DNA of 64,000 nt from Sphingopyxis sp. JAI128. GTDB lineage: Bacteria; Pseudomonadota; Alphaproteobacteria; Sphingomonadales; Sphingomonadaceae. Location of the stretch: NCBI RefSeq assembly GCF_014207235.1, contig NZ_JACHDA010000010.1:62001-126000 (forward strand), given 5' to 3'. The translations under genes were made by a program, and so were the position numbers. Below, piece after piece: positions 1 to 64,000 of this stretch (position 1 is its first letter; each line of letters opens with the position of its first letter). The notes under the pieces are model-generated. The model saw only the letters and a list, made by a program, of their open reading frames with translations. It was not told the DNA's origin and made no database searches.

Positions 1-708
1 CGCCAGTGCGATGCCCAGCGCCTCGGCCCATCCGTTGGCGACGCTTTCGAAATAGGGGTCGTGGCGTTCGAACCGCCGCTCTCGGACGGTAGTGAAATCG
101 TCGCGTTCGTGAACCTTGAGATCAATCGGCAGGTCGACCCCGGCATTCGCACGGATCGTCGAATCGAACGACACGCAGAGCAGTTTCACCGCATCCTCGA
201 ACGACATGGCGGGGTCATAGGATCGGACGATGATCGGGCGGCCATATTTCGTCTCGCCGATCTGGAAAAAGGGATTGTCCTCACCCGCCTCGATAAAATT
301 GCCTTCGGGATAGATCAGGAACAGCCGCGGCTCGGCTCCTTTGATCTGCCCGCCGACGATCAGCGACGCGCGGAACAGCGATTCGGCCGCCGGGCCTTCG
401 TCATTGTGCCGCATTACGATGCTGCGCAGCGTCTCGCCGACGATATTGGCGACCGCGAACATCGACGGCGCGGCTAGGATTGACGGATGACGTTCCTCGG
501 GCGCCTTGGTGCGTTCGTCGAGCAGGCTGACCACCGCCTGCGTTGTTGCGAGATTGCCCGCGGACATCAGCGTGATCACCCGCTCGCCGGGCAAATGCCA
601 GCTGCGCATCTTGCGGACCTGCGAGATGTCGTCGACACCGGCGTTGGTTCGGGTGTCCGACATGAACACCAGCCCCTTGTTCAACCGCATGCCAACGCAA
701 TAAGTCAT
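1..708 (-). CDS. Anbu-type proteasome-like peptidase (partial, C-terminus outside window)
   Basis: Reading leftward from the ATG at 708, 236 codons stay open to base 1, so the C-terminus is missing. The protein begins MTYCVGMRLNKGLVFMSDTR, the usual opening of Anbu, the ancestral proteasome/HslV-like beta subunit. Threonine 2 would become the N-terminal nucleophile after Met removal. A glycine-rich segment (IVGGQIKG) and an SFDST motif further fit the Ntn-hydrolase fold. It lies 47 bp beyond the transglutaminase gene and in the same orientation as the alpha-E and ATP-grasp genes, which is the known neighbourhood of Anbu. Likely a cytoplasmic self-compartmentalised peptidase; its substrate is not known. 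HslV is excluded by the sequence start and by the lack of hslU nearby. Confidence 0.9.
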   Translation of the reverse strand, partial: MTYCVGMRLNKGLVFMSDTRTNAGVDDISQVRKMRSWHLPGERVITLMSAGNLATTQAVVSLLDERTKAPEERHPSILAAPSMFAVANIVGETLRSIVMRHNDEGPAAESLFRASLIVGGQIKGAEPRLFLIYPEGNFIEAGEDNPFFQIGETKYGRPIIVRSYDPAMSFEDAVKLLCVSFDSTIRANAGVDLPIDLKVHERDDFTTVRERRFERHDPYFESVANGWAEALGIALA

Positions 709-755
709 CTTATCCTGTTTTCCCCGCCCGGAAAATTCCGGTTGCTCGGGCCCGC

Positions 756-1565
756 TTATTGCTGGACCTGCAATTGGACAACCAGATTTTCTTGCGCTGC
801 ACCATAGCGCATTCCGCGAACCGGCGCGGCGCCCTGATAATCGAGGCCGGTTGCAACGCGGATATAGCGCTGGTCGGGCGAGTGGCCGTTGCTGACGTCG
901 AAACCGATCCAGCCGATATGGTCGAAATGCGCCTCGGCCCAACCGTGTGTGGCATCCTGATGGGTGCGATCGTTCATCATCAGATAGCCCGAGACATAGC
1001 GCGCCGGGTGGCCGAGGTGGCGCATCGCGGTAACGAAGATATGGGCATGGTCCTGGCACACCCCGCCGGCGCCGGCGAGCGCCTGTTCGGCGGTCGTTTC
1101 GGCATCGGTCACCCCGATCCGATAGGGCAGCTTGTCGATGATCAGCGCGGACAGCGCATGCGCGCGTTCGATATCGTTCGCGAAATCGCGCCCCAGTTCG
1201 GCGGTCAGCGAACGCACCCCGCGCCCCGCGCGCGTCAGCGGCGTCGGACGCAGAAAGGTCCATAACGGCATCGCTCCGCGATGCGGCCCGATCACCCCGT
1301 CCCAAGTGACCAGCTCGACCTCGCCGGTGCAGCGGATCACCAGTTCGCTCGTCCCGCTGTCGACGGATATCAGGTCGACGCCATTGCCCAGATGATCGGT
1401 ATAGTGAAGCTGCCGCGAACCGCCCTCGATCGCGACCGTCCAATCGTGGATCAGTTGCTGTCCCGGACGTTCCTTGGGCGTCAGCCTGACCTGTTGGAGC
1501 GCATAGCGGACCGGGCCGTCATATTGATAATGGGTGATATGTTCGACGCGCAATTTCATCGTCAT
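756..1565 (-). CDS. Transglutaminase-like cysteine peptidase of the Anbu cluster
   Basis: A 269-residue protein with the bacterial transglutaminase N-terminal beta domain (starts MTMKLRVEHITHYQYDGPVR) followed by the transglutaminase core. A catalytic triad is readable: Cys170 in GGVCQDHAH, His207 in THGWAEAH and Asp223 in GFDVSNG. The ATG at 1565 overlaps the stop codon of the alpha-E gene in an ATGA junction, so translation is probably coupled; an internal ATG at 1559 is the alternative start. Family members hydrolyse or cross-link amide bonds, usually as proteases in bacteria. Clustering with ATP-grasp, alpha-E and Anbu genes suggests a peptidase role in the same pathway. No signal peptide is seen. 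Confidence 0.9.
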   Translation of the reverse strand: MTMKLRVEHITHYQYDGPVRYALQQVRLTPKERPGQQLIHDWTVAIEGGSRQLHYTDHLGNGVDLISVDSGTSELVIRCTGEVELVTWDGVIGPHRGAMPLWTFLRPTPLTRAGRGVRSLTAELGRDFANDIERAHALSALIIDKLPYRIGVTDAETTAEQALAGAGGVCQDHAHIFVTAMRHLGHPARYVSGYLMMNDRTHQDATHGWAEAHFDHIGWIGFDVSNGHSPDQRYIRVATGLDYQGAAPVRGMRYGAAQENLVVQLQVQQ

Positions 1566-2506
1566 TCCACAAAGCGATAGTCGCGCTCGATTTGCCGCGC
1601 GAGCGCGGCGTTGGCGCGAAGAAAGTCGGTGATGAACTCGTGCAGCCCGCCGTCGAAGATCGACGCAATCGGGCGCGAGAGCCGTTCGTTGCAGATCGAC
1701 GCGGCCAACCGCACCGCCTCGGTCTCCTCCCCATAGGCGCGCGCCAGCCAATCGAGATTGTCGTTCATCTTGTCGCAGCAAAAGGCCAGGCTGCGCGGCA
1801 TCTGTTTGTAAAGGATCAGGAATTCTGCGATCTTGAGCGCGCTGATCTCGGTCCCGTAAAGCCAGTGATAGGCGCGGTGCGCCGACACCGACCGCAGGAT
1901 CGTCTCCCACTGCACATTGTCGATCGAAGTGCCGATATGCGCGACAGAGGGCAGCAGCAGATAATATTTGACGTCGAGGATGCGCGCCGTGTTGTCGGCG
2001 CGCTCGAGAAAGGTGCCGAGCCGCGAGAAATTATAACCGTCGTTGCGCAGCATCGTTCCCGCAAAGGCGCCGCGCACCAGCCCGCTTTGCTGGCGGATCG
2101 CGGCGAGCACGTCGGGGAGGTCGTCCTCGCGCACCTGCCGTTTCAGCAGCGCCCCCAGCGTCATCCAGCTCGTATTCACCGCCTCCCACGCTTCGCGCGT
2201 CAGATAGGTGCGCGCGGTTCGCGCATTGTCGCGCGCCTGCTTGATCACCGACATGATGCTCGATGGATTGGTGGGGTCACGCAGCATGAAGTCGACGACG
2301 CGCTGCGAGGTATAATCGTCGCCATGCGCCTGCCGGAAATAATAATCCTGTCCCGCGGTAACGAGGACCGAGCGCCATTCGGCCGCAGCGGTGTTCGACC
2401 GCGTCAGCGCGATACGGAAACCGGCGTCGATCAGCCGCGCATTATTCTCGCTGCGCTCAAGGTAGCGCGCCATCCAATAGAGACCGCCTGCGGTTTTGCC
2501 CAGCAT
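1562..2506 (-). CDS. Alpha-E domain-containing protein
   Basis: A 314-residue protein that starts MLGKTAGGLYWMARYLERSE, the signature of the alpha-E family (all alpha-helical, rich in conserved arginine and glutamate). The whole length is one alpha-E domain with no other domain. Members always sit next to circularly permuted ATP-grasp genes and transglutaminases; here the ATP-grasp gene ends 5 bp upstream and the transglutaminase overlaps the stop by 4 bp. The biochemical role is not established; a scaffold or substrate-carrier function for the ATP-grasp ligase is inference. Predicted cytoplasmic. Confidence 0.92.
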   Translation of the reverse strand: MLGKTAGGLYWMARYLERSENNARLIDAGFRIALTRSNTAAAEWRSVLVTAGQDYYFRQAHGDDYTSQRVVDFMLRDPTNPSSIMSVIKQARDNARTARTYLTREAWEAVNTSWMTLGALLKRQVREDDLPDVLAAIRQQSGLVRGAFAGTMLRNDGYNFSRLGTFLERADNTARILDVKYYLLLPSVAHIGTSIDNVQWETILRSVSAHRAYHWLYGTEISALKIAEFLILYKQMPRSLAFCCDKMNDNLDWLARAYGEETEAVRLAASICNERLSRPIASIFDGGLHEFITDFLRANAALARQIERDYRFVE

Positions 2507-2511
2507 CGCCG

Positions 2512-3951
2512 TCAGTCCTCCAACACCCAGGTGTCTTTAGTCCCGCCGCCCTGGCTCGAATTGACCACCAGCGACCCCTTGCTCATCGCGACGCGCGTCA
2601 GTCCGCCCGGCGTGATCCTGATCCCCTGCGGCGACATCAGCACAAAGGGGCGCAGGTCGACGTGCCGCGGCGCCAGCCCCGCCCTGGTAAAGATCGGCAC
2701 GGTCGAGAGCGACAGCGTCGGCTGCGCGATATAATTACGTGGATTGGCCTCCAATTTGGCGCGGAAGGCCGCAATCGCCTTCTTGCTCGCCGCAGGCCCG
2801 ACGAGCATCCCGTATCCGCCCGACCCGTGCACTTCCTTCACCACCAGTTCGGGCAGGCGGTCGAGCACCTCGCGCAGATGCTCGGGCTCGCCGCATCGCC
2901 AGGTCGGCACATTGGGCAGCAGCGCCTTCTCGCCCGTATAAAATTCGATGATGTCGGGCATATAGCTGTAGAGCGCCTTGTCGTCGGCGATCCCCGTCCC
3001 CGGCGCATTGGCGATCGTGATCCCGCCGGCGCGATAGACGTCCCATATCCCCGGCACCCCCAGCATCGAGTCCGGCCGGAAATTCAGCGGGTCGAGGAAA
3101 TCGTCGTCGACGCGGCGATAGAGGACGTCGATCGGCGTATGGCCCTGCGTCGTCCGCATCGCCACGCGCCCGTCGACAACGCGCAAATCATGCCCCTCGA
3201 CCAGTTCGGCGCCCATCTGGTCGGCAAGGAAGCTATGTTCGAAATAGGCGCTGTTGTGGATGCCCGGCGTCAACACCGCAACCGTCGGCGTGCCGCCGCA
3301 TGCGGGGGGCGCGCAGGCGGAAAGCGATTTCAGGAGGTTGAGCGGATAATCGCTCACCTCGCGCACCGAAATCTTCGCGAACAGCTCGGGAAACATCTGG
3401 AGCATCGTCTCGCGATTCTCGAGCATATAGGACACGCCCGATGGCGTCCGCGCATTATCCTCGAGCACGTAGAATTCGTCAGGGCCGGTGCGCACGATGT
3501 CGATGCCGCTGATATGGGTATAGATTCCGCCCGGCGGGTCCATGCCCATCATCATCGGCAGGAAGGCCTCGTTGCGCGAAATCAATTCGGTCGGGACCCG
3601 TCCTGCGCGCAAAATCTCCTGCCGGTGGTAGATATCGTACAGAAAAGCGTTGAGCGCACGCACGCGCTGTTCGATGCCGCGCGACAGGCGGCGCCATTCG
3701 CTCGCCGAAATGATCCGCGGAACGACGTCGAAGGGGATCAGCCGCTCGTCGGCCTCATCCTGCCCATAAACATTGAAGGTGATGCCCGTGGTACGAAAAA
3801 AGGCCTCGGCCTGCTGCGCCTTGCGCTGGATGCGCGCGACATCCTCGCGGCCGAACCAGTCCGAATATTCGCGATAGGGCGACCGGACCTCGCCTCCTCG
3901 TCCTGTCATCTCGTCGAAAAAGGAAATGCGCCAGCCCTTTCCACGCAGCAT
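2512..3951 (-). CDS. Circularly permuted type 2 ATP-grasp protein
   Basis: A protein of 479 residues from the ATG at 3951; an in-frame ATG at 3909 (MTGRGGEV) is a plausible shorter start because homologues usually open with an FDEM-TG motif. Recognisable family blocks include ISGIDIVRTGPDEFYVLEDN, FLADQMGAELVEG, the lysine-rich VKEVHGSGGYGMLVGP loop and the C-terminal TPGGLTRVA and NSSQGGGTKDTWV motifs. This ATP-grasp subfamily is thought to ligate an amino acid or peptide through an acyl-phosphate, with ATP and Mg. First gene of the alpha-E/transglutaminase/Anbu cluster, 5 bp before alpha-E. The real substrate is unknown. Confidence 0.92.
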   Translation of the reverse strand: MLRGKGWRISFFDEMTGRGGEVRSPYREYSDWFGREDVARIQRKAQQAEAFFRTTGITFNVYGQDEADERLIPFDVVPRIISASEWRRLSRGIEQRVRALNAFLYDIYHRQEILRAGRVPTELISRNEAFLPMMMGMDPPGGIYTHISGIDIVRTGPDEFYVLEDNARTPSGVSYMLENRETMLQMFPELFAKISVREVSDYPLNLLKSLSACAPPACGGTPTVAVLTPGIHNSAYFEHSFLADQMGAELVEGHDLRVVDGRVAMRTTQGHTPIDVLYRRVDDDFLDPLNFRPDSMLGVPGIWDVYRAGGITIANAPGTGIADDKALYSYMPDIIEFYTGEKALLPNVPTWRCGEPEHLREVLDRLPELVVKEVHGSGGYGMLVGPAASKKAIAAFRAKLEANPRNYIAQPTLSLSTVPIFTRAGLAPRHVDLRPFVLMSPQGIRITPGGLTRVAMSKGSLVVNSSQGGGTKDTWVLED

Positions 3952-4137
3952 GCCATCGTCCGGCCGCGCCCGATCGCTCGGGCAAACGGCCCCATATTCC
4001 TGCCTGCTGCGTTGCTTGTCTGGCTACGCGGCCCCCAAGCTTGTGAGGGCGATGCTAATCGCGCCCGCGCGCCTTGGCAAGCGGGCTCGTAAGAGCGCTC
4101 TGTTACCGTAACTTATGGAGTTGACACGTTATTCCTT

Positions 4138-4210
4138 CGTCACCCCGGACTCGATCCGGGGTCCACCGCTACGCCGTAACCATGGATGCCCGATCGAGTC
4201 CGGCATGACG
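4138..4210. repeat. Palindromic intergenic repeat (REP-like)
   Basis: Two imperfect arms, 4138-4156 (CGTCACCCCGGACTCGATC) and 4192-4210 (GATCGAGTCCGGCATGACG), are inverted copies separated by about 35 bp. The element fills the gap between the secA stop and the ATP-grasp start region. Similar CCCGGAC...GTCCGG palindromes are common between genes in sphingomonad genomes. It has no T-run and does not look like a simple terminator. Confidence 0.7.
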
Positions 4211-4222
4211 AGGATGAACCGG

Positions 4223-6958
4223 TCAGATCGCCCCGTGGCAATGCTTGTACTTGCGCCCCGAACCGCATGGGCACGGCGCGTTGCGGCTGATGTCGAGCGC
4301 CGCATAGGGATTCTCCCCCTGCGGCATGTCGGGCTTCGGCACCTGCATGGGCGGCAGCGTATTCGCGATCACGCCCAGCGATCCCGCGTCGATATCGCCG
4401 CTGTTATCCTCGCCCGTGAAGGGATCGATGTGTGTCGTCAGGAAATCGGGCAGGTCGGGCAGCGGCATCGGTTCGGGCTCTTCGAAGCGCAGGTCGATGC
4501 GCGCGACGGTGCGCGTCACATCCTCGCGGATGTTCGACAACATGCGTTCGAACAGCGCAAAGGCCTCCTGCTTATATTCGTTGATCGGCTGCTTCTGCGC
4601 ATAGGCGCGCAGGAACACGACCTGCCGCAACGCGTCGAGCGTCGCGAGATGCTCTTTCCAGTGATGGTCGAGCGTCTGGAGCAGCACCGACTTTTCGATG
4701 CCCTTCCACGTTTCGGCATCGACCAGCGCCGCCTTTTCGGCCGCAACCGCATCGGCCTGCGCCTGGATGCGCTCCTCGAACATTTCGGGATCGACCGCGT
4801 CTTCCTGCATCCACGCGTCGATCGGCGGTTCGAGGTCGAGGATGTTCGCGACGCGCTCCTTCATCTGCTCGATGTTCCACTGTTCCGGATAGCTGCCCGG
4901 CGGGCACGCATCGGCGACGATGGCGTTCACCGTCTCGGCGCGCATCGCGAGCATGACGTCGTCGACGGTCTCGCTGTCGATGATCTCGCCGCGCTGCTCA
5001 TAGATGACCTTCCGCTGGTCGTTCATGACGTTGTCGTATTCGACGACCTGTTTGCGAATGTCGTAATTGCGCGCCTCGACCTTCTTCTGCGCGGTCTCGA
5101 TCGCCTTGGACAGCCATTTCGACCCGATCGCCTCGCCATCCTCCAGATTCTTGTTCATCATCTTGGAAAACAACGTGTCGGGACCGAAGATGCGCAGCAG
5201 GTCGTCGTCGAGGCAGAGGTAGAATTTCGACAGGCCGGGGTCGCCCTGGCGCCCCGAACGTCCGCGCAGCTGGTTGTCGATGCGGCGGCTTTCGTGGCGC
5301 TCGGTCGCGAGCACGAACAACCCGCCCGCCGCCTTCACTGCCTCGCGCTCGGCGGCGACTTCGGCCTTGATCCGTTCGATCGCGGCATCGCGTTCGGGGC
5401 CTTCGGGCAGGTCCTTCAGTTCGTCGTCGATGCGGAATTCTTCGTTGCCGCCAAGTTTGATGTCGGTGCCACGGCCCGCCATGTTCGTCGCGATCGTGAC
5501 CGCGCCGGTGCGCCCCGCCTGCGCGACGATATGCGCTTCGCTTTCGTGGAAACGCGCGTTGAGGACGCTGTGTGGCACGCCTTCCTTTTCGAGATAGGAA
5601 GAGAGCAGCTCCGATTTCTCGATCGACACGGTGCCGACGAGCACCGGCTGGCCGCGCTCGTTCGCCTCGCGGATCGTGCGGGCGATCGCACCGAACTTGT
5701 CGGTGATATTCTTGTAGAACTCGTCTTCCTCGTCGATGCGCGCGATCGGCCGGTTTGTCGGGATGGTGACGACGTTCATCTTGTAGATGTCAAAGAATTC
5801 GGCCGCCTCGGTTGCCGCCGTGCCGGTCATTCCGCTGAGTTTCGGGTACATGCGGAAATAATTCTGGAAGGTGATCGACGCGAGCGTCTGGTTCTCGGGC
5901 TCGATCTGCACGCCTTCCTTTGCCTCGACTGCCTGGTGCAGGCCGTCGGACCAGCGGCGGCCGTCCATCATCCGGCCGGTGAATTCGTCGATGATCACGA
6001 CCTTGCCGTCCTTGACGATATAGTCGGTGTCGATGCGGAACATCTGGATTGCCTTCAACGCCTGGTTGACGTGATGGACGACCTGCGTGTTCTCGATGTC
6101 GTAAAGATTGCTGCCCTGGAGCAGCCCCGCCGCTTCGAGCAGGCGCTCGACATGCTCGGTGCCTTCCTCGGTCAGGTTGATCGACTTGGACTTTTCATCC
6201 TTCTCATAATCCTCGTCGACCAGCTGGAGCACGACATCGTTGACGCGGATGTAAAGCTCCGACTTGTCATCGGTCGGGCCCGAGATGATCAGCGGAGTGC
6301 GCGCTTCGTCGATCAGGATCGAATCGACCTCGTCGACGATGCCGAAATTGAACGCGCGGTGGACCATCTGCTGACGGTCGAACTTCATATTGTCGCGCAG
6401 GTAATCGAACCCCAGCTCGTTGTTCGTCGCATAAGTGATATCGCTGTTATAGGCGTCGCGGCGCTGCGTTTCGTTGAGGTTGGGAACGATGACCCCGGTG
6501 GTCAGGCCCAGGAACCCATAGACGGCACCCATCCATTCGGCGTCGCGCGTGGCAAGATAATCGTTCACCGTCACGACATGCACGCCCTTGCCTTCGAGCG
6601 CATTCAAGTAACAGGGCAGGGTCGCCATCAGCGTCTTGCCCTCGCCCGTCGCCATTTCGGCGATCTCGCCGCGATGCAGCACGATGCCGCCAACCATCTG
6701 GACATCGAAATGGCGCATGCCGAGTGTGCGTACCGCAGCTTCGCGCACCGTCGCAAAGGCTTCGGGCAGGATGTCGTCGAGCGTCTCGCCGGCGGTCAGC
6801 CGGTCGCGGAATTTCTGCGTCTGCGCCTGCAATCCGGCGTCATCGAGCGCCTGCATCGCGGGTTCGAATGCGTTGATCTTGTCGACGATCTTGCGGATCG
6901 AGGCGACATAGCGGTCGTTGGACGAACCGAACAGGCTCTTGGCGAGGCCAGCAAACAT
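4223..6958 (-). CDS. secA: Preprotein translocase ATPase SecA
   Basis: A 911-residue motor ATPase that drives unfolded preproteins through SecYEG at the inner membrane. The ATG at 6958 was chosen because an AAGGAAAA ribosome binding site precedes it and SecA proteins start [12 protein letters not shown]; an upstream TTG at 7015 would add 19 poor residues. Seen: Walker A ATGEGKT at residues 103-109, [13 protein letters not shown] (Walker B), the SGMTGTA and [10 protein letters not shown] motifs of the second ATPase domain, and a C-terminal zinc-binding SEC-C tail ([16 protein letters not shown]) for SecB and lipid contact. Full length for the family. It stands alone, with no operon partner. 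Confidence 0.98.
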
Positions 6959-7064
6959 CGTATTTTCCTTGGAATTAAATGAGATGGCGGCACCAAGGCC
7001 GCGGTATATGCTCAAAACCCCGATATACGGGGCGGCGCCTTTAAGGAGACGCTGGACCCTGGCT

Positions 7065-7331
7065 CTATTCGAGCGCGCGGTCGCTGCGGGTCAGCAGACC
7101 GGGAAGATGCGGCGGCGAAGCCTTGCGCGGTTTGCCGCTACCGCTCGTGGTGCGCCGCGTCGGCGCGGTGGTCGCCGGACGACGCGTATTGTCGCTGGTC
7201 TCGGCCTTACCCGCCGTTTCGGCAAGCATGACGAGGGCTCCCATCGCCGCCGGCGTGGCAGGCGCGGCAACCGCGCGGTCGGCTGTCGCCAGACCGGTCA
7301 GCAATGCCAAAAGGGTCAGCAGTAACCGCAA
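7065..7331 (-). CDS. Small secreted protein with TTG start
   Basis: Eighty-eight residues from a TTG at 7331, which has a GAGGGG ribosome binding site six bases upstream. The N-terminus [20 protein letters not shown] is a clear Sec signal peptide with cleavage likely after AVA-A near residue 23. The rest is rich in Thr, Arg, Pro and Gly and looks disordered, with no domain I recognise. A longer reading of the same frame starts inside the neighbouring gene and has no gene-like sequence before the TTG, so the short form is preferred. Function unknown; periplasmic or secreted. Confidence 0.55.
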
Positions 7332-7420
7332 GAATTGCCCCTCTACACGTCCGGAGCGATAAATATTGCGCCCCGCTCGCTGAACATAGGGTGAAAGCGC
7401 CGCCGCGTCCAGACCCGTCG

Positions 7421-8461
7421 CTATTTGGCCACCGCTGGTTTGACGGGTGCCGGCTTGGCCTCCGCCGGCGGTGGCGCATCCTCGATAACCAGTTCGGTGC
7501 GCAGGGTCACGCGTTTCGCGGCGGGCTTGCCGTCGCTGCCGACGAATGGCGCGTAACGCCCCTGCGCCGGGAACATGTCGCACGGCGTCATCCCGTTCGG
7601 CATCGAACCGAATTCCCCTGTTTTCGAAAAACGGCAATCGGCGACGCGACCATCGGCACCCAACAGCACCGTCACGGTCGCGCTCCCCGGCTTGCCCATC
7701 GGGAAGCTGCGCTCGCGCTGGACCGCCACGCCGCCGGGGCCTTCCCCGGCCTCTTCCGGCAACGTCCATCGGAATGTCGTCGCAACGACCGAGCGAACGG
7801 GCTTTCCGTCGCTGTCGAGCGCGGGCGAGAATTTTCCGTCGCTGCGCATCAGCGCGCAGGCCGCCTCGTCGAGCGCGAACGAAAGGCTGCTCTCGTTGAC
7901 CTTGCAGCTAGTGACCTGCCCCGCGGCGTCGATGCCGAGTTCCATATGGACAACCCCCTCCTCGCCCGCGGCGCGCGCTGCGGCCGGGTAATGGGCGGCA
8001 GGGTCGATCCGGGTCAGCGCATCGTCCGGCCTGGGTCCGCGCGGCCAGCTCTCCTGCACCGCATCGAGCGCGAAGCCAGCGACTGCGATCGAATCGTCAT
8101 ATTCGGGGATCTGCCAGCGAATGCGGTTGCTGTATGTCCCGCCGACCGCCTTGCCGGCCTTGTCACGGCCGGGCGTGAAGCGCGCGCGCTCCATGATCAG
8201 CCGACAGGTGGTCGCATCGAGGTCGTCATGACCGCTCGGCGATATGATCTCGCATTGGGTGGGCAGGCCGTCGGCGCCGACCGTCAATTTGAACCCCGTC
8301 GTGCCCTCGCGCTCCTCGCGCATCGCGCTGACCGGATAATCGTCATTGGTCGCCCAACTGCCCGGATTGGTCGCCGGCATCATCGGTTCGCCGCCCTCCT
8401 CGACAACGACCTGCGTCACAAGCTCGCCGGGCGCGGCCAGCGCCAAAAATATCGCAAACAT
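7421..8461 (-). CDS. TonB C-terminal-like energy transducer family protein
   Basis: A 346-residue protein with a short hydrophobic N-terminus (MFAIFLALAAPGEL). It contains at least three related segments of the TonB C-terminal type: a Gly-x-Asp-Gly strand (VGADGLPTQCEI, IDAAGQVTSCKV, LGADGRVADCRF), then a Cys/Ala-Cys helix and an RxF-P turn (RARFTPGRDKAGKA, DGKFSPALDSDGKP, QGRYAPFVGSDGKP). Each segment carries a conserved Cys pair that could form a disulfide in the periplasm. It lacks the proline-rich spanning region of real TonB, so a periplasmic protein of unknown function is more likely than a TonB transducer. Confidence 0.75.
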   Translation of the reverse strand: MFAIFLALAAPGELVTQVVVEEGGEPMMPATNPGSWATNDDYPVSAMREEREGTTGFKLTVGADGLPTQCEIISPSGHDDLDATTCRLIMERARFTPGRDKAGKAVGGTYSNRIRWQIPEYDDSIAVAGFALDAVQESWPRGPRPDDALTRIDPAAHYPAAARAAGEEGVVHMELGIDAAGQVTSCKVNESSLSFALDEAACALMRSDGKFSPALDSDGKPVRSVVATTFRWTLPEEAGEGPGGVAVQRERSFPMGKPGSATVTVLLGADGRVADCRFSKTGEFGSMPNGMTPCDMFPAQGRYAPFVGSDGKPAAKRVTLRTELVIEDAPPPAEAKPAPVKPAVAK

Positions 8462-8470
8462 CGATGCCCC

Positions 8471-8986
8471 CTACCCCAATTGCGGATTCAATTCTTTCAC
8501 TTCTATAAGGAAGCTCTTGGGCTTCTTGAACAACTTACTCTTGCGATTGACTGCGAGCCCGGCGATTTCGGCAAGCTCCATGACGAAATGCACGCAGTTG
8601 CGCTTGTTCAGACTGTAACTCGGCTGGTCTCGCGTCCGCCATTCGTCGATCTTTGCCAGCAGCCGCGCATAGGTCGCGTCATCGACGGTCACATCGAACT
8701 GGCGGTCGCTCTTCGCGACATAATCGGGCTTCGACGATTCCACCTTGCCCTTCACCGACCCGAACAGGATGGCGGGGCTGACCGATGTCGCGGTAAAGCC
8801 GTAATTGGCATCGACCACTTCTCCCGTTGCATCGACCGTGCCTTTCAGCACGACAAAGGCGTGTGGAAAGCGATCGCCGAAATCATGGCTGTAGAAGCTC
8901 ACAACGACCTCCGCCCGCACCGGGACGGCGAAACCCGCACAAAATAGCAGTAGCGGCAGGAAGATCAGGCGGAGGCCGCGGGTCAT
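8471..8986 (-). CDS. Secreted papain-like fold protein of unknown function
   Basis: A 171-residue protein from the ATG at 8986 (MTRGLRLIFLPLLLFCAGFA), which opens a good signal peptide ending at VRA-EV. An upstream ATG at 9061 adds 25 residues without signal-peptide character and was not used. The mature part holds SHDFGDRFPHAFVVLKG and, later, LNKRNCVHFVMELAE. A His-containing strand and an NCVHF segment resemble the Cys/His arrangement of papain-like NlpC/LRAT-type folds, but the order is His first, Cys later, so this is tentative. Divergent from the SDR gene 110 bp away. Nine bases separate it from the start of the TonB-like gene. Confidence 0.6.
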   Translation of the reverse strand: MTRGLRLIFLPLLLFCAGFAVPVRAEVVVSFYSHDFGDRFPHAFVVLKGTVDATGEVVDANYGFTATSVSPAILFGSVKGKVESSKPDYVAKSDRQFDVTVDDATYARLLAKIDEWRTRDQPSYSLNKRNCVHFVMELAEIAGLAVNRKSKLFKKPKSFLIEVKELNPQLG

Positions 8987-9096
8987 CGCCACTCTCTTAG
9001 CGAGCGGCGCCGTCGATTGCCAACTCGCGATTGCCGCTTGACGGAAACGCTCACTTCGCATCTTGTCACACTGACAATGATGTAAGGAGGGGCGCT

Positions 9097-9900
9097 ATGA
9101 CACGGAAGGCGATTTTCATCACGGGCGGCGGATCGGGCATCGGCCGCGCGGTTGCGCGCCATTTCGCCGGGCAGGGCTGGTTCGTCGGTATCGCCGACGT
9201 GAACGGCACGGGGATCGACGAAACCGCCGCGCTGCTGCCCGACGGCGCCGCGTCGCGCCATGTGATGGACGTGCGCGACCGCGACCAGTGGAAGGGCGCG
9301 CTCAACGCCTTTGCCGCCGCGAGCGGCGGCCGCCTCGACGTGTTGTTCAACAATGCCGGCATCGGGTCGGGCGGACAGTTCATCGACATGGCGCCCGAAG
9401 AGGCCGACCGGCTGATCGCGATCAATTTCGGCGGGGTCGTCAACGGCATCTATGCCGCGCTCCCGCTTCTCCGCGCCACACCCGGCGCGACGATCCTGAA
9501 CACCGGATCGGCATCGGGCTTTTACGGTGTCGCCGGCCTCGCCGTCTATTCGGCGACCAAATTCGCGGTACGCGGGCTGACCGAGGCGCTCGAAATCGAA
9601 TTCGCAAAACATGGCATCAAGGTCCGCTCGCTGATGCCCGGCTTCATCGACACCCCCCTGCTCGACCAGGTCAGCGCCGACAGCAACGAACCCGCGCGCA
9701 ACCGCCTGTCGGACAGCGGGTTCGAGATCGTCCCTGTCGAACGCGTTGCCGATGCGGCGTGGGAGGCCGTCCACGGAACCGCGATCCACACGACCGTCGG
9801 CAAGATGGCGAAACGCCTGTCACGCCTCGCGCGCTGGTTCCCGGGGCTGATCGTGCGCCAGTCGAAGAAGATCGATGCGCTGGGGGCGGCGGGGCACTAG
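9097..9900 (+). CDS. SDR family NAD(P)-dependent oxidoreductase
   Basis: A 267-residue classical short-chain dehydrogenase. The ATG at 9097 follows a perfect AAGGAGG site; an upstream TTG frame is noise. Cofactor motif TGGGSGIGRA sits at residues 9-18, NNAG at about 86-89, the catalytic Ser in NTGSASGFYG and the YSATKFA Tyr-x3-Lys pair near residue 150. The acidic residue after strand two (ADVNG) suggests NAD preference. Substrate is not predictable. It is followed by the convergent head-GIN gene and stands alone. Confidence 0.95.
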   Translation: MTRKAIFITGGGSGIGRAVARHFAGQGWFVGIADVNGTGIDETAALLPDGAASRHVMDVRDRDQWKGALNAFAAASGGRLDVLFNNAGIGSGGQFIDMAPEEADRLIAINFGGVVNGIYAALPLLRATPGATILNTGSASGFYGVAGLAVYSATKFAVRGLTEALEIEFAKHGIKVRSLMPGFIDTPLLDQVSADSNEPARNRLSDSGFEIVPVERVADAAWEAVHGTAIHTTVGKMAKRLSRLARWFPGLIVRQSKKIDALGAAGH

Positions 9901-9910
9901 CCCCTTTCGC

Positions 9911-10621
9911 CTATTTCTTTGCCCTCCCGCACTGCACCGACCCGTTGCCGATGTTGCGGATGGTGCAGACGGGCTTGCCGAGTACGACCGTCTTGCCGAT
10001 GCCGCGCGTCGTCACCGCCGCAGTCTTGACCGCGTTCAGCCGCGTGTCGCCCGCGCCCTCGCTATCGAGCGTCAGTTCCGCGACCGCGAGCGCGCCGGCG
10101 TCGAACACCCCGGCGCCCGACAAGGTCATCTGCGCCTGTTTCGCCGCGCCGCCCAGCGTCATCGTCCCGTTGCCGATCATCGCTACCGACAGCCGGTCGG
10201 CCTCGATCGCGCCGACCGACAGCGAACCGGGCCCGCGCAGGCCGATGGTGACGCGGCCGCCCTTCATCCGGTCGATCGCCAGCGATCCCGCCCCGCCCAT
10301 CGTCGCCGATCGCAGGCTGGCGGCATTGATGCGGATCGTCACGGCGCCGTGCGGCGCGCCGCGCTTTTCATCGCCGGCGAACTGGCGCGTGCCGATCACC
10401 AGCCGCCCGTCGCGCGCCTCGAGGCTCAACCGGTCGATCGCATCCTGCGGCCCCGTCGCCACCGCGCCGACCGGCGCGCGCGTCGTCACGTCGATGATAT
10501 AATCGGCATTGACCTCGATCGCCTCGAAACTGGTGAGGCCGAACCGCTTCTCGGCCGCCGACGCGGATCCGGTGAACAGGAGGGCAGCGGCCAGCATGGC
10601 GCATCGTATCGCAAAGGTCAT
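9911..10621 (-). CDS. Head GIN domain-containing secreted protein (DUF2807)
   Basis: A 236-residue protein with a Sec signal peptide (AMLAAALLFTGSASA) and a single head-GIN beta-helical region. Repeated strands such as GGAGSLAID, LRGPGSLSVG, MIGNGTMTLG and GIGKTVVLG are the characteristic ladder of the family. C-terminus holds a Cys pair (VCTIRNIGNGSVQC). Head-GIN proteins are exported beta-helices of unknown role, often linked to adhesion or envelope sensing. The second head-GIN gene lies 43 bp upstream in the same direction, so the two are probably paralogues from duplication. Confidence 0.88.
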   Translation of the reverse strand: MTFAIRCAMLAAALLFTGSASAAEKRFGLTSFEAIEVNADYIIDVTTRAPVGAVATGPQDAIDRLSLEARDGRLVIGTRQFAGDEKRGAPHGAVTIRINAASLRSATMGGAGSLAIDRMKGGRVTIGLRGPGSLSVGAIEADRLSVAMIGNGTMTLGGAAKQAQMTLSGAGVFDAGALAVAELTLDSEGAGDTRLNAVKTAAVTTRGIGKTVVLGKPVCTIRNIGNGSVQCGRAKK

Positions 10622-10664
10622 AGCGCCGCCTTACCGCGTCGGGCGGGACGGCGCCAGTCTGGCC

Positions 10665-11429
10665 TTATTTGCAGGTCGCGGTGCCCGATCCCATCTGACG
10701 CGTCGAACATTTGGCGCCGCCACCGATCGTGACGTCGCCTGACCCGAGGATGCTGACGTCGGCGTTGCCCGTTGCCTGCGCATCGACATTGCCCGACCCG
10801 GTCACCGACACGTCCAGCGTCGTCGCCGCGAGCCCGTCGGCGTCGATGTCGCCCGATCCGGTCACCGCGAGCTCGGCTGACGCGACCGTTCCGCCGCCGA
10901 TATCGATATCGCCTGACCCCGAAACCTTGATCTCCGCGCTCTGGGCGGTGAGCTTCGCGACCTTGAGGTCGCCCGATCCGGTCACGACGGCTTCGACCGC
11001 ATCGCCCTCGGCGGCGTCGGCGTCGATCGATCCCGATCCGGTCAGCCGCAGCGCGTCGAGGCGGGGCATGGTAATCGCGATATCGAGATCGTCGTCGTCG
11101 CGGCTCGAAAAGCTGAAGCCGTCGCGCTTGCGGCCGATGACCAGCCGCGTCCCGTCGACCTTGATCTCGAGCCGGTCGACGACGTCCGCGCGGCCGCGCG
11201 CGCTGATCGAAAAATTGTCGCCCTGACGGATTGTGACATCGTCGGGTCCTGCCACTTCGACCCCGGTAAAGCCGGTGAGCGCATAGCTTTGCGTCGTCAC
11301 CGGACCGGCTGCAGCGGGCGCCTCCGTTTCGCTCTTGCCCTGCGGCTTACCGTCATGATCGGTGCCGTTGCACGCCGTCACCGTCATGCCGAGAGCCAGC
11401 GGCAAAATCGCCATCGTCCAGTTACGCAT
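10665..11429 (-). CDS. Head GIN domain lipoprotein (DUF2807)
   Basis: A 254-residue protein with a lipoprotein signal: hydrophobic segment then MTVTAC, so acylation at Cys20 is likely. The mature chain is a head-GIN beta-ladder with about ten near-identical turns of the form VTGSGDxxV (examples: GSGSIDADA, VTGSGDLKV, VSGSGDIDIG, VTGSGDIDAD, VTGSGNVDAQ, ILGSGDVTIG). It ends in a Cys pair (KCSTRQMGSGTATCK). The ATG at 11429 has AGGAGA six bases upstream, and this site is inside the arm of the 16-bp hairpin at 11431-11476. The paralogue lies directly downstream. Confidence 0.9.
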   Translation of the reverse strand: MRNWTMAILPLALGMTVTACNGTDHDGKPQGKSETEAPAAAGPVTTQSYALTGFTGVEVAGPDDVTIRQGDNFSISARGRADVVDRLEIKVDGTRLVIGRKRDGFSFSSRDDDDLDIAITMPRLDALRLTGSGSIDADAAEGDAVEAVVTGSGDLKVAKLTAQSAEIKVSGSGDIDIGGGTVASAELAVTGSGDIDADGLAATTLDVSVTGSGNVDAQATGNADVSILGSGDVTIGGGAKCSTRQMGSGTATCK

Positions 11430-11430
11430 C

Positions 11431-11476
11431 GCAAATCTCCTGTGTGTATTGTATGCCTAACACACGGGAGATTTGC
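11431..11476 (-). promoter_or_regulatory. Long hairpin that encloses the ribosome binding site of the head-GIN lipoprotein
   Basis: Arms 11431-11446 and 11461-11476 are a 16-bp inverted repeat with one mismatch and a 14-base loop. On the minus strand the 3' arm contains the AGGAGA ribosome binding site of the gene that starts at 11429. It begins 12 bp after the nrsF stop codon. No T-run follows, so terminator function is weak. It could be a translational switch, an operator dyad, or a processing site. Confidence 0.65.
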
Positions 11477-11487
11477 TGTCCAGTGAA

Positions 11488-12138
11488 CTACCAGCGAAGC
11501 AGCGGAGGGAGCAGCCAGCGGCCGACGACCCCCGACAACAAGATGGCAAGGCCGTGCCACAGCGCGATATGGATCATGTCGTTCGACGTGCAATGCAGCG
11601 CGACAATCGCCGCCCCCGCGGCCCCCGCGGCAAACCCGATCACCCAGCCGGCGCGCGTCGGCGAGGTTGGCGCGCCGCCCTTCAGCCAGAAGAAAAGCGC
11701 GGCACCGACCCCGAGCCCCGACAGAGCGCCCTCGATCATGCAGCGCAGGCCGTTTTCCGGACGCGCTGCCTCCATCGCGGCATGGCTGTCGCCAAAGCCG
11801 ATGACCAGCGCCGAAAGCGGCAACGCAAGCGTCGCCAGCCCGGCCCAGCGCCACCCGCTATAGTCGCGCCCGACGCCCGGCAGGCCCATGCGCAGCGCGC
11901 TCCACGCCGCGGCCAGGCCCAGCGCGACGATCAGCCAGAAGGACAGCATCGGTAGCGGCGGCATCATCGCGCCGTCGGCAAGGTCGTGACGCGCACCCGA
12001 CAGCCAGAGCAGCGCCGCACCGCCGCCGATCCACCCCGCGACGACCCAAAGCGACCCGCGCGCGACCCGCCGCGGCCGGACGGGTTCGAGCTCGTCGGCA
12101 AGGCCGTCGATCAAATCGTCGATCGATGCTTTGGTCAT
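11488..12138 (-). CDS. nrsF: NrsF-type membrane anti-sigma factor (DUF1109)
   Basis: A 216-residue protein with six or so hydrophobic segments and the DUF1109 opening TKASIDDLIDGLADELEPVR. NrsF proteins hold the ECF sigma factor SigF at the inner membrane and release it under metal or oxidative stress; in Caulobacter two conserved cysteines are needed. Two cysteines are visible here at Cys133 (NGLRCMIEG) and Cys183 (LHCTSNDMIH). The ATG at 12138 fits the family better than an ATG at 12153 that overlaps the sigma gene. Last gene of the operon, one base after the sigma stop, so probably coupled. Confidence 0.9.
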   Translation of the reverse strand: MTKASIDDLIDGLADELEPVRPRRVARGSLWVVAGWIGGGAALLWLSGARHDLADGAMMPPLPMLSFWLIVALGLAAAWSALRMGLPGVGRDYSGWRWAGLATLALPLSALVIGFGDSHAAMEAARPENGLRCMIEGALSGLGVGAALFFWLKGGAPTSPTRAGWVIGFAAGAAGAAIVALHCTSNDMIHIALWHGLAILLSGVVGRWLLPPLLRW

Positions 12139-12139
12139 G

Positions 12140-12661
12140 TCATTCGCTTTCAACCAGTTGAGCGAGCCTCCTGAGCCCGCGATGAATATTCACTTTGACC
12201 AGCGACTCGCTCTGGCCGCAAATCTGCGACGCCTCCGCGATCGACGCCCCCTTGATCTTGACCAGCGAGATCGCCTGAGCCTGCGCCGGCGGCAATTGTG
12301 CAAGCAGGTGATCGATGCTGAGCCGCGCGTGCACGGCGTCGTCTTCGGCGCCGATCGCCGCGTCATTGTCGCCCAGCTCGGCCTCGTCGCGCTGACGCCG
12401 CAGCATGTCGATCCAGCGATAGCGCGCGATCGCGGCGAGCCACGGCAGGAAGGCGCGCGACGGATCCCATGTCGCGAGCTTGCGGTGCATCGACACCAGC
12501 GTTTCCTGTACCAGGTCGTCGATCTGATGCGGCGCGCTGCGCCGCGCGAAATAGCGTTCGAGCCATTTGCGGCTGTCGCCGAGCAGCGCGCGATAGGCCG
12601 CGCGATCCCCGCGCTGCGATGCCGCCATCAGGCGCGCGAGCGAGGGTTCGTCGATACTCAT
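12140..12661 (-). CDS. sigF: ECF sigma factor SigF-like, partner of NrsF
   Basis: A 173-residue ECF sigma factor. Region 2 is seen at residues 20-85 (DDLVQETLVSMHRK for -10 contact; FLPWLAAIARYRWIDMLRR for core binding) and region 4 at 115-170 (LPPAQAQAISLVKIKGASIAEASQICGQSES, HTH). The stop is one base from nrsF and the start overlaps doxX by 4 bp, so the gene is in the bufferin operon. Genes of this type in Caulobacter control copper and oxidative stress genes. It likely drives its own operon from 15021-15046. Confidence 0.92.
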   Translation of the reverse strand: MSIDEPSLARLMAASQRGDRAAYRALLGDSRKWLERYFARRSAPHQIDDLVQETLVSMHRKLATWDPSRAFLPWLAAIARYRWIDMLRRQRDEAELGDNDAAIGAEDDAVHARLSIDHLLAQLPPAQAQAISLVKIKGASIAEASQICGQSESLVKVNIHRGLRRLAQLVESE

Positions 12662-13116
12662 TTCGCGCGCACCTTATCAACAAGCGCGTCGAGCGAGAAC
12701 AGGCCGCCGCCGCGCACGATCAGCATCGCTGCCATTGCCGTCCACAGCGAATGGACCGGCCACCATGCATCGGGAAAGACGAAGATCTGGATGACCAGCG
12801 TCATCACGAGCAGCGCGCCCGCCGACAGGCGCGTCGCCAGCCCGAACAGCAGCAGGGCCGGGAAGAGATGCTCGGCATAAGCGGTGAGCGGCACTGCGAT
12901 CGACGGGTCGAGCGGCAGCCCCGAAAATTCGGACGCGAACAGATCATATTGCGACGGATCGATTTGCAGGAAGCCGCCCTCGACCACCTTCGTCTGCCCC
13001 GAACGCCAGAAGACGCCGGCCAGCGCAATACGCAGCAGCAGCAAAGCCAGCGCTTCAGGAATGCGTCCCGCCGCCAGAGCGACACCGCGATCGTAAAATG
13101 CGATTAGCCTGTCCAT
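12658..13116 (-). CDS. DoxX family membrane protein of the bufferin operon (BufD-like)
   Basis: A 152-residue protein with four hydrophobic segments (ALALLLLRIALAGVFW, LFPALLLFGLATRL, AGALLVMTLVIQIFVF, LWTAMAAMLIVRGGG) and the DoxX signature WRSGQTKV. DoxX-like proteins are inner-membrane proteins often found with DUF692/DUF2063/DUF2282 genes, where they are treated as an accessory member of the bufferin set. Its start is 3 bp from the bufC stop and its stop overlaps sigF (ATGA). Role in metal or redox handling is inference. Confidence 0.9.
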   Translation of the reverse strand: MDRLIAFYDRGVALAAGRIPEALALLLLRIALAGVFWRSGQTKVVEGGFLQIDPSQYDLFASEFSGLPLDPSIAVPLTAYAEHLFPALLLFGLATRLSAGALLVMTLVIQIFVFPDAWWPVHSLWTAMAAMLIVRGGGLFSLDALVDKVRAK

Positions 13117-13119
13117 CTC

Positions 13120-13815
13120 TCAAACCCTCTCGAACGCCCCGGCGGCGATCAGCGCCGCGATCGCGGCACCGCCGTCGGGATGGATTTCGTCGAGTGCGGC
13201 GATCAGGTTACCGAGAGGCGAAATTTCCTCGGCCATGGCAAGCACCGCCATCGCGGAGGCAGGGACCGCCGACAGGCGAACCTCCGCCGCGGGCCGCGTC
13301 ACGAGCAACGCGCCGACAGCAGGCGCGAGCGCAGGATCGACCAGGGCCGCGGCGGGGCTGGCAAGCGTCAAGCCGCGCGCCGCGGGGTGTCGCCGTACGC
13401 ACAGAGCGAGCAAGCCGGCTTCGTCCAGCCCGGCCAGATCGGCAAGCTCCAGCGCGGGCGTGTCGGCGGCATGGTAGGCTTCGAGCCAAGCCGCTTCGAT
13501 CCGCGCAAGGTCGGCGGCGACCGGGTCGGCCAGCGTATCTGCGAAGCCCTTGCCGATATCGGCCAGCAGCCGGTAGCGGGCGCCCCCGGCATCGACGAAA
13601 GCGCGCGACAGTCGGTTGAACTCGGCGTCGCCCAGATAGGCGCGCGTATGCGGAAACGTGTCTTCGAGCGCGACGAGCCGCGCGCGCGAGATAGTGTTGG
13701 CATGAACACGCAGCCCGCGCAGCACATCGCCTTCGCTGCCCGCAAACAGGCCGGCGGGCAGATGATCGGGGCCGTGCAGCAGGGTCGCGGCGATCGCCGC
13801 CTGCGCGTCACGCAT
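13120..13815 (-). CDS. bufC: DUF2063 protein, bufferin maturation partner (BufC-like)
   Basis: A 231-residue protein with the DUF2063 fold: N-terminal RDAQAAIAATLLHGPDHLPA, then YRRHRAR-like helix with VALEDTFPHTRAYLGD, and the DLARIEAAWLEAYHAAD motif. DUF2063 proteins act as recognition partners for DUF692 enzymes and contact the precursor peptide. The ATG at 13815 overlaps the bufB stop by eight bases and has no good alternative; the ATG at 13839 adds only eight residues. Middle gene of the operon. Confidence 0.9.
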   Translation of the reverse strand: MRDAQAAIAATLLHGPDHLPAGLFAGSEGDVLRGLRVHANTISRARLVALEDTFPHTRAYLGDAEFNRLSRAFVDAGGARYRLLADIGKGFADTLADPVAADLARIEAAWLEAYHAADTPALELADLAGLDEAGLLALCVRRHPAARGLTLASPAAALVDPALAPAVGALLVTRPAAEVRLSAVPASAMAVLAMAEEISPLGNLIAALDEIHPDGGAAIAALIAAGAFERV

Positions 13816-14671
13816 CGGCCGGCGCGACTTGCAAGGCATCGGCCTTGGCGACCTCGGCCATCAGCATGGCATAGGGCGGAACGTCGCTGTCCCATTCGAC
13901 CAGCACCGGTTTCGGGCCGGCGCGATCCAGAAAGGCCGCAAGCAATTCCCAGCAGCTCGCGCGCACCGCCGATCCATGATCATCGATCGCGATCTGCCCG
14001 CCGATGTCGTCGTCCTTCACCGCATGGCCGGCAACATGGATTTCGCCGACGAGACACGGGTCGATGGCAACGAGCCAGGGCCCCGGATCGAGCCCGAGGT
14101 TGAACGCCGACACCTCGATATTGTTGATGTCGAGCAGCAGCCCGCAGCCGCTGCGGCGGCAGAGGTGGTGGAGGAAATCGACCTCGCTCCAATCGTCGCC
14201 CGCATAGGCGAGATAGCGTGAGGGATTTTCGATCAGTATCGTCCGGCCCAGCCGGTCCTGCACGCGGCCCACCTCGGCGACGAAATGGTCGAGCGCCGCA
14301 TGGCTGTAGGGGACGGGCAGCAGGTCGGGGAATTTATCCTCGGGCCCGTTGCTCCAGCTCAGATGGTCGGACACCATCGCGGGGCCATAGCGCGCGCACA
14401 GCGCCGCCAGCGCCTCAAGCTCGTCGCGGTCGGCGCCCGCCGCCGAACCGAGCGACAGTCCGACCGAATGGAAACTCAGCGGCATATGCTCCGCGATCGC
14501 GGTCAGCCAGCGATGCGGAGGCCCGCCTGCGCCGAAGTAGTTTTGGGGGTGTACTTCGGCCCAGGCGGGCGGGTTGCCCTGCTCCGCCGCCGTCAGCACA
14601 TCGGCATAATGTTCGGGCTTCAGCCCGAAACCGGCGCGCGGCGGCAAGGTGCGAAGCGGGCGGGGGAGCAC
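13808..14671 (-). CDS. bufB: DUF692 multinuclear non-heme iron RiPP-modifying enzyme (BufB-like)
   Basis: A 287-residue DUF692 (TIM-barrel) enzyme. The start is taken as GTG at 14671, which has GAAGAAGGG nine bases upstream and lies five bases after the bufA stop; the ATG at 14746 would run through bufA. Metal-ligand motifs are seen in order: FHSVGLSLG, SDHLSWS, ILIENPSRY, LLDINNIEVSAFNLG, GEIHVAGH, IDDHGSAV and LVEWD. Family enzymes use iron and oxygen to convert cysteines to oxazolone/thioamide or thiooxazole groups, as with methanobactin and bufferins. The substrate is probably the BufA product upstream. Confidence 0.9.
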   Translation of the reverse strand: MLPRPLRTLPPRAGFGLKPEHYADVLTAAEQGNPPAWAEVHPQNYFGAGGPPHRWLTAIAEHMPLSFHSVGLSLGSAAGADRDELEALAALCARYGPAMVSDHLSWSNGPEDKFPDLLPVPYSHAALDHFVAEVGRVQDRLGRTILIENPSRYLAYAGDDWSEVDFLHHLCRRSGCGLLLDINNIEVSAFNLGLDPGPWLVAIDPCLVGEIHVAGHAVKDDDIGGQIAIDDHGSAVRASCWELLAAFLDRAGPKPVLVEWDSDVPPYAMLMAEVAKADALQVAPADA

Positions 14672-14676
14672 AGGTG

Positions 14677-14970
14677 TCAGCCCTTCTTCGGAACCGGCTT
14701 GGCATTGCCCTTGTGCGCGGCGAGCGTGCCGCCCATCTTCACGCATTCGCCCTTGGGCACATGCTTCCAGGCATTGCCCTGATAGTCCACGGTCGACGTG
14801 CCGGCGCAGCTCGTGCCAGGACCCGCGGCGCAGTCATTCTTGCCCTTCAGCGACACGCCATAGCATTTTTCCTTGGCGCCATCGGCGGCGGCGGCGGGGA
14901 CGGCCATGGTGCCGGCGGCCATGGCGAGGACGGCCGAGGCGGCGAGCGACAGTTTCAGCGTATTGGACAT
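14677..14970 (-). CDS. bufA: BufA-type bufferin precursor (DUF2282)
   Basis: A 97-residue precursor with a Sec signal peptide ([23 protein letters not shown], cleavage near residue 28) and four cysteines at 36, 47, 55 and 76 in the mature part (KCYG, DCAAG, SCAG, ECVK). It has the DUF2282 signature [17 protein letters not shown] and a [14 protein letters not shown] tail. Bufferins are periplasmic, heavily modified peptides that bind copper. AAGGGA lies eight bases before the ATG at 14970. First gene of the six-gene operon; the SigF-type promoter is 51 bp upstream. Confidence 0.92.
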
Positions 14971-15020
14971 TCGGATTGTCCCTTCAAAATGGATGATGCG
15001 GAGGATGGCATCGGGAGGGT

Positions 15021-15046
15021 TTCGCAGGCGAAGCCGGCGCGGTTAC
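15021..15046 (-). promoter_or_regulatory. SigF-type promoter for the bufferin operon
   Basis: On the minus strand GTAACC (15046-15041), a 16-bp spacer and CGAA (15024-15021) match the SigF promoter form GTAACC-N16-CGAA known from Caulobacter. The match is exact in both elements and the spacer. Transcription would start near 15013-15016, giving a leader of about 45 bases before bufA. Because sigF is in this operon, autoregulation is expected. Confidence 0.75.
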
Positions 15047-15125
15047 GCGGCACCCGAAATTTCGTGCCATCTTGTCGCCACCTTCGTGCGCCAGATGCGC
15101 CGACTCCCCATAGGAAAGAGAGACG

Positions 15126-15602
15126 ATGAGCGTAGCGTTTCGCCGCGAAAGCGACGATGAGCACAAGGAACCGGAATATGAGCTGCCCATTCCGGTCGGC
15201 CCCAATCTGGTGACGCCCCGCGGACTGCGCCTGCTCGGCGAAGAGGTCGCGCGGATCGAGGCCGATGTTGCCGCGGCCGACGAGGAGGAGGCGCGCAAGA
15301 AGCTCCAGCGCCGCCTACGCTATTTCGACACGCGCCACTCGACCGCCGAAGTGCAGGCCCCGCCCGCCGACGGCAGCATCGGGATCGGCAGCCGCGTGCA
15401 GTACCGGCTGAACGAAACCGAGAACCGGCTGACCATCGTCGGCGGCGACGAGGCCGACCCGGCGCTCGGCACCATCGCCTTCTTCGCGCCGCTCGCCCGC
15501 GCGATGATGGGGGCGGAAGCGGGCGAACGCGTCGAATATCAGGGTCGCGAGGACGCGATAACGATCCTTTCGGTCGAGCCCGATCCGGAGACACAAGCAT
15601 GA
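15126..15602 (+). CDS. greB: GreA/GreB family transcription elongation factor
   Basis: A 158-residue cleavage factor that frees backtracked RNA polymerase. The N-terminal half is a charged coiled coil (EEVARIEADVAAADEEEARKKLQRRLRYF) and the C-terminal half is the GreA/GreB FKBP-like domain (TIVGGDEADPALGTIAFFAPLARAMMGAEAGERVEYQG). SVAFRRESDDEH at the start is typical of GreB. The ATG at 15126 follows an AGGAAAGAG site. It overlaps the next small gene by 4 bp and is divergent from bufA. Confidence 0.92.
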   Translation: MSVAFRRESDDEHKEPEYELPIPVGPNLVTPRGLRLLGEEVARIEADVAAADEEEARKKLQRRLRYFDTRHSTAEVQAPPADGSIGIGSRVQYRLNETENRLTIVGGDEADPALGTIAFFAPLARAMMGAEAGERVEYQGREDAITILSVEPDPETQA

Positions 15603-15778
15603 AAGACAGGTTCGAACGTCATAAACAGCCCTGGACCGCGGCCGAAATCGACAAGCTCCACACGCTCGCGAAAAAGGGCATGGCGCTCAAGGCCATTGCC
15701 AAGGCGCTGACGCGTAGCGAGGAATCGGTGAAGGCGCGCGCCAAGGCCGACGGCCTTTCGATCGCGAAGTTGCACTAA
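15599..15778 (+). CDS. Small HTH (SANT/Myb-like) protein
   Basis: A 59-residue protein with ATG overlapping the greB stop as ATGA. Residues 9-52 read PWTAAEIDKLHTLAKKGMA then IAKALTRSEESVKARAKADG, a tryptophan-anchored three-helix pattern like a SANT/Myb or sigma-like DNA-binding domain. Basic and soluble. It is translationally coupled to greB, so a role with transcription is likely, but no target is known. Too short for most gene finders. Confidence 0.7.
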   Translation: MKDRFERHKQPWTAAEIDKLHTLAKKGMALKAIAKALTRSEESVKARAKADGLSIAKLH

Positions 15779-15786
15779 GCCTTCCG

Positions 15787-16953
15787 ATGACAAGTTACGA
15801 CGCCATCGTGCTGGGCGCCGGCGCGGCCGGACTGATGTGCGCCGCGGTCGCGGGGCAAAGGGGGAAGCGCGTCTTGCTGCTCGACCACGCCGATCAGGTG
15901 GGCAAGAAGATCCTTATCTCGGGTGGCGGGCGCTGCAACTTCACCAACATCCACACCATCGCCGACCGCTATATCTCGGCGAACCCGCATTTCGCCAAAT
16001 CGGCGCTCGCGCGCTACACCCCCGCCGATTTCATCGCGCTCGTCGAACGCTACGGCATCGCGTACCACGAAAAAACCCTCGGCCAGCTCTTCTGCGACGG
16101 ATCGGCGAAGCAGGTCGTCGCGATGCTGCTCGACGAATGCGCCAAGGGCGGCGTCGATGTCCGGTGCGGCGAAGTTATAGGACAAATCGAGCATTGCGAT
16201 GCGACCTTCCGCGGCACTTTCGGCAACTTCCGTTTCACCGCCCCCAGCCTCGTCATCGCCACCGGCGGACCGTCGATACCGAAGATGGGCGCGACCGGCT
16301 TCGCCTACGACCTCGCGCGCCAATTCGGCCTCAAGGTCGTCGAGCCGCGCCCCGCGCTCGTCCCACTCACGCTCGGCGGCGACGACGTGCTGTTCCGCGA
16401 CCTGTCGGGAGTCGCGACCCCGGTCGAGGCGCGCGCGGGCAAGGCGGTCTTTCGCGAAGCCGCGCTCTTCACGCACAAGGGGCTCTCAGGGCCCGCGGTC
16501 CTACAGGTCAGCAGCTATTGGCGCCACGGCGACCCGGTAACGATCGACTTCCTGCCCGATACGCCGCCGGGCTGGCTCATCGACGCAAAGCGCGCGCGCC
16601 CACGCGCGACGCTCGCGTCGGCGCTCGCGCTCCCGGAACGCCTCGCGCAGACCCTGGTCGACCGCCTCGCCCTCCCCGGCGAACTCGGCGCCCACACCGA
16701 CCGCAAGCTCGCCGATGCCGAGGCGCGGCTGAAACGCTGGACCTTTCAACCGAACGGCACCGAAGGCTTCGCCAAGGCCGAGGTCACCGTCGGCGGAATT
16801 TCGACGGCAAATCTGTCCTCGCAAACAATGATGGCCAAAAGCGTGCCGGGGCTGTATGCGGTCGGCGAAGCCGTGGATGTCACCGGGTGGCTGGGCGGCT
16901 ATAATTTTCAATGGGCTTGGGCCAGCGGACACGCTGCGGGCCAGGCACTTTAG
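15787..16953 (+). CDS. NAD(P)/FAD-dependent oxidoreductase, HI0933/BaiN family
   Basis: A 388-residue flavoprotein. The Rossmann FAD motif GAGAAGLMCA is at residues 10-19 and KKILISGGGRCNFTN at 47-61 is the family hallmark. The middle domain is an inserted helical bundle, and the C-terminus has VGGISTANLSSQTM and YAVGEAVDVTGWLGGYNFQWAWASG, the second FAD-contact motif. Members are soluble flavoproteins of uncertain physiological substrate; BaiN is a relative. Start ATG 15787 is 8 bp after the small HTH gene. Confidence 0.93.
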   Translation: MTSYDAIVLGAGAAGLMCAAVAGQRGKRVLLLDHADQVGKKILISGGGRCNFTNIHTIADRYISANPHFAKSALARYTPADFIALVERYGIAYHEKTLGQLFCDGSAKQVVAMLLDECAKGGVDVRCGEVIGQIEHCDATFRGTFGNFRFTAPSLVIATGGPSIPKMGATGFAYDLARQFGLKVVEPRPALVPLTLGGDDVLFRDLSGVATPVEARAGKAVFREAALFTHKGLSGPAVLQVSSYWRHGDPVTIDFLPDTPPGWLIDAKRARPRATLASALALPERLAQTLVDRLALPGELGAHTDRKLADAEARLKRWTFQPNGTEGFAKAEVTVGGISTANLSSQTMMAKSVPGLYAVGEAVDVTGWLGGYNFQWAWASGHAAGQAL

Positions 16954-16973
16954 GAAAAACCCACATATTTCCT

Positions 16974-17003
16974 CGTCATGCTGATCTCGTTCAGCATCCA
17001 TGA
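16974..17003. repeat. Short palindrome in intergenic repeat
   Basis: Arms ATGCTGA/TCAGCAT at 16978-16997 form a 7-bp inverted repeat around a six-base loop, within a CGTCATGCTGA...TCAGCATCCATGA block. Such blocks are common between sphingomonad genes. Low information; the rest of 16954-17100 carries nothing else clear. Confidence 0.45.
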
Positions 17004-17100
17004 CCCAATTTCTTTGGACTCGGGCAGCAGACCCGAACCGGATCCCGGGCGGCGAAGAACCAAACCACGGCACCTTTGCCGCACAGGATAAGAAGAACAA

Positions 17101-18927
17101 ATGACTTTCGACAATCTCTCGCCCGTCCTTTCGGACGCCCTCACCGCGCGCGGCTATGAAGCCCTCACTCCCGTTCAAACGCATGTCGCCGAAGACGAAG
17201 CCAGGGGCCGCGACCTGCTCGTCTCGGCACAGACCGGTTCGGGCAAGACCGTCGCTTTCGGCCTCGCGATGGCCGACGAGCTGATCGAGGACGGCCGCCT
17301 GCCGTTCGCGGCCTCGCCGCTCGCGCTCATCATCGCCCCGACGCGCGAACTCGCGCTCCAGGTCAGCCGTGAACTGAGCTGGCTTTACGGCAAGGCCGGC
17401 GCGCGTATCGCGACCTGTGTCGGCGGCATGGACGCCAGCAAGGAACGCCGCAACCTCAGCCAGGGCGTCCACATCGTCGTCGGCACCCCGGGACGCCTGC
17501 GCGACCATCTCGAGCGCGGCGCGCTCGACCTCGAAGCATTACGCGTCGCCGTGCTCGATGAGGCCGACGAAATGCTCGACATGGGCTTTCGCGAAGACCT
17601 GGAGGAAATCCTCGACGCGACCCCCGAGACGCGCCGCACCCTCCTCTTCTCCGCGACGATCCCGAAACCGATCGTGCAGCTCGCCAAGCGCTACCAGAAG
17701 GATGCGCTGCGCATCTCGACCGTCGGCGAGGACCGCGGCCATGGCGACATCGCCTATCAGGCGGTGACCGTCGCGCCCGCCGACATCGAGGGCGCGGTGA
17801 TCAACCTGCTGCGCCTCCATGAAGCCGAAACCGCAATGCTGTTCTGCGCGACGCGCGACAATGTCCGCCGCCTGCACGCCAGCCTGATCGAGCGCGGTTT
17901 TGCCGCGGTCGCGCTGTCGGGCGAGCATAGCCAGAACGAACGCAACCACGCCTTGCAGGCGCTCCGCGATCGCCGTGCCCGCGTCTGCGTCGCGACCGAC
18001 GTCGCGGCGCGCGGCATCGACCTGCCGACGCTCAGCCTCGTGATCCACGTCGAAATCCCGCGCGACGCCGAAACGCTCCAGCATCGTTCGGGCCGCACCG
18101 GCCGCGCCGGCAAAAAGGGCACCGCAGTCATCATCGTCCCCTATCCCCGCCGCCGGCGCGTCGACGGCATGCTGCGCGGCGCGCGCATCAACGCCGAATG
18201 GATGGACGCCCCAACCGCCGCCGACGTCAGACAAAAGGATCAGGAACGGCTGATCGAGAAACTGCTCGCGCCGGTCGAGCATGAGCCCGAGGATTTGGAA
18301 CTCGCCGCGCGGCTGATGGCCGAGCGCAGCGCCGAGGATATCGCCGCGTCGCTCGTCCGCGCGCACCGCGCGCTGATGCCGCCGCCTGAGGATCTGCTCG
18401 ACAACGGCCCGCGCGGCCGCGACCGTCCCGAGCGTGGCGAACGCGGCGAGCGGTTCGAACGACCCGAGCGGGGGGGTGGCGAACGCCGCGATGGCTTCGA
18501 GGACAGCGTCTGGTTCCGCCTCAACATCGGCCGCCACCAGAATGCCGATCCGCGCTGGATCCTGCCCCTGCTCTGCCGTCGCGGCCATGTGAGCAAGAAC
18601 GAGATCGGCGCGATCCGCATCGGTCCCAAGGAAACGATGTTCAACATCCCGCGCGCGATCGCCGACCGTTTTGCAGAAGCCGTGGTACGCACCGCGAACC
18701 AGGACGGCGAGGACGACAGCGGCGTATCGATCACCCCGGCGCCCGACGGCCCGACCTATCCGCCGCGCCGCGATAAAGGCCCACGCGACGCTGGCCCGCG
18801 TGGAGCGCCGGGTGGCCACCGTGCAGGTCCGCGTGGACCGCGGGGCTTGGGCGGGCCCGGCGGCAACACCGAACGCTACAAGCCCAAGCCGTACGGCCAG
18901 CGCAGCCCGCGTCGCCCTTCGAAGTAA
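17101..18927 (+). CDS. DEAD-box RNA helicase, DbpA/CsdA type
   Basis: A 608-residue helicase. The Q motif region TFDNLSPVLSDALTARGYEALTPVQ opens the protein; motif I is AQTGSGKT (residues 42-49), Ia PTRELALQV, II DEADEMLD, III SAT, V ATDVAARGIDLP and VI HRSGRTGRAG. A DbpA-type RNA-binding domain (WFRLNIGRHQNADPRWILPL) sits at 475-540. The tail is low-complexity Arg/Gly/Pro. Likely helps ribosome assembly or cold adaptation. Standalone gene. Confidence 0.94.
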   Translation: MTFDNLSPVLSDALTARGYEALTPVQTHVAEDEARGRDLLVSAQTGSGKTVAFGLAMADELIEDGRLPFAASPLALIIAPTRELALQVSRELSWLYGKAGARIATCVGGMDASKERRNLSQGVHIVVGTPGRLRDHLERGALDLEALRVAVLDEADEMLDMGFREDLEEILDATPETRRTLLFSATIPKPIVQLAKRYQKDALRISTVGEDRGHGDIAYQAVTVAPADIEGAVINLLRLHEAETAMLFCATRDNVRRLHASLIERGFAAVALSGEHSQNERNHALQALRDRRARVCVATDVAARGIDLPTLSLVIHVEIPRDAETLQHRSGRTGRAGKKGTAVIIVPYPRRRRVDGMLRGARINAEWMDAPTAADVRQKDQERLIEKLLAPVEHEPEDLELAARLMAERSAEDIAASLVRAHRALMPPPEDLLDNGPRGRDRPERGERGERFERPERGGGERRDGFEDSVWFRLNIGRHQNADPRWILPLLCRRGHVSKNEIGAIRIGPKETMFNIPRAIADRFAEAVVRTANQDGEDDSGVSITPAPDGPTYPPRRDKGPRDAGPRGAPGGHRAGPRGPRGLGGPGGNTERYKPKPYGQRSPRRPSK

Positions 18928-19025
18928 AAGAAAACCTCTCCCCTCCAGGGAGGGGCTTGCATCGCACTGCCCTTGCGCTCTCTGCTCCGGCCCACCAGAT
19001 GGACCGGACAGCAGGAGAGCGGCGC

Positions 19026-20012
19026 ATGCAAGCGATCGAAGCCTTTATCGAAAGCCAGGGCGGACCTGAGGTCATCGACTGGCGCACGGTGACGATCGGC
19101 GACCCCGGCCCCGGGCAGGTGCTCGTCCGCCAGACCGCGGTCGGGCTCAATTACATCGATATCTACCACCGCGACGGCACCTATCCGGTCGAACTGCCCG
19201 GCGGACTCGGGGTCGAAGCCGCGGGTGAGGTCGTCGCGATCGGCGCCGACGTCCACGGACTCCGGCCCGGCGACCGCGTTGCCACGTTCGGCCCGCAGCG
19301 GAGCGCCTACGCCTCGGCGCGGTTCATTCCCGCATCCTCGCTGTTCAAGCTACCTCCGGGCATCGACGACGAAACCGCAGCCGCCGCGCTGCTCAAAGCC
19401 TGCACGGTCGAAGCGCTTGTCGAGCGCTGTGCAAGGGTCGAGGCGGGCGCGACCGTCCTCGTCCACGCCGCGGCGGGCGGAGTCGGGCTGATCCTTGTCC
19501 AGTGGCTGAAGGCGATCGGCGCGAGCGTGATCGGCACCGTCAGCACCGAGGCCAAGGCCCATGCCGCGCGCGAAGCCGGTGCCGACCATGTACTAATGTA
19601 CAAGACCGACGATGTCGCCGCGCACGTCCGCGAAATCACCGACGGCCAAGGCGTCCCCGTCACCTTCGACGGCATCGGCATGGCCACCTGGGCGACATCG
19701 CTCAAGGCGACCGCGCGGCGCGGGCTGATCGTCAGCTACGGCAATGCCGGCGGGCCGGTCACGGGCGTCAACCTCGGTATCCTAGCGCAGCATGGGTCGC
19801 AGTTCGTGACCCGTCCGACGCTGTTCGATTACTATCACCTGCCCGGCGAACGCGCGGCGGGCGCCGCACGCGTGTTCGAGATGATCGAGAGCGGCGCGGT
19901 GAAGATCACCGTCGGCCAGCGATATTCGCTCGAAGATGCGGCAAGGGCGCATGCCGACCTTGCTGCCGGACGGACGACGGGGTCGAGCCTGCTGATTCCG
20001 GGGCTTTCTTAG
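19026..20012 (+). CDS. NADPH:quinone reductase, zinc-independent MDR family
   Basis: A 328-residue medium-chain reductase starting with ATG at 19026 (GGAGAG eleven bases before). Residues show GLNYIDIYHRDGTYPVELPGGLGVEAAG, the quinone reductase signature, and the nucleotide motif AAAGGVGLILVQWLKA near residue 145. No zinc-binding cysteines are seen, as in QOR proteins. Reduces quinones with NADPH. The ATG at 18957 would place nonsense before the conserved start. Confidence 0.92.
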   Translation: MQAIEAFIESQGGPEVIDWRTVTIGDPGPGQVLVRQTAVGLNYIDIYHRDGTYPVELPGGLGVEAAGEVVAIGADVHGLRPGDRVATFGPQRSAYASARFIPASSLFKLPPGIDDETAAAALLKACTVEALVERCARVEAGATVLVHAAAGGVGLILVQWLKAIGASVIGTVSTEAKAHAAREAGADHVLMYKTDDVAAHVREITDGQGVPVTFDGIGMATWATSLKATARRGLIVSYGNAGGPVTGVNLGILAQHGSQFVTRPTLFDYYHLPGERAAGAARVFEMIESGAVKITVGQRYSLEDAARAHADLAAGRTTGSSLLIPGLS

Positions 20013-20039
20013 TCTCTCTCTCTTTCAGAGAGGGGAGCT
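20013..20039. terminator. Possible bidirectional terminator
   Basis: Between the convergent quinone reductase and fghA genes, CTCTCT and AGAGAG can pair around a short loop, followed on the plus strand by GGGGAGCTTT. The short T-run makes it a weak call; position between two convergent stops supports it. Confidence 0.35.
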
Positions 20040-20888
20040 TTACGCCTTTAGCCGCTCGGCGTGCCACGCGACATGCTCGGCCATGAAGGTCGAGATGAAG
20101 AAATAACTATGGTCGTATCCCGGCTGCATCCGGATTTCGGCCTTTTGTCCGTTTCGCTCGCACGCTTCGACCAGCAATTCGGTCTTGAGCTGTTCGGCGA
20201 GGAAATTATCCGACTCGCCCTGATCGACGAGCAGATCGGGTAAGCGCAGCCCCTGATCGAGCAGTGCGCACGCGTCATAAGCGTGCCAGTCCTCGCGATT
20301 ATCACCGAGATATCCCGTCAAAGCCTTTTCGCCCCACGGACAGTGCAAGGGCGCAACAATCGGCGAAAAGGCCGAGACGGAGCGGAAACGATCCTGATTG
20401 CGCAGCCCGATCGTCAGCGCGCCATGCCCGCCCATCGAATGGCCGGTGATGCCCTGCCGCGTCATGTCCGCGCCCGCGAAATTGCGCAGGATAAGCGAGG
20501 GCAGCTCGTCCTCGATGTACGAGCGCATGCGATAATTCTTCGCCCAGGGCTCCTCGGTCGCGTCGACATAAAAGCCCGCGCCCAGCCCGAAATCATAGGC
20601 CGCACCGGGGTCGTCCGGAACGTCCTCACCGCGCGGGCTGGTATCCGGCGCGACGAAGATCACGCCATGCTCGGCGCAGGCGGCGCGATATTCGCCCTTT
20701 TCCATCACATTGGCGTGGGTGCAAGTCAGCCCCGACAGATACCAGAGTACGGGCAGCTTGGTGCCGGCCGCATGATCGGGGACGAAAACCGCGAAGGTCA
20801 TATCGGTGCCGGTGGTCGTGCTCGGATGTTTGTAAACGCCCTGCGTCCCGCCATGGCTGCGCGTCGTTGAGAGGGTTTCGATGGTCAT
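20040..20888 (-). CDS. fghA: S-formylglutathione hydrolase
   Basis: A 282-residue esterase D family enzyme that hydrolyses S-formylglutathione to formate and glutathione. The nucleophile Ser151 lies in GHSMGG and FVPDHAAGTKLPVLWYLSGLTCTHAN is the oxyanion region; the acid and His are expected in the DQGESDNFL and DHSYFF segments. ATG 20888 overlaps the upstream deacylase stop by 4 bp. It closes the formaldehyde operon that begins at frmA. Confidence 0.96.
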   Translation of the reverse strand: MTIETLSTTRSHGGTQGVYKHPSTTTGTDMTFAVFVPDHAAGTKLPVLWYLSGLTCTHANVMEKGEYRAACAEHGVIFVAPDTSPRGEDVPDDPGAAYDFGLGAGFYVDATEEPWAKNYRMRSYIEDELPSLILRNFAGADMTRQGITGHSMGGHGALTIGLRNQDRFRSVSAFSPIVAPLHCPWGEKALTGYLGDNREDWHAYDACALLDQGLRLPDLLVDQGESDNFLAEQLKTELLVEACERNGQKAEIRMQPGYDHSYFFISTFMAEHVAWHAERLKA

Positions 20889-21388
20889 GCGGCGTCCTGA
20901 ACGGGGATAGGTGCAACGATGGGCTGATGCCCCCAATGACGCAGCAGGTCGAGAATCGTTGCCCCCGACAGTCCTAGCGTTGCCGTATTGCGCAGCGGGT
21001 GGACGTTCACCGTTTCTGCGTCCGCCAATCCTGCGTCGAGCACCACTGCGATGCTTCCGGACGGCGCGTTGATCGCGGCGAGCGGGGTTACCGACCCCGG
21101 CGCGATGCCGAGCAGACGCTCCATATCGTCGGCCTTGCCGAAGCTGACGCGTTTGCTGCCGATCGCAGCGGGGAGCGCCTTCAGGTCAACGCGCGCGTCC
21201 GACGGTACGGTGACGAGCCAGAACGCCCCGCCACTGTCCTTAAGGAACAGATTTTTGGTATGCGCGCCGGGAATCGCGGCGTTCACCGCGTCGCTTTCAG
21301 CAACGGTGAACACTGCCTCATGCTCGTGCGCGGCAAAGGGGATGCCGAGCGCGCCAAGGTCTGCCAGCAATCCCGCTTCGCCGCGCAT
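20885..21388 (-). CDS. Prolyl-tRNA deacylase (ProX/YbaK family)
   Basis: A 167-residue ProX-type trans-editing domain that clears misacylated Ala/Cys-tRNA-Pro. Family blocks: PFAAHEHEAVFTVAES, HTKNLFLKDSGGAFWLVTV with the catalytic Lys, GSVTPLAAIN and VHPLRNTATLGLSG. The ATG at 21388 was chosen; a GTG at 21397 and a TTG at 21415 are alternatives further into the VOC gene. Overlaps fghA by 4 bp. Its presence in a formaldehyde operon is unusual. Confidence 0.85.
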   Translation of the reverse strand: MRGEAGLLADLGALGIPFAAHEHEAVFTVAESDAVNAAIPGAHTKNLFLKDSGGAFWLVTVPSDARVDLKALPAAIGSKRVSFGKADDMERLLGIAPGSVTPLAAINAPSGSIAVVLDAGLADAETVNVHPLRNTATLGLSGATILDLLRHWGHQPIVAPIPVQDAA

Positions 21389-21393
21389 CGCGC

Positions 21394-21771
21394 TCACATG
21401 CGTTTCAGGGCACAAATCTTGTTGCCGGCGGGATCACGCAGATAGGCCAGATACATGCTGCCCATTTCGCTCGTGCGGATGCCCGGCGGATCTTCGCAGG
21501 GCGTGCCCCCGTTGGCGACGCCCGCAGCGTGCCAGGCGTCGCCCTGCTCGGGCGATTCGACCGCGAAGCCGATCGTGCCGCCATTGGCATGGCAGGCGGG
21601 CTCGCCGTTGATCGGCACCGAAACGCCGAAGATGCCGGTCTTGCTCATATAGAAAAGTCGGCCCTTGGGATCGATGACGCCTTCCGGCCCGCCGAGGGCG
21701 GCAAAGAGCGCGTCATAAAATTTCTTGGAGGCGTCGATGTCGTTAGACCCCACCATGACATGGCTGAACAT
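21394..21771 (-). CDS. VOC family (glyoxalase-like) protein, copy 1
   Basis: A 125-residue one-domain vicinal oxygen chelate protein that starts MFSHVMVGSNDIDASKKFYD. It shares most of its opening with the second VOC protein at 22698-23084, so the two are paralogues. Likely metal ligand positions fall in SHV, the AVESPEQGD segment and the MYLAYLRDPAGNKICAL end. Family members handle glutathione adducts or small aldehydes. Substrate unknown; operon context suggests formaldehyde or methylglyoxal adducts. Confidence 0.88.
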   Translation of the reverse strand: MFSHVMVGSNDIDASKKFYDALFAALGGPEGVIDPKGRLFYMSKTGIFGVSVPINGEPACHANGGTIGFAVESPEQGDAWHAAGVANGGTPCEDPPGIRTSEMGSMYLAYLRDPAGNKICALKRM

Positions 21772-21823
21772 TTTTCTCTCCCTTTTTGCGTTGCGAATCG
21801 ATACCGAACTTCTGCCAGCCTTA

Positions 21824-22696
21824 TCAGCGGAACACCACCGTCTTGCGCCCGTCGATCAGTACGCGCTGTTCCGCAACCCAGCGCACAGCGCGCGCCAGCA
21901 CCTGCGCCTCGACATCGCGGCCGATGCGGATCAGGTCGTCGATGCCGTCGCGGTGATCGACGCGCTCGACCGCCTGTTCGATAATCGGTCCCTCGTCGAG
22001 ATCGCTCGTCACGAAATGCGCGGTCGCTCCGATCAGCTTGACCCCGCGCTCGTGCGCGCGATGATAGGGCTTCGCGCCCTTGAATCCCGGCAGGAAGCTG
22101 TGATGAATATTGATGCAGCGCCCTGCAAGCTTCGCCGATAAATCCTCCGACAGAACCTGCATATAGCGCGCGAGCACCAGATATTCTGCCCCGCCCCGCG
22201 TCATCACGTCGAGGATTGCGGCTTCCTGCTCTGCGCGGTTCGCTTCGCTCACCGGCAGATAGTGAAACGGCACGCCGTGCCATTCGGACAGCCGCCGCTG
22301 CGCTTCATGGTTCGACACGACGGCGACGATATCGATCGCCAGATTGCCGGTTGACCAGCGATGGAGCAGGTCGTTGAGGCAATGGCTGCCTTGCGACACG
22401 GCGATGATAAAGCGCGGTTTGACGGTGCGGTCGCTGATCCGTGCGTCCATCCCGAAACGGTCGACAATCGGCGCAAAGGCCTCCTCCACGCGCGCCAGCC
22501 CTTCGGGAAAACGCGCGCCGGCCCCGCGAAATTCGACGCGCATGAAAAAGCGCCCCGAATCGAGATCGGCATATTGCTGACTATCGAGGATGAACCCGTC
22601 TCGTTCCGCAAGCAGTCCCGTCACCGCCGCGACGATGCCGACTGCATCGACGCAGCTGAAGGTCAGCACATAGCTCGCATCATCGCCCGTCTGCAT
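21824..22696 (-). CDS. purU: Formyltetrahydrofolate deformylase
   Basis: A 290-residue enzyme that hydrolyses 10-formyl-THF to formate and THF. An N-terminal ACT domain (residues 5-85, VLTFSCVDAVGIVAAVTGLLAE) precedes the formyltransferase domain with NIHHSFLPGFKGAKPYHRA and GATAHFVTSDLDEGPI. The ATG at 22696 is chosen since an ATG at 22786 lies in the preceding VOC gene. Its start lies one base after the VOC2 stop. In this operon it links folate and formate pools to formaldehyde oxidation. Confidence 0.95.
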   Translation of the reverse strand: MQTGDDASYVLTFSCVDAVGIVAAVTGLLAERDGFILDSQQYADLDSGRFFMRVEFRGAGARFPEGLARVEEAFAPIVDRFGMDARISDRTVKPRFIIAVSQGSHCLNDLLHRWSTGNLAIDIVAVVSNHEAQRRLSEWHGVPFHYLPVSEANRAEQEAAILDVMTRGGAEYLVLARYMQVLSEDLSAKLAGRCINIHHSFLPGFKGAKPYHRAHERGVKLIGATAHFVTSDLDEGPIIEQAVERVDHRDGIDDLIRIGRDVEAQVLARAVRWVAEQRVLIDGRKTVVFR

Positions 22697-22697
22697 A

Positions 22698-23083
22698 TCA
22701 ACCCGAAATCTTGTGAAAGCCGCAAAGCTTGTTGCCGTCGGGGTCGCGGAGATAGGCAAGGTAGACGGTGCGGCCTTCGGTGGCATTGCGAACGCCCGGC
22801 GGGCCTTCGGCCGTCGTGCCGCCGTTCGCGATACCCGCGGCGTGCCAGGCGTCGATCATGTCGGGCGATAATGCCAGGAAACCGAGCGTATGCCCATTGC
22901 CGCAGGCGGCCGCATCGCCGTCGACCGGCCGCGTAATCACCAGACGCCCGCCGGCGTGCATATAGATGAGCCGCCCACGCTCGTCGACCACCCCCTCGGG
23001 CGCACCGAGCACGCCAAGGATCGCGTCATAGAAACGCTTGCTCGCGGCGATATCGTTCGACCCCAGGGTCACATGGCTGAACA

Positions 23084-23084
<1 letters not shown>
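22698..23084 (-). CDS. VOC family (glyoxalase-like) protein, copy 2
   Basis: A 128-residue VOC protein (MFSHVTLGSNDIAASKRFYDAI) whose ATG overlaps the frmA stop by one base (TGATG). It is a paralogue of the 21394-21771 gene. It ends YLAYLRDPDGNKLCGFHKISG. Probably acts on a glutathione-linked aldehyde, given the coupling to glutathione-dependent formaldehyde dehydrogenase; not proven. Confidence 0.88.
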
Positions 23085-24196
<1,112 letters not shown>

Positions 24197-24257
24197 GGGC
24201 GGTCTCCTTCTTGGCGGTCCCAATCAGGCAAATGGGGCGGCAATGCAAGATGCTCAT

Positions 24258-24390
24258 GATCCTCCCTGCGGCGAAGCCGTGGGAGGGAGACCGCCGCGAA
24301 ACGGTGGCGGAGGGGCCGCAACGTCGCACCGCTTGCCTCACCGTCAGCCTTCGCGCTGCCACCTGCCCATCGCTACGCGACAGGGAGGAT
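24258..24390. repeat. Dispersed ~130-bp intergenic repeat, copy 1
   Basis: Starts GATCCTCCCTGCGGCGAAGC and ends in CGACAGGGAGGAT, with inverted ends (ATCCTCCCTG / CAGGGAGGAT) and CTCCG-rich arms inside. The same structure occurs at 26013-26135 and 51371-51493. Each copy lies between genes, has imperfect internal palindromes and carries no ORF. Not an insertion sequence. Confidence 0.8.
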
Positions 24391-24400
24391 CAATCCTGAC

Positions 24401-24459
24401 CTTAAAGCCACAAAAGCCCCGCGTGCGCGCATCCAAACTGTGTCCTTTGTGGCTTTAAG
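24401..24459. repeat. 14-bp perfect inverted repeat between frmA and sdaA
   Basis: CTTAAAGCCACAAA (24401-24414) and TTTGTGGCTTTAAG (24446-24459) are perfect inverted copies separated by 31 bases. The arms are AT-rich compared with the surroundings. Location is beyond the sdaA stop (24558), so it could end sdaA transcription, but the arms are far apart. It may be a small palindromic element. Confidence 0.6.
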
Positions 24460-24557
24460 CGAAGGTGCGAATATCGACGAGTTCAATGAACCCGAGCACA
24501 GGCTGACACAGCGAAACAATGTAGGAAAGCAACTTTTGCCGCCCATCCCGGGTCCGC

Positions 24558-25937
24558 TCAACACTCCACCACGCTAACCGCCAGCCCGCCCTTCGACGTT
24601 TCCTTATATTTGTCGCGCATGTCGCGGCCCGTCTGCAGCATCGTCGCGATCACCGTGTCGAGGCTGACGACGTGGGTGCCGTCGCCAATCATCGCGATGC
24701 GGCTCGCATCGATCGCCTTGATCGCGCCCATCGCGTTGCGCTCGATGCACGGGATCTGGACGAGGCCGCCGATCGGATCGCAGGTGAGGCCGAGGTTATG
24801 CTCCATGCCGATCTCGGCGGCATTTTCGACCTGTGCGTTGGTGCCGCCGAGCGCCGCGGTCAGCCCCGCCGCCGCCATCGAGCAGGCGACGCCGACCTCG
24901 CCCTGGCAGCCGACTTCGGCGCCCGAGATGCTGGCGTTGCGCTTGTAGAGCGCGCCGACCGCGCCCGCGGCGAGCAGGAAGGTGCGGACGCCCGCTGCGT
25001 CGCCGCGATAGCTGCGTTTATAGTAGCGGATCACCGCCGGGATGATCCCCGCCGCGCCGTTGGTCGGCGCGGTGACGACCTTGCCGCCCGCGGCATTTTC
25101 CTCGTTCACCGCCATCGCCCACAGGTTGATCCAGTCCATCATCGCCATCGGATCGGACAGATTCGCCTCGTGCCGTTCGCGGATGTCGGTTGCGATCTGC
25201 GGCGCGCGGCGCTTGACCTTCAATCCGCCGGGCAGCGTGCCGGTGCTGCAGCAGCCCGCGTCGATCGAGGCGTCCATCGCGGCGGCGATTTGGTCGAGTC
25301 CGGCGTTCACCTCTTCGAGACTGCGGTGGACGAGTTCGTTGTCGAGCATCATCTCGGCAAAGCTCTTGCCCGACGCCGCGCCCATAGTCAGCAGATCGGC
25401 ACCCGAGGTGAAGGCGAAGGGCAATTCGACCTCATCTTCGGCACCGCGGCTGTTGCGCCCCGCCTCATCCTCGTCGACGACAAAGCCTCCGCCGATCGAG
25501 AAATACATGCGCTTCGCGAGGATCTCGCCCTCGCCGTCGCGCGCGGTGAAGCTCAAGGCGTTGCTGTGGAACGGCTGGCGCTGGCGCATCTGGAAATGCA
25601 GGTCGCGCGCCGGCTGGAAGCGCACGCGCTGCCGTCCGAGCAGGTAGAGAAAGCCCTCGCTCTCCGCCCGGTCCCAATGCGCCTTGATCGCGGCAAGGCT
25701 GGTCGAGGCGGGGATTTCGCCCGCGAGTCCCGCGACGACAGCGGTATCGGCGGCGTGACCCTTCCCGGTCAGCGCGAGCGAGCCGTAAAGGTCGGCTTCG
25801 ACATGCGCGGTCTTGGCGAGGAGGCCATGCTCGTCGAGCCACACCGTAAAACGCCGCGCCGCGACCATCGGCCCGACCGTATGCGAGCTGGAAGGACCGA
25901 CACCGATTTTGAAGAGTTCGAACAGGCTGATCGTCAT
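24558..25937 (-). CDS. sdaA: L-serine ammonia-lyase, iron-sulfur type
   Basis: A 459-residue enzyme converting L-serine to pyruvate and ammonia with a [4Fe-4S] cluster. The beta domain opens [22 protein letters not shown], and the alpha domain includes [34 protein letters not shown] and [24 protein letters not shown] with the cluster cysteines (CCSTGT, GCQ, TCDP). Full length for the single-chain form. No operon partner. Confidence 0.97.
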
Positions 25938-26012
25938 GGCGCGCCTATAGGCGCATCGCGATCATCGGGATAGGCCCGCGCGGGCCAATTTTCGTTACGG
26001 CTTGTATGAAAA

Positions 26013-26135
26013 ATCCTCCCGGTGCCAAAGGTATGGGGAGGGAACCGCCAAAGGCGGTAGAGGGGCGGGCGACGTTGCGCCGCTGCCCCTCCGTCAGCGC
26101 TTCGCGCTGCCACCTCCCCTCGCCACAGGGAGGAT
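26013..26135. repeat. Dispersed ~125-bp intergenic repeat, copy 2
   Basis: Starts ATCCTCCCGG and ends CACAGGGAGGATCAT, with the inner GGCGGTAGAGGGGCGG and CCGCTGCCCCTCCGTC arms that define this family. Compare copies at 24258-24390 and 51371-51493. It fills most of the gap between sdaA and sodB. Confidence 0.8.
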
Positions 26136-26142
26136 CATAAAA

Positions 26143-26757
26143 TTACGCCGGATAGGTCCAGGTTCCCTCGCGCGCGAAATTTTCCGCCGCGAAATCCCAG
26201 TTCAGCAGTTCGTCGACCACCGCGTCGACATAAGCCGGGCGCAGATTCTTGCGGTCGATGTAATAAGCATGTTCCCACACGTCGATCACCAGCAGGGGCT
26301 TGATGCCCGCCGTCAGCTCGGTGCCCGCGTCGTGCGTATCGGTGACCGACAGCGTGCCGTCACGCGCGACAAGCCAGGCCCAGCCCGACGCGAAATGATT
26401 GACGGCGGTTTCCTTCAATTTCTTCTTTAGTTCGTCGAGCGAACCGAAATCGCGGTCGATCGCCGCGGCGAGATCATCGGCGGGCGCGGTCTTCGTGGGG
26501 CTCAAGCTGTTCCAGTAAAAGGCGTGGTTCCACGACTGGGCGCTATTGTTGAACAGACCCTTGTTGCCCGACCCTTCGGCGTGGTGGATGATTTCTTCGA
26601 GGCTCTTACCGGCCAGGTCGGTGCCTTCGATCGCGGCGTTGGTCTTGTCGACATAGGCCTTGTGGTGCTTGCCATGGTGCGTCGCCAGCGTGTCGGCCGA
26701 AATATGCGGCTCGAGCGCATCCTGGGCATAGGGCAGCGGCGGGAAAGCGATCGTCAT
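26143..26757 (-). CDS. sodB: Superoxide dismutase, Fe/Mn family (probably Fe)
   Basis: A 204-residue dismutase that converts superoxide to oxygen and peroxide. Metal ligands are His27, His78 (NHAFYW), Asp159 and His163 (DVWEHAYY). Gln74 in NNSAQSWNH fits Fe-type enzymes such as E. coli SodB; Mn types carry the Gln elsewhere. ATG 26757 is preferred, with a GGAG-like site upstream. Cytoplasmic, standalone. Confidence 0.96.
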   Translation of the reverse strand: MTIAFPPLPYAQDALEPHISADTLATHHGKHHKAYVDKTNAAIEGTDLAGKSLEEIIHHAEGSGNKGLFNNSAQSWNHAFYWNSLSPTKTAPADDLAAAIDRDFGSLDELKKKLKETAVNHFASGWAWLVARDGTLSVTDTHDAGTELTAGIKPLLVIDVWEHAYYIDRKNLRPAYVDAVVDELLNWDFAAENFAREGTWTYPA

Positions 26758-26844
26758 GGCAGTCTCCTTTTTTGGTGTCGGGGGACTAACTCGGTATCTT
26801 GCCCGCAAGTTGCAACCCCGTGACGGCAATTTTCCTTTGGTTAA

Positions 26845-26866
26845 GCCTTCCTCTGAAGAGGAGGCG
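26845..26866 (-). terminator. Possible terminator of the DNA-repair operon
   Basis: Just past the ligase stop, CCTCCTCTTC pairs with GAGGAAGG on the minus strand in a small stem-loop, followed by CTTAACC. T-run is weak, hence low confidence. Confidence 0.3.
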
Positions 26867-26868
26867 GC

Positions 26869-28437
26869 CTAGGTCACCATCCCCCGCAGAGTCGCGATTC
26901 GGTCGGCTTCTTCGGCAGGCTTGTCGCGGCGGATACGCGAAATGCGCGGGAAGCGCATCGCGAGCCCCGACTTGTGGCGCTTGCTGCTGTGGATCGAATC
27001 GAAGGCGACTTCGAGCACGAGCGACTTTTCGACCTCGCGCACCGGGCCGAAGCGGTTCAGCGTGTTGTCGCGCACGAATTTGTCAAGCCATTTCAATTCC
27101 GCGTCGGTGAAGCCCGAATAGGCTTTACCCACGGGAAGAAGCTCGCCCGCGTCGGACCAGCAGCCGAAGGTATAATCCGAATAGAAGCTCGCGCGGCGGC
27201 CGTTGCCGCGCTGCGCGTACATCATCACGCAATCGGCGGTGAGCGGATCGCGCTTCCATTTATACCACAGCCCGGCGCGCCGTCCCGCGACATAGGGCGC
27301 GTCGCGGCGCTTGAGCATCACCCCCTCGATCGCGGCGTCGCGCGCGCCGGCGCGACGCTTGGCGAGGTCGTCGAAATCGGTGGGGTCGATCACCTGCGAC
27401 AGGTCGAAATGACTCGCGGCGAGGCGTGGGACGAAGGCCTCCAGCCGCCGCCGCCGCTCGGTCCACGGCAGGGCGCGCAAATCGTCGCCATCGAGCGCGA
27501 GCAGATCGTACACGCGGACAAACGCCGGATAATCGGCGAGCATCTTCTTCGACACCGTTTTGCGGCCGAGCCTTTGCTGGAGCGCATTGAAGCTTGCGGC
27601 CTCGCCCCCCTGCACCTCGCCGCGCACGAGCAGTTCGCCGTCGATCACCGCATCCTGGTCGAAAGCCGCGACCAGTTCGGGAAAGGCGCCGCCGATCTCC
27701 TCACCGCCGCGGCTGTAGATGCGCGTCTCGCCGCCCCCATGCACGATCTGGACACGGATACCGTCCCATTTCCATTCGGCGGCATAGTCGGCGAGATCGA
27801 CGCTCTCCTCCTCCAGCGGGTGCGCGAGCATGAAGGGGCGGAAGAAAGCGACGTCGGCCAGGTCGGGGCGCTCCGCCCTCCCCTCGCCCCAAGCGAACAG
27901 CGGCGCATAGGGCGGCGCGATCGCGTGCCACAGCTCCTCGACATCGTCGACCGGCACGTCGAACGCCTGCGCAAACGCCTGTTTCGCGAGCCGCGCCGAC
28001 ACGCCGACGCGCATGCCGCCAAGCGCGAGCTTGAGCAGCGCGTAGCGCCCGTCGGCATCGAGCTGGTCGAGTAAGGACGCGACGACCGCGGGCGCATCGC
28101 TGCGGCTGGTCGCTGCCAGCGCATCAACCGCCTCCGCCACGCTGAGCTCCGCCTTCGTTCCCGGCGCATCTGGCCAGAGCAGCGCCGCCGTCTCGGCCGT
28201 GTCGCCGACGAAATGCCGCGACAGGCGGAACAATTCCTCGTCGATGCGGGTCGCGAGCAAGGCCCGCACCGTCCCCGCCTTTACCGCCGGAAAATCGAGG
28301 CTCTCGGTCAGCGCCGCGATCGCCCAGCCGCGGTCGGGGTCCGGCGTGTGGCGGAGATAATCGACGATCAGCGCGAGCTTGCTGTTGCGCGAGCGCGTAT
28401 AGATCAGCCGGTCGATCAGGGCGGCGAAGCGCTTCAC
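26869..28437 (-). CDS. ATP-dependent DNA ligase (Lig-type)
   Basis: A 522-residue ligase starting with GTG at 28437; the GTG and the exonuclease stop share bases (GTGA). N-terminal DNA-binding helical domain (1-200), then the nucleotidyltransferase motif EWKWDGIR with adenylated Lys223, the motif III ARIYSRGGEE region (RIYSRGG) and motif V WYKWKRD, then an OB fold. It seals nicks using ATP, unlike the NAD-dependent LigA. End of the repair operon. Confidence 0.95.
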   Translation of the reverse strand: MKRFAALIDRLIYTRSRNSKLALIVDYLRHTPDPDRGWAIAALTESLDFPAVKAGTVRALLATRIDEELFRLSRHFVGDTAETAALLWPDAPGTKAELSVAEAVDALAATSRSDAPAVVASLLDQLDADGRYALLKLALGGMRVGVSARLAKQAFAQAFDVPVDDVEELWHAIAPPYAPLFAWGEGRAERPDLADVAFFRPFMLAHPLEEESVDLADYAAEWKWDGIRVQIVHGGGETRIYSRGGEEIGGAFPELVAAFDQDAVIDGELLVRGEVQGGEAASFNALQQRLGRKTVSKKMLADYPAFVRVYDLLALDGDDLRALPWTERRRRLEAFVPRLAASHFDLSQVIDPTDFDDLAKRRAGARDAAIEGVMLKRRDAPYVAGRRAGLWYKWKRDPLTADCVMMYAQRGNGRRASFYSDYTFGCWSDAGELLPVGKAYSGFTDAELKWLDKFVRDNTLNRFGPVREVEKSLVLEVAFDSIHSSKRHKSGLAMRFPRISRIRRDKPAEEADRIATLRGMVT

Positions 28438-29450
28438 GCCTCTTCTTCCTCCAGATCGCGGCCGACAAGGTGCAGCGCGCGTGCCTTGCGCTGCGTGAGT
28501 TCGCACCAGCGTAGCAGGCCGTCCTCGCTGCCATGGGTGATCCACGTCTCGCCGGGGTTCACCTCCGCAATCGTCGCGGTGAGTTCGTCCCAGTCGGCAT
28601 GGTCCGAAATGACGAGCGGCAGTTCGACCATCCGCTGCCGCGCGCGCTGACGCACGCGCATCCAGCCCGACGCCATCGCCGTCACCGGATCGGGCAGCCG
28701 CCGCGACCAGCGATCATTCAGCGCCGACGGAGGTGCGAGCACGATCTGCCCCGCCATCGCGGCCTTGTCGGTTTCGCTGACAAGGCGGAGTTCGCCAAGA
28801 TCAACGCCGTGCAGCGCATAGAGCGCGCACATTTTTTCGAGCGCGCCGTGGATATAGATCGGCGCGTCCCACCCCGCCGCCCGCAGTTCGGCGATCACGC
28901 GCTGCGCCTTGCCGAGCGCATAGGCGCCGACGAGCACGCTGCGATCGGGCTCGGCGCGCACCGCGCCGATCAGCTTGGCGATCTCGTCGCGGGTGGGCGG
29001 GTGGCGGAACACCGGCAGGCCGAAGGTCGCCTCGGTGATAAAGATATCGCACGGAACAACCTCGAAACGCGCGCAGGTCGGGTCGACGCGGCGTTTGTAA
29101 TCGCCGGTGACGACGATCCGCTCTCCCGCATATTCCATCAATATCTGCGCGCTGCCGAGGACATGGCCGGCGGGATGGAAGCTGAAGCGCACGCCGCCGC
29201 GTTCGAACCCGTCGCCATAGCCATATGCCTGATTATGGCTCGCCTCGGCATCGACGCCGTAGCGCAGCGCCATGATCGCGAGCGTCTCGGACGTCGCGAA
29301 CACCGCGCCGTGACCGCTGCGCGCATGATCGGCATGGCCGTGCGTCACCGCGGCGCGCGGGGCGGGGCGCGACGGGTCGATCCACAGGTCGGCGGGCTTG
29401 ACATATATGCCGCCGGGGTGCGGCTCGATCCAGGTTTTGGCCTTTGCCAT
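28434..29450 (-). CDS. Ligase-associated DNA exonuclease, MBL fold
   Basis: A 338-residue metallo-beta-lactamase/beta-CASP nuclease-like protein. Zinc motif THGHADHARSGHG is clear, followed by GHVLGSAQILM, VTGDYKRR and DIFITEATFG, with THGSEDGL near the end. Such proteins accompany ATP-dependent ligases and process DNA ends. ATG 29450 overlaps the UdgX stop by one base. No activity proven; the family is annotated from context. Confidence 0.92.
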   Translation of the reverse strand: MAKAKTWIEPHPGGIYVKPADLWIDPSRPAPRAAVTHGHADHARSGHGAVFATSETLAIMALRYGVDAEASHNQAYGYGDGFERGGVRFSFHPAGHVLGSAQILMEYAGERIVVTGDYKRRVDPTCARFEVVPCDIFITEATFGLPVFRHPPTRDEIAKLIGAVRAEPDRSVLVGAYALGKAQRVIAELRAAGWDAPIYIHGALEKMCALYALHGVDLGELRLVSETDKAAMAGQIVLAPPSALNDRWSRRLPDPVTAMASGWMRVRQRARQRMVELPLVISDHADWDELTATIAEVNPGETWITHGSEDGLLRWCELTQRKARALHLVGRDLEEEEA

Positions 29451-30877
29451 CAGGCGGCAAGTTTCCGTGCGCGGAGCAGGTCGGCGACGAACATCGCCCT
29501 TTCCTCGGCGGCCCGCGCGCGGTCCGGCAGCCGGAGCAGGAAGGAAGGGTGGATCGTCGCGATCAGCTTCGTCCCGCCTTCCAGCTCGTGCACCGCACCG
29601 CGCATCGATTTGATGCTCGCGCTTTTTCCGGTGACCCCGCGCAAGGCACTTGCTCCCAGCGTCACGATCAGTCCGGGCTGGACGAAGACGCGTTCCTTGT
29701 CGAGCCACCAGCGGCAGATGTCGATCTCGGCGTTCGTCGGATTCTGATGAAGCCGCCTTTTGCCGCGCGGCTCGAACTTGAAATGCTTGACCGCATTGGT
29801 GAGGAACAGCTGCGTCCGGTCGAGTCCTGCCTCTTCCAGCGCCTCATTCAACACCTGCCCAGCCGGGCCGACGAAGGGGCGTCCCTGCAGATCCTCCTGG
29901 TCGCCCGGCTGCTCGCCGACGAGCATGATGCGCGCCGCTTCCGGCCCCTCGCCCGCCACGCCCTGCGTCGCGTCGCAATAGAGCGGGCAGCGCGTGCAGC
30001 GATCGACCGCCTTCGCCAGTTCGGCCAGCGTCTCGATCTCTTCGCCTCGGGTCAATTCGTCCTGCACACGCGTCCGCCATTTGCCGGTCAATGGGTTCGC
30101 CATCGAAACGGCCTCCGCGCGCATGCGTTCCACCCGCGCCTCGGCGCCCGCGAGCAGTGGCGCGATATCCTGCGCCTCGGGCAGGTTTTTCCAATATTTC
30201 TTCGGCATCTCGGCGCGCATCGCGTCGATCTTCACCCGCGCGGGATTGAAGATCGCGCCATAATAAGTGCGCCACTGATCCTCGACGACGTCGCTATCGG
30301 GCACCTCGTCCTTCGTCCCGCCGGGACCATAGGTCAGCGTTTCATCCTGCCAGATCGCGCGCGCGTCGGGGGTCACGATCGCCCAGTCCATCCCGTAGAA
30401 GCGCCGCTGAAAGAAAGGTGCGGTCAGCCGCAATATGCGGTGTGACGGTTCGAACCACGCCGCGAAACTCTCACGCCCCGGCTCTTCGCCGAGCCGGCGG
30501 AAGCGCACGAAGGCGTGCATCTTGTGCACGTCGCGGCGGATCGCCTTGTCGGCTTTTCGCAGCCAGTCGACGTCGGCGTCGGTCGCGCGCGCAAGCAGGT
30601 TCCGGTCGTGCAGCGCGCGCCACATGATCCGGTAAAGCCGCGCCGGCACCTCTGCATCGCGATGGCAAATCACCCGGTCGGCAATCTCGACCAGCTCGCG
30701 CGGCAGGCTGAGTTGGGCCCCGGGCGCCGCCGCAACCGCATCGCCGAATAGCGACGCGCCCTCTTCGCTCCCGCGCCAGCTCACCTCGTCGGGCGCGACG
30801 CCGCCCGCGAGCAGCCCCCGCGCCGCGCAGCGCCATTCCGCAAAATCACCCGGCGTCTTGAGGACGACTTCCCTCAC
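29450..30877 (-). CDS. UdgX-type uracil-DNA glycosylase with N-terminal DUF4130
   Basis: A 475-residue fusion that begins with GTG at 30877. Residues 1-270 are DUF4130 (LFGDAVAAAPGAQLSLPREL, RRLGEEPGRESFAAWFEP). The C-terminal part is a family-4-like UDG with an iron-sulfur Cys pattern CTRCPLYCDAT, GEQPGDQEDLQGRPFVGPAG, and the R-loop GKRRLHQNPT. The His in KRRLH is the residue that traps uracil covalently in UdgX. It ends AEERAMFVADLLRARKLAA. GTGA overlap with the radical SAM gene. Confidence 0.94.
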   Translation of the reverse strand: MREVVLKTPGDFAEWRCAARGLLAGGVAPDEVSWRGSEEGASLFGDAVAAAPGAQLSLPRELVEIADRVICHRDAEVPARLYRIMWRALHDRNLLARATDADVDWLRKADKAIRRDVHKMHAFVRFRRLGEEPGRESFAAWFEPSHRILRLTAPFFQRRFYGMDWAIVTPDARAIWQDETLTYGPGGTKDEVPDSDVVEDQWRTYYGAIFNPARVKIDAMRAEMPKKYWKNLPEAQDIAPLLAGAEARVERMRAEAVSMANPLTGKWRTRVQDELTRGEEIETLAELAKAVDRCTRCPLYCDATQGVAGEGPEAARIMLVGEQPGDQEDLQGRPFVGPAGQVLNEALEEAGLDRTQLFLTNAVKHFKFEPRGKRRLHQNPTNAEIDICRWWLDKERVFVQPGLIVTLGASALRGVTGKSASIKSMRGAVHELEGGTKLIATIHPSFLLRLPDRARAAEERAMFVADLLRARKLAA

Positions 30878-32124
30878 AGCGCGAGTGCCAACTGTTCAGC
30901 CGGCGGTGCAAAGCGCGCGCGGAGGTCGGCGCTGTCGATCAGCTTGCCCGGCCGCCAGTCGGGGGTGACAATGAAGGGCAAGAGCTTTTTAACCGAAGCC
31001 GTCAGCCTGGCGAGATCGCCCAGCCTGAGCTTCCCCAGCCGCCGAGCCGCAACGATGCGGTCGACCGCGCGCGTACCAAGTCCCGGCACGCGCAGCAGCA
31101 GTTCGCGCGGCGCGCGGTTGATGTCGACCGGAAAAGCCTCGCGCCGTTGGAGCGCCCATGCAAGCTTCGGATCGATCGCGAGGTCGAGCATCCCCCCGCA
31201 TGCGCCTTCCATGATTTCGGCACGCTCGAAGCCATAGAAACGCAGCAGCCAGTCGGCCTGGTACAGCCGGTGCTCGCGCATCAGCGGCGGGCGCACCGGC
31301 GGCAGGTCCTGGCTGGCATCGGGGATCGGGCTGTACGCCGAATAATAGACGCGGCGGAGCCGGTAACCCGAATAGAGATTCGTAGCGGTCTTCAATATAT
31401 CGTCGTCGCGTGCGGCATCCGCCCCGACGATCATCTGCGTCGATTGCCCTGCGGGCGCGAAGCGCGGTGGCGTTGCCTTGCCGATCAACCGACTCTTCGC
31501 GGCCTCGATTGCTTCGGATTCGCCGACGCGCACCGACGCCATCGTCTTGCGGATCGTCTCGGGCTTTTTCTCCGGCGCAAAGCTCGAAAGCCCCGCCTCG
31601 GTCGGCAGCTCGACATTGGTCGACAGGCGATCGGCATATAGCCCCGCGAGCGCGACCAGCGCGGAGTCGGCGCCCGCGATCGTCTTCAGATGGATATAGC
31701 CCTGGAAGCGATGCTCTTCGCGCAATATGCGCGCGACCTCGACCAGCTGCTCCATCGTATAATCCTCGGAGCGGATGATCCCCGACGACAGAAACAGCCC
31801 CTCGATATAATTGCGCTTGTAGAAATCGAGCGTCAGCGCCGCGACCTCCTGCGGACTGAAGCGCGCGCGCTCGACATTGCTCGACGCGCGGTTGATGCAG
31901 AAACGGCAGTCGTAAATGCAAAAATTGGTGAGCAGGATTTTCAGAAGCGAGATGCAGCGGCCGTCGGGCGCATAGCTGTGGCAGATGCCCATGCCCTCGG
32001 TCGAGCCAATGCCCTTCGATCCGACCGCGTCGCGCTTCACGGTGCCCGACGATGCGCAGGAGGCGTCATATTTGGCGGCATCGGCAAGGATCGCCAGCTT
32101 TTCGAGAATCGGTTTCGCAGACAT
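30874..32124 (-). CDS. Putative DNA modification/repair radical SAM protein
   Basis: A 416-residue radical SAM enzyme with the cluster motif CIYDCRFC (Cys69, Cys73, Cys76; CxxxCxxC), FLSSGIIRSEDYTMEQ and a C-terminal helix-hairpin-helix (RVPGLGTRAVDRIVAARRLGKL). It always pairs with DUF4130/UdgX. Reaction and substrate are unknown; the HhH points to DNA. First gene of the operon; a LexA-type box is 19 bp upstream of its start. Confidence 0.93.
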   Translation of the reverse strand: MSAKPILEKLAILADAAKYDASCASSGTVKRDAVGSKGIGSTEGMGICHSYAPDGRCISLLKILLTNFCIYDCRFCINRASSNVERARFSPQEVAALTLDFYKRNYIEGLFLSSGIIRSEDYTMEQLVEVARILREEHRFQGYIHLKTIAGADSALVALAGLYADRLSTNVELPTEAGLSSFAPEKKPETIRKTMASVRVGESEAIEAAKSRLIGKATPPRFAPAGQSTQMIVGADAARDDDILKTATNLYSGYRLRRVYYSAYSPIPDASQDLPPVRPPLMREHRLYQADWLLRFYGFERAEIMEGACGGMLDLAIDPKLAWALQRREAFPVDINRAPRELLLRVPGLGTRAVDRIVAARRLGKLRLGDLARLTASVKKLLPFIVTPDWRPGKLIDSADLRARFAPPAEQLALAL

Positions 32125-32142
32125 GCCGCATGCCTAACACGC

Positions 32143-32157
32143 GAACATATAGAGAAC
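32143..32157 (-). promoter_or_regulatory. LexA (SOS) box upstream of the DNA-repair operon
   Basis: On the minus strand GTTC-TCTATAT-GTTC, exactly the alphaproteobacterial LexA direct repeat GTTC-N7-GTTC, 19-33 bp before the radical SAM start codon. The seven-base spacer is AT-rich as in known boxes. It predicts SOS control of all four genes. Confidence 0.8.
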
Positions 32158-32183
32158 AAATATACTGCGTTAAGTTGCGGGGC

Positions 32184-33731
32184 TTATGCGTCGCGCCACC
32201 GCGCGGGCAGCGCGATATCGACGATCAGCCCGTCTGGTTCCCACCGCCGCTCGATCGTCCCGCCCAGGTTGTTCCGAACGCTGCGTTCCATCAGCAACGT
32301 CCCGAAACTGGTGCGATCGGGCGCGACGACCCCGCGGGCACCCCCGCTCTCGGCCCAGGTCAGCCGGAAGGTGCGGCCTTCGACGCCTTCGGCGTCCTGC
32401 GTCCATGCGATATCGACGCGCCCGTTCTCCCCTGTCAACGCGCCGTGCTTGACGGCATTGGTCGCGAGTTCGTTGAACAGCAGCGCCATCGCGACCAACG
32501 CATTTTCGGGCAGCAACAGGTCGGGGCCCGACCAGCGAACCCGCGGAAAGGCGGCCTCGACCTCGCGCATCAGCGCGTGCATCGATCCGGTCATGAAATT
32601 GGAACCGAGCAGAACGTTCTGCGCGCGATTCAGCGCGTCGAGCCGGCTGTTGATCCGCTCGACATAATCGTCGACATCTTGCGCCGCGTGGCGGGTTAAC
32701 GAGATGATCGCGCTGACGGTGGCGAACAGGTTGCGCATCCGGTGGTGCAATTCGCGCATCAACAGATTGGCATTTTCCTGCCGGCTCTTCTGCTCGGTGA
32801 TATCGATGCAGATTCCGGTCAGCACGGCATCGTCGGCGTTGACGTCCCAGTCGCCGCGGATCCCCAGCCAACGGACGCCGCGCTCGGGATGAACGATCCG
32901 ATGCTCGACCTTGTACGGCGAGCCGTCGGCAACCGATTCGCGCAGCGCGAGCAGCACCGCGTTGCGGTCGTCGGGATGGACGCGGGCGATCGTGTCGTCC
33001 CGCGTCGCGAGCGCGGTCCGGTAGTCGGCGCCCCACAGTTCGGCGACCGCACCGCGCCAATCGACTCCTTGCGTGCGGGCGTCGTATCGCCACGTCGCGA
33101 TCCCCGAAAAATCGAGCGCGCGTTCGAGCGTCCGGCGCGCGTCGTCGCGTTCGGTGCCGATGCGGCGGAGGTCGGCCTCCGCCATGATGATCCCGGCAAA
33201 ATCTTCGAGACGGGCCAGTTCGCCCTCGGTCAGCGCGGCGCGCTCCTCGCGGTCGAGGACGCAGAGGCTGCCGAGGATTTGGCCGTTATAGGCGCGCAGC
33301 GGCACACCGGCATAAAAACGGATGTGGGTGTCGCCGATCACCAGCGGATTTTCGCGCGAGCGCGGATCGGAAAGCGCGTCGGTCACCATCACCGGCGCGT
33401 CCTCGGCAATCACATAGGGACAGAAACTATAGGCGCGCGGCATTTCGCGCGTGTCGATGCCATGCGCCGATTTGAACCATTGGCGGCGGTCATCGACCAG
33501 CGATATCAGCGCGATCGGCACATCGAACAGATCGGCGACCATACGGGTCACGCGATCGAATGCCGGTTCGGCGTCGGTATCCATGATGCGATATTCATGA
33601 AGCGTGTCGAGCCGCAGCCGTTCGGCCTGAGTCGCGGCCTCATCTTCCCCGTCCGCCAAACCCAGTCCCTCACCATCCTTCGATGCGGCGGACGCCGCAT
33701 CGTTCATTTCCCCGGGGCGCTGCTTTGCCAT
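32184..33731 (-). CDS. HWE-type sensor histidine kinase with GAF and PAS domains
   Basis: A 515-residue soluble kinase. A GAF domain (about 55-195; AYSFCPYVIAE, IRFYAGVPLRAYNG) and a PAS domain (205-320; WRYDART, HPDDRNAVLL) precede the kinase. The phospho-acceptor His330 is in ELHHRMRNLF, the HWE/HisKA_2 form, and NELATNAVKHG is the N box. No transmembrane segment. Divergent from phyR, so it probably feeds PhyR. GAF input could bind a small ligand or light signal. Confidence 0.92.
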   Translation of the reverse strand: MAKQRPGEMNDAASAASKDGEGLGLADGEDEAATQAERLRLDTLHEYRIMDTDAEPAFDRVTRMVADLFDVPIALISLVDDRRQWFKSAHGIDTREMPRAYSFCPYVIAEDAPVMVTDALSDPRSRENPLVIGDTHIRFYAGVPLRAYNGQILGSLCVLDREERAALTEGELARLEDFAGIIMAEADLRRIGTERDDARRTLERALDFSGIATWRYDARTQGVDWRGAVAELWGADYRTALATRDDTIARVHPDDRNAVLLALRESVADGSPYKVEHRIVHPERGVRWLGIRGDWDVNADDAVLTGICIDITEQKSRQENANLLMRELHHRMRNLFATVSAIISLTRHAAQDVDDYVERINSRLDALNRAQNVLLGSNFMTGSMHALMREVEAAFPRVRWSGPDLLLPENALVAMALLFNELATNAVKHGALTGENGRVDIAWTQDAEGVEGRTFRLTWAESGGARGVVAPDRTSFGTLLMERSVRNNLGGTIERRWEPDGLIVDIALPARWRDA

Positions 33732-33763
33732 GAATATGGTCCCTACAAAAGCATGCTGGCCAT

Positions 33764-33785
33764 ATCATGCGGAAACCCGCATGAT
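33764..33785. repeat. Perfect 9-bp inverted repeat between kinase and phyR
   Basis: ATCATGCGG (33764-33772) and CCGCATGAT (33777-33785) around AAAC. It lies 33 bp from the kinase start, so it could be an operator of a divergent regulator or a transcript hairpin. Not identified. Confidence 0.5.
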
Positions 33786-33886
33786 TACACCGACTTATGG
33801 CGCGGTCTCCTGGCGTCCCGGCTGACTCTACGCATTGCGCCCGGACAAGTTGCAGCAATCCTGCGAGCATTTGGGTGCGAGGAGCG

Positions 33887-33914
33887 GGAACCCACCCGCG
33901 CGCAGGCGCGTATG
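33887..33914 (+). promoter_or_regulatory. EcfG-type promoter for phyR
   Basis: GGAAC (33887-33891), 17-bp spacer, CGTATG (33909-33914) fits the GGAAC-N16/17-CGTT pattern of general stress promoters, with one base off in the -10. Predicted start near 33921, in front of the GAGGGAG site of phyR. The ATG at 33912 lies within the -10 and is not the gene start. Confidence 0.55.
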
Positions 33915-33941
33915 ACGACACTTGATGAGGGAGCATTTTCG

Positions 33942-34736
33942 ATGACATTGGGTGAGGAACTTCGCGGCCATCTTCCGTATCTGCGCCGCTATGCGCGCGC
34001 CTTGACGGGCAGCCAGCAGCATGGCGACAATTTCGTGCATACCACGCTGGAAGTGATCGTCGCCGCCCCCGACGAGTTTCACAGCGGCGACGGGACCCGC
34101 ATCGATCTTTACCGCAATTTCCACCGCATCTGGGAAAGCGCCTATATCGACGAAGGCGACGATGCCGACGAAGGCGAACATCCGCTGGTCCGCGCGGCGC
34201 ATCGCCGCCTCGTCCAGATCACGCCGCTGGGCCGGCAGATCCTGCTGCTCACCGCGCTCGAAGGCTTTTCGGTCGAGGAGGCCGGGCTGATCACCGGCGC
34301 CGACAGCGAAACGGTCGAAACGCTGCTCGCCGACGCCGTCGGCGAACTGGATCGCGAAACGCGCACGTCGGTGCTGATCATCGAGGATGAGCCGCTGATC
34401 GCGATGGAACTGGAACAGATCGTCCGCGACCTCGGCCACCGCGTCGCCGGGATCGCGACGACACATGACGACGCCGTCGCGGCGTTCGAGGAAACCGACG
34501 CCGGGCTCGTCCTCGCCGATATCCAGCTCGCCGACGGGTCTTCGGGAATCGACGCGGTGCAGGAGATATTGGCGATCGCCCCGGTGCCAGCGATCTTCAT
34601 CACCGCCTTTCCCGAACGGCTGCTCACCGGCGGGCGGGTCGAACCGACCTTCCTGATTTCGAAGCCGTTTCGCGAAAACACCGTGCGCGCGGCGATCAGC
34701 CAGAGCTTGTTGTTCACGCCGCAGCTCGCGGCGTAA
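33942..34736 (+). CDS. phyR: PhyR, general stress response regulator
   Basis: A 264-residue response regulator with an N-terminal sigma-like domain (residues 1-135) and a C-terminal receiver domain with phospho-acceptor Asp193 (LVLADIQL). On phosphorylation it binds the anti-sigma factor NepR and frees EcfG. The ATG at 33942 was chosen for its GAGGGAG ribosome binding site. Flanked by the HWE kinase and a sigma gene. Receiver features seen: VLIIEDEPLIAMELEQIV, Lys near FLISKPFRENT. Confidence 0.96.
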   Translation: MTLGEELRGHLPYLRRYARALTGSQQHGDNFVHTTLEVIVAAPDEFHSGDGTRIDLYRNFHRIWESAYIDEGDDADEGEHPLVRAAHRRLVQITPLGRQILLLTALEGFSVEEAGLITGADSETVETLLADAVGELDRETRTSVLIIEDEPLIAMELEQIVRDLGHRVAGIATTHDDAVAAFEETDAGLVLADIQLADGSSGIDAVQEILAIAPVPAIFITAFPERLLTGGRVEPTFLISKPFRENTVRAAISQSLLFTPQLAA

Positions 34737-34769
34737 TTAGCGCGAACGGCACCGGCCGGGCCAAATCCT

Positions 34770-35384
34770 TCAATCGGGCGAAGGCCCGCTACCGGTCAGC
34801 TGGTCGACATTGTCCATAATCGTGCGGAACGCCTCGCTCGAAGGCATTTCGTCGGCGCTGCGGCGCGGCATCTCGCCGCTGTCCAGGATCGTCTGCAACG
34901 CGGCGCGGCCGCGCGATACGCGGCTTTTCATCGTGCCGACGGCGCAGCCGCAGATCGCCGCGCCTTCCTCATAGGATAATTGCCCGGCGCCGATCAGCAC
35001 CAGCGCCTCGCGCTGGTCGACGGGCAGCATCAGCAACGCACGCTGGACGTCGGCGAGGTGAAGGCTGTCATCCTGGTCGTCGGGGGCGACGAGCAGCCGT
35101 TCGGCCGCCATTTCGTCATATTCGGCGGTGAATTTCTTGCGCCGCATCTGCGACAGGAAACAGTTGCGCAGGATCACGAAGGCCCAGCTTTTCATGCTGG
35201 CGGGCCCCGGCACATATTGCTCGCGCGCCTTCCACGCTTTCAACATCGTTTCCTGCACCAGATCGTCCGCCATGTCGGCGTTGCCGGTGAGGCTGCGTCC
35301 AAAAGCGCGCAGATGCGGCAACATCGCCGCGAGTTCGCGCTTGAAGCTGGCATCGTCGAGCGGTTGAGGCGTTACGTCGCTGAT
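34770..35384 (-). CDS. EcfG-family sigma factor, copy 1, with non-standard start
   Basis: A sigma factor of about 204 residues paralogous to the second copy. Region 2 (NADMADDLVQETMLKAW, SWAFVILRNCFLSQMRR) and region 4 (LPVDQREALVLIGAGQLSYEEGAAI) are clear. No in-frame ATG, GTG or TTG lies between the conserved start and the BLUF gene. The best fit is an ATC at 35384 with AAAGG seven bases upstream. An upstream ATG at 35522 would place 46 unrelated residues inside the BLUF gene. Confidence 0.75.
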   Translation of the reverse strand: MSDVTPQPLDDASFKRELAAMLPHLRAFGRSLTGNADMADDLVQETMLKAWKAREQYVPGPASMKSWAFVILRNCFLSQMRRKKFTAEYDEMAAERLLVAPDDQDDSLHLADVQRALLMLPVDQREALVLIGAGQLSYEEGAAICGCAVGTMKSRVSRGRAALQTILDSGEMPRRSADEMPSSEAFRTIMDNVDQLTGSGPSPD

Positions 35385-35466
35385 AAAATGGCCTTTGTAT
35401 GGCGATGGATGGTTATCACAGCTCCGGCTTAGCGGCTTGGCATCGCATTGCAAGCGCACCCCCCGG

Positions 35467-35871
35467 TCATGCCGGACGCCGGCGACGGCCGAGCGCGATG
35501 AAATTGGCGAAAATCCGTTCATCCTCGGCATCGATCCGGCCGTTGGCGGCCAGCCGCGCCAGCGCGTCCTCCTGCCATTCGAACCGGGGATCATATAGCA
35601 TCGCCCATTCGGCGAAATCGCGCGTCTCGACCGGCCGGCGGCGCACTTCGATCATGCCGCTGTGCCGCGGATCGGCGCGGATAACCGCAAGGCACGCGTC
35701 GACCCGTTCGCCCGGCCCCTCGAGAAGTTGCAGGAAATTGCCGCCGTTATAGACGAGCGCGCCGGTCAGTGCGTCGCGGATATTGTTGCGGCGCGCCGAA
35801 ACGAGGATCGCCGCAATATCCTCTTCGCGGATCAGCGGATCGGCGACGCTGACATAAGTAACGGAAAGCAA
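35467..35871 (-). CDS. BLUF-domain blue-light sensor
   Basis: A 134-residue FAD-binding light sensor. Key BLUF residues are present: Tyr6, Asn30 (ARRNN) and Gln48 (GGNFLQLLEG), with the SVTYVSVADPL opening. It starts with TTG at 35871, which has GAGAGG seven bases upstream. A single BLUF domain with a short tail, so it must signal through a partner. It sits between two stress sigma genes, next to phyR. Confidence 0.92.
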   Translation of the reverse strand: MLSVTYVSVADPLIREEDIAAILVSARRNNIRDALTGALVYNGGNFLQLLEGPGERVDACLAVIRADPRHSGMIEVRRRPVETRDFAEWAMLYDPRFEWQEDALARLAANGRIDAEDERIFANFIALGRRRRPA

Positions 35872-35987
35872 AAGGCCACCTCTCGAATGCCGGCAAAAAG
35901 CATGGCAAAGTGTGACCCCTCACACATCATCGCTTACGGCCCCTGTGCTTTCTTGGCAACGCGTTCGTCGCAAAAAAGCGAAGCCGT

Positions 35988-36014
35988 GGAACCAGCGGCG
36001 CCTTTCCTCGTTGC
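35988..36014 (+). promoter_or_regulatory. EcfG promoter for nepR-ecfG
   Basis: GGAAC (35988-35992), exactly 16 bp, CGTTGC (36009-36014). It matches the consensus GGAAC-N16-CGTT of the alphaproteobacterial stress sigma factor. Predicted start falls at or beside the nepR ATG at 36021. Confidence 0.78.
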
Positions 36015-36020
36015 TTCGGC

Positions 36021-36278
36021 ATGGCTACGCACGGCAACAACAGGACGAACGGCAACGGAAGCGGCCACCACCCGCTGACCGACGCGCCGAATCGCCCGCA
36101 GGGAAGCTTTCCTGGTACCGGCAGCGACGAGTGGCATCGTACGCTGACCGGTCGGCAGTCGCCCGAGCCGGTGAGCGCGAAGCTGCGCATGATTTACGGC
36201 AATATCGTTTCCGAACAATTGCCCGATCATATGCTCGATCTTCTCTCCCAGCTCGACCAGAAAAGCCCGAAACAATAA
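36021..36278 (+). CDS. nepR: NepR anti-sigma factor
   Basis: An 85-residue protein with a disordered N-terminus and the NepR core LRMIYGNIVSEQLPDHMLDL. It holds EcfG in the absence of stress and is bound by phosphorylated PhyR. The ATG at 36021 has no Shine-Dalgarno sequence, and no other start codon lies before the conserved core, so a leaderless mRNA is likely. It overlaps the next gene by one base. Confidence 0.92.
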   Translation: MATHGNNRTNGNGSGHHPLTDAPNRPQGSFPGTGSDEWHRTLTGRQSPEPVSAKLRMIYGNIVSEQLPDHMLDLLSQLDQKSPKQ

Positions 36279-36904
36279 TGACCGAAGCCACCGCCGCGTC
36301 GCAGGCCGGCGCCCTGTCGGACAGCGAATTCAAGGCGTTGCTGGCCGGCGTTATCCCCCACCTGCGTGCTTATGGGCGTAGCCTGTCGGGCAATCCCGAC
36401 CTGGCCGACGACCTGACGCAGGACACGATGGTCAAGGCATGGGCGTCGCGCGAGCGGTTCGAACGCGGCACGTCGATCAAGGCGTGGACCTTCGTTATCC
36501 TGCGCAACACCTTCCTGTCGCAGATGCGCCGTAACAAGTTCGTCGGCGAATATGACGAGACCGCGGTAGAACGCACGATGTCGACCCCGGCGAGCCAGGA
36601 AGACAGCGGCGAGATCGCCGATTTGCAGCGCGGCCTCATGGAATTGCCGCAAGACCAGCGCGAGGCGCTAATCCTCGTCGGCGCCGGCGGGCTATCCTAT
36701 GAAGAGGCGGCGAGCATCTGCGACTGCGCGCTCGGCACGATGAAAAGCCGCGTATCGCGCGCCCGCGCCGCGCTCGAGGAAATCATGAACCGCGGCCAAT
36801 TCTCGCAAAAGCGCGCCGACGCGCCACCGTCGAGCGAAGCGGTCGACGCGATCATGGACAGCGTCGAGACGATCACCGCGCGGCGCGAGGCGGCGAACCG
36901 TTAG
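36278..36904 (+). CDS. ecfG: EcfG-family sigma factor, copy 2 (NepR partner)
   Basis: A 208-residue ECF15-type sigma factor; ATG overlaps the nepR stop (TAATG). Region 2 contains NPDLADDLTQDTMVKAW and TFVILRNTFLSQMRRNKF; region 4 has LPQDQREALILVGAGGLSYEEAASI. It controls the general stress regulon. Very similar to the sigma gene at 34770-35384, so the two are duplicated. Confidence 0.95.
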   Translation: MTEATAASQAGALSDSEFKALLAGVIPHLRAYGRSLSGNPDLADDLTQDTMVKAWASRERFERGTSIKAWTFVILRNTFLSQMRRNKFVGEYDETAVERTMSTPASQEDSGEIADLQRGLMELPQDQREALILVGAGGLSYEEAASICDCALGTMKSRVSRARAALEEIMNRGQFSQKRADAPPSSEAVDAIMDSVETITARREAANR

Positions 36905-36972
36905 GACCCTCTCGACTTTGCCACAGGCTGTGGTCAGAACGAGATGTCTTCCCCAGCAAAGCGAGCCCTTCC

Positions 36973-38148
36973 ATGAAGAACCTGCCCCCCCTCGCCCTGA
37001 TCGCCGCGCTCGCCGTCGCCGCCTGCACCGCGCCCGCCTCGACCGAAGCCGCCCCCGCCGACACGGCGAGCCTCGATGCATCGGGCGCGCAGCCCGCAAC
37101 GCCGCTCGCCGATGCACCTTTCACGGTGCAGGAAGTCGCGCGCTTCGACGAACCGTGGGCGATGACATTCGTCCCCGGAACGCGCGCCGCGCTGATCACC
37201 GAAAAATCGGGCAAGCTCAAACTCTGGCAAGAAACTGGTCCGGTGCAGGATGTCGCGGGCGTACCGAGCGTTGCTTATGGCGGTCAGGGCGGCTTCGGCG
37301 ACGTGATCGTCGCGCCCGACTTCGCCGCGACCGGCACGATTTATTTGAGCTGGGCCGAAGCCGGCAGCGACGGCACCTTCGGCGCCGTCGTTGGCCGGGG
37401 CAAGCTCGTCCAGGGCCTCGCGCCGCGCGTCGAAGGGCTCGAGGTCATCTGGAAACAGGACCCCAAGGTCCCCGGTCGCGGCCATTATTCGCATCGTCTC
37501 GCCTTCTCGCCCGACGGGAAATATCTGTTCATCGGATCCGGCGAACGCCAGAAATTCGACCCGGCGCAGGACATGAAGGCCAATCTCGGCAAGGTGCTGC
37601 GTCTCAACCCCGACGGCAGCATCCCCGCCGACAACCCCTTTGCATCCGAAGGCGGCATCACCGCGCAAATCTGGTCGCTCGGCCATCGCAATATCCTCGG
37701 CCTTGCCTTCGATGGCACCGGCAAGCTGTGGAATCAGGAAATGGGCCCGAAGGGCGGCGACGAGGTCAATCTGGTCGAAGCGAAGGCCAATTACGGCTAT
37801 CCGATCGTGTCGAACGGCGACCATTATGACGGCAAGGATATCCCCGACCATGTGACGCGGCCCGAATTCGCCGCGCCGAAACTGTGGTGGAACCCCGCGG
37901 TCTCGCCCGCCGGCCTCGCCTTCTACAATGGCGACCTTTACCCCGGCTGGAAGAACAGCCTGCTGATGGGGGCGCTGTCGGGCGAGGGCCTCGTCCGCAT
38001 GGCGATCGACGGCGACCGTCTCCACAAGTCCGACCGCTGGGATTTCGGCCAGCGCATCCGCGAGGTCGAGGTGCGCGATGACGGATCGGTCTGGCTGCTC
38101 ACCGACGGCGAGGACGGCAAGCTGGTGAAGCTCGTCCCGAAGAAATAG
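36973..38148 (+). CDS. PQQ-dependent aldose sugar dehydrogenase, lipoprotein
   Basis: A 391-residue beta-propeller of the YliI/soluble glucose dehydrogenase type. N-terminal lipobox AVAAC acylates Cys18. Conserved pieces: FDEPWAMTFVPGTRAALITEKSG, RGHYSHRLAFSPDGKYLF, LGHRNILGLAFDGTGKLWNQEMGPKGGDEVN and DGSVWLLTDGEDG, the PQQ contacts. It oxidises aldoses in the periplasm and passes electrons onward. No PQQ-synthesis genes lie in this window. Confidence 0.92.
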   Translation: MKNLPPLALIAALAVAACTAPASTEAAPADTASLDASGAQPATPLADAPFTVQEVARFDEPWAMTFVPGTRAALITEKSGKLKLWQETGPVQDVAGVPSVAYGGQGGFGDVIVAPDFAATGTIYLSWAEAGSDGTFGAVVGRGKLVQGLAPRVEGLEVIWKQDPKVPGRGHYSHRLAFSPDGKYLFIGSGERQKFDPAQDMKANLGKVLRLNPDGSIPADNPFASEGGITAQIWSLGHRNILGLAFDGTGKLWNQEMGPKGGDEVNLVEAKANYGYPIVSNGDHYDGKDIPDHVTRPEFAAPKLWWNPAVSPAGLAFYNGDLYPGWKNSLLMGALSGEGLVRMAIDGDRLHKSDRWDFGQRIREVEVRDDGSVWLLTDGEDGKLVKLVPKK

Positions 38149-38191
38149 CCTGCGGCTTTCACCCCGGGGCAAGCATCCCTATATCGCTCCC

Positions 38192-38932
38192 ATGATCCGC
38201 GGATTCCTCACCCGGCGCGCCGAATGGCCCGCGCGCATTCCCGATCCCGACGCGCTGCCGCCGCTGACCTTGCTGTGGCGCGAGATCGGGTCGCTGGCGC
38301 GCGCGATGTGGAGCCGAGTCCGCCCGATGCCGCCCGAGCCCAATCCCGACAGCGAGCATCCACCGGTGATGGTGCTGCCGGGTTTCCTGTCGGGCGACTG
38401 GGCGACGAAGGCGCTGCGCGCCGACCTGCGCCGCGCGGGTTTCCGCTGCTATGCCTGGGGCCTCGGCTTCAACCGCGGCGCGACCGCCGACATCATCGAC
38501 CGCATCGACACCCGCGTCCAGTGGATCATCGACCGCACCGGCTATGCCCCCGCGCTGGTAGGATGGTCGCTGGGCGGTATTTACGCGCGCGAATATGCGA
38601 AGCACCACCCGGACAAGGTCGCGCGCGTCGTCACGCTGGGTTCACCCTTTTCGGGCAGCCGCCGCGCCAACCGCGCCTGGCGGCTCTATCACCTCGTCGC
38701 GCGCCACCCGGTCGACAATCCGCCGATCGACTTCCACCCCGCGCCGCGCCCCGAAATGCCGACCTTCGCGCTCTGGTCGAAACATGACGGCGTCGTCGCA
38801 GTCAGCAGCGCACGCGGGCTGCCCCACGAAAGCGACCGGCAGGTCGAGGTCGATTGCGGCCATATGGGCTTTGCCTATGCACCCACCTCGGTCGCGGCGA
38901 TTGCAAAGGCGTTAACCGAAGACATAGGTTAA
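38192..38932 (+). CDS. Alpha/beta hydrolase
   Basis: A 246-residue lipase-like hydrolase. The nucleophile Ser126 is in GWSLGG; the acid-base partners are expected in KHDGVV and CGHMGFAY. VMVLPGFLSGDW supplies the oxyanion loop. No signal peptide. The substrate is not predictable. A basic, Arg-rich N-terminus (TRRAEWPARIP) is not usual. Confidence 0.88.
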   Translation: MIRGFLTRRAEWPARIPDPDALPPLTLLWREIGSLARAMWSRVRPMPPEPNPDSEHPPVMVLPGFLSGDWATKALRADLRRAGFRCYAWGLGFNRGATADIIDRIDTRVQWIIDRTGYAPALVGWSLGGIYAREYAKHHPDKVARVVTLGSPFSGSRRANRAWRLYHLVARHPVDNPPIDFHPAPRPEMPTFALWSKHDGVVAVSSARGLPHESDRQVEVDCGHMGFAYAPTSVAAIAKALTEDIG

Positions 38933-38975
38933 TCGGGCATAAGGCGATATCCGACGCGCCCAAGGAAGCCTGCCG

Positions 38976-39299
38976 ATGCTATCGATGACGTCCGCCCTTG
39001 CCCTTGCGATGCAAACCGCCGCGGTGCCCGCACCGCCGGCCTGCCCCGCCGGGCTCGCGGCGGGCAGCGCGCGCATCTGGGTCTATAGCGCACCGAGCGC
39101 CGGTGCGCGCAAGACCGCGAAACTGCGCTCGGGATCGCCGTTGTTTATCTGCAACGCGAAAGCCGGCTGGCTCTATGTCCTGTACCGCGACCGGCGCCAT
39201 TCGTGCCCCGGCACCGCGGCCGGCCTCGACCTGCGTTACACATCGACCTGCGCAAGCGGCTGGCTGCCGCGCCACCGCGTCGCGATCGTCAGCCGTTAG
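38976..39299 (+). CDS. Small secreted SH3-like domain protein
   Basis: A 107-residue protein with an N-terminal signal sequence (TSALALAMQTAAVPA). The mature part (ARIWVYSAPSAGARKTAKLRSGSPLFICNAKAGWLYVLYRD) resembles bacterial SH3 domains, and ends CASGWLPRHRVAIVSR. Cysteines at three spots could form disulfides. Probably binds a wall or envelope component; function not known. Confidence 0.7.
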   Translation: MLSMTSALALAMQTAAVPAPPACPAGLAAGSARIWVYSAPSAGARKTAKLRSGSPLFICNAKAGWLYVLYRDRRHSCPGTAAGLDLRYTSTCASGWLPRHRVAIVSR

Positions 39300-39309
39300 G
39301 GTCAGGACC

Positions 39310-39828
39310 CTAACAAACGTCGATGCGATAAGCGGGCGCCGCGCCCCATTCCATCAGCATCCGTCCCGGCCGCTTCCCCGCGCGCCCGGTCGATACGAAA
39401 CCGATCCGGCGCAGCAGCGCGCGCGATCGTTCGTTGTCGGGATGGCATTCGGCGACGATCGAAGCGCCCGGCCGCGACGAAGCCAGCGCCTCGACCACCG
39501 CGCGCACGGCCTCGGTCGCGATACCCTTGCCGCGCACGCGCGCCGCGAACCAGTAACCGATCTCATATTCCTGTCCCAAGCGGCGGTGCACCCCGATCAC
39601 GCCGTTGAGGTCGAGGCCGCTTGTGTCGCGCACCGCATGAAAGACATCCCCGCCCCCCGATCCCGCGATCAGCGCGCGGGCATCGGCTTCGGTGAAGGGC
39701 GCGGGCAGGAAATGGACGCGCGAAGTCACCGTTTCGTCGGTGATCGCGGCGAGCGCGCGCGCATCGTCGGGCAGCAGCGGCGTGATGCGGCAATGGGCGG
39801 TCGACAGGGCAAGCAAGGTATCGGTCAT
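39310..39828 (-). CDS. GNAT family N-acetyltransferase (RimJ-like)
   Basis: A 172-residue acetyltransferase. The acetyl-CoA loop RVRGKGIATEAVRAVVE and the C-terminal NERSRALLRRIGFVSTGR are typical of the RimI/RimJ group acting on protein N-termini or small amines. Start ATG 39828. Standalone. Confidence 0.88.
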   Translation of the reverse strand: MTDTLLALSTAHCRITPLLPDDARALAAITDETVTSRVHFLPAPFTEADARALIAGSGGGDVFHAVRDTSGLDLNGVIGVHRRLGQEYEIGYWFAARVRGKGIATEAVRAVVEALASSRPGASIVAECHPDNERSRALLRRIGFVSTGRAGKRPGRMLMEWGAAPAYRIDVC

Positions 39829-40026
39829 GTCGCGTCTTCTTCAAAAGCGCACGCCGTGACCGGAGGTTTGGTGGTGTGATGATGACCATTCGCCTGCTCG
39901 AACACGGCGGCGATGGTCACAGGTGATGCCATGCCGCTCCTATGTAAAGGAGCGCCAATACGCCTTGAATCGGGTGGATCGGTCATTGGTCATCGACGAC
40001 GGGCCTATTCGCAATTCGCGTCTCGG
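39829..40026. other. Intergenic region with no clear feature
   Basis: About 200 bp between the GNAT gene and the metallopeptidase gene. A short plus-strand reading at 39882 (ATGATGACC...) of 14 codons is too short to call. No hairpin or repeat was seen. Confidence 0.3.
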
Positions 40027-41376
40027 TCAATCCGCCACCAGCGCGTCGATCGCGGGCGCCGCGTCGACCTTGCCGGCAATCATCGCCTCGATCCTCCCGA
40101 TCCGCGCGTCCGAAATGCCAAAAGCGCGCGCCGCCGATAGCCATTCGGCGCCCGTCACCTGCCCGTCGGCATCGTCGCGGATCAGCCCGCGCACGAAATC
40201 GGCGAAGCCTTTCCCGCGCGACCGGCCTGCATCGTCGACCGCCTTCGCAAACAGCGCGCCGCATGCATAATAGGCGCGCTGGTCGTTCCTCCGCCGCGCG
40301 TCGGCGAGCGATCCCCTGGCCAGCGCCGCGATGCAGTCGCTGCGCGCGTCGGCCATGAACGCCTTTGCGTCATAGCTCGCGTCGGCACGTACCGCTGCCT
40401 GCATCGCCAGATAATCGGCGCCGCCTTCGGTAATCCATGCCTCGTCCGGCGTCGCATAGCGGACCGTTTCACCGAGCCAGAAATGCGCGGCCTCATGCGC
40501 GATGAACCAGCGCATCTGGTTGAGCGCTCCCGGCGTCTCCTTCAGCAGCTGCTTGCCCTCGAGCCGCATCGTGATCATACCGGGCGAAACGCTGCCGCCC
40601 GTACTCACGCCGGCAAAATCCGTACCCGCCCAGCTCGCGATCACCATCGGCCGGCCGCTTTTGTGCGGCCCCATCCGCGTTTCGAAATCGCGAAAGACCG
40701 CCGGTGTGAAATCGCGCAGGCGCGTCGATATCCATGCCGGCAGACCCGGGTCCAATATCGTCGCGACCGGATCGTCCGCCGACACCGCGACCTCGCCGAC
40801 ATAGACATAATTGTCGCCGACATCGTCGGCGCGCGTCACGCGCTGACCGCCAAAAAGCAGCGGCGTGCCCGCCGCGGTCAACGCGATGCGCGTCGGATAG
40901 TCCTGCGGCTCGCGCAACGCCGCGGCCGCTTCCCGGCTTTCCTTCGGAAAGATTTTGAAATGCCCGCCATAGAGGGCAAGCGTGCCGTCGGAGAGGCGGA
41001 TCGCCGGATCATAATCGGCAACCAGATCCTTTGCGAGCGGGCGAAAGCGGATCGTCACCTCGCGCGGGACGTCGCCGTCGGCCGCGACAAAAGCGTCGAA
41101 ATCGCCGACCCGCTCCAGCGACACGCCCGGCGTTGTCACCTCCCAGCTCTCGGGGCGCCAGGGCCGCTGCTCGGCGCGCAGCATCGCCGAACGCTCGAAC
41201 GCCCAGACGGGCGCATCGGTCGCGAAACGAAAGCGCGCTTTCCATTCGTCGCCGTCGCGAAAGATCAGCACATCGTTCGCAGCCGTCCTCGCAGCAGTCT
41301 CGCCGCCTCCCGGTTTCGGCGGATGCGCAGCACAAGCAGCCAGCAAGGCGAGACAGAATACCGGCAGAAATTTCAC
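40027..41376 (-). CDS. M1-like zinc metallopeptidase lipoprotein
   Basis: A 449-residue protein with lipobox LLAAC (Cys15). HEAAH at His294-His298 and Glu317 (ITEGGADY) fit the M1 gluzincin pattern HExxH-x18-E, so zinc would be bound by His294, His298 and Glu317. A GAxEN exopeptidase motif was not found. Closest in outline to M1/M61-type peptidases, but the N-terminal part is unlike aminopeptidase N. Periplasmic or outer-membrane attached. Divergent from Rrf2. Confidence 0.8.
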   Translation of the reverse strand: MKFLPVFCLALLAACAAHPPKPGGGETAARTAANDVLIFRDGDEWKARFRFATDAPVWAFERSAMLRAEQRPWRPESWEVTTPGVSLERVGDFDAFVAADGDVPREVTIRFRPLAKDLVADYDPAIRLSDGTLALYGGHFKIFPKESREAAAALREPQDYPTRIALTAAGTPLLFGGQRVTRADDVGDNYVYVGEVAVSADDPVATILDPGLPAWISTRLRDFTPAVFRDFETRMGPHKSGRPMVIASWAGTDFAGVSTGGSVSPGMITMRLEGKQLLKETPGALNQMRWFIAHEAAHFWLGETVRYATPDEAWITEGGADYLAMQAAVRADASYDAKAFMADARSDCIAALARGSLADARRRNDQRAYYACGALFAKAVDDAGRSRGKGFADFVRGLIRDDADGQVTGAEWLSAARAFGISDARIGRIEAMIAGKVDAAPAIDALVAD

Positions 41377-41495
41377 GCATACCCCCTGAAAAATCCCCGG
41401 TAGTCAGCGAAATAGCCATTCCGCCCATTCGCTGTCAATCGCACGGCACGCCCCGCACGCTTGACCAAATCAAATCACGCACTATTTAAAGTTAC

Positions 41496-41960
41496 ATGAA
41501 ACGCGACAGCCGACTTTCGGGCGTACTTCACGTCCTCCTCCATATGGTCGAGCAAGGCAAACCGATGACGTCGGAGCAGCTCGCCAAGGCGATGCAGACG
41601 CACCCGGTCGTCATTCGCCGCATCCTCGGCGGCCTCCGCGATGCGGGCTTCGTCCATAGCGAAAAGGGGCATGGCGGCGGCTGGACGATCGCGCGCGATC
41701 TCGCGACGATCACGATGCATGACGTTTACAAGGCGATCGGGCGACCAAGCCTGATGGCAATGGGCAACCGTACCGAGGCACCGGGCTGCCTCGTCGAGCA
41801 GGCGGTCAACGCCGCACTCGACACGAGCTTTAAGGAGGCCGAGGCGCTGCTCCTCGCGCGCTTCGGCGAGGTGACGCTCGCCACGCTTGCCGCCGATTTC
41901 CACGCGCGCATGGCCGCGCGCTCCCTCTCCCCCACGACGCAGGAGCATATCCATGGCTGA
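41496..41960 (+). CDS. Rrf2 family transcriptional regulator without cluster cysteines
   Basis: A 154-residue winged-helix regulator: RLSGVLHVLLHMVEQ, MTSEQLAKAMQTHPVVIRRILGGLRDAGFVHSEKGHGGGWT is the DNA-binding wing. The Cys triad that holds the iron-sulfur cluster in IscR/NsrR is absent, with only Cys89-like GCLV left, so it senses something else. It overlaps the methyltransferase by 8 bp, so they are coupled. Confidence 0.92.
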   Translation: MKRDSRLSGVLHVLLHMVEQGKPMTSEQLAKAMQTHPVVIRRILGGLRDAGFVHSEKGHGGGWTIARDLATITMHDVYKAIGRPSLMAMGNRTEAPGCLVEQAVNAALDTSFKEAEALLLARFGEVTLATLAADFHARMAARSLSPTTQEHIHG

Positions 41961-42648
41961 AGGCGCCCGGCATTTCCTCGACAGTTTCAAGGACCCCGAA
42001 GCGGTCGCGCGCTACACCGAAGGACCGCGGCGTTTCGTCCCCGGCCTCGACGGCCTCCACCGCATGACCGGCCTGCTGCTCGCCGAGCGTGTCCCCGCCG
42101 ACGCGCATATCCTCGTCCTCGGAGCGGGCGGCGGCAGCGAGATGAAAGCGATGGCCGAGGCTCATCCGGGCTGGCGCTTCACCGGCGTTGATCCGGCGGG
42201 TCCGATGCTCGATCTGGCGGCCAAGGTCATGGGCGCGAACGCGCACCGCGCCGACCTGATCGAAGGCATGATCGACGACGCACCGTCCGGCCCCTTCGAC
42301 GGGGGGGTCTGCCTTCTCACCCTCCATTTCCTTGAGCGCGACGAACGCACGCGCACCGCCGCGCAGATCCGCGCGCGCCTGAAACCCGGCGCGCCCTTCG
42401 TCGCTGCGCACGGCAGCTTCCCTCAGGGGCCGAACGAGCGCGATCGCTGGCTTGACCGCTATGCCGCCTATGCGATTGCATCGGGCGGCGACCCCGAACA
42501 GGTCGCCAAAGGGCGCGAGGCGGTCGCAACGCACGTCGCGATGCTCAGCCCCGAGGCCGACGAAGAAGTGCTCCGCGCCGCGGGCTTCACCGGCGTCGAA
42601 CAATTCTACGCCGCCTTCACCTGGCGCGGCTGGGTGGGTTACGCATGA
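41953..42648 (+). CDS. Class I SAM-dependent methyltransferase
   Basis: A 231-residue enzyme with SAM motif VLGAGGGSE, acidic loop GVDPAGPM and motif GGVCLLTLHFL. Start ATG at 41953 lies inside the rrf2 end (overlap 8 bp); the ATG at 41887 is in rrf2. Substrate unknown. Paired with an Rrf2 regulator that may respond to its product. Confidence 0.9.
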   Translation: MAEGARHFLDSFKDPEAVARYTEGPRRFVPGLDGLHRMTGLLLAERVPADAHILVLGAGGGSEMKAMAEAHPGWRFTGVDPAGPMLDLAAKVMGANAHRADLIEGMIDDAPSGPFDGGVCLLTLHFLERDERTRTAAQIRARLKPGAPFVAAHGSFPQGPNERDRWLDRYAAYAIASGGDPEQVAKGREAVATHVAMLSPEADEEVLRAAGFTGVEQFYAAFTWRGWVGYA

Positions 42649-42697
42649 TCCGGCGGGAAGGCGGCCGAAAGGCTCAGGGGTACGCTGCGCTGCGGTA

Positions 42698-43030
42698 TGC
42701 CGGCAGGGCCGCGCCGAAAGTACGGCCGAGCATAGCTGGCGTCCCCGCCTGATGGCGATGTTGTTCGAGCGGGAATTACGCTAAATCGACCCGCTGAAGC
42801 TGCTCAAGCTCTGCATCGTTCACGATATGGGCGAGCCGATTTCGAGCGACGTTCCGGCGACGCAGCAGGTCGCAGACGACGGGGGTGCCGCGCAGGGAGC
42901 GCGGACCTTGTGACGCTATGCACCGCTGCCGGGGATCACGAGGAAATCGTCGCGCTCTGCGATGACTATAGTTCGCCCGCGTCGCCCGACGCGATTCGCC
43001 AAGGGCTTCGACAAGCTCGAAACCACGCCC
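42698..43030 (+). pseudogene. Decayed HD-domain hydrolase (YfbR-like) pseudogene
   Basis: Pieces of an HD protein are readable in one frame, then another, then back. Frame 2: CRQGRAESTAEHSW, LMAMLFEREL, a TAA at 42782, LKLLKLCIVHDMGEPIS, DVPATQQV, then TGA at 42911. Frame shifted near 42895: ADLVTLC, DHEEIVALCDDYSSPASP. Back in frame 2 near 42985: RFAKGFDKLET. HD metal motif VHD and the AEHSW segment mark the HD family of 5'-deoxynucleotidases. Two stops and two compensating frameshifts mean it is dead. Confidence 0.85.
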
Positions 43031-43083
43031 AAAAGCGCATCGCAACCGAGGCGCGACCCACGGGTGGCTGAAAGCGAATTCCC

Positions 43084-43566
43084 TCAAAGTCTCCGGAACA
43101 TCACCAGCGCGTCAACGAAGCCCTCGGCCGGATGCGCGAACGCGCCCGGCAAACGCCCCACGACTTCGAACCCCAGCGACTGCCACAGCCCGACTGCGCG
43201 GACGTTGCTGCTCACGACGAAGTTGAACTGCATCGCGCGAAAGCCGCGCGCCTTGGCATGCTCGATCGAATGCAGGGCCATTGCTCGCGCCACCCCGCGC
43301 CCCCGCGCCGTCGCGCCCGTCACATAGCCCGCATTGGCGACATGCGCGCCGCCTCCCGCCTGATTGGCGCGGAGATAATAGGTGCCGAGGATCGCGCCGG
43401 CCGCTTCGGCGACGAACACCTCCTTGGCGGCCCCGAACCAGTAAGCGAGCGCTTCCGCCTTGCGCATGTCGCGGCCCAGCGCATAGGTTTCGCCGGCGCG
43501 GATCACGGGTTCGAGGATCGCCCATATCGCGGCGGAATCGGCTTTGGTTGCGCGTCGGATCAGCAT
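43084..43566 (-). CDS. GNAT family N-acetyltransferase
   Basis: A 160-residue acetyltransferase: LIRRATKADSAAIWAIL at the start, the acetyl-CoA loop ARGRGVARAMALHSIEHA and NVRAVGLWQSLGFEVVGRLPGAF at the end, as in phosphinothricin/aminoacyl acetyltransferases. Substrate not predictable. Convergent with the HD pseudogene. Confidence 0.9.
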   Translation of the reverse strand: MLIRRATKADSAAIWAILEPVIRAGETYALGRDMRKAEALAYWFGAAKEVFVAEAAGAILGTYYLRANQAGGGAHVANAGYVTGATARGRGVARAMALHSIEHAKARGFRAMQFNFVVSSNVRAVGLWQSLGFEVVGRLPGAFAHPAEGFVDALVMFRRL

Positions 43567-43606
43567 CCGCCGGACCTAAGCCCGTGCGGCGGCACGGGCA
43601 ACCGCG

Positions 43607-44533
43607 TCAGGCGAGGCATGCCTCGGCAATCGCGGTCACATGACGCAGATCGGTGCCGCAACAGCCGCCGACCACCTTGATCTGCGGGAAACGGTCGACC
43701 AGCGCGCGATGCCGCGCGGCCAGATCCGCAGGATCGCCGATGTCGAGTTCGGTCATCGCATCGAGTTCGGCGTGGCTGAGGCACGACGCATTCGCCCGCA
43801 CCCCGCCGATCCGCGCCGTCCACGCCGCTCCGTCGTCCAGCGCGCCCTCGAAATGCGTCGGGTGCGCGCAGTTGATCATATAATAGGCTGGATAGCTTCC
43901 CGTCGCCGCATCGACCGCCGCAATCGCATCGCCCAGCGTCTCCCCGGTGGGCAAGCGTCCGTCCGTCTCCACCGTGAAGCTGATCGCGACCGGCAGCCCG
44001 ATCGCTTTCGCGGCATTGGCCACCCCCACTGCCTCGGGCACGTTGGTCATCGTGATCGCGGCGAGCATGTCGACCCCCGCCGCCGCCAGCACCCCCGCCT
44101 GATGCGCGTGATAGGTCCGCGACTCGTCGGCGGTCATGACCCGTCCCGGGTCATAGCCGTCGCCGCGCGGGCCGAGGCAGCCGCTGATCACCACTGGCAC
44201 GTCGGCATATTCGGCGCGTAGCCCGCGGAGCAGGTCGATCGCGGCGCCGTTCAGCCCATCGAGTTCGGACGGCGAGAAACCAAGCGGTTCGGCCCAGTCG
44301 GGGCTCGCGCGCCAGGTCGCGCTTTCGAGGATCAGGCCGGTGCCCTTCGCCCGCGCAAGATCGAGGAAACCCCGATAATAGGTTTCGAGGACATCGAGGC
44401 TTTCGTCCGAGGTGAACAAGGTCACCGACGAGAATAGCGGTAAGTCGATGCCCTTGTTGAATAAAATATCGGTTTCGAGACCCGCATCGGTCAGGAAGAA
44501 CCGGTCTAGTTGCGGTAATGAAGAGATCGCCAT
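43607..44533 (-). CDS. Homocysteine S-methyltransferase
   Basis: A 308-residue (beta-alpha)8 enzyme that moves a methyl group (from S-methylmethionine or SAM) to homocysteine. Zinc ligand motifs NCAHP and GGCCGTD are present. The ATG at 44533 has GGAGGG six bases upstream. MmuM-like. Stands alone. Confidence 0.92.
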   Translation of the reverse strand: MAISSLPQLDRFFLTDAGLETDILFNKGIDLPLFSSVTLFTSDESLDVLETYYRGFLDLARAKGTGLILESATWRASPDWAEPLGFSPSELDGLNGAAIDLLRGLRAEYADVPVVISGCLGPRGDGYDPGRVMTADESRTYHAHQAGVLAAAGVDMLAAITMTNVPEAVGVANAAKAIGLPVAISFTVETDGRLPTGETLGDAIAAVDAATGSYPAYYMINCAHPTHFEGALDDGAAWTARIGGVRANASCLSHAELDAMTELDIGDPADLAARHRALVDRFPQIKVVGGCCGTDLRHVTAIAEACLA

Positions 44534-44605
44534 CGTCAACCCTCCCTCAAATATCCGCGGCGAATATTAAAGGGAATGGGACCGCTTGTCTATCGGACCT
44601 CCGCG

Positions 44606-45004
44606 TCAGTCGCCCGTCAAAAAAGGCGCCACGATTTCTCCGGTCACGCGCAGCGGCCGCCCGCTTGCCTTGTCGAGCAGCGCCCACACCGTCCGCGCGC
44701 GGACATGCACCTTGCCGCCCTCGCCGGTGAATTCCATGAAGCGGTCGAACTTCGCGCCCTGCGGCTTGTCGGCGACCCACGTCCGCGCGGTCACCGTCTC
44801 GCCGGGGCCGAGCGCGCGGAGGTAATCGATCTCGTGCCGCACCACGACCCAGATGTACGCGTCCTTATGGCTCTGCGGCGCGGCGGCCTCCCAATGCCCG
44901 GTCGCGACCTGCTGAATCCACTGCACCCAGACGGCATTGTTGACATGGCCGAGTTCGTCGATGCTCTCGGGGGTTGCCGTGAGTTCGAGCGTGAACTCCC
45001 TCAT
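44606..45004 (-). CDS. Acyl-CoA thioesterase (hotdog fold, YbgC-type)
   Basis: A 132-residue 4HBT thioesterase: PESIDELGHVNNAVWVQW is the catalytic helix region. ATG at 45004 overlaps the end of the threonine dehydratase gene by 4 bp, so the two are coupled. Probably hydrolyses acyl-CoA; the chain length is unknown. Confidence 0.9.
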   Translation of the reverse strand: MREFTLELTATPESIDELGHVNNAVWVQWIQQVATGHWEAAAPQSHKDAYIWVVVRHEIDYLRALGPGETVTARTWVADKPQGAKFDRFMEFTGEGGKVHVRARTVWALLDKASGRPLRVTGEIVAPFLTGD

Positions 45005-46251
45005 GCCAGTTCGACGGTGGTCACCATATAGCCCGCGTCGCGCAGCGAGGCGACGAGACTGTCGAGATGCTCGCGGTCGCGCGCTTCGCATTCGATGTCG
45101 GTGATCAGCCCCTTGGCGGGCAGCGTCGTGAAGATGCGCTGGTGATAGATTTCGATGATGTTGACCTGTTTCTCGTCGAACAGCTTCATCACCTTGAACA
45201 GCGCGCCGGGGCGATCCTGCAAGCGGATGCGCAGCCGCGCGATGCGGCCCGAGCGCGCGAGGTCGCGTAGCAGCACGTTCGCGAGCAGGCGCGTGTCGAT
45301 ATTGCCGCCGGTGAGCACCAGCCCGACCTTGCGGCCCTGGAATTCTTCGGGATGCGCCAGCATCGCCGCGAGCCCTGCGGCGCCCGCGCCCTCGACAACC
45401 GTCTTTTCGATCTGGAGCAGCAGGCTGACCGCGCGTTCCAGATGGCGCTCGGCCACCAGCACGATATCGTCGTTGAGCTCGGCGACCAGCTTGCGCGTAT
45501 AGCCTCCCGGCTCCTTCACCGCGATGCCTTCAGCCAGCGTGTCACCCTCGCACGCCATATCGACGCCGTTCAATTCGGCGTACATCGACGGATAAAGCTC
45601 GGCCTGTACGCCGACGAGGCGCATGTCGTTCTTGATCCCGCGCGCCGCGGTGCCCATGCCGGCAAGCAGCCCGCCGCCGCCGATCGGAACAATGAGCGTA
45701 TCGAGTTCGGGCACATCCTCGAGCATTTCGAGCGCCACCGTCCCCTGCCCCGCCGCAACATGCGGATGGTCGAAGGGATGGACGAAGGTCAGCCCACGTT
45801 CCTTTTCGAGCACGCGCGCATGGGCATAGGCGTCGTCGAACGTCTCGCCGTGCAGCACGATTGTCGCGCCATGACTCGCGGTCTGCGACACCTTCACCTG
45901 CGGCGTCGTACTGGGCATCACAATGGTGACGGGAACGCCGAGGCGCTTGCCATGATAGGCCAGCCCCTGCGCATGATTGCCCGCCGATGCCGCGATGGCG
46001 CCGCGCGCCTTTGCCTCATCGTCGAGCAGCAGCAGCGCATTCAAGGCGCCGCGTTCCTTGTACGCCGCGGTGAATTGAAGATTCTCGAACTTCAGCCACA
46101 CCTCGGCGCCGACCATTTCGGACAGCGTCTGCGAATGGAGCGTGGGGGTGCGAACCACCGCGCCGTTAATTCGCCCCGCCGCCGCGCGCACATCGTCCAA
46201 TGTGATCGCCGGAAAATCGGCGGCGGAGGTCAGGGTGAGTTGATCGGTCAT
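45001..46251 (-). CDS. ilvA: Threonine ammonia-lyase
   Basis: A 416-residue PLP enzyme making 2-oxobutanoate from threonine. The PLP lysine is Lys65 (AAYKERGALN); SGNHAQ-like SAGNHAQGLAYH and GGGGLLAGMG bind phosphate. One C-terminal ACT domain gives isoleucine-type control. ATG 46251 begins MTDQLTL. Divergent from the HIBADH gene by 57 bp. The single ACT-like tail is nearer to TdcB/IlvA short form. Confidence 0.94.
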   Translation of the reverse strand: MTDQLTLTSAADFPAITLDDVRAAAGRINGAVVRTPTLHSQTLSEMVGAEVWLKFENLQFTAAYKERGALNALLLLDDEAKARGAIAASAGNHAQGLAYHGKRLGVPVTIVMPSTTPQVKVSQTASHGATIVLHGETFDDAYAHARVLEKERGLTFVHPFDHPHVAAGQGTVALEMLEDVPELDTLIVPIGGGGLLAGMGTAARGIKNDMRLVGVQAELYPSMYAELNGVDMACEGDTLAEGIAVKEPGGYTRKLVAELNDDIVLVAERHLERAVSLLLQIEKTVVEGAGAAGLAAMLAHPEEFQGRKVGLVLTGGNIDTRLLANVLLRDLARSGRIARLRIRLQDRPGALFKVMKLFDEKQVNIIEIYHQRIFTTLPAKGLITDIECEARDREHLDSLVASLRDAGYMVTTVELA

Positions 46252-46308
46252 AGCGGCATGCGCCCTAGCCCATCTGGCGCGCGAAGCAAACAATGCTATG
46301 GACCGCGC

Positions 46309-47187
46309 ATGAGCGAACAGAAATTGCGCATCAGTTTCATCGGTACCGGCGTCATGGGCGGGCCGATGGCGGGTCACCTCGTTCGAGCGGGCCATCACCT
46401 CACCGTCTATAATCGCACGCGCGCCAAGGCCGATGCGTGGGCGCGCCAATATGGCGGTGCGGCCGCAGCGACGCCCGCCGAGGCCGCGAGAGACGCCGAT
46501 GTCGTGCTGACCTGCGTCGGCAATGACGACGACCTCGCGCAGGTGACGCTCGGCCGCGACGGCGCGTTCAAGGCGATGCGGCGCGGCGCGCTGTTCGTCG
46601 ATCACACCACCGTCTCCGCGCGCATCGCGCGCCAGCTGTCGGTCGAAGCCGACGGGCTCGGCCTGCTCTGCCTCGACGCCCCCGTCTCGGGCGGCGAGGC
46701 AGGCGCGCAGAACGGAACCCTGTCGATCATGTGCGGCGGCACCAAGGCCGCGTTCGACGCCGCCGCGCCGGTGATGCAGGCCTATGCCGCGCGCATGGTC
46801 CATATCGGCGGTCCCGGCGCAGGGCAGACGACCAAGATGGTCAACCAGATCGCGATCGCCGGGGTGCTGCAGGGACTTTCGGAAGCGCTCCGCTTCGCGC
46901 AGGCGTCAAAGCTCGACACCGACAAGGTGTTCGAGGCGGTGTCGGGCGGCGCCGCGGCGAGCTGGCAGATGCTCAACCGCTGGGACACGATGGCGAAGGA
47001 CGAATTCGACTTCGGTTTCGCGGTCGACTGGATGCGCAAGGACCTCGGCCTCGCGATCGACGAAGCGCGCGTCAACGGCGCGACCTTGCCCGTCGCCAGC
47101 CTCGTCGATCAATTCTACGCCGACGTGCAAAAGGCCGGCGGCGGCCGCAGGGATACCAGTTCGCTGGTAACGAGGCTGCCAAAGTGA
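46309..47187 (+). CDS. NAD(P)-dependent beta-hydroxyacid dehydrogenase (HIBADH family)
   Basis: A 292-residue dehydrogenase with Rossmann motif FIGTGVMGGPMAGHL, the DAPVSGGEAGAQNGTL catalytic loop, and the Lys of GPGAGQTTKMVNQ. Acts on a beta-hydroxyacid such as 3-hydroxyisobutyrate or tartronate semialdehyde. It overlaps the amidohydrolase gene by 4 bp (GTGA). First gene of a plus-strand run to 50106. Confidence 0.94.
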   Translation: MSEQKLRISFIGTGVMGGPMAGHLVRAGHHLTVYNRTRAKADAWARQYGGAAAATPAEAARDADVVLTCVGNDDDLAQVTLGRDGAFKAMRRGALFVDHTTVSARIARQLSVEADGLGLLCLDAPVSGGEAGAQNGTLSIMCGGTKAAFDAAAPVMQAYAARMVHIGGPGAGQTTKMVNQIAIAGVLQGLSEALRFAQASKLDTDKVFEAVSGGAAASWQMLNRWDTMAKDEFDFGFAVDWMRKDLGLAIDEARVNGATLPVASLVDQFYADVQKAGGGRRDTSSLVTRLPK

Positions 47188-48848
47188 AGCGCCTGCTCCT
47201 TCCGGCACTCGCCCTCACCCTCGCCGCCCCCGCGCACGCCGACACGCTGGTCGACAACGTTAACGGCATCACGCTCGACAAGGACGGCAAGCTCGTCCGC
47301 TTCACCGGGCTGGTCATCGATACCGAAGGCAAGGTGAAACAGCTGCTCGACCGCAAGGACAAGCGCCCCGAACGCCCCGATTTCAAGCAGGACGGCAAGG
47401 GCAAGACCCTGATCCCCGGCCTGATCGATGCGCACGGCCATGTCATGGGGCTGGGCTTCCAGCTGATGCTGCTCGACCTTTCGGACACGACCAGCCTTGC
47501 CGAGGCGCAGGCGGCGATCCGCAAATATGCCGCCGACAACCCCGAAATGCCGTGGATCATCGGATCGGGCTGGAACCAGGAAAAATGGGGCCTAGGCCGC
47601 TTCCCGACCGCCGCCGACCTCGACGCCGCGGTGCCGAACCGCCCCGTCTGGCTCGGCCGCGTCGACGGCCACGCCGGCTGGGCAAACAGCGCGGCGATGG
47701 CGGCGGCAAAGATCACCGCCGCGAGCAAGGCGCCCGAGGGCGGCCGCATCGAGATGGAAGCCGGCAAGCCTTCGGGCGTGTTCGTCGATGCGGCGATGAC
47801 GCTGATCGACAGCGCCAAGCCCAAACCGCTGGCGCGCGACCTCGACCGCGCGCTGTATCTCGCGCAGCAGAAATTGCTTGAACAGGGGATCACGACGATT
47901 GCCGACATGGGCACGACGATCGAGGAATGGCAGGCCTATCGCCGCGCGGGCGACAAGAAACAGCTCGCGGTCCGCATCCTCTCCTACGGCGGCGACATCG
48001 ACAATATGGCGCTGATCGCCGGACCCGGCCCGACGCCCTGGCTCTATGACGACCGGCTCCGCATGGTCGGGGTGAAGCTCTATCTCGACGGTGCCTTGGG
48101 ATCGCGCGGCGCGTGGCTGAAAGCGCCTTATGCCGACGCGCCGGGGCAAAAGGGCTTGCCCCTCCTCACCCCCGCGCAGCTCCGCAACAAGATGGTGCGC
48201 GCGTCGATGGACAAGTTCCAGGTCGCGATCCACGCGATCGGCGACGCCGCCAATGCCGAGGCGCTCGACGCGATCACCGACCTCACCGCCGATCTCCCCG
48301 GCGAACGCCGCTGGCGCATCGAACATGCGCAAATCATCGACCCCGTCGACATCCCCCGGTTCGCGACGCTCAAGGTCATCGCCTCGATGCAGCCGATCCA
48401 CCAGCCATCGGACCGCGCGATGGCGGAAGCGCGGCTCGGCCCCGATCGTCTCAAGGGGGCCTATGCGTGGCGCAGCCTCCAGAATGCCGGCGTCCGCCTC
48501 GCCTTCGGTTCGGACGTGCCGGTCGAAAGCGCCAACCCCTTCCCCGGCATCGCCGCCGCAATCTCGCGCACCGACGCGAAGGGCGAACCCTTCGGCGGCT
48601 GGCGCCCCGAGGAAGCCGTCAGCCGCGAGGCCGCGCTCGACGGCTTCACGCGCACCCCCGCCTTCGCCGGCTTTGCCGAAGACCGCATCGGCACGCTGAT
48701 GCCAGGGATGCGCGCCGACTTCCTGATCGTCGATGCCGACCCGATGCTCGCCAGCCCCGACGAAATCCGCCATATGGTACCGCTCGAAACTTGGGTCGGC
48801 GGCTATCGCTATTACAAGCAAAAGGAGGGCGCGACCGTTGGCCGGTGA
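47184..48848 (+). CDS. Secreted amidohydrolase (YtcJ-like, Amidohydro_3)
   Basis: A 554-residue metal-dependent hydrolase with signal peptide (LLLPALALTLAAPAHA). Start is GTG at 47184, overlapping the upstream stop. Metal motifs HGHVMGLG (DAHGH), KLYLDGALGSRG, HAIGDAANAEALD and FGSDVPVES are seen. Periplasmic; probably cleaves an amide or ester. Coupled on both sides, so it belongs to the oxidoreductase operon. Confidence 0.92.
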   Translation: MKRLLLPALALTLAAPAHADTLVDNVNGITLDKDGKLVRFTGLVIDTEGKVKQLLDRKDKRPERPDFKQDGKGKTLIPGLIDAHGHVMGLGFQLMLLDLSDTTSLAEAQAAIRKYAADNPEMPWIIGSGWNQEKWGLGRFPTAADLDAAVPNRPVWLGRVDGHAGWANSAAMAAAKITAASKAPEGGRIEMEAGKPSGVFVDAAMTLIDSAKPKPLARDLDRALYLAQQKLLEQGITTIADMGTTIEEWQAYRRAGDKKQLAVRILSYGGDIDNMALIAGPGPTPWLYDDRLRMVGVKLYLDGALGSRGAWLKAPYADAPGQKGLPLLTPAQLRNKMVRASMDKFQVAIHAIGDAANAEALDAITDLTADLPGERRWRIEHAQIIDPVDIPRFATLKVIASMQPIHQPSDRAMAEARLGPDRLKGAYAWRSLQNAGVRLAFGSDVPVESANPFPGIAAAISRTDAKGEPFGGWRPEEAVSREAALDGFTRTPAFAGFAEDRIGTLMPGMRADFLIVDADPMLASPDEIRHMVPLETWVGGYRYYKQKEGATVGR

Positions 48849-50106
48849 TACGCCCTCCCGCCGCGCGCTGCTCACCGGCCTCGCGGCGCTGCCGGTCGCA
48901 GCGAGCGCGGCGGCGGCCGAGCGCAAGGAACGCCGCTCGAAAAAGCGCAAACCGGCGAAACCGAAAATCCAGCATGTCGACGTCGCGATCATCGGCGCCG
49001 GCGTGTTCGGCGCATGGACCGCGTGGCATCTGCTGCGCGCGGGCAAGTCGGTGCGGTTGTTCGACGCCTATGGCGCGGGCAATGCGCGCAGCTCGTCGGG
49101 GGGCGAAAGCCGCGTCATTCGCATGGGTTACGGCGCTGACCATATCTATTCGGAGATGGCGCGCGACTCGCTAGAATATTGGAAGGATCTTTCCGACAGC
49201 GCGAGCGCGCCGATCTTCCACAACACCGGCGTGCTCTGGTTTGCGCCGCGGGACGACGCCTATACCGCGCAGTCGCTCGCGTGGCTGCAGGCGAATCGCG
49301 TCGGGCACGAGCATGGCGACGTCAGTTGGCTGCAGAATAAATATCGCCAGATCCAATTCTATCAGGGCGAAACCGGTATCCTCGAGACCGAAGCGGGCGC
49401 GCTGATCGCGGCGAGAGGCGTGCAGGAGGTGATCGCCGACGCGCAGATCGCGGTCGAGCGCGTCGTCATGCCCGCACCGCTTTTTTCCAAACGGATCAAG
49501 CGCCACACGCTTCCCGACGGCGGCACCGCAGACCACCTCGTTTATGCCGCGGGCCCTTGGATCGCCGAACTCTTCCCGCAGCAACTGATGGGACGGATCG
49601 TCGCGACGCGGCAGGAAGTCTATCATTTCGGCGCGCCGCAGGGCGACAGCCGCTTCGCGCCGCCCGAATTGCCCGTCTGGGCCGATTTCAACAACGGCCG
49701 CATCGTCTACGGCATCCCCGATCTGGAAGGTGCGGGGTTCAAGATCGCGTTCGACACGCACGGCCCGGCGATCGACCCCGACACGCTCGAACGCCAGCTC
49801 ACCCCCGCAGGCATCGCCGAGGCGCGCGCCTATGTTGCGCGGCGCTTTCCCGGGCTTGCCAATGCGCCGCTCATCGGCGGACGCGTCTGCCAATATGAGA
49901 ATAGCTCGAACGGCGACTATCTGATCGATCGCTTACCGGGGCAGGAACGCGTCTGGCTCGTTGGCGGCGGGTCGGGGCATGGTTTCAAGAACGGCCCCGC
50001 CGTCGGCAAGCGCGTCGCGGCGCATATCCTCGACGAGGATCTGGCGGTCGAACCGCGCTTCGCCTTCGCGAGCAAGGGCACGGTGGCGGCGCGGACGGTG
50101 TTCTGA
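48838..50106 (+). CDS. TAT-exported FAD-dependent amine/amino-acid oxidase
   Basis: A 422-residue flavoprotein starting with TTG at 48838, preceded by AAGGAGGG. Twin-arginine signal SRRALLTGLAALPVAASA, then Arg/Lys-rich linker and FAD motif VAIIGAGVFGAWTAWHL. The DAO/SoxA-type motif continues with GSGHGFKNGPAVG at the end. Folded export with FAD is expected. Substrate likely an N-methyl or D-amino acid; it overlaps the amidohydrolase by 11 bp. Confidence 0.9.
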   Translation: MAGDTPSRRALLTGLAALPVAASAAAAERKERRSKKRKPAKPKIQHVDVAIIGAGVFGAWTAWHLLRAGKSVRLFDAYGAGNARSSSGGESRVIRMGYGADHIYSEMARDSLEYWKDLSDSASAPIFHNTGVLWFAPRDDAYTAQSLAWLQANRVGHEHGDVSWLQNKYRQIQFYQGETGILETEAGALIAARGVQEVIADAQIAVERVVMPAPLFSKRIKRHTLPDGGTADHLVYAAGPWIAELFPQQLMGRIVATRQEVYHFGAPQGDSRFAPPELPVWADFNNGRIVYGIPDLEGAGFKIAFDTHGPAIDPDTLERQLTPAGIAEARAYVARRFPGLANAPLIGGRVCQYENSSNGDYLIDRLPGQERVWLVGGGSGHGFKNGPAVGKRVAAHILDEDLAVEPRFAFASKGTVAARTVF

Positions 50107-50128
50107 TGTCGAGCGCGAACCTCTATTC

Positions 50129-50207
50129 CCGTTCGTGTCGAGCCAAGTCGAGACACGCCGCGTTTGCGCACGCCTTCACGTGTCTCGACTTCGCTGGACA
50201 TGAACGG
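50129..50207. repeat. 29-bp-armed intergenic inverted repeat
   Basis: Arms 50129-50157 and 50179-50207 are inverted copies with three mismatches in 29 bp and a 21-bp spacer (TCGTGTCGAG...CTCGACTTCG pattern). Palindromes of this kind are common in sphingomonads between genes. It ends 12 bp before the lldD start. Confidence 0.85.
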
Positions 50208-50218
50208 ATAAGTAGGAA

Positions 50219-51367
50219 ATGAAACTCACCGACTGCCACAATATCGACGATTTCCGCGCGCTCGCTCGGCGGCGCCTGCCCTGGCCGGTATTCGACTATA
50301 TCGACGGCGCCGCCGACGACGAGGTGACGCGCCGCCGCAACCGCGCCGCGTTTGACGATTGCGACCTGATCCCGCGCGTGCTCGCCGGGGTCGCCGGCGT
50401 CGACATGAAAACGACGCTGTTCGGGCGCGAGATTGCGATGCCGCTGTTCCTCTCGCCCACCGCGCTCCAGCGCCTTTTCCACTGGCAGGGCGAGCGCGCC
50501 GTGCTTCGCGCCGCCGCGAACGCGGGCACCGTCGCGGGCATTTCGAGCCTTGCGACGATCAGTCTTGCCGAAGCCGGCGCGCTGACGAGCGGCCCGAAAC
50601 TCTTCCAACTCTATGTCCACCACGACGAAGGGCTCAACCAGGCGATGCTCGACGCCGCGCGCGACGCGAAGTTCGATGCCGTCGCGCTCACCGTCGATAC
50701 GATTGTCGGCGGCAACCGCGAACGCTGCCTGCGCTCGGGTTTCACCTCGCCGCCGCGTTTCACCGCGTCGAACATGCTGAGCTACGCCGCCAAGCCCGGC
50801 TGGGGGCTCAATTATATGCTCCGCGAAAAGTTCAGCCTGCCCAATCTCGCGACGCATGTTTCCGAAGGGTCGAGCGTCCCCAAATCGGTCGCCGAATATT
50901 TCACCTCGATGCTCGACCAGAGCCTCGACTGGAAACGCGCCGAGGCGATCCGCAAAAAGTGGGACGGCCCCTTCTGCCTGAAAGGAATCGTCGCGGTCGA
51001 GGATGCGAAGCGCGCCGCCGACATCGGCGCCACCGCGATCATGGTGTCGAACCACGGCGGCCGGCAGCTCGACGGCAGCATTTCGCCCTTCGACGCGCTC
51101 GCCGCGATCGTCGATGCGGTCGGCGACAGGGTCGAGGTGATCTGCGACGGCGGTATCACGCGCGGCACGCACGTGCTCAAAGCCCTGTCGGTCGGCGCGA
51201 AAGCCTGCTCGGGCGGCCGCCTCTACCTCTATGCGCTTGCCGCCGCGGGGGAGGATGGCGTCGCGCGCGCGATCGCTTTGCTCCGCGCCGAGATGGAGCG
51301 CGGCATGAAATTGATGGGGGCCAAGACCCTCGCGGATCTCGGCCCCCATAATTTGCGCTGGCGTTAA
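50219..51367 (+). CDS. lldD: FMN-dependent alpha-hydroxyacid dehydrogenase (L-lactate dehydrogenase type)
   Basis: A 382-residue FMN enzyme that oxidises L-lactate or a close hydroxyacid. Features: PVFDYIDGAADDEVTRRRN, QLYVH, MVSNHGGRQLDG with the catalytic His, and CDGGITRGTHVLKALSVGA for phosphate and FMN. A weak GGA site precedes the ATG. Related to the preceding oxidoreductase run but separated by the palindrome. Confidence 0.94.
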   Translation: MKLTDCHNIDDFRALARRRLPWPVFDYIDGAADDEVTRRRNRAAFDDCDLIPRVLAGVAGVDMKTTLFGREIAMPLFLSPTALQRLFHWQGERAVLRAAANAGTVAGISSLATISLAEAGALTSGPKLFQLYVHHDEGLNQAMLDAARDAKFDAVALTVDTIVGGNRERCLRSGFTSPPRFTASNMLSYAAKPGWGLNYMLREKFSLPNLATHVSEGSSVPKSVAEYFTSMLDQSLDWKRAEAIRKKWDGPFCLKGIVAVEDAKRAADIGATAIMVSNHGGRQLDGSISPFDALAAIVDAVGDRVEVICDGGITRGTHVLKALSVGAKACSGGRLYLYALAAAGEDGVARAIALLRAEMERGMKLMGAKTLADLGPHNLRWR

Positions 51368-51370
51368 AAT

Positions 51371-51493
51371 GATCCTCCCTGCGGCGAAGCCGTGGGGAGG
51401 GACCACCGAAGGCGGTGGAGGGGCAGCACCGTTGCAACCCCTCCGTCGACCCTGCGGGCTGCCACCTCCCCATCGCTACGCGACAGGGAGGAT
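51371..51493. repeat. Dispersed ~125-bp intergenic repeat, copy 3
   Basis: GATCCTCCCTGCGGCGAAGC to CGACAGGGAGGAT, closest to copy 1 at the ends (identical first 20 bases and last 20 nearly so) and like copy 2 inside (CCGAAGGCGGTGGAGGGGC). Sits between lldD and creD. Confidence 0.8.
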
Positions 51494-51499
51494 AAGACG

Positions 51500-52945
51500 C
51501 TATGCGACCTCCTCCTTCTTGCCGATCCCGCCCCAGTCGATGCCGCGCGTCATGTACATCACCCCCGCCAGGGCGAAGAACATCAGCACCGACCCGATCA
51601 GCAGCGCATAGGCTTCGAGATTGAGCAGCGTATAGAGCAGGGCATAGAGCCCGATCAGCATCGCCGCGAGGAAGCGTGCGCGCTTCCAGCTTCCCAGCAC
51701 CGCCGCACTGTAGAAGGTCAGCAGGCCGATAATGGCCGCCGAGGCGACCATATAGGCGGGCATGAAGCCGATCACCTCGGCAAAGGCGAGCAGCAGCACG
51801 AAGAACAGCACCAGCGCGATCCCGGTCAGCAGATATTCGGCCGGTGCGACGCGCGCGCCCGCGATAATGTCGAACATCAAAAAGGCGACGAAGGTGAAAC
51901 CGATGAACAGGAAGCCATATTTGATGCTGCGATCGACCTGGCTGTAAAGGTCGACGGGTTCGATCAGGCTGATCGCCACAGCCTTTGCGGTGCCGCCCGA
52001 CGCCTCGGCACTATTGGGCGCCACCTCGGCCGCATAGGATTCGCGCGGGCCATAATTGGCCGTCACCGGCGGTGACAGGTCGCCCGTCAGCACCTGCGCC
52101 TGTCCCAGCGCCAGGTTGGGGACCGCATAGGTTGCGGTGAATCCGCCGCTTTTGACCTCGCGCGTCGCGGGCAGGAAGTCGCCGCCGAAGCTGGGGTTCG
52201 GCCAGGTCGACTTCACCGTCCAGCGCGTATCGACCCCGCGCGGGATCAGCTTGAAATCGCCGAGTCCGCGCACGCCGATCTTGTAATCGACCTTCATCGG
52301 CGCCGCCGCGCTCCAATCGACAAAGGCGAAGGTGCCCGAATTTCCGGTTGAGAGCAGACCCTTGCCCGGCTGGAGCGCGAGCGGGGTGCCATCGACGCTC
52401 AAACTGTTACCGTCGACCAGCCCGCGCGCGTCGCTGATGCCCAGCCGCACTTCGGCGCGGTCGAGCATCAGCGCCTCACGCGTCACGCCATAGCGCGCGA
52501 TATCGGCAGGCAGGACGAAATCGGCGCTGCCCGCGATCTGGCTTTCATAGACGACGGTCTCGTAGATCGCTTTCTTGCGCTTTTCGGGCTTGATGACGAC
52601 GTCGGCCTTGTTCGACTGCGGCGACAGGTACAGGTTGCGGATCGTGTTGACGGTCCGCGTCACATCCTTGCCATTCTCCTCGACCGTCGTCGTTTCGGTC
52701 GCGCGATAGGGGATGACGATGACCGGGCCGGCGATCGTCTGCTGCCCGCCCCAGCCCTGCCCGATCGCAGCCTGCGCGGTTTCGGCCTGCTGCTGGCGAT
52801 CCCAGAGCAGGCCATAGATCATGAGGAGCGGGACCATCAGCGCCACCGCAATCAGCACCGCGATAACCAGCTTGACGCCGGGACTTCGCTCGCTGCGCGC
52901 CGGCGGAACGGGAGAGACGGAAACGCTTTGAGAGGCTTGAGTCAT
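51500..52945 (-). CDS. creD: Cell envelope integrity protein CreD
   Basis: A 481-residue inner-membrane protein. One N-terminal helix (LVIAVLIAVALMVPLLMIYG), a large periplasmic domain, then about five C-terminal segments (YGFLFIGFTFVAFLMFD, YLLTGIALVLFFVLLLAF, AAIIGLLTFYSAAVL, FLAAMLIGLYALLYTLL, ALLIGSVLMFFALAGVM). Linked to envelope stress and beta-lactam resistance in other bacteria. No creBC nearby. Confidence 0.95.
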   Translation of the reverse strand: MTQASQSVSVSPVPPARSERSPGVKLVIAVLIAVALMVPLLMIYGLLWDRQQQAETAQAAIGQGWGGQQTIAGPVIVIPYRATETTTVEENGKDVTRTVNTIRNLYLSPQSNKADVVIKPEKRKKAIYETVVYESQIAGSADFVLPADIARYGVTREALMLDRAEVRLGISDARGLVDGNSLSVDGTPLALQPGKGLLSTGNSGTFAFVDWSAAAPMKVDYKIGVRGLGDFKLIPRGVDTRWTVKSTWPNPSFGGDFLPATREVKSGGFTATYAVPNLALGQAQVLTGDLSPPVTANYGPRESYAAEVAPNSAEASGGTAKAVAISLIEPVDLYSQVDRSIKYGFLFIGFTFVAFLMFDIIAGARVAPAEYLLTGIALVLFFVLLLAFAEVIGFMPAYMVASAAIIGLLTFYSAAVLGSWKRARFLAAMLIGLYALLYTLLNLEAYALLIGSVLMFFALAGVMYMTRGIDWGGIGKKEEVA

Positions 52946-53036
52946 GGGGGAACCTACTCCGCTGCTTCAACTCGTCGATGAAATTGCACGGTTCATCGGC
53001 GCGGTCAAGCCGGTTGCGGCAAAGCTTCCCGCCATG

Positions 53037-53061
53037 AAAAAAGCGGCCGCATGGGCCGCTT
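53037..53061 (-). terminator. Rho-independent terminator of the first torF gene
   Basis: An 8-bp stem AAGCGGCC/GGCCGCTT (53041-53048, 53054-53061) with a five-base loop and TTTT on the minus strand. Downstream of the porin stop at 53124. A second hairpin without T-run (arms 53088-53095 and 53108-53115) lies between. Confidence 0.75.
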
Positions 53062-53123
53062 TCGATCCCGATCGGGAGGAAGATGGAGGGGCGGCCTCCC
53101 CCTGAAGCCGCCCCGGCCCGGCG

Positions 53124-53858
53124 TCAGAAAGAGACGCCGAGCGTGAAGACCACGGCGCCGTCGGCGCCGACCGATTCCTTGTAACCCAGCGCCTTGGGCG
53201 CATCGGTATTCACATAGGCGACGCTGCCGGTAAGCATCTTGTAGCTTGCCGACACGCCGATCGAATAATCGATGACCTCGCCGTCGGCGCCGCCAAGGAA
53301 ACTGTCGCTCTTGGCAAAGCCGATGTGGCCGTTCAGGCTGAACGGCGTGCTCGGGATCGCGATGCCGGCGTCGGTGTAAAAATAGACGGCGCTGTCGTCG
53401 CCAAGCGAATCCTGCCCGCCCGGCGCCCAAGCGACGCCAGCCTTGACCGATGCGGGGCCAAGGGCGCCCTTGACCGAGAAATAGGGTTCGATGATCGAGC
53501 TGTTCGACGTGCCGGGATAAAGATAGAGGGTCGCGCCGATATCGGCGGTCAGGCCGGGAACGACCTCGGTCGAATAGCCGCCAAAAACGTCGATTTCGGT
53601 GCCGTTGGCAAAGCCGATGCTCGACCCCCAGGTGCCGACGTACAGCCCGCTGTCATGGCTGATGCCGAAACCGCCCTGGATGGCGGCCTCTTCGTTCGAC
53701 TGGCTGAAACCGCGGAAACGATAGTCGCTGACGACCGTCGCGCTGCCGGTGATGGTGATGCCGTCGCCGGCTTCTTCTTCTTCCTGGGCGAAGGCCGGCG
53801 TCGAAATGGCCGACGCCGCGAGAAGCATGCCGAAGCATGCGCGGGAAAGATTCTTCAT
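53124..53858 (-). CDS. TorF family putative porin, copy 1
   Basis: A 244-residue outer-membrane protein with signal peptide (ACFGMLLAASAISTPAFA) and an acidic linker, then amphipathic beta strands (TVVSDYRFRGFSQSNEEAAIQGGFGISHDSG). It ends in VVFTLGVSF, the C-terminal Phe of outer-membrane barrels. The second copy is directly upstream. Function as a porin is family-based only. Confidence 0.9.
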   Translation of the reverse strand: MKNLSRACFGMLLAASAISTPAFAQEEEEAGDGITITGSATVVSDYRFRGFSQSNEEAAIQGGFGISHDSGLYVGTWGSSIGFANGTEIDVFGGYSTEVVPGLTADIGATLYLYPGTSNSSIIEPYFSVKGALGPASVKAGVAWAPGGQDSLGDDSAVYFYTDAGIAIPSTPFSLNGHIGFAKSDSFLGGADGEVIDYSIGVSASYKMLTGSVAYVNTDAPKALGYKESVGADGAVVFTLGVSF

Positions 53859-54096
53859 GGACAGATCCCTGTATCAAGATTGATGGATCGTCCCTGCCTG
53901 CCGCGCGACGGCCAGCCTCTTCATGGGCCGATCCAGTCTTGCGTATGCTTGATGTTGACGAAATTTGTGCGGCGCACAACAAAAAAGGGCTGCCGGGAAG
54001 CATCTTCGCTGCGCGGTGCGACTTTTTTGCAACATATGGTCGTCCGTACCCGTATCCGCCGTAACTATCATATAGATTTCGCGCAAAACAGGCACG

Positions 54097-54130
54097 AAAA
54101 AGGGGGCAGCCTCCCCCGAAGCCGCCCCCT
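54097..54130 (-). terminator. Rho-independent terminator of the second torF gene
   Basis: Arms AGGGGGCAGC and GCCGCCCCCT (54101-54110, 54121-54130) pair 9 of 10 bases with a ten-base loop, and TTTTT follows on the minus strand. Thirty bases from the porin stop at 54160. Confidence 0.75.
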
Positions 54131-54159
54131 TCGCGCGTGGTCGCTGACCCGTCAGGCGA

Positions 54160-54921
54160 TCAGAAAGAAACGCCCAGCGTAAGGACCACGGTTGGATCGT
54201 AAAGCGTGTCGAAGGCCTTGACCCCCGTCTTCTTGATGTCGGTGTCGACATATTGGACCGACAGCGTCGCCGGGCCGAGGACGTAGGAAGCGCCGAGCGA
54301 CCAGTCGACATAATTGCCGTCGGGCGCGGTCAGCGCGAGCGAGCCGTCGGCATAGCCGACCCCCGCGCTCAGCGTGATCGGCGTGTTCGGGACGCCATAG
54401 CCGAGGCCGAGGTTGAGATACCAGCTGTCGTCGCCCAGCGAATCCTGGTCCCAGGCATAGGCGACGGTGCCGGTCGCCGACAGCGGACCGATATCGTGCG
54501 ACAATTTCCCGATCGCTTCGAAATAGTCGGTCGGCGCGCCGCCGTCGTCACTGCCCGGATAGGTGTACCAGGTCACCCCGACGTCGATCGACGTGCCCGG
54601 CGCGATCTCCGTCGCATAGCCGCCGTAAAGGTCGAGTTCGAACTTGCCATAGGCGGGACTGTCGGGAAGCGACGATCCCCAGGTACCGACATAAAAACCG
54701 CTGTCGTGGCTGAGCGTCAGCGTCGGCTGCACCGCCACCTTTTCGTTCGACAGCGAAATGCCGCGGAAACGATAGTCGGACGTGACCGAAATCCCGCCCG
54801 AAAGCGTAAGCGGGCCGCCGGCTTCGCCGATCTCGGCCGATTCGTCCTGAGCGAAAGCCGGGCTCGACATCGCCGACGCAGCGAGCAACGCGCCGAAACA
54901 CAGCTTGCCAAAAAACTTCAT
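54160..54921 (-). CDS. TorF family putative porin, copy 2
   Basis: A 253-residue paralogue of copy 1 (signal peptide GKLCFGALLAASAMSSPAFA; ISVTSDYRFRGISLSNEKVAVQP). Also ends PTVVLTLGVSF. ATG at 54921; the region before has no coding homology. The 300 bp between the two porins hold its terminator and the upstream region of copy 1. Confidence 0.9.
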   Translation of the reverse strand: MKFFGKLCFGALLAASAMSSPAFAQDESAEIGEAGGPLTLSGGISVTSDYRFRGISLSNEKVAVQPTLTLSHDSGFYVGTWGSSLPDSPAYGKFELDLYGGYATEIAPGTSIDVGVTWYTYPGSDDGGAPTDYFEAIGKLSHDIGPLSATGTVAYAWDQDSLGDDSWYLNLGLGYGVPNTPITLSAGVGYADGSLALTAPDGNYVDWSLGASYVLGPATLSVQYVDTDIKKTGVKAFDTLYDPTVVLTLGVSF

Positions 54922-55174
54922 GGGTGATCCCCCTCGATAAACGGATCGTCCCGCCTGCCGCGCGCGTTCACGCCTCTTCATCCGGACCTGTAACGACGAA
55001 CCGGGGCAAAGTTGCGCATTATGCCGACAGGCACAAATGAAAATTGCCCGAAAGTTACGGATCGGTATCAAACTGTGTCTTTGACGCAACAACAAGCCCG
55101 CCGCGCGCTTCGCTTTGCCAAGCCGCGTCCGGGCGGCTAAAGAGCGTCGCCTGTCCCCTTTGCTGAGCCCCCTT

Positions 55175-56326
55175 ATGAGCGACCATAATCCCGGCCTGCG
55201 CCCCTGGCGCGACATTTCACGGCGGAACTGCCGCCAGATCATGGTCGGCGACGTCCCCGTCGGCGGCGGCGCGCCGATCACCGTCCAGACGATGACCAAC
55301 ACGCCGACCAGCGATCCGGTGGCGACGATCGACCAGATCCGCCGCTGCGAGGAGGCGGGCGCCGACCTGATCCGCGTCTCGTGCCCCGACACGGATTCGA
55401 CCGCCGCGCTCGGCAAGATCGTGCGCGCTGCGCGCATTCCGATCATCGCCGACATCCATTTCCACTATAAACGCGCCCTCGAAGCCGCCGACGCAGGCGC
55501 CGCCTGCCTGCGCATCAACCCTGGCAACATCGGCTCGTCGGAACGCGTCGGCGAGGTCGTCCGCGCCGCCAAGGCGAACGGCTGCGCAATCCGCATCGGC
55601 GTCAACGCGGGGTCGCTCGAAAAGGATCTGCTCGAAAAATATGGCGAGCCCTGTCCCGAGGCGCTCGTCGAAAGCGCGCTCGACCATATCAAGCTGCTCC
55701 AGGACCATGACTTCCACGACTATAAGGTCGCGGTGAAGGCGAGCGACGTATTCCTCGCGGTCGCCGCCTATGCGCAGCTTGCCGATGCGGTCGATTGCCC
55801 GCTGCACCTCGGGATCACCGAGGCGGGTGGGCTGATCGGCGGCACGGTCAAGTCGGCGCTCGGCATCGGCAACCTCCTCTGGGCCGGCATCGGCGACACG
55901 ATCCGCGTCAGCCTGTCGGCAGAACCCGAAGAGGAAGTGCGCGTCGGCTATGAAATATTGAAATCGCTGGGTCTCAGAACCCGCGGCGTCCGCGTCGTCT
56001 CCTGCCCGAGCTGCGCGCGGCAGGGCTTCGACGTGATCCGCACGGTGCAGGCGCTCGAGGATGCGCTCCAGCATATCAAGACTCCGATGTCGCTCTCCGT
56101 CCTCGGCTGCGTCGTCAACGGCCCCGGCGAGGCGCGCGAAACCGACATCGGCATCACCGGCGGCGGCAACGGCAAGCATATGGTCTATCTGTCGGGCGTT
56201 ACCGACCACCATGTCGAGGACGCCGACATGATCGCGCATATCGTGAAACTCGTCGAAGCGAAGGCGGCCGAGATCGACGCCGGCAGCGCGGTGAGCATGG
56301 ACACGCTCCACGGCAAGGCGGCTTGA
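55175..56326 (+). CDS. ispG: 4-hydroxy-3-methylbut-2-enyl-diphosphate synthase
   Basis: A 383-residue iron-sulfur enzyme of the MEP isoprenoid pathway (converts MEcPP to HMBPP). TIM-barrel part: [44 protein letters not shown]. Cluster ligands lie in [10 protein letters not shown] and [10 protein letters not shown]. Start ATG 55175 ([14 protein letters not shown]). Essential; standalone. Confidence 0.97.
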
Positions 56327-56738
56327 GCGGGACGTTATCGTTTGCGGGTTTCCGAACAGCCGCTGGCGCGGAAGCAGACATCCCCAATATTCGTCATACC
56401 CGCGAAGCCGAGGCCACCGATGTTATAACCCGGCCGGCGTCGGGTTGCGGATTGTCGTTAGCGAAGTCGAGGATGCCCATCGGGAAGCGTGGAGGGTAGC
56501 GGGGGATATCCGGCCGAGCAGCATGCAGATGCGGTCGTGGGAAGCGGGCTTTCATTTTATGCGGGCGCGCGTCCCGACGAGGAGCAGAGGCGCGGTCGTC
56601 GCCGCCAGCGAGATGCGACGCGACAACTCGAAACCATCGCCGCGTGCGAACGGGCCGCGGCAAAAAAGAGGCGAACTGTGCGATGCACGATCGGAGTTGT
56701 TTTCGCGAAGCGACAGCCCAGCTGCCTTGATCCATGTC
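56327..56738. other. Long intergenic region without a recognisable gene
   Basis: 412 bp between ispG and the PilZ gene. Open frames occur on both strands but their translations (Arg/Ala-rich, no family motifs) do not look like proteins. A degraded gene is possible; nothing firm is visible. Confidence 0.4.
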
Positions 56739-57455
56739 CTACCCAAGGCCCGTTAGTCCTGCGCCCGTGCTGGACGCAAAAGCTCCCGCATCGTCGCTTC
56801 CCTCTGTTCGCACCCCCGCGACATCGCCAAACCGAGCAATGCTTTCCAGAACCATGCGATCAAGCGGCTGGGTGAACCACAGACCGCCGCGCTTGCCGCG
56901 CGACCAGCGAATCAGTGCGCGCCTGCGCTGCTCTCCTCCCGGCAGGACAAGGTCGATTTCGTGTCCGGCTTTGAGGAGCGCGTCACAGACGTAACCCGCA
57001 CCCTGCTGCGAAATATCGACGAGATCGATGGGGTGCGAGCCATCGCGCAGGATCATTATAGCTTCCGCCTCTATAGGAAGGCGCAGCGCACGATACCCTT
57101 CTGCCCGCTGTTCCGATGCGAGGGCTTTCAGGGTCGCTGCGGCATCGATCTTACCGTCAAATATAACCCCGCAGCGTCCACCCTGTGCCCACACAATCCT
57201 GCCATGAACGCTGATCGTTTCCGAGAGCGCGATCGCGACCGCTTCGCCGACGGTCACGGACACATTTGCGGCGAGTTGCAGTCCATCATCCGAAATATTG
57301 CGAACGAGCCACAAGCCATCGTCGTCATTGCGCGTCACGCGGGCGATACGACGAATCGCCCGGTAGCGGCTCGATCCGCGTCGTTCATGCACTTCCCGAA
57401 TGTCTACTTCGGGGATGCGCCCATTCTCCCGATCCGGAATATCGTCGCTGTTCAT
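56739..57455 (-). CDS. Double PilZ-domain protein
   Basis: A 238-residue protein with two PilZ units. The first has the c-di-GMP motif RRGSSRYRAIRR with NISDDGLQL, the second LVDISQQGAGYVCDALL with VLPGGEQRRRALIRWSRG. ATG 57455 is used (GGAGGGG four bases away); a TTG at 57485 is the alternative. Probably a c-di-GMP responder, cytoplasmic. Confidence 0.85.
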   Translation of the reverse strand: MNSDDIPDRENGRIPEVDIREVHERRGSSRYRAIRRIARVTRNDDDGLWLVRNISDDGLQLAANVSVTVGEAVAIALSETISVHGRIVWAQGGRCGVIFDGKIDAAATLKALASEQRAEGYRALRLPIEAEAIMILRDGSHPIDLVDISQQGAGYVCDALLKAGHEIDLVLPGGEQRRRALIRWSRGKRGGLWFTQPLDRMVLESIARFGDVAGVRTEGSDDAGAFASSTGAGLTGLG

Positions 57456-57790
57456 CGCCCCTCCACAATCTGAGCGCAGGTTCAATCAAGCGAAGAACCA
57501 CGCGCAGCGATGTCCGGATTGCCTCCGGTTATGGAGAATATCGACCCTCGCCCGATATCCCGATCTGTGGCCCAAAGCGAACTCTATTCGTCTTTTCCGT
57601 AACGGCAAGGCCGACATTGGACGTCTGGTGACCCAATGCGGGAATTCGGAAACAAAGACTCGTCTTGCTTCTCCAGCGGCTCACCATCGCGCCTTTTTCA
57701 TTCAATTTTCTAGTTCACGTCCTTGCCAGGTATTCGATCCAACGCAACTATTGGAATCACCCATTCTCAGCATCGCGCAATCCTGGACAA
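57456..57790. other. Intergenic region, nothing recognised
   Basis: 335 bp between the PilZ gene and the sulfotransferase, AT-richer than most of the window. No hairpin, promoter or gene could be supported. Confidence 0.35.
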
Positions 57791-58603
57791 TCACACGACC
57801 CGAACGCCATGGACATTGGCTTGCGGGTTGAGCCAGAAGGCATCATTTTCGAAGCGGCGGAAAATGTCCGGCGGCAATATCGTGCTGCGCTCGTGCATCG
57901 CCACCTTATCTCGGACCGCGTGGAGGCCGGGCATCCCCGTGCGGGCGTCGAAAGCTTCGGTATCGAGATGCACGTCGTTGAAATCATGCCGGAACGGCGC
58001 TTCCCCGATGAAATCATAGACCGCCGCCATCGCTTTGGCAGGATCGCGCGCCAATGTTTCATACTGCAGCAGCATCAAATGACCGGCATGTTCGCCAAAA
58101 AAGGCGCTTTTCAACGCATTGTAAGAATAGCCCAACAGGCCGTCGCCCATGGCGAACCCATCCGCCCGGTGATAGACGGTGCTCCCGGTCTGGAAATTGA
58201 ACATGAAGGATGGACGGAGTGCGCTTTTCTGGATCGCCCTCTCGAGGCTGTCGATGATCCAGGACAGATGGCGCACGCAGGCGATGACCTTGAAGTCCGG
58301 ATAGAGCTCATTCAGCACGGGCAATTTGGCACACCATGTACGGCTGGTGTCGAAAATGGCGTCCCCTGTGAAATCCGCGCCATAATAACCCGCGAAAAGA
58401 CCCCGCAACACGCGCCGGCGCTGTTCATCGGTAATGAAGGTGGCCATTTCGTTGCGATCGCTCATCTCACCCAGCATGGCATCGATCATGCCGGCGACGG
58501 GGCTGCTCATATGCGCGTGAAATCGCGGGTTCTGCCGTAACAAAGCGGCGAGCAATGTCGAACCCGACCTGGGCAGGCCCGAGATGAAATATATCGGCCG
58601 CAC
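57791..58603 (-). CDS. Sulfotransferase family protein
   Basis: A 270-residue P-loop enzyme with the PAPS 5'-phosphosulfate loop FISGLPRSGSTLLAALL and the 3'-phosphate region ACVRHLSWIIDSLERA. Its codons are less GC-rich than its neighbours by eye, so it may have been acquired. Transfers sulfate from PAPS to an unknown acceptor. Next gene is the autotransporter. Confidence 0.9.
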   Translation of the reverse strand: MRPIYFISGLPRSGSTLLAALLRQNPRFHAHMSSPVAGMIDAMLGEMSDRNEMATFITDEQRRRVLRGLFAGYYGADFTGDAIFDTSRTWCAKLPVLNELYPDFKVIACVRHLSWIIDSLERAIQKSALRPSFMFNFQTGSTVYHRADGFAMGDGLLGYSYNALKSAFFGEHAGHLMLLQYETLARDPAKAMAAVYDFIGEAPFRHDFNDVHLDTEAFDARTGMPGLHAVRDKVAMHERSTILPPDIFRRFENDAFWLNPQANVHGVRVV

Positions 58604-58722
58604 GGCTTTCCCCTTTCTCCACGCACCGGAACGGCGATAGCGCGATCAGACCTTATTGGATACTCTCGGCATTAAATGCTCCGCCGCGGCGGGGGTAGGT
58701 GCCGCAGCGGAGCGTTCCGGCG

Positions 58723-61700
58723 TCAGAATTTCATCCTGAATCCCGCATTGCCGCGCAGGCTGTTGCTGTCGCCGAAGTCGTCGATCGCGGTGTCCGCGGA
58801 AATCTCCGCGAACAGGGTAAAGCGGTCGTCGTTCCAGCTGTAGCTGCCGCCGAGGCCGATCTCGCCCCACAGGCGTTCGTCACGGCGCGCGAGCGGCGTG
58901 CCGGAGACGCCGACGATGCTGCCGTCGAGCCATTCATGGCTGAGATTGACGATGCCATAAAGATGGCTGCGCCGGGTGCCGCCGCTGCCGTCCCAGCTCT
59001 TCTGGTGGTCGAGCGAGATGCCCCAGCGGGTCTTGAGGCTGCCGGTCCGGTCGGACGAAACTTTCGCGTCATGGGGATCGACGAAGCTGTCGAACCGCAC
59101 ATGCGAATAGATCATCTGGATCTGCGGCGTGATGCTGAGGCCCCCGCCCACGGGCGAGCGCTTGCCGACCTCGAGACTGAACGTCCCGCCCGAGCCGTGA
59201 TTATTGTCCGCGAGCGTACCGAGCACATCCGACTTGAGATCGCTGCGGAACCACGTCACTTGCGCCTGCGCGTCAGCATAGAAGCCGGTGCTTTCGTACC
59301 AGGTCAGCGTCGCGCCGACACCATAGCCGCTTGCATCGATCGAACCATCGCCGAAACGCGAGCGCACGCGCGCGTCCGCGGTGCCATAGCGGCCGTTGAT
59401 GCCTACGATAATCGTGTCCTCGGCATTGTCGACCAGCGCCTTGTCGAGCCCCGCCTGGAGCGACCAATTGTCGATGTCGAGATCGGTGCCGCTGGTCGAG
59501 AAGGCGGCTTCGGGACGGTGGCGGGTGCTTTCCATGCGCCCCCACATGCCGACGCCGCCCTGCGTGAAGCCGGACCATTGACGATTGCCGACCCGCTGCT
59601 GCAGCGTCGGCAGACGGTTGAGGGTCTGGAGCGTGGCCGCATAGCTTTCGTAGAGCGGCACACCGGGCTGGAAGAGCGGCCCCTGGGGCTCATTCGGCGC
59701 ATCGAGCAGCGCGGAGCGCAGATACCAGTCGCCATCGGCGGGAGTCGCGACGCCCCCTTGTAACAGCCGGTAACCGAAGGCCCCGGCGATCACTGCCGGA
59801 CTATCCTCGAAATTATAGTCGCCATTGAGCGTGAAGGTGCCCGCGGAGGTTCCGCCGGTCACATCGATGATCTTGATGCCCTCCACCGTCTGCGCGCCGA
59901 GGCCGCCGCGGTTCGTGACGCTGATCGAGGTGGTGCCCGACGTGCCGTTCGTCACGACGAGGCGATCGGTCTGCGAGGCGTCGCCGCCGAGCGCGGCTTC
60001 GATATCGAGGGTGCCGCCCGAACCCGTATAGCTGCCGCCCACCGTCAGCACACCGAACCCGTCGCGGCCTGGCGCGACGGTGCCGCTGTTGGTGAGATTG
60101 CCGACTGATCCGGTGCCTTCGAGGCGTCCGGCGCTGGCGATGGTCATCGCGCCGCCAAGCCTGCCGGTGATAGCCAGCGTCCCCGCCGCCACATTGGTCG
60201 TGCCGCCAAAGCCCGCATTGTCGCTGGTGACGAGCAAGGTGCCCGCGCCCGCTTTGGTCAGCGCGCCGGTGCCGGAGAAAGTGCCGCCATAAGTGAAGGT
60301 CGTGCCGTCGGCGGTCGCAATCGTGCCCGCGCCCGCCATCACGATGCCGCGCGTGCTGGCGAGGATGGCGCTGGTTGCGAGCGTGCCGCCGTCGAGCGTG
60401 ACCGCACCCGATGCGGCGCCGAGGTTGGCGTCGCTCGCGATCTGCACGGTGCCGCCGGTGATTCGGGTGCCGCCGGTATAATTGTTGGTGCCGCCAAGAA
60501 CGAGTGTTCCGGCGTCGGTCTTGACCAGCTCGGTGTCGCCAGACAGCGCCGCGTTGATCGTCGCTGTGAAGCCGGCGCCACCGGTGCTGCCGTCGCCGAC
60601 CCGGATGGTCGACTGCGGACCCGTGAGGGCAATGCCGCCGCCAGTGATAGTGTAGCCAGTCGCGGCGAACTGCATGCCCGCCGCGCTCACCTGGCCGAGA
60701 CCGTTGTCGACCGTTACTGTACCGCCGGTGCCGCCGAACACCGCGAAGGCGCCGTCGGTATAGGCGGCGTTCACCGCACCATTGGCATCGGTCCAGTTGT
60801 CGTTGCCCGTGCTGTTCTGCCAGATTCCGCTGCCGCCATTGATGACGCCATTATTCTTCGGTCCCGCCGCGCCGTCCCAGAAGTTGAGCGTAAGCCCCGC
60901 CGCGTTGACCAGATTTACCTGGCCAGCGATCGAGGTCTGCACGGTGACAGTGCCGCCCGGCATCGCGCCGAGCGTCAGCCCGTTGTCGGTCAGCGTGCCG
61001 CCATAGTTGAACATGCGGTAGACGCCGACATCGAAGGAACCGCCGGTTGGTACGGTTACGTCAATCGTGCCGTCGAGGATCAGATTGCCGCCGACATTCA
61101 CCAGATCGTTGAGCGCGCCGCCCGCGACGTTCGCCTCGCCGAACTCCCACGCAAGCCGCGAGCCGCTCGCAAGCGACAGATGGCCGCCGATGGTCAGCGT
61201 ACCCGCGCCACCCGCGCCCGGCGTCAGCGTCGCGTCGGAGGCGAGCGTCACGTCGCCGCCGATCATGCCGGTGCCGCCCAGGCTCGCGCCCGAAGCGACG
61301 CTGGTTACGCCCGCCGCACCCGTATAATTGCCGTTGACGAGCAAGGTGCCCGCCGTGACCGCCGTGCCGCCAGCGTAGCTGCCGGTGCCGTCCAGCGCGA
61401 GCGTGCCCGCGCCGCTCTTGGTCAGCGCGCCTGTGCCCGAGACTGCGCCGGTCAGGCTGAGGGTCGTTCCGCCATCGGTCAGGATCGTCCCCGCGCCCGC
61501 CAGATCGACCGCGCGCGCCGAGCCGAAGCTGGCGCTTGTATGGAATGTGCCGCCATTGAGGCTCAGCCCGCCTGCGACGTCGCCAAGGTTGGCGTCGCTC
61601 GAAACCCGCAGCGTCCCGCCAGTGACCGTGGTGCCGCCCGAATAGCTGTTCGTGCCGGTCAGCACGAGCGTGCCCGCATCGGTCTTCACCAATTGGCTGC

Positions 61701-64000
61701 CGCCGGTGATCGTGCTGGCGATCGTCGCGGTATAGCCCGCGCCCTCCGCCGTGCCGTCGCCGACGCGGATCAGCGATTGCGTGCCCGTCAGGGTAAGGTC
61801 GCCGCCGCCGATGCTATAGCCATCGACCGCGAACTGCATTCCCGATGCGCTGACCGCGCCGAGGCCATTGTCGATCGTGACCGTTCCCGGCGCGCCGGTG
61901 AAGATCGCGAAGGCGCCATCGTCATAGCCCGCATTGACCGCGCCGGTCGCGTCGGCCCAATTATCGTTGCCGCCGCTGCTCTGCCACACGCCGTTGCCGC
62001 CATTGACCGCGCCATTGAACTTCGGCCCCGCCGCGCCGTCCCAGAAGCTCAGCGTCACGCCGCCAGTGTTGATCAAATTGATCTGGTTCGCGACCGCGGT
62101 CTGGACGAAAACGCCCGAACCCGCCGGCATGGTGCCGATCGCAAGGCCGTTGTCGGTAAGCGTACCGCCATAGTTGATGACGCGATACAGGCCGATATCG
62201 AACGCGCCGCCCGGGGTCACCGCGACATTGATCGTGCCGTCGAGGGTTAGATCGCCGCCGACATGGACGACATCGTTGAGCGGGCTGCCCGGCGCGTTGG
62301 CGAGGCCGAAGTCATAAGCGAGCGATGAACCGCCGGACAGGGCCAGGCTGCCGTTGATCCTCAGCGCCCCCGCCGCGCCAGCGCCTGGCGCCAGCGTGGC
62401 GCCGTCGGCTATAGCCACGTTGCCGCCGATGATACCCGTGCCGCCCAGCGTCGCGCCTGCGGCGACACTGGTCGCGCCGGTGGCGGCGCTCTGGTCGCCG
62501 TTGATCAGCAGCGTGCCCGCGCTCACGTTCGTCGCACCGGCATAGCCGTTCGCGCCGGTCAGGATGGTGGTGCCGCTGCCCGCCTGGGTCAGCGTGCCGC
62601 TACCCGAAATCAGGCCCGTAAAGGCCAGCGTATCGGCGCGGTTGAACGACAGCGCCGCGTTGTTGACGACATTGCCCGTAATACCGCCGCTCGTCCCGCC
62701 ATTGCCGAGCTGGAGCACGCCAGCGCCGATCGTCGTGCCGCCGCCATAGCTGTTGTCGGCGGTCAGGATGGTCGTGCCGCTGCCGATCTGGCTGAGCGCG
62801 CCGCTACCGCTGATCGCGCCCGCAAAGGTTAGGCTGTCCGAGCGATTGAATAGAAGAATGCCGTCGTTGGCGACATTGCCCGTGATGCTGCCGCTCGTCC
62901 CGCCATTGCCGAGCTGGAGCGTACCGGCCGCAATCGTAGTACCGCCGGCATAGGCGTTGTCGGCCGCCAGCACGAGCGCGCCAGCGCCGTCCTTGGTCAG
63001 CGCCCCGCCGCCCGTGATCGCGCCATTCAACGTCAGCGCCGTGCCGCCATCGGTCAGGACGCGGCCCGCGCCCGCCAGATCGACCGCGCGGTTCGATCCC
63101 ATATCGGCCGTCGTGTTCAGCGTGCCGCCGTCGAGCCGCAGACCCCCCGCCGCATCGCCCAGGTTGGCGTCGCTCGAAACCCGCAGCGTCCCGCCAGTCA
63201 CCGCCGTGCCGCCCGAATAGCTGTTCGTGCCGGTCAGCACGAGCGTACCCGCATCGGTCTTGACCAGCCCCGCCGTGCCCGTCAGCTCGGCGCCGATCGT
63301 CGCGGTATAACCCGCACCCGCGACGCTGCTGTCGCCGACCTGAACAATCGCCTGCGCGCCGGTCAGCGTCAGCGCGTCTCCGGTCACGACATAGCCGTCG
63401 CTCGCAAACTGCATCCCCGAAGCCAGGACATTGCCGCCGCTATTGTCGACCGTCACCGTCCCAGGCGCAGCCGAAAAGATCGCGAAGCTGTCCTGCGCAT
63501 AGTCCGCGTTGACCGAGCCATTAAGGTCGGTCCAGTTGTTTGAGCCTCCGCCGACACGCCACACCCCGTCGCCGCCGTTTACCGCGCCATTATTCTTGGG
63601 ACCGGCATTGCCATCCCAGAAGCTCAGGCTCAGCCCCGCGGTATTGACGAGGTTGACCTGCCCCGCGATCGCAGTCTGCACCGACACCATGCTGCCCGCC
63701 GGCATCGTGCCGAACGTCAGTCCATTGTCGGTCAGCGTGCCGCCATAGTTGAAAGCGCGGTAAATGCCGGGGCCGAAGCTGCCGCCCGCGGGCGCCGAGA
63801 CGTTGATCGTTCCGTCGAGCGTCAGGTCGCCGCCGACGTTGACGAGATCGTTGAGCGCGCCACCCGCGACATTCGCCTGGCCGAACTCATAATCGAGCAC
63901 TGAGCCAGCGCTCAGCGCGAGATTGCCGTTTATTGTGAGCGTGCCAACATCGTTGGTGCCCGCCGCCAGCGTCGCGCCGTCCGCCAGCACGACATTGCCA
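58723..64000 (-). CDS. Giant autotransporter with PATR repeats (partial at N-terminus)
   Basis: At least 1755 residues are in the window and the frame is open at the right edge, so the true start and signal peptide lie outside. The passenger contains about eight autotransporter-associated repeats (GTLVLTGTNSYSGGT...GGTLRVSSDANLG type) and three larger units with the segment LSFWDG-AGPK-NGAVNGG (63.6, 62.0, 60.9 kb). The C-terminal 280 or so residues form an autotransporter beta-barrel (from WSGFTQGGVGMWGRM) and end in GFRMKF with terminal Phe. Surface-exposed, possibly adhesive. Confidence 0.93.
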   Translation of the reverse strand, partial: GNVVLADGATLAAGTNDVGTLTINGNLALSAGSVLDYEFGQANVAGGALNDLVNVGGDLTLDGTINVSAPAGGSFGPGIYRAFNYGGTLTDNGLTFGTMPAGSMVSVQTAIAGQVNLVNTAGLSLSFWDGNAGPKNNGAVNGGDGVWRVGGGSNNWTDLNGSVNADYAQDSFAIFSAAPGTVTVDNSGGNVLASGMQFASDGYVVTGDALTLTGAQAIVQVGDSSVAGAGYTATIGAELTGTAGLVKTDAGTLVLTGTNSYSGGTAVTGGTLRVSSDANLGDAAGGLRLDGGTLNTTADMGSNRAVDLAGAGRVLTDGGTALTLNGAITGGGALTKDGAGALVLAADNAYAGGTTIAAGTLQLGNGGTSGSITGNVANDGILLFNRSDSLTFAGAISGSGALSQIGSGTTILTADNSYGGGTTIGAGVLQLGNGGTSGGITGNVVNNAALSFNRADTLAFTGLISGSGTLTQAGSGTTILTGANGYAGATNVSAGTLLINGDQSAATGATSVAAGATLGGTGIIGGNVAIADGATLAPGAGAAGALRINGSLALSGGSSLAYDFGLANAPGSPLNDVVHVGGDLTLDGTINVAVTPGGAFDIGLYRVINYGGTLTDNGLAIGTMPAGSGVFVQTAVANQINLINTGGVTLSFWDGAAGPKFNGAVNGGNGVWQSSGGNDNWADATGAVNAGYDDGAFAIFTGAPGTVTIDNGLGAVSASGMQFAVDGYSIGGGDLTLTGTQSLIRVGDGTAEGAGYTATIASTITGGSQLVKTDAGTLVLTGTNSYSGGTTVTGGTLRVSSDANLGDVAGGLSLNGGTFHTSASFGSARAVDLAGAGTILTDGGTTLSLTGAVSGTGALTKSGAGTLALDGTGSYAGGTAVTAGTLLVNGNYTGAAGVTSVASGASLGGTGMIGGDVTLASDATLTPGAGGAGTLTIGGHLSLASGSRLAWEFGEANVAGGALNDLVNVGGNLILDGTIDVTVPTGGSFDVGVYRMFNYGGTLTDNGLTLGAMPGGTVTVQTSIAGQVNLVNAAGLTLNFWDGAAGPKNNGVINGGSGIWQNSTGNDNWTDANGAVNAAYTDGAFAVFGGTGGTVTVDNGLGQVSAAGMQFAATGYTITGGGIALTGPQSTIRVGDGSTGGAGFTATINAALSGDTELVKTDAGTLVLGGTNNYTGGTRITGGTVQIASDANLGAASGAVTLDGGTLATSAILASTRGIVMAGAGTIATADGTTFTYGGTFSGTGALTKAGAGTLLVTSDNAGFGGTTNVAAGTLAITGRLGGAMTIASAGRLEGTGSVGNLTNSGTVAPGRDGFGVLTVGGSYTGSGGTLDIEAALGGDASQTDRLVVTNGTSGTTSISVTNRGGLGAQTVEGIKIIDVTGGTSAGTFTLNGDYNFEDSPAVIAGAFGYRLLQGGVATPADGDWYLRSALLDAPNEPQGPLFQPGVPLYESYAATLQTLNRLPTLQQRVGNRQWSGFTQGGVGMWGRMESTRHRPEAAFSTSGTDLDIDNWSLQAGLDKALVDNAEDTIIVGINGRYGTADARVRSRFGDGSIDASGYGVGATLTWYESTGFYADAQAQVTWFRSDLKSDVLGTLADNNHGSGGTFSLEVGKRSPVGGGLSITPQIQMIYSHVRFDSFVDPHDAKVSSDRTGSLKTRWGISLDHQKSWDGSGGTRRSHLYGIVNLSHEWLDGSIVGVSGTPLARRDERLWGEIGLGGSYSWNDDRFTLFAEISADTAIDDFGDSNSLRGNAGFRMKF

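Follow-up and report, generated by a model that had tools for sequence, protein, structure and literature searches.

Operons in which a uracil-DNA glycosylase (UDG) gene stands beside a partner gene under LexA-type control are already on record. In the accessible part of PMC8565304, SOS control is predicted for a COG1573-COG4277 'UDG base excision repair' operon in Bacteroidetes, earlier reports are cited for Caulobacter (2008, Alphaproteobacteria) and Verrucomicrobia (2016), and GTTC-N7-GTTC is named as the motif of the Alphaproteobacteria; in that of PMC3828012, LexA control of a like-named Clostridium gene is proposed. The locus described here, in a 64-kb stretch of Sphingopyxis DNA (the window), resembles this operon in that a gene of family TIGR03916 adjoins a TIGR03914 gene, with a LexA-type box ahead. 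However, the described operon comprises two genes, while in the window the message would continue into a nuclease gene and a ligase gene. We take COG4277 to be the radical SAM family TIGR03916, and the COG1573-COG4277 operon was matched to our locus by family names.

The nuclease and ligase point to another known system. In the 'ligase-associated' cluster of the Pseudomonas putida type, the usual partners are Lhr, the nuclease, an ATP-dependent ligase and MPE. Our operon shares the nuclease (TIGR04122) and ligase (TIGR04120) families with this cluster, but in the source genome the cluster is split, Lhr and MPE lying on another contig. These two proteins are treated in PMC7437997. The third relevant system is UdgX, whose hallmarks, according to the accessible text of PMC10359453, are an R-loop KRRxH with the cross-linking histidine and the motif A GEQPG.

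No description of the four-gene arrangement or its parts was found among the listings and passages covered by our literature search. Such gene product names appear in a Sphingomonas paper (PMC9611098). One observation against SOS control of the operon is that the accessible text of an RNA-seq study of an SOS-induced Sphingopyxis strain (PMC6472365) mentions neither uracil nor radical SAM nor ligase; its table gives chosen genes, and the strain may lack the operon. The radical SAM-UDG pair and its SOS control are already known in kind. What this genus adds is the linkage to nuclease and ligase, with the switch kept on several branches.

Organisation of the four-gene locus

Four open reading frames on the minus strand run from 32124 down to 26869 with successive overlaps of 4, 1 and 4 bp, in agreement with an earlier note on this DNA that had described four genes overlapping by 1-4 bp. 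The features are, in the direction of transcription:

32184..33731, minus strand: GAF-PAS-HWE histidine kinase, the upstream neighbour on the same strand; one boundary of the site at most of the genus loci covered
32143..32157, minus strand: LexA-type box GTTCTCTATATGTTC, ending 18 bp 5' of the radical SAM ATG
30874..32124, minus strand: radical SAM protein, TIGR03916 rSAM_link_UDG, 416 aa, ATG start; profile score above the curated cut-off
31039..31131, minus strand: helix-hairpin-helix (HhH) stretch, residues 332-362 of the radical SAM protein; Pfam HHH_3, below cut-off
29450..30877, minus strand: DUF4130-UdgX fusion, 475 aa, GTG start; above the curated cut-off
28434..29450, minus strand: MBL-fold nuclease, TIGR04122 'ligase-associated DNA damage response exonuclease', 338 aa, ATG start; above cut-off
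26869..28437, minus strand: ATP-dependent DNA ligase, TIGR04120 'cisplatin damage response', 522 aa, GTG start; above cut-off
26143..26757, minus strand: superoxide dismutase, the downstream neighbour and other boundary of the site

All four operon proteins thus exceed curated family cut-offs in profile searches. Because the genes overlap, they are probably read as one transcript. Between 26700 and 32300 no promoter-like sites were found (0.9 in shuffles), and terminator-like sites numbered four against 4.1 in shuffles. The nuclease contains HGHADH, the ligase KWDG and the radical SAM protein CX3CX2C, which we take to be active-site marks.

In the fusion protein, DUF4130 (TIGR03915) occupies residues 8-235 and UdgX (TIGR03914) residues 238-468. 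Both UdgX hallmarks are present, GEQPG at residues 321-325 and KRRLH at 373-377, where the earlier note had recognized a UdgX loop; in the alignment its histidine is conserved in 43 of 43 rows and the motif-A glutamine in 42 of 43. A fold search with the model of the fusion returned UdgX structures at approximately 48% identity, and UDG-fold chains occupy the matches listed. The domain thus resembles UdgX of Mycobacterium smegmatis in identity (ca. 48%), KRRxH loop and GEQPG motif, but differs from it by the fusion to DUF4130, and cross-linking is here a putative property, assigned by analogy.

The LexA-type box in Sphingopyxis and in wider relatives

The exact GTTC-N7-GTTC box lies at 32157-32143, where the earlier note had placed it, though its distance from the start codon is 18 bp and not the 19 bp given there. 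It is the sole exact match in the window, and since shuffled sequences yield 1.67 matches per 64 kb on average, the single match alone would be no evidence. Judged by position and by conservation across the genus, the box is genuine. The radical SAM gene scores above cut-off in 53 of 80 genus genomes. Of 54 loci examined, two were left out, as their contig pieces begin within the gene. In all 52 copies with readable upstream DNA the box is found at -32 to -36, and its eight motif columns are invariant while 31 different spacers occur.

The whole source genome contains 111 exact boxes, compared to 51 matches of the motif read backwards. We looked at 45 of the 111 loci, namely the operon, 30 loci returned by a search and 14 hand-picked by their spacer. 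Ten genes following boxes, hand-picked from these 45, were scanned. Exact boxes precede lexA, recA and nrdA, all scoring above cut-off, and also fragments of uvrA and uvrD/pcrA, both cut by the end of the locus, as well as imuA-like and rmuC-like genes, both scoring below cut-off; two others of the ten were above cut-off and one was without a family. A conserved exact box near the start, with the same motif before lexA and recA, is what characterizes the alphaproteobacterial LexA regulon, and SOS control of the operon is very likely as judged from the DNA.

Outside the genus, we counted exact GTTC-N7-GTTC matches on either strand within 120 bp 5' of the radical SAM gene. Of the 80 closest named relatives, 75 have the box, as do 23 of 24 loci of a class sample and 24 of 25 further loci from a phylum search (in which 84 genomes were over cut-off). 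As controls, N6 or N8 spacers gave no match in any of the three sets, and a reordered motif gave 0, 0 and 1. The five misses among the named relatives are three Xanthomonas/Stenotrophomonas loci, in which neither the alphaproteobacterial box nor TTAG-N6-TACTA was found, and two loci with a one-mismatch match detected by eye.

Beyond the class a second motif is found. CTGT-N8-ACAG, presumably the LexA motif of the gamma- and betaproteobacteria, is present within 100 bp of the radical SAM gene in 16 of 20 scanned loci, taken from 29 non-class genomes listed in one search. Shuffles average 0.024 matches, the reordered motif gave none, and the remaining 93,102 bp of these loci contain one match. 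With a 21st locus (L297), which has neither motif, CTGT-N8-ACAG is absent from 5 of 21 non-alphaproteobacterial loci. Taken together, LexA-type control of the radical SAM-UDG pair appears, by its motifs, to be the rule among the relatives examined, and its retention under two different motifs means that the pair has to be important to cells with damaged DNA. These footprints in several lineages lend good support to the SOS control claimed in the earlier note.

We also considered the box as a mark of one clade. This was rejected, since relatives carry GAAC-N7-GAAC, which is the same box on the opposite strand. Own-strand boxes do cluster on the radical SAM tree: one clade (SH-aLRT 98) has them in all of its 15 rows, and outside it L241 has one too. 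Locus L055, labelled box-free on this tree, has an own-strand match at -104, and own-strand boxes occur also in loci absent from the tree (L301, L313-L319 and L321). On the same tree Sphingopyxis is placed with Hyphomonadaceae, Robiginitomaculaceae and Pontivivens, separate from a 13-row clade that holds the other sphingomonads; this is suggestive of horizontal transfer of the radical SAM gene into Sphingopyxis, at the level of single-gene trees computed with a 'quick' method. The assignment to Sphingopyxis is supported by named relatives with 89-95% identity. A phage origin was also considered: one locus in viral contigs encodes the protein at 66% identity, with the box on the other strand.

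Separability of the two modules

Where a genus locus could be read far enough, nuclease and ligase usually come next after the pair, and the site is bounded by the histidine kinase and the superoxide dismutase. In 19 genomes of the genus, however, nuclease and ligase are at the site and the radical SAM gene is missing there. The site was called in these 19 by the kinase or the dismutase as a neighbour (in G007 the kinase side differs, and in G064 the contig ends); G012, G074 and G079, which have the nuclease elsewhere, were not counted. The box lies at -34 to -72 of the nuclease in nine of the 19, one of which (G063) harbours the boxed pair elsewhere. In two, an intact UdgX-only gene (247 and 248 aa, respectively) starts 18 bp downstream of the box. 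Three retain UdgX without DUF4130 and with no exact box close ahead, and in five box and pair are lost, so that the kinase abuts the nuclease. An exact match in G007 (L172, position 7636) is located within or next to the beginning of the UdgX reading frame and was judged to be due to chance. Thus, a box close ahead of the remaining genes was kept in 11 and is missing in 8 of the 19, and these eight indicate that LexA control of nuclease and ligase is dispensable.

On a nuclease tree of 58 rows, the presence or absence of the radical SAM gene requires eight changes and the state with a box directly before the nuclease requires five, at least four of them forced by starred branches; this is a single-gene tree made with a quick method, with long outgroup branches, from which genomes without a fetched nuclease sequence were left out. 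In G079, the outermost genus row on the radical SAM tree, the boxed pair is at the site and nuclease and ligase are elsewhere, and in G776, which belongs to another genus, the two modules are unlinked. The simplest history would be that the boxed pair was there first and nuclease-ligase joined behind it, and that later deletions removed the pair, often keeping the switch. The Sphingopyxis relatives, which have the whole operon, only UdgX-nuclease-ligase, or only nuclease-ligase behind the same box, represent a natural experiment on what each part adds and how far the parts depend on each other.

The genome also contains Lhr (TIGR04121) and MPE (TIGR04123), close together on contig 3 with one open reading frame between them, and no exact box was found near them in the 10 kb read there. 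Nuclease and ligase, in contrast, are on contig 10, so the four genes of the P. putida-type cluster do not stand together, and with Lhr and MPE elsewhere the operon is not a complete ligase-associated set either. The ligase follows the nuclease in all 30 class loci examined (of 102 genomes with the nuclease). An exact box within 120 bp of the nuclease is present in four of these 30, three of them in one genus, and the other 26 are without it.

Which arrangement of functions fits these observations? With a probability of about 0.7 we favour a LexA-repressed, damage-released message of four genes which carries two modules, the SOS promoter of the pair having come to read into nuclease-ligase. 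LexA most likely occupies the box over the promoter and would thereby repress one four-gene message, until DNA damage, via RecA, releases it. The first module would be the widespread SOS pair of the radical SAM protein and DUF4130-UdgX. Here the most likely role of the radical SAM enzyme, together with DUF4130 and an HhH stretch of its own, is radical chemistry on a base that is damaged or modified, and the UdgX domain may remove uracil and, like the mycobacterial enzyme, stay bonded to the abasic site. The second module, nuclease and ligase, would trim and seal DNA ends and probably works without the first. In this genus, the promoter of the first module would then have come to read into the second.

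The earlier note had instead read the four genes as a self-contained pathway of excision and sealing. In such a pathway UdgX would trap the uracil or abasic site, the radical SAM enzyme would process the lesion, the nuclease would excise it and the ligase would seal. Besides the overlaps and the gene order in the majority of those genus loci whose sequence extends far enough, co-occurrence in the class would speak for such integration: in raw counts, uncorrected for ancestry or genome size, 25 of 385 genomes have the radical SAM gene over cut-off, 102 the nuclease and 22 both, so that the nuclease is found in 22 of 25 genomes with the radical SAM gene and in 80 of 360 without it. Three Paracoccus loci among the 80 named ones also have nuclease-ligase on the same strand, approximately 6 kb behind the pair. 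However, adjacency was seen in only one of the 22 genomes with both modules, that of the window itself; in the other 21 the modules are on different contigs, far apart or, in G410, 3.3 kb apart on opposite strands, a call that is less sure in fragmented assemblies such as G124 and G284. The nuclease stands directly behind the pair in four of the five Sphingopyxis loci among the named relatives, and among the genomes examined in our neighbourhood comparison direct adjacency of pair and nuclease-ligase is confined to this genus. Together with the 80 class genomes that have the nuclease only, the 19 congeners whose site lacks the radical SAM gene, the rarity of the box at nuclease loci and the location of Lhr and MPE, this makes one closed pathway unlikely, and the co-occurrence fits a loose common toolkit.

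Still less probable, in our opinion, is that nuclease-ligase landed downstream by chance and is merely read through, with no gain from SOS control. The 26 box-free class loci and the eight congeners without a close box would agree with this. On the other hand, the box outlived the radical SAM gene in 11 of 19 congeners, on several branches, and another genus (g124) has a box of its own at -28 to -31 of the nuclease in all three genomes seen. Since nuclease-ligase is mostly box-free, adjoins the pair, among the genomes examined, only in this genus and kept the box in these 11, it seems that the SOS promoter captured a second toolkit.

The radical SAM protein

The protein matches the radical SAM domain PF04055 of Pfam with 30.0 bits (cut-off 29.5) and shows the CX3CX2C motif and barrel fold of the superfamily. 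The triad C69/C73/C76 is invariant in 50 of 50 rows in each of two alignments that include the window protein, the second being more distant, and the same is true for three further cysteines, C23, C48 and C57. The HhH motif mentioned in the earlier note corresponds to an HHH_3 match which, at 25.0 bits, stays just under the cut-off of 27. Among solved structures this stretch gave weak ComEA-like matches (E 0.015 and 0.018); when the radical SAM protein served as a single-sequence query against solved structures, one match at chance level was obtained.

The best matches listed for an AlphaFold2 model of the protein (mean pLDDT of 76.9, with low values at about residues 21-50) were lipoyl synthase, with a Z of 17.5 and an rmsd of 3.6 over 226 residues, and, nearly tied with it, HydE, with a Z of 16.4 and an rmsd of 2.7 over 213 residues; Foldseek puts HydE first. 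These barrels resemble the predicted one over 213-231 aligned residues with an rmsd of 2.6-3.7, but identity is 12-16%, no common substrate is implied and the C-terminal HhH stretch is outside the aligned part. The fold likeness to lipoyl synthase and HydE therefore shows no function. In lipoyl synthase an auxiliary cluster is held by cysteines ahead of the triad. C23, C48 and C57 also precede the triad, in the low-confidence region of the model, and together with the predicted barrel they suggest a possible second Fe-S cluster.

We also considered a photolyase-type enzyme acting by direct reversal, similar to SplB. This is doubtful, since the predicted fold is closest to lipoyl synthase and HydE, spore photoproduct lyase is not among the best 50 rows of either fold search, nor among the listed matches to solved structures (it may rank lower), and six rather than three cysteines are invariant. 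In addition, SplB (COG1533) and COG4277 are listed as separate families in the accessible part of PMC8565304. Somewhat better, and still tentative, is the possibility of a DNA-acting radical SAM enzyme with two clusters (C69/C73/C76 and C23/C48/C57) and a base chemistry new to DNA repair, with DUF4130 as its partner and UdgX as a separable add-on. The six invariant cysteines allow a direct test of the enzyme via its iron and sulfide content. A hint that DUF4130 is the closer partner comes from the genus itself: all five congeners with UdgX alone at this site lack DUF4130 together with the radical SAM gene.

Truncated operons and other genes with a LexA-type box

Apart from the four-gene operon, stand-alone UdgX genes were found at two loci, in each of which the GTTC-N7-GTTC box lies upstream and the nuclease gene overlaps downstream. 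These boxed, UdgX-only genes represent a naturally truncated form of the operon.

L187, 6987-7733: stand-alone UdgX gene, box 18 bp upstream, overlapping nuclease gene downstream
L190, 1216-1959: stand-alone UdgX gene, box 18 bp upstream, overlapping nuclease gene downstream

In the Sphingopyxis sp. JAI128 genome, an exact box also precedes a second radical SAM gene, which belongs to the PA0069 family. Loci L219 and L221 of this genome hold further exact boxes, one 10 bp upstream of a gene for ribonucleotide reductase alpha, the other 75 bp upstream of an egtB gene.

L217, 1211-2296: second radical SAM gene, PA0069 family, exact box 24 bp upstream

Upstream region and mobility of the radical SAM gene

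At five loci (L056, L071, L074, L326 and L341) neither GTTC-N7-GTTC nor CTGT-N8-ACAG was detected ahead of the radical SAM gene. The same loci, from Xanthomonas, Stenotrophomonas and two further genomes, harbor the inverted repeat TCTCA-N5-TGAGA at the constant position -29 from this gene, and it is perhaps the operator of another lineage. The radical SAM gene is present on 158 records of the plasmid collection (Phaeobacter, 58; Paracoccus, 15) and is therefore mobile.

Surroundings of the nuclease, ligase and Lhr-MPE genes

The ligase gene follows the nuclease gene in 30 of the 30 alphaproteobacterial class loci examined, unlike in L174 and L189 from two Sphingopyxis genomes (G012, G074), where the nuclease gene is present and a ligase match is absent within approximately 6 kb. 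In JAI128, Lhr and MPE are separated by an ORF (L343, 5410-6504) labeled by eye as aspartyl-protease-like.
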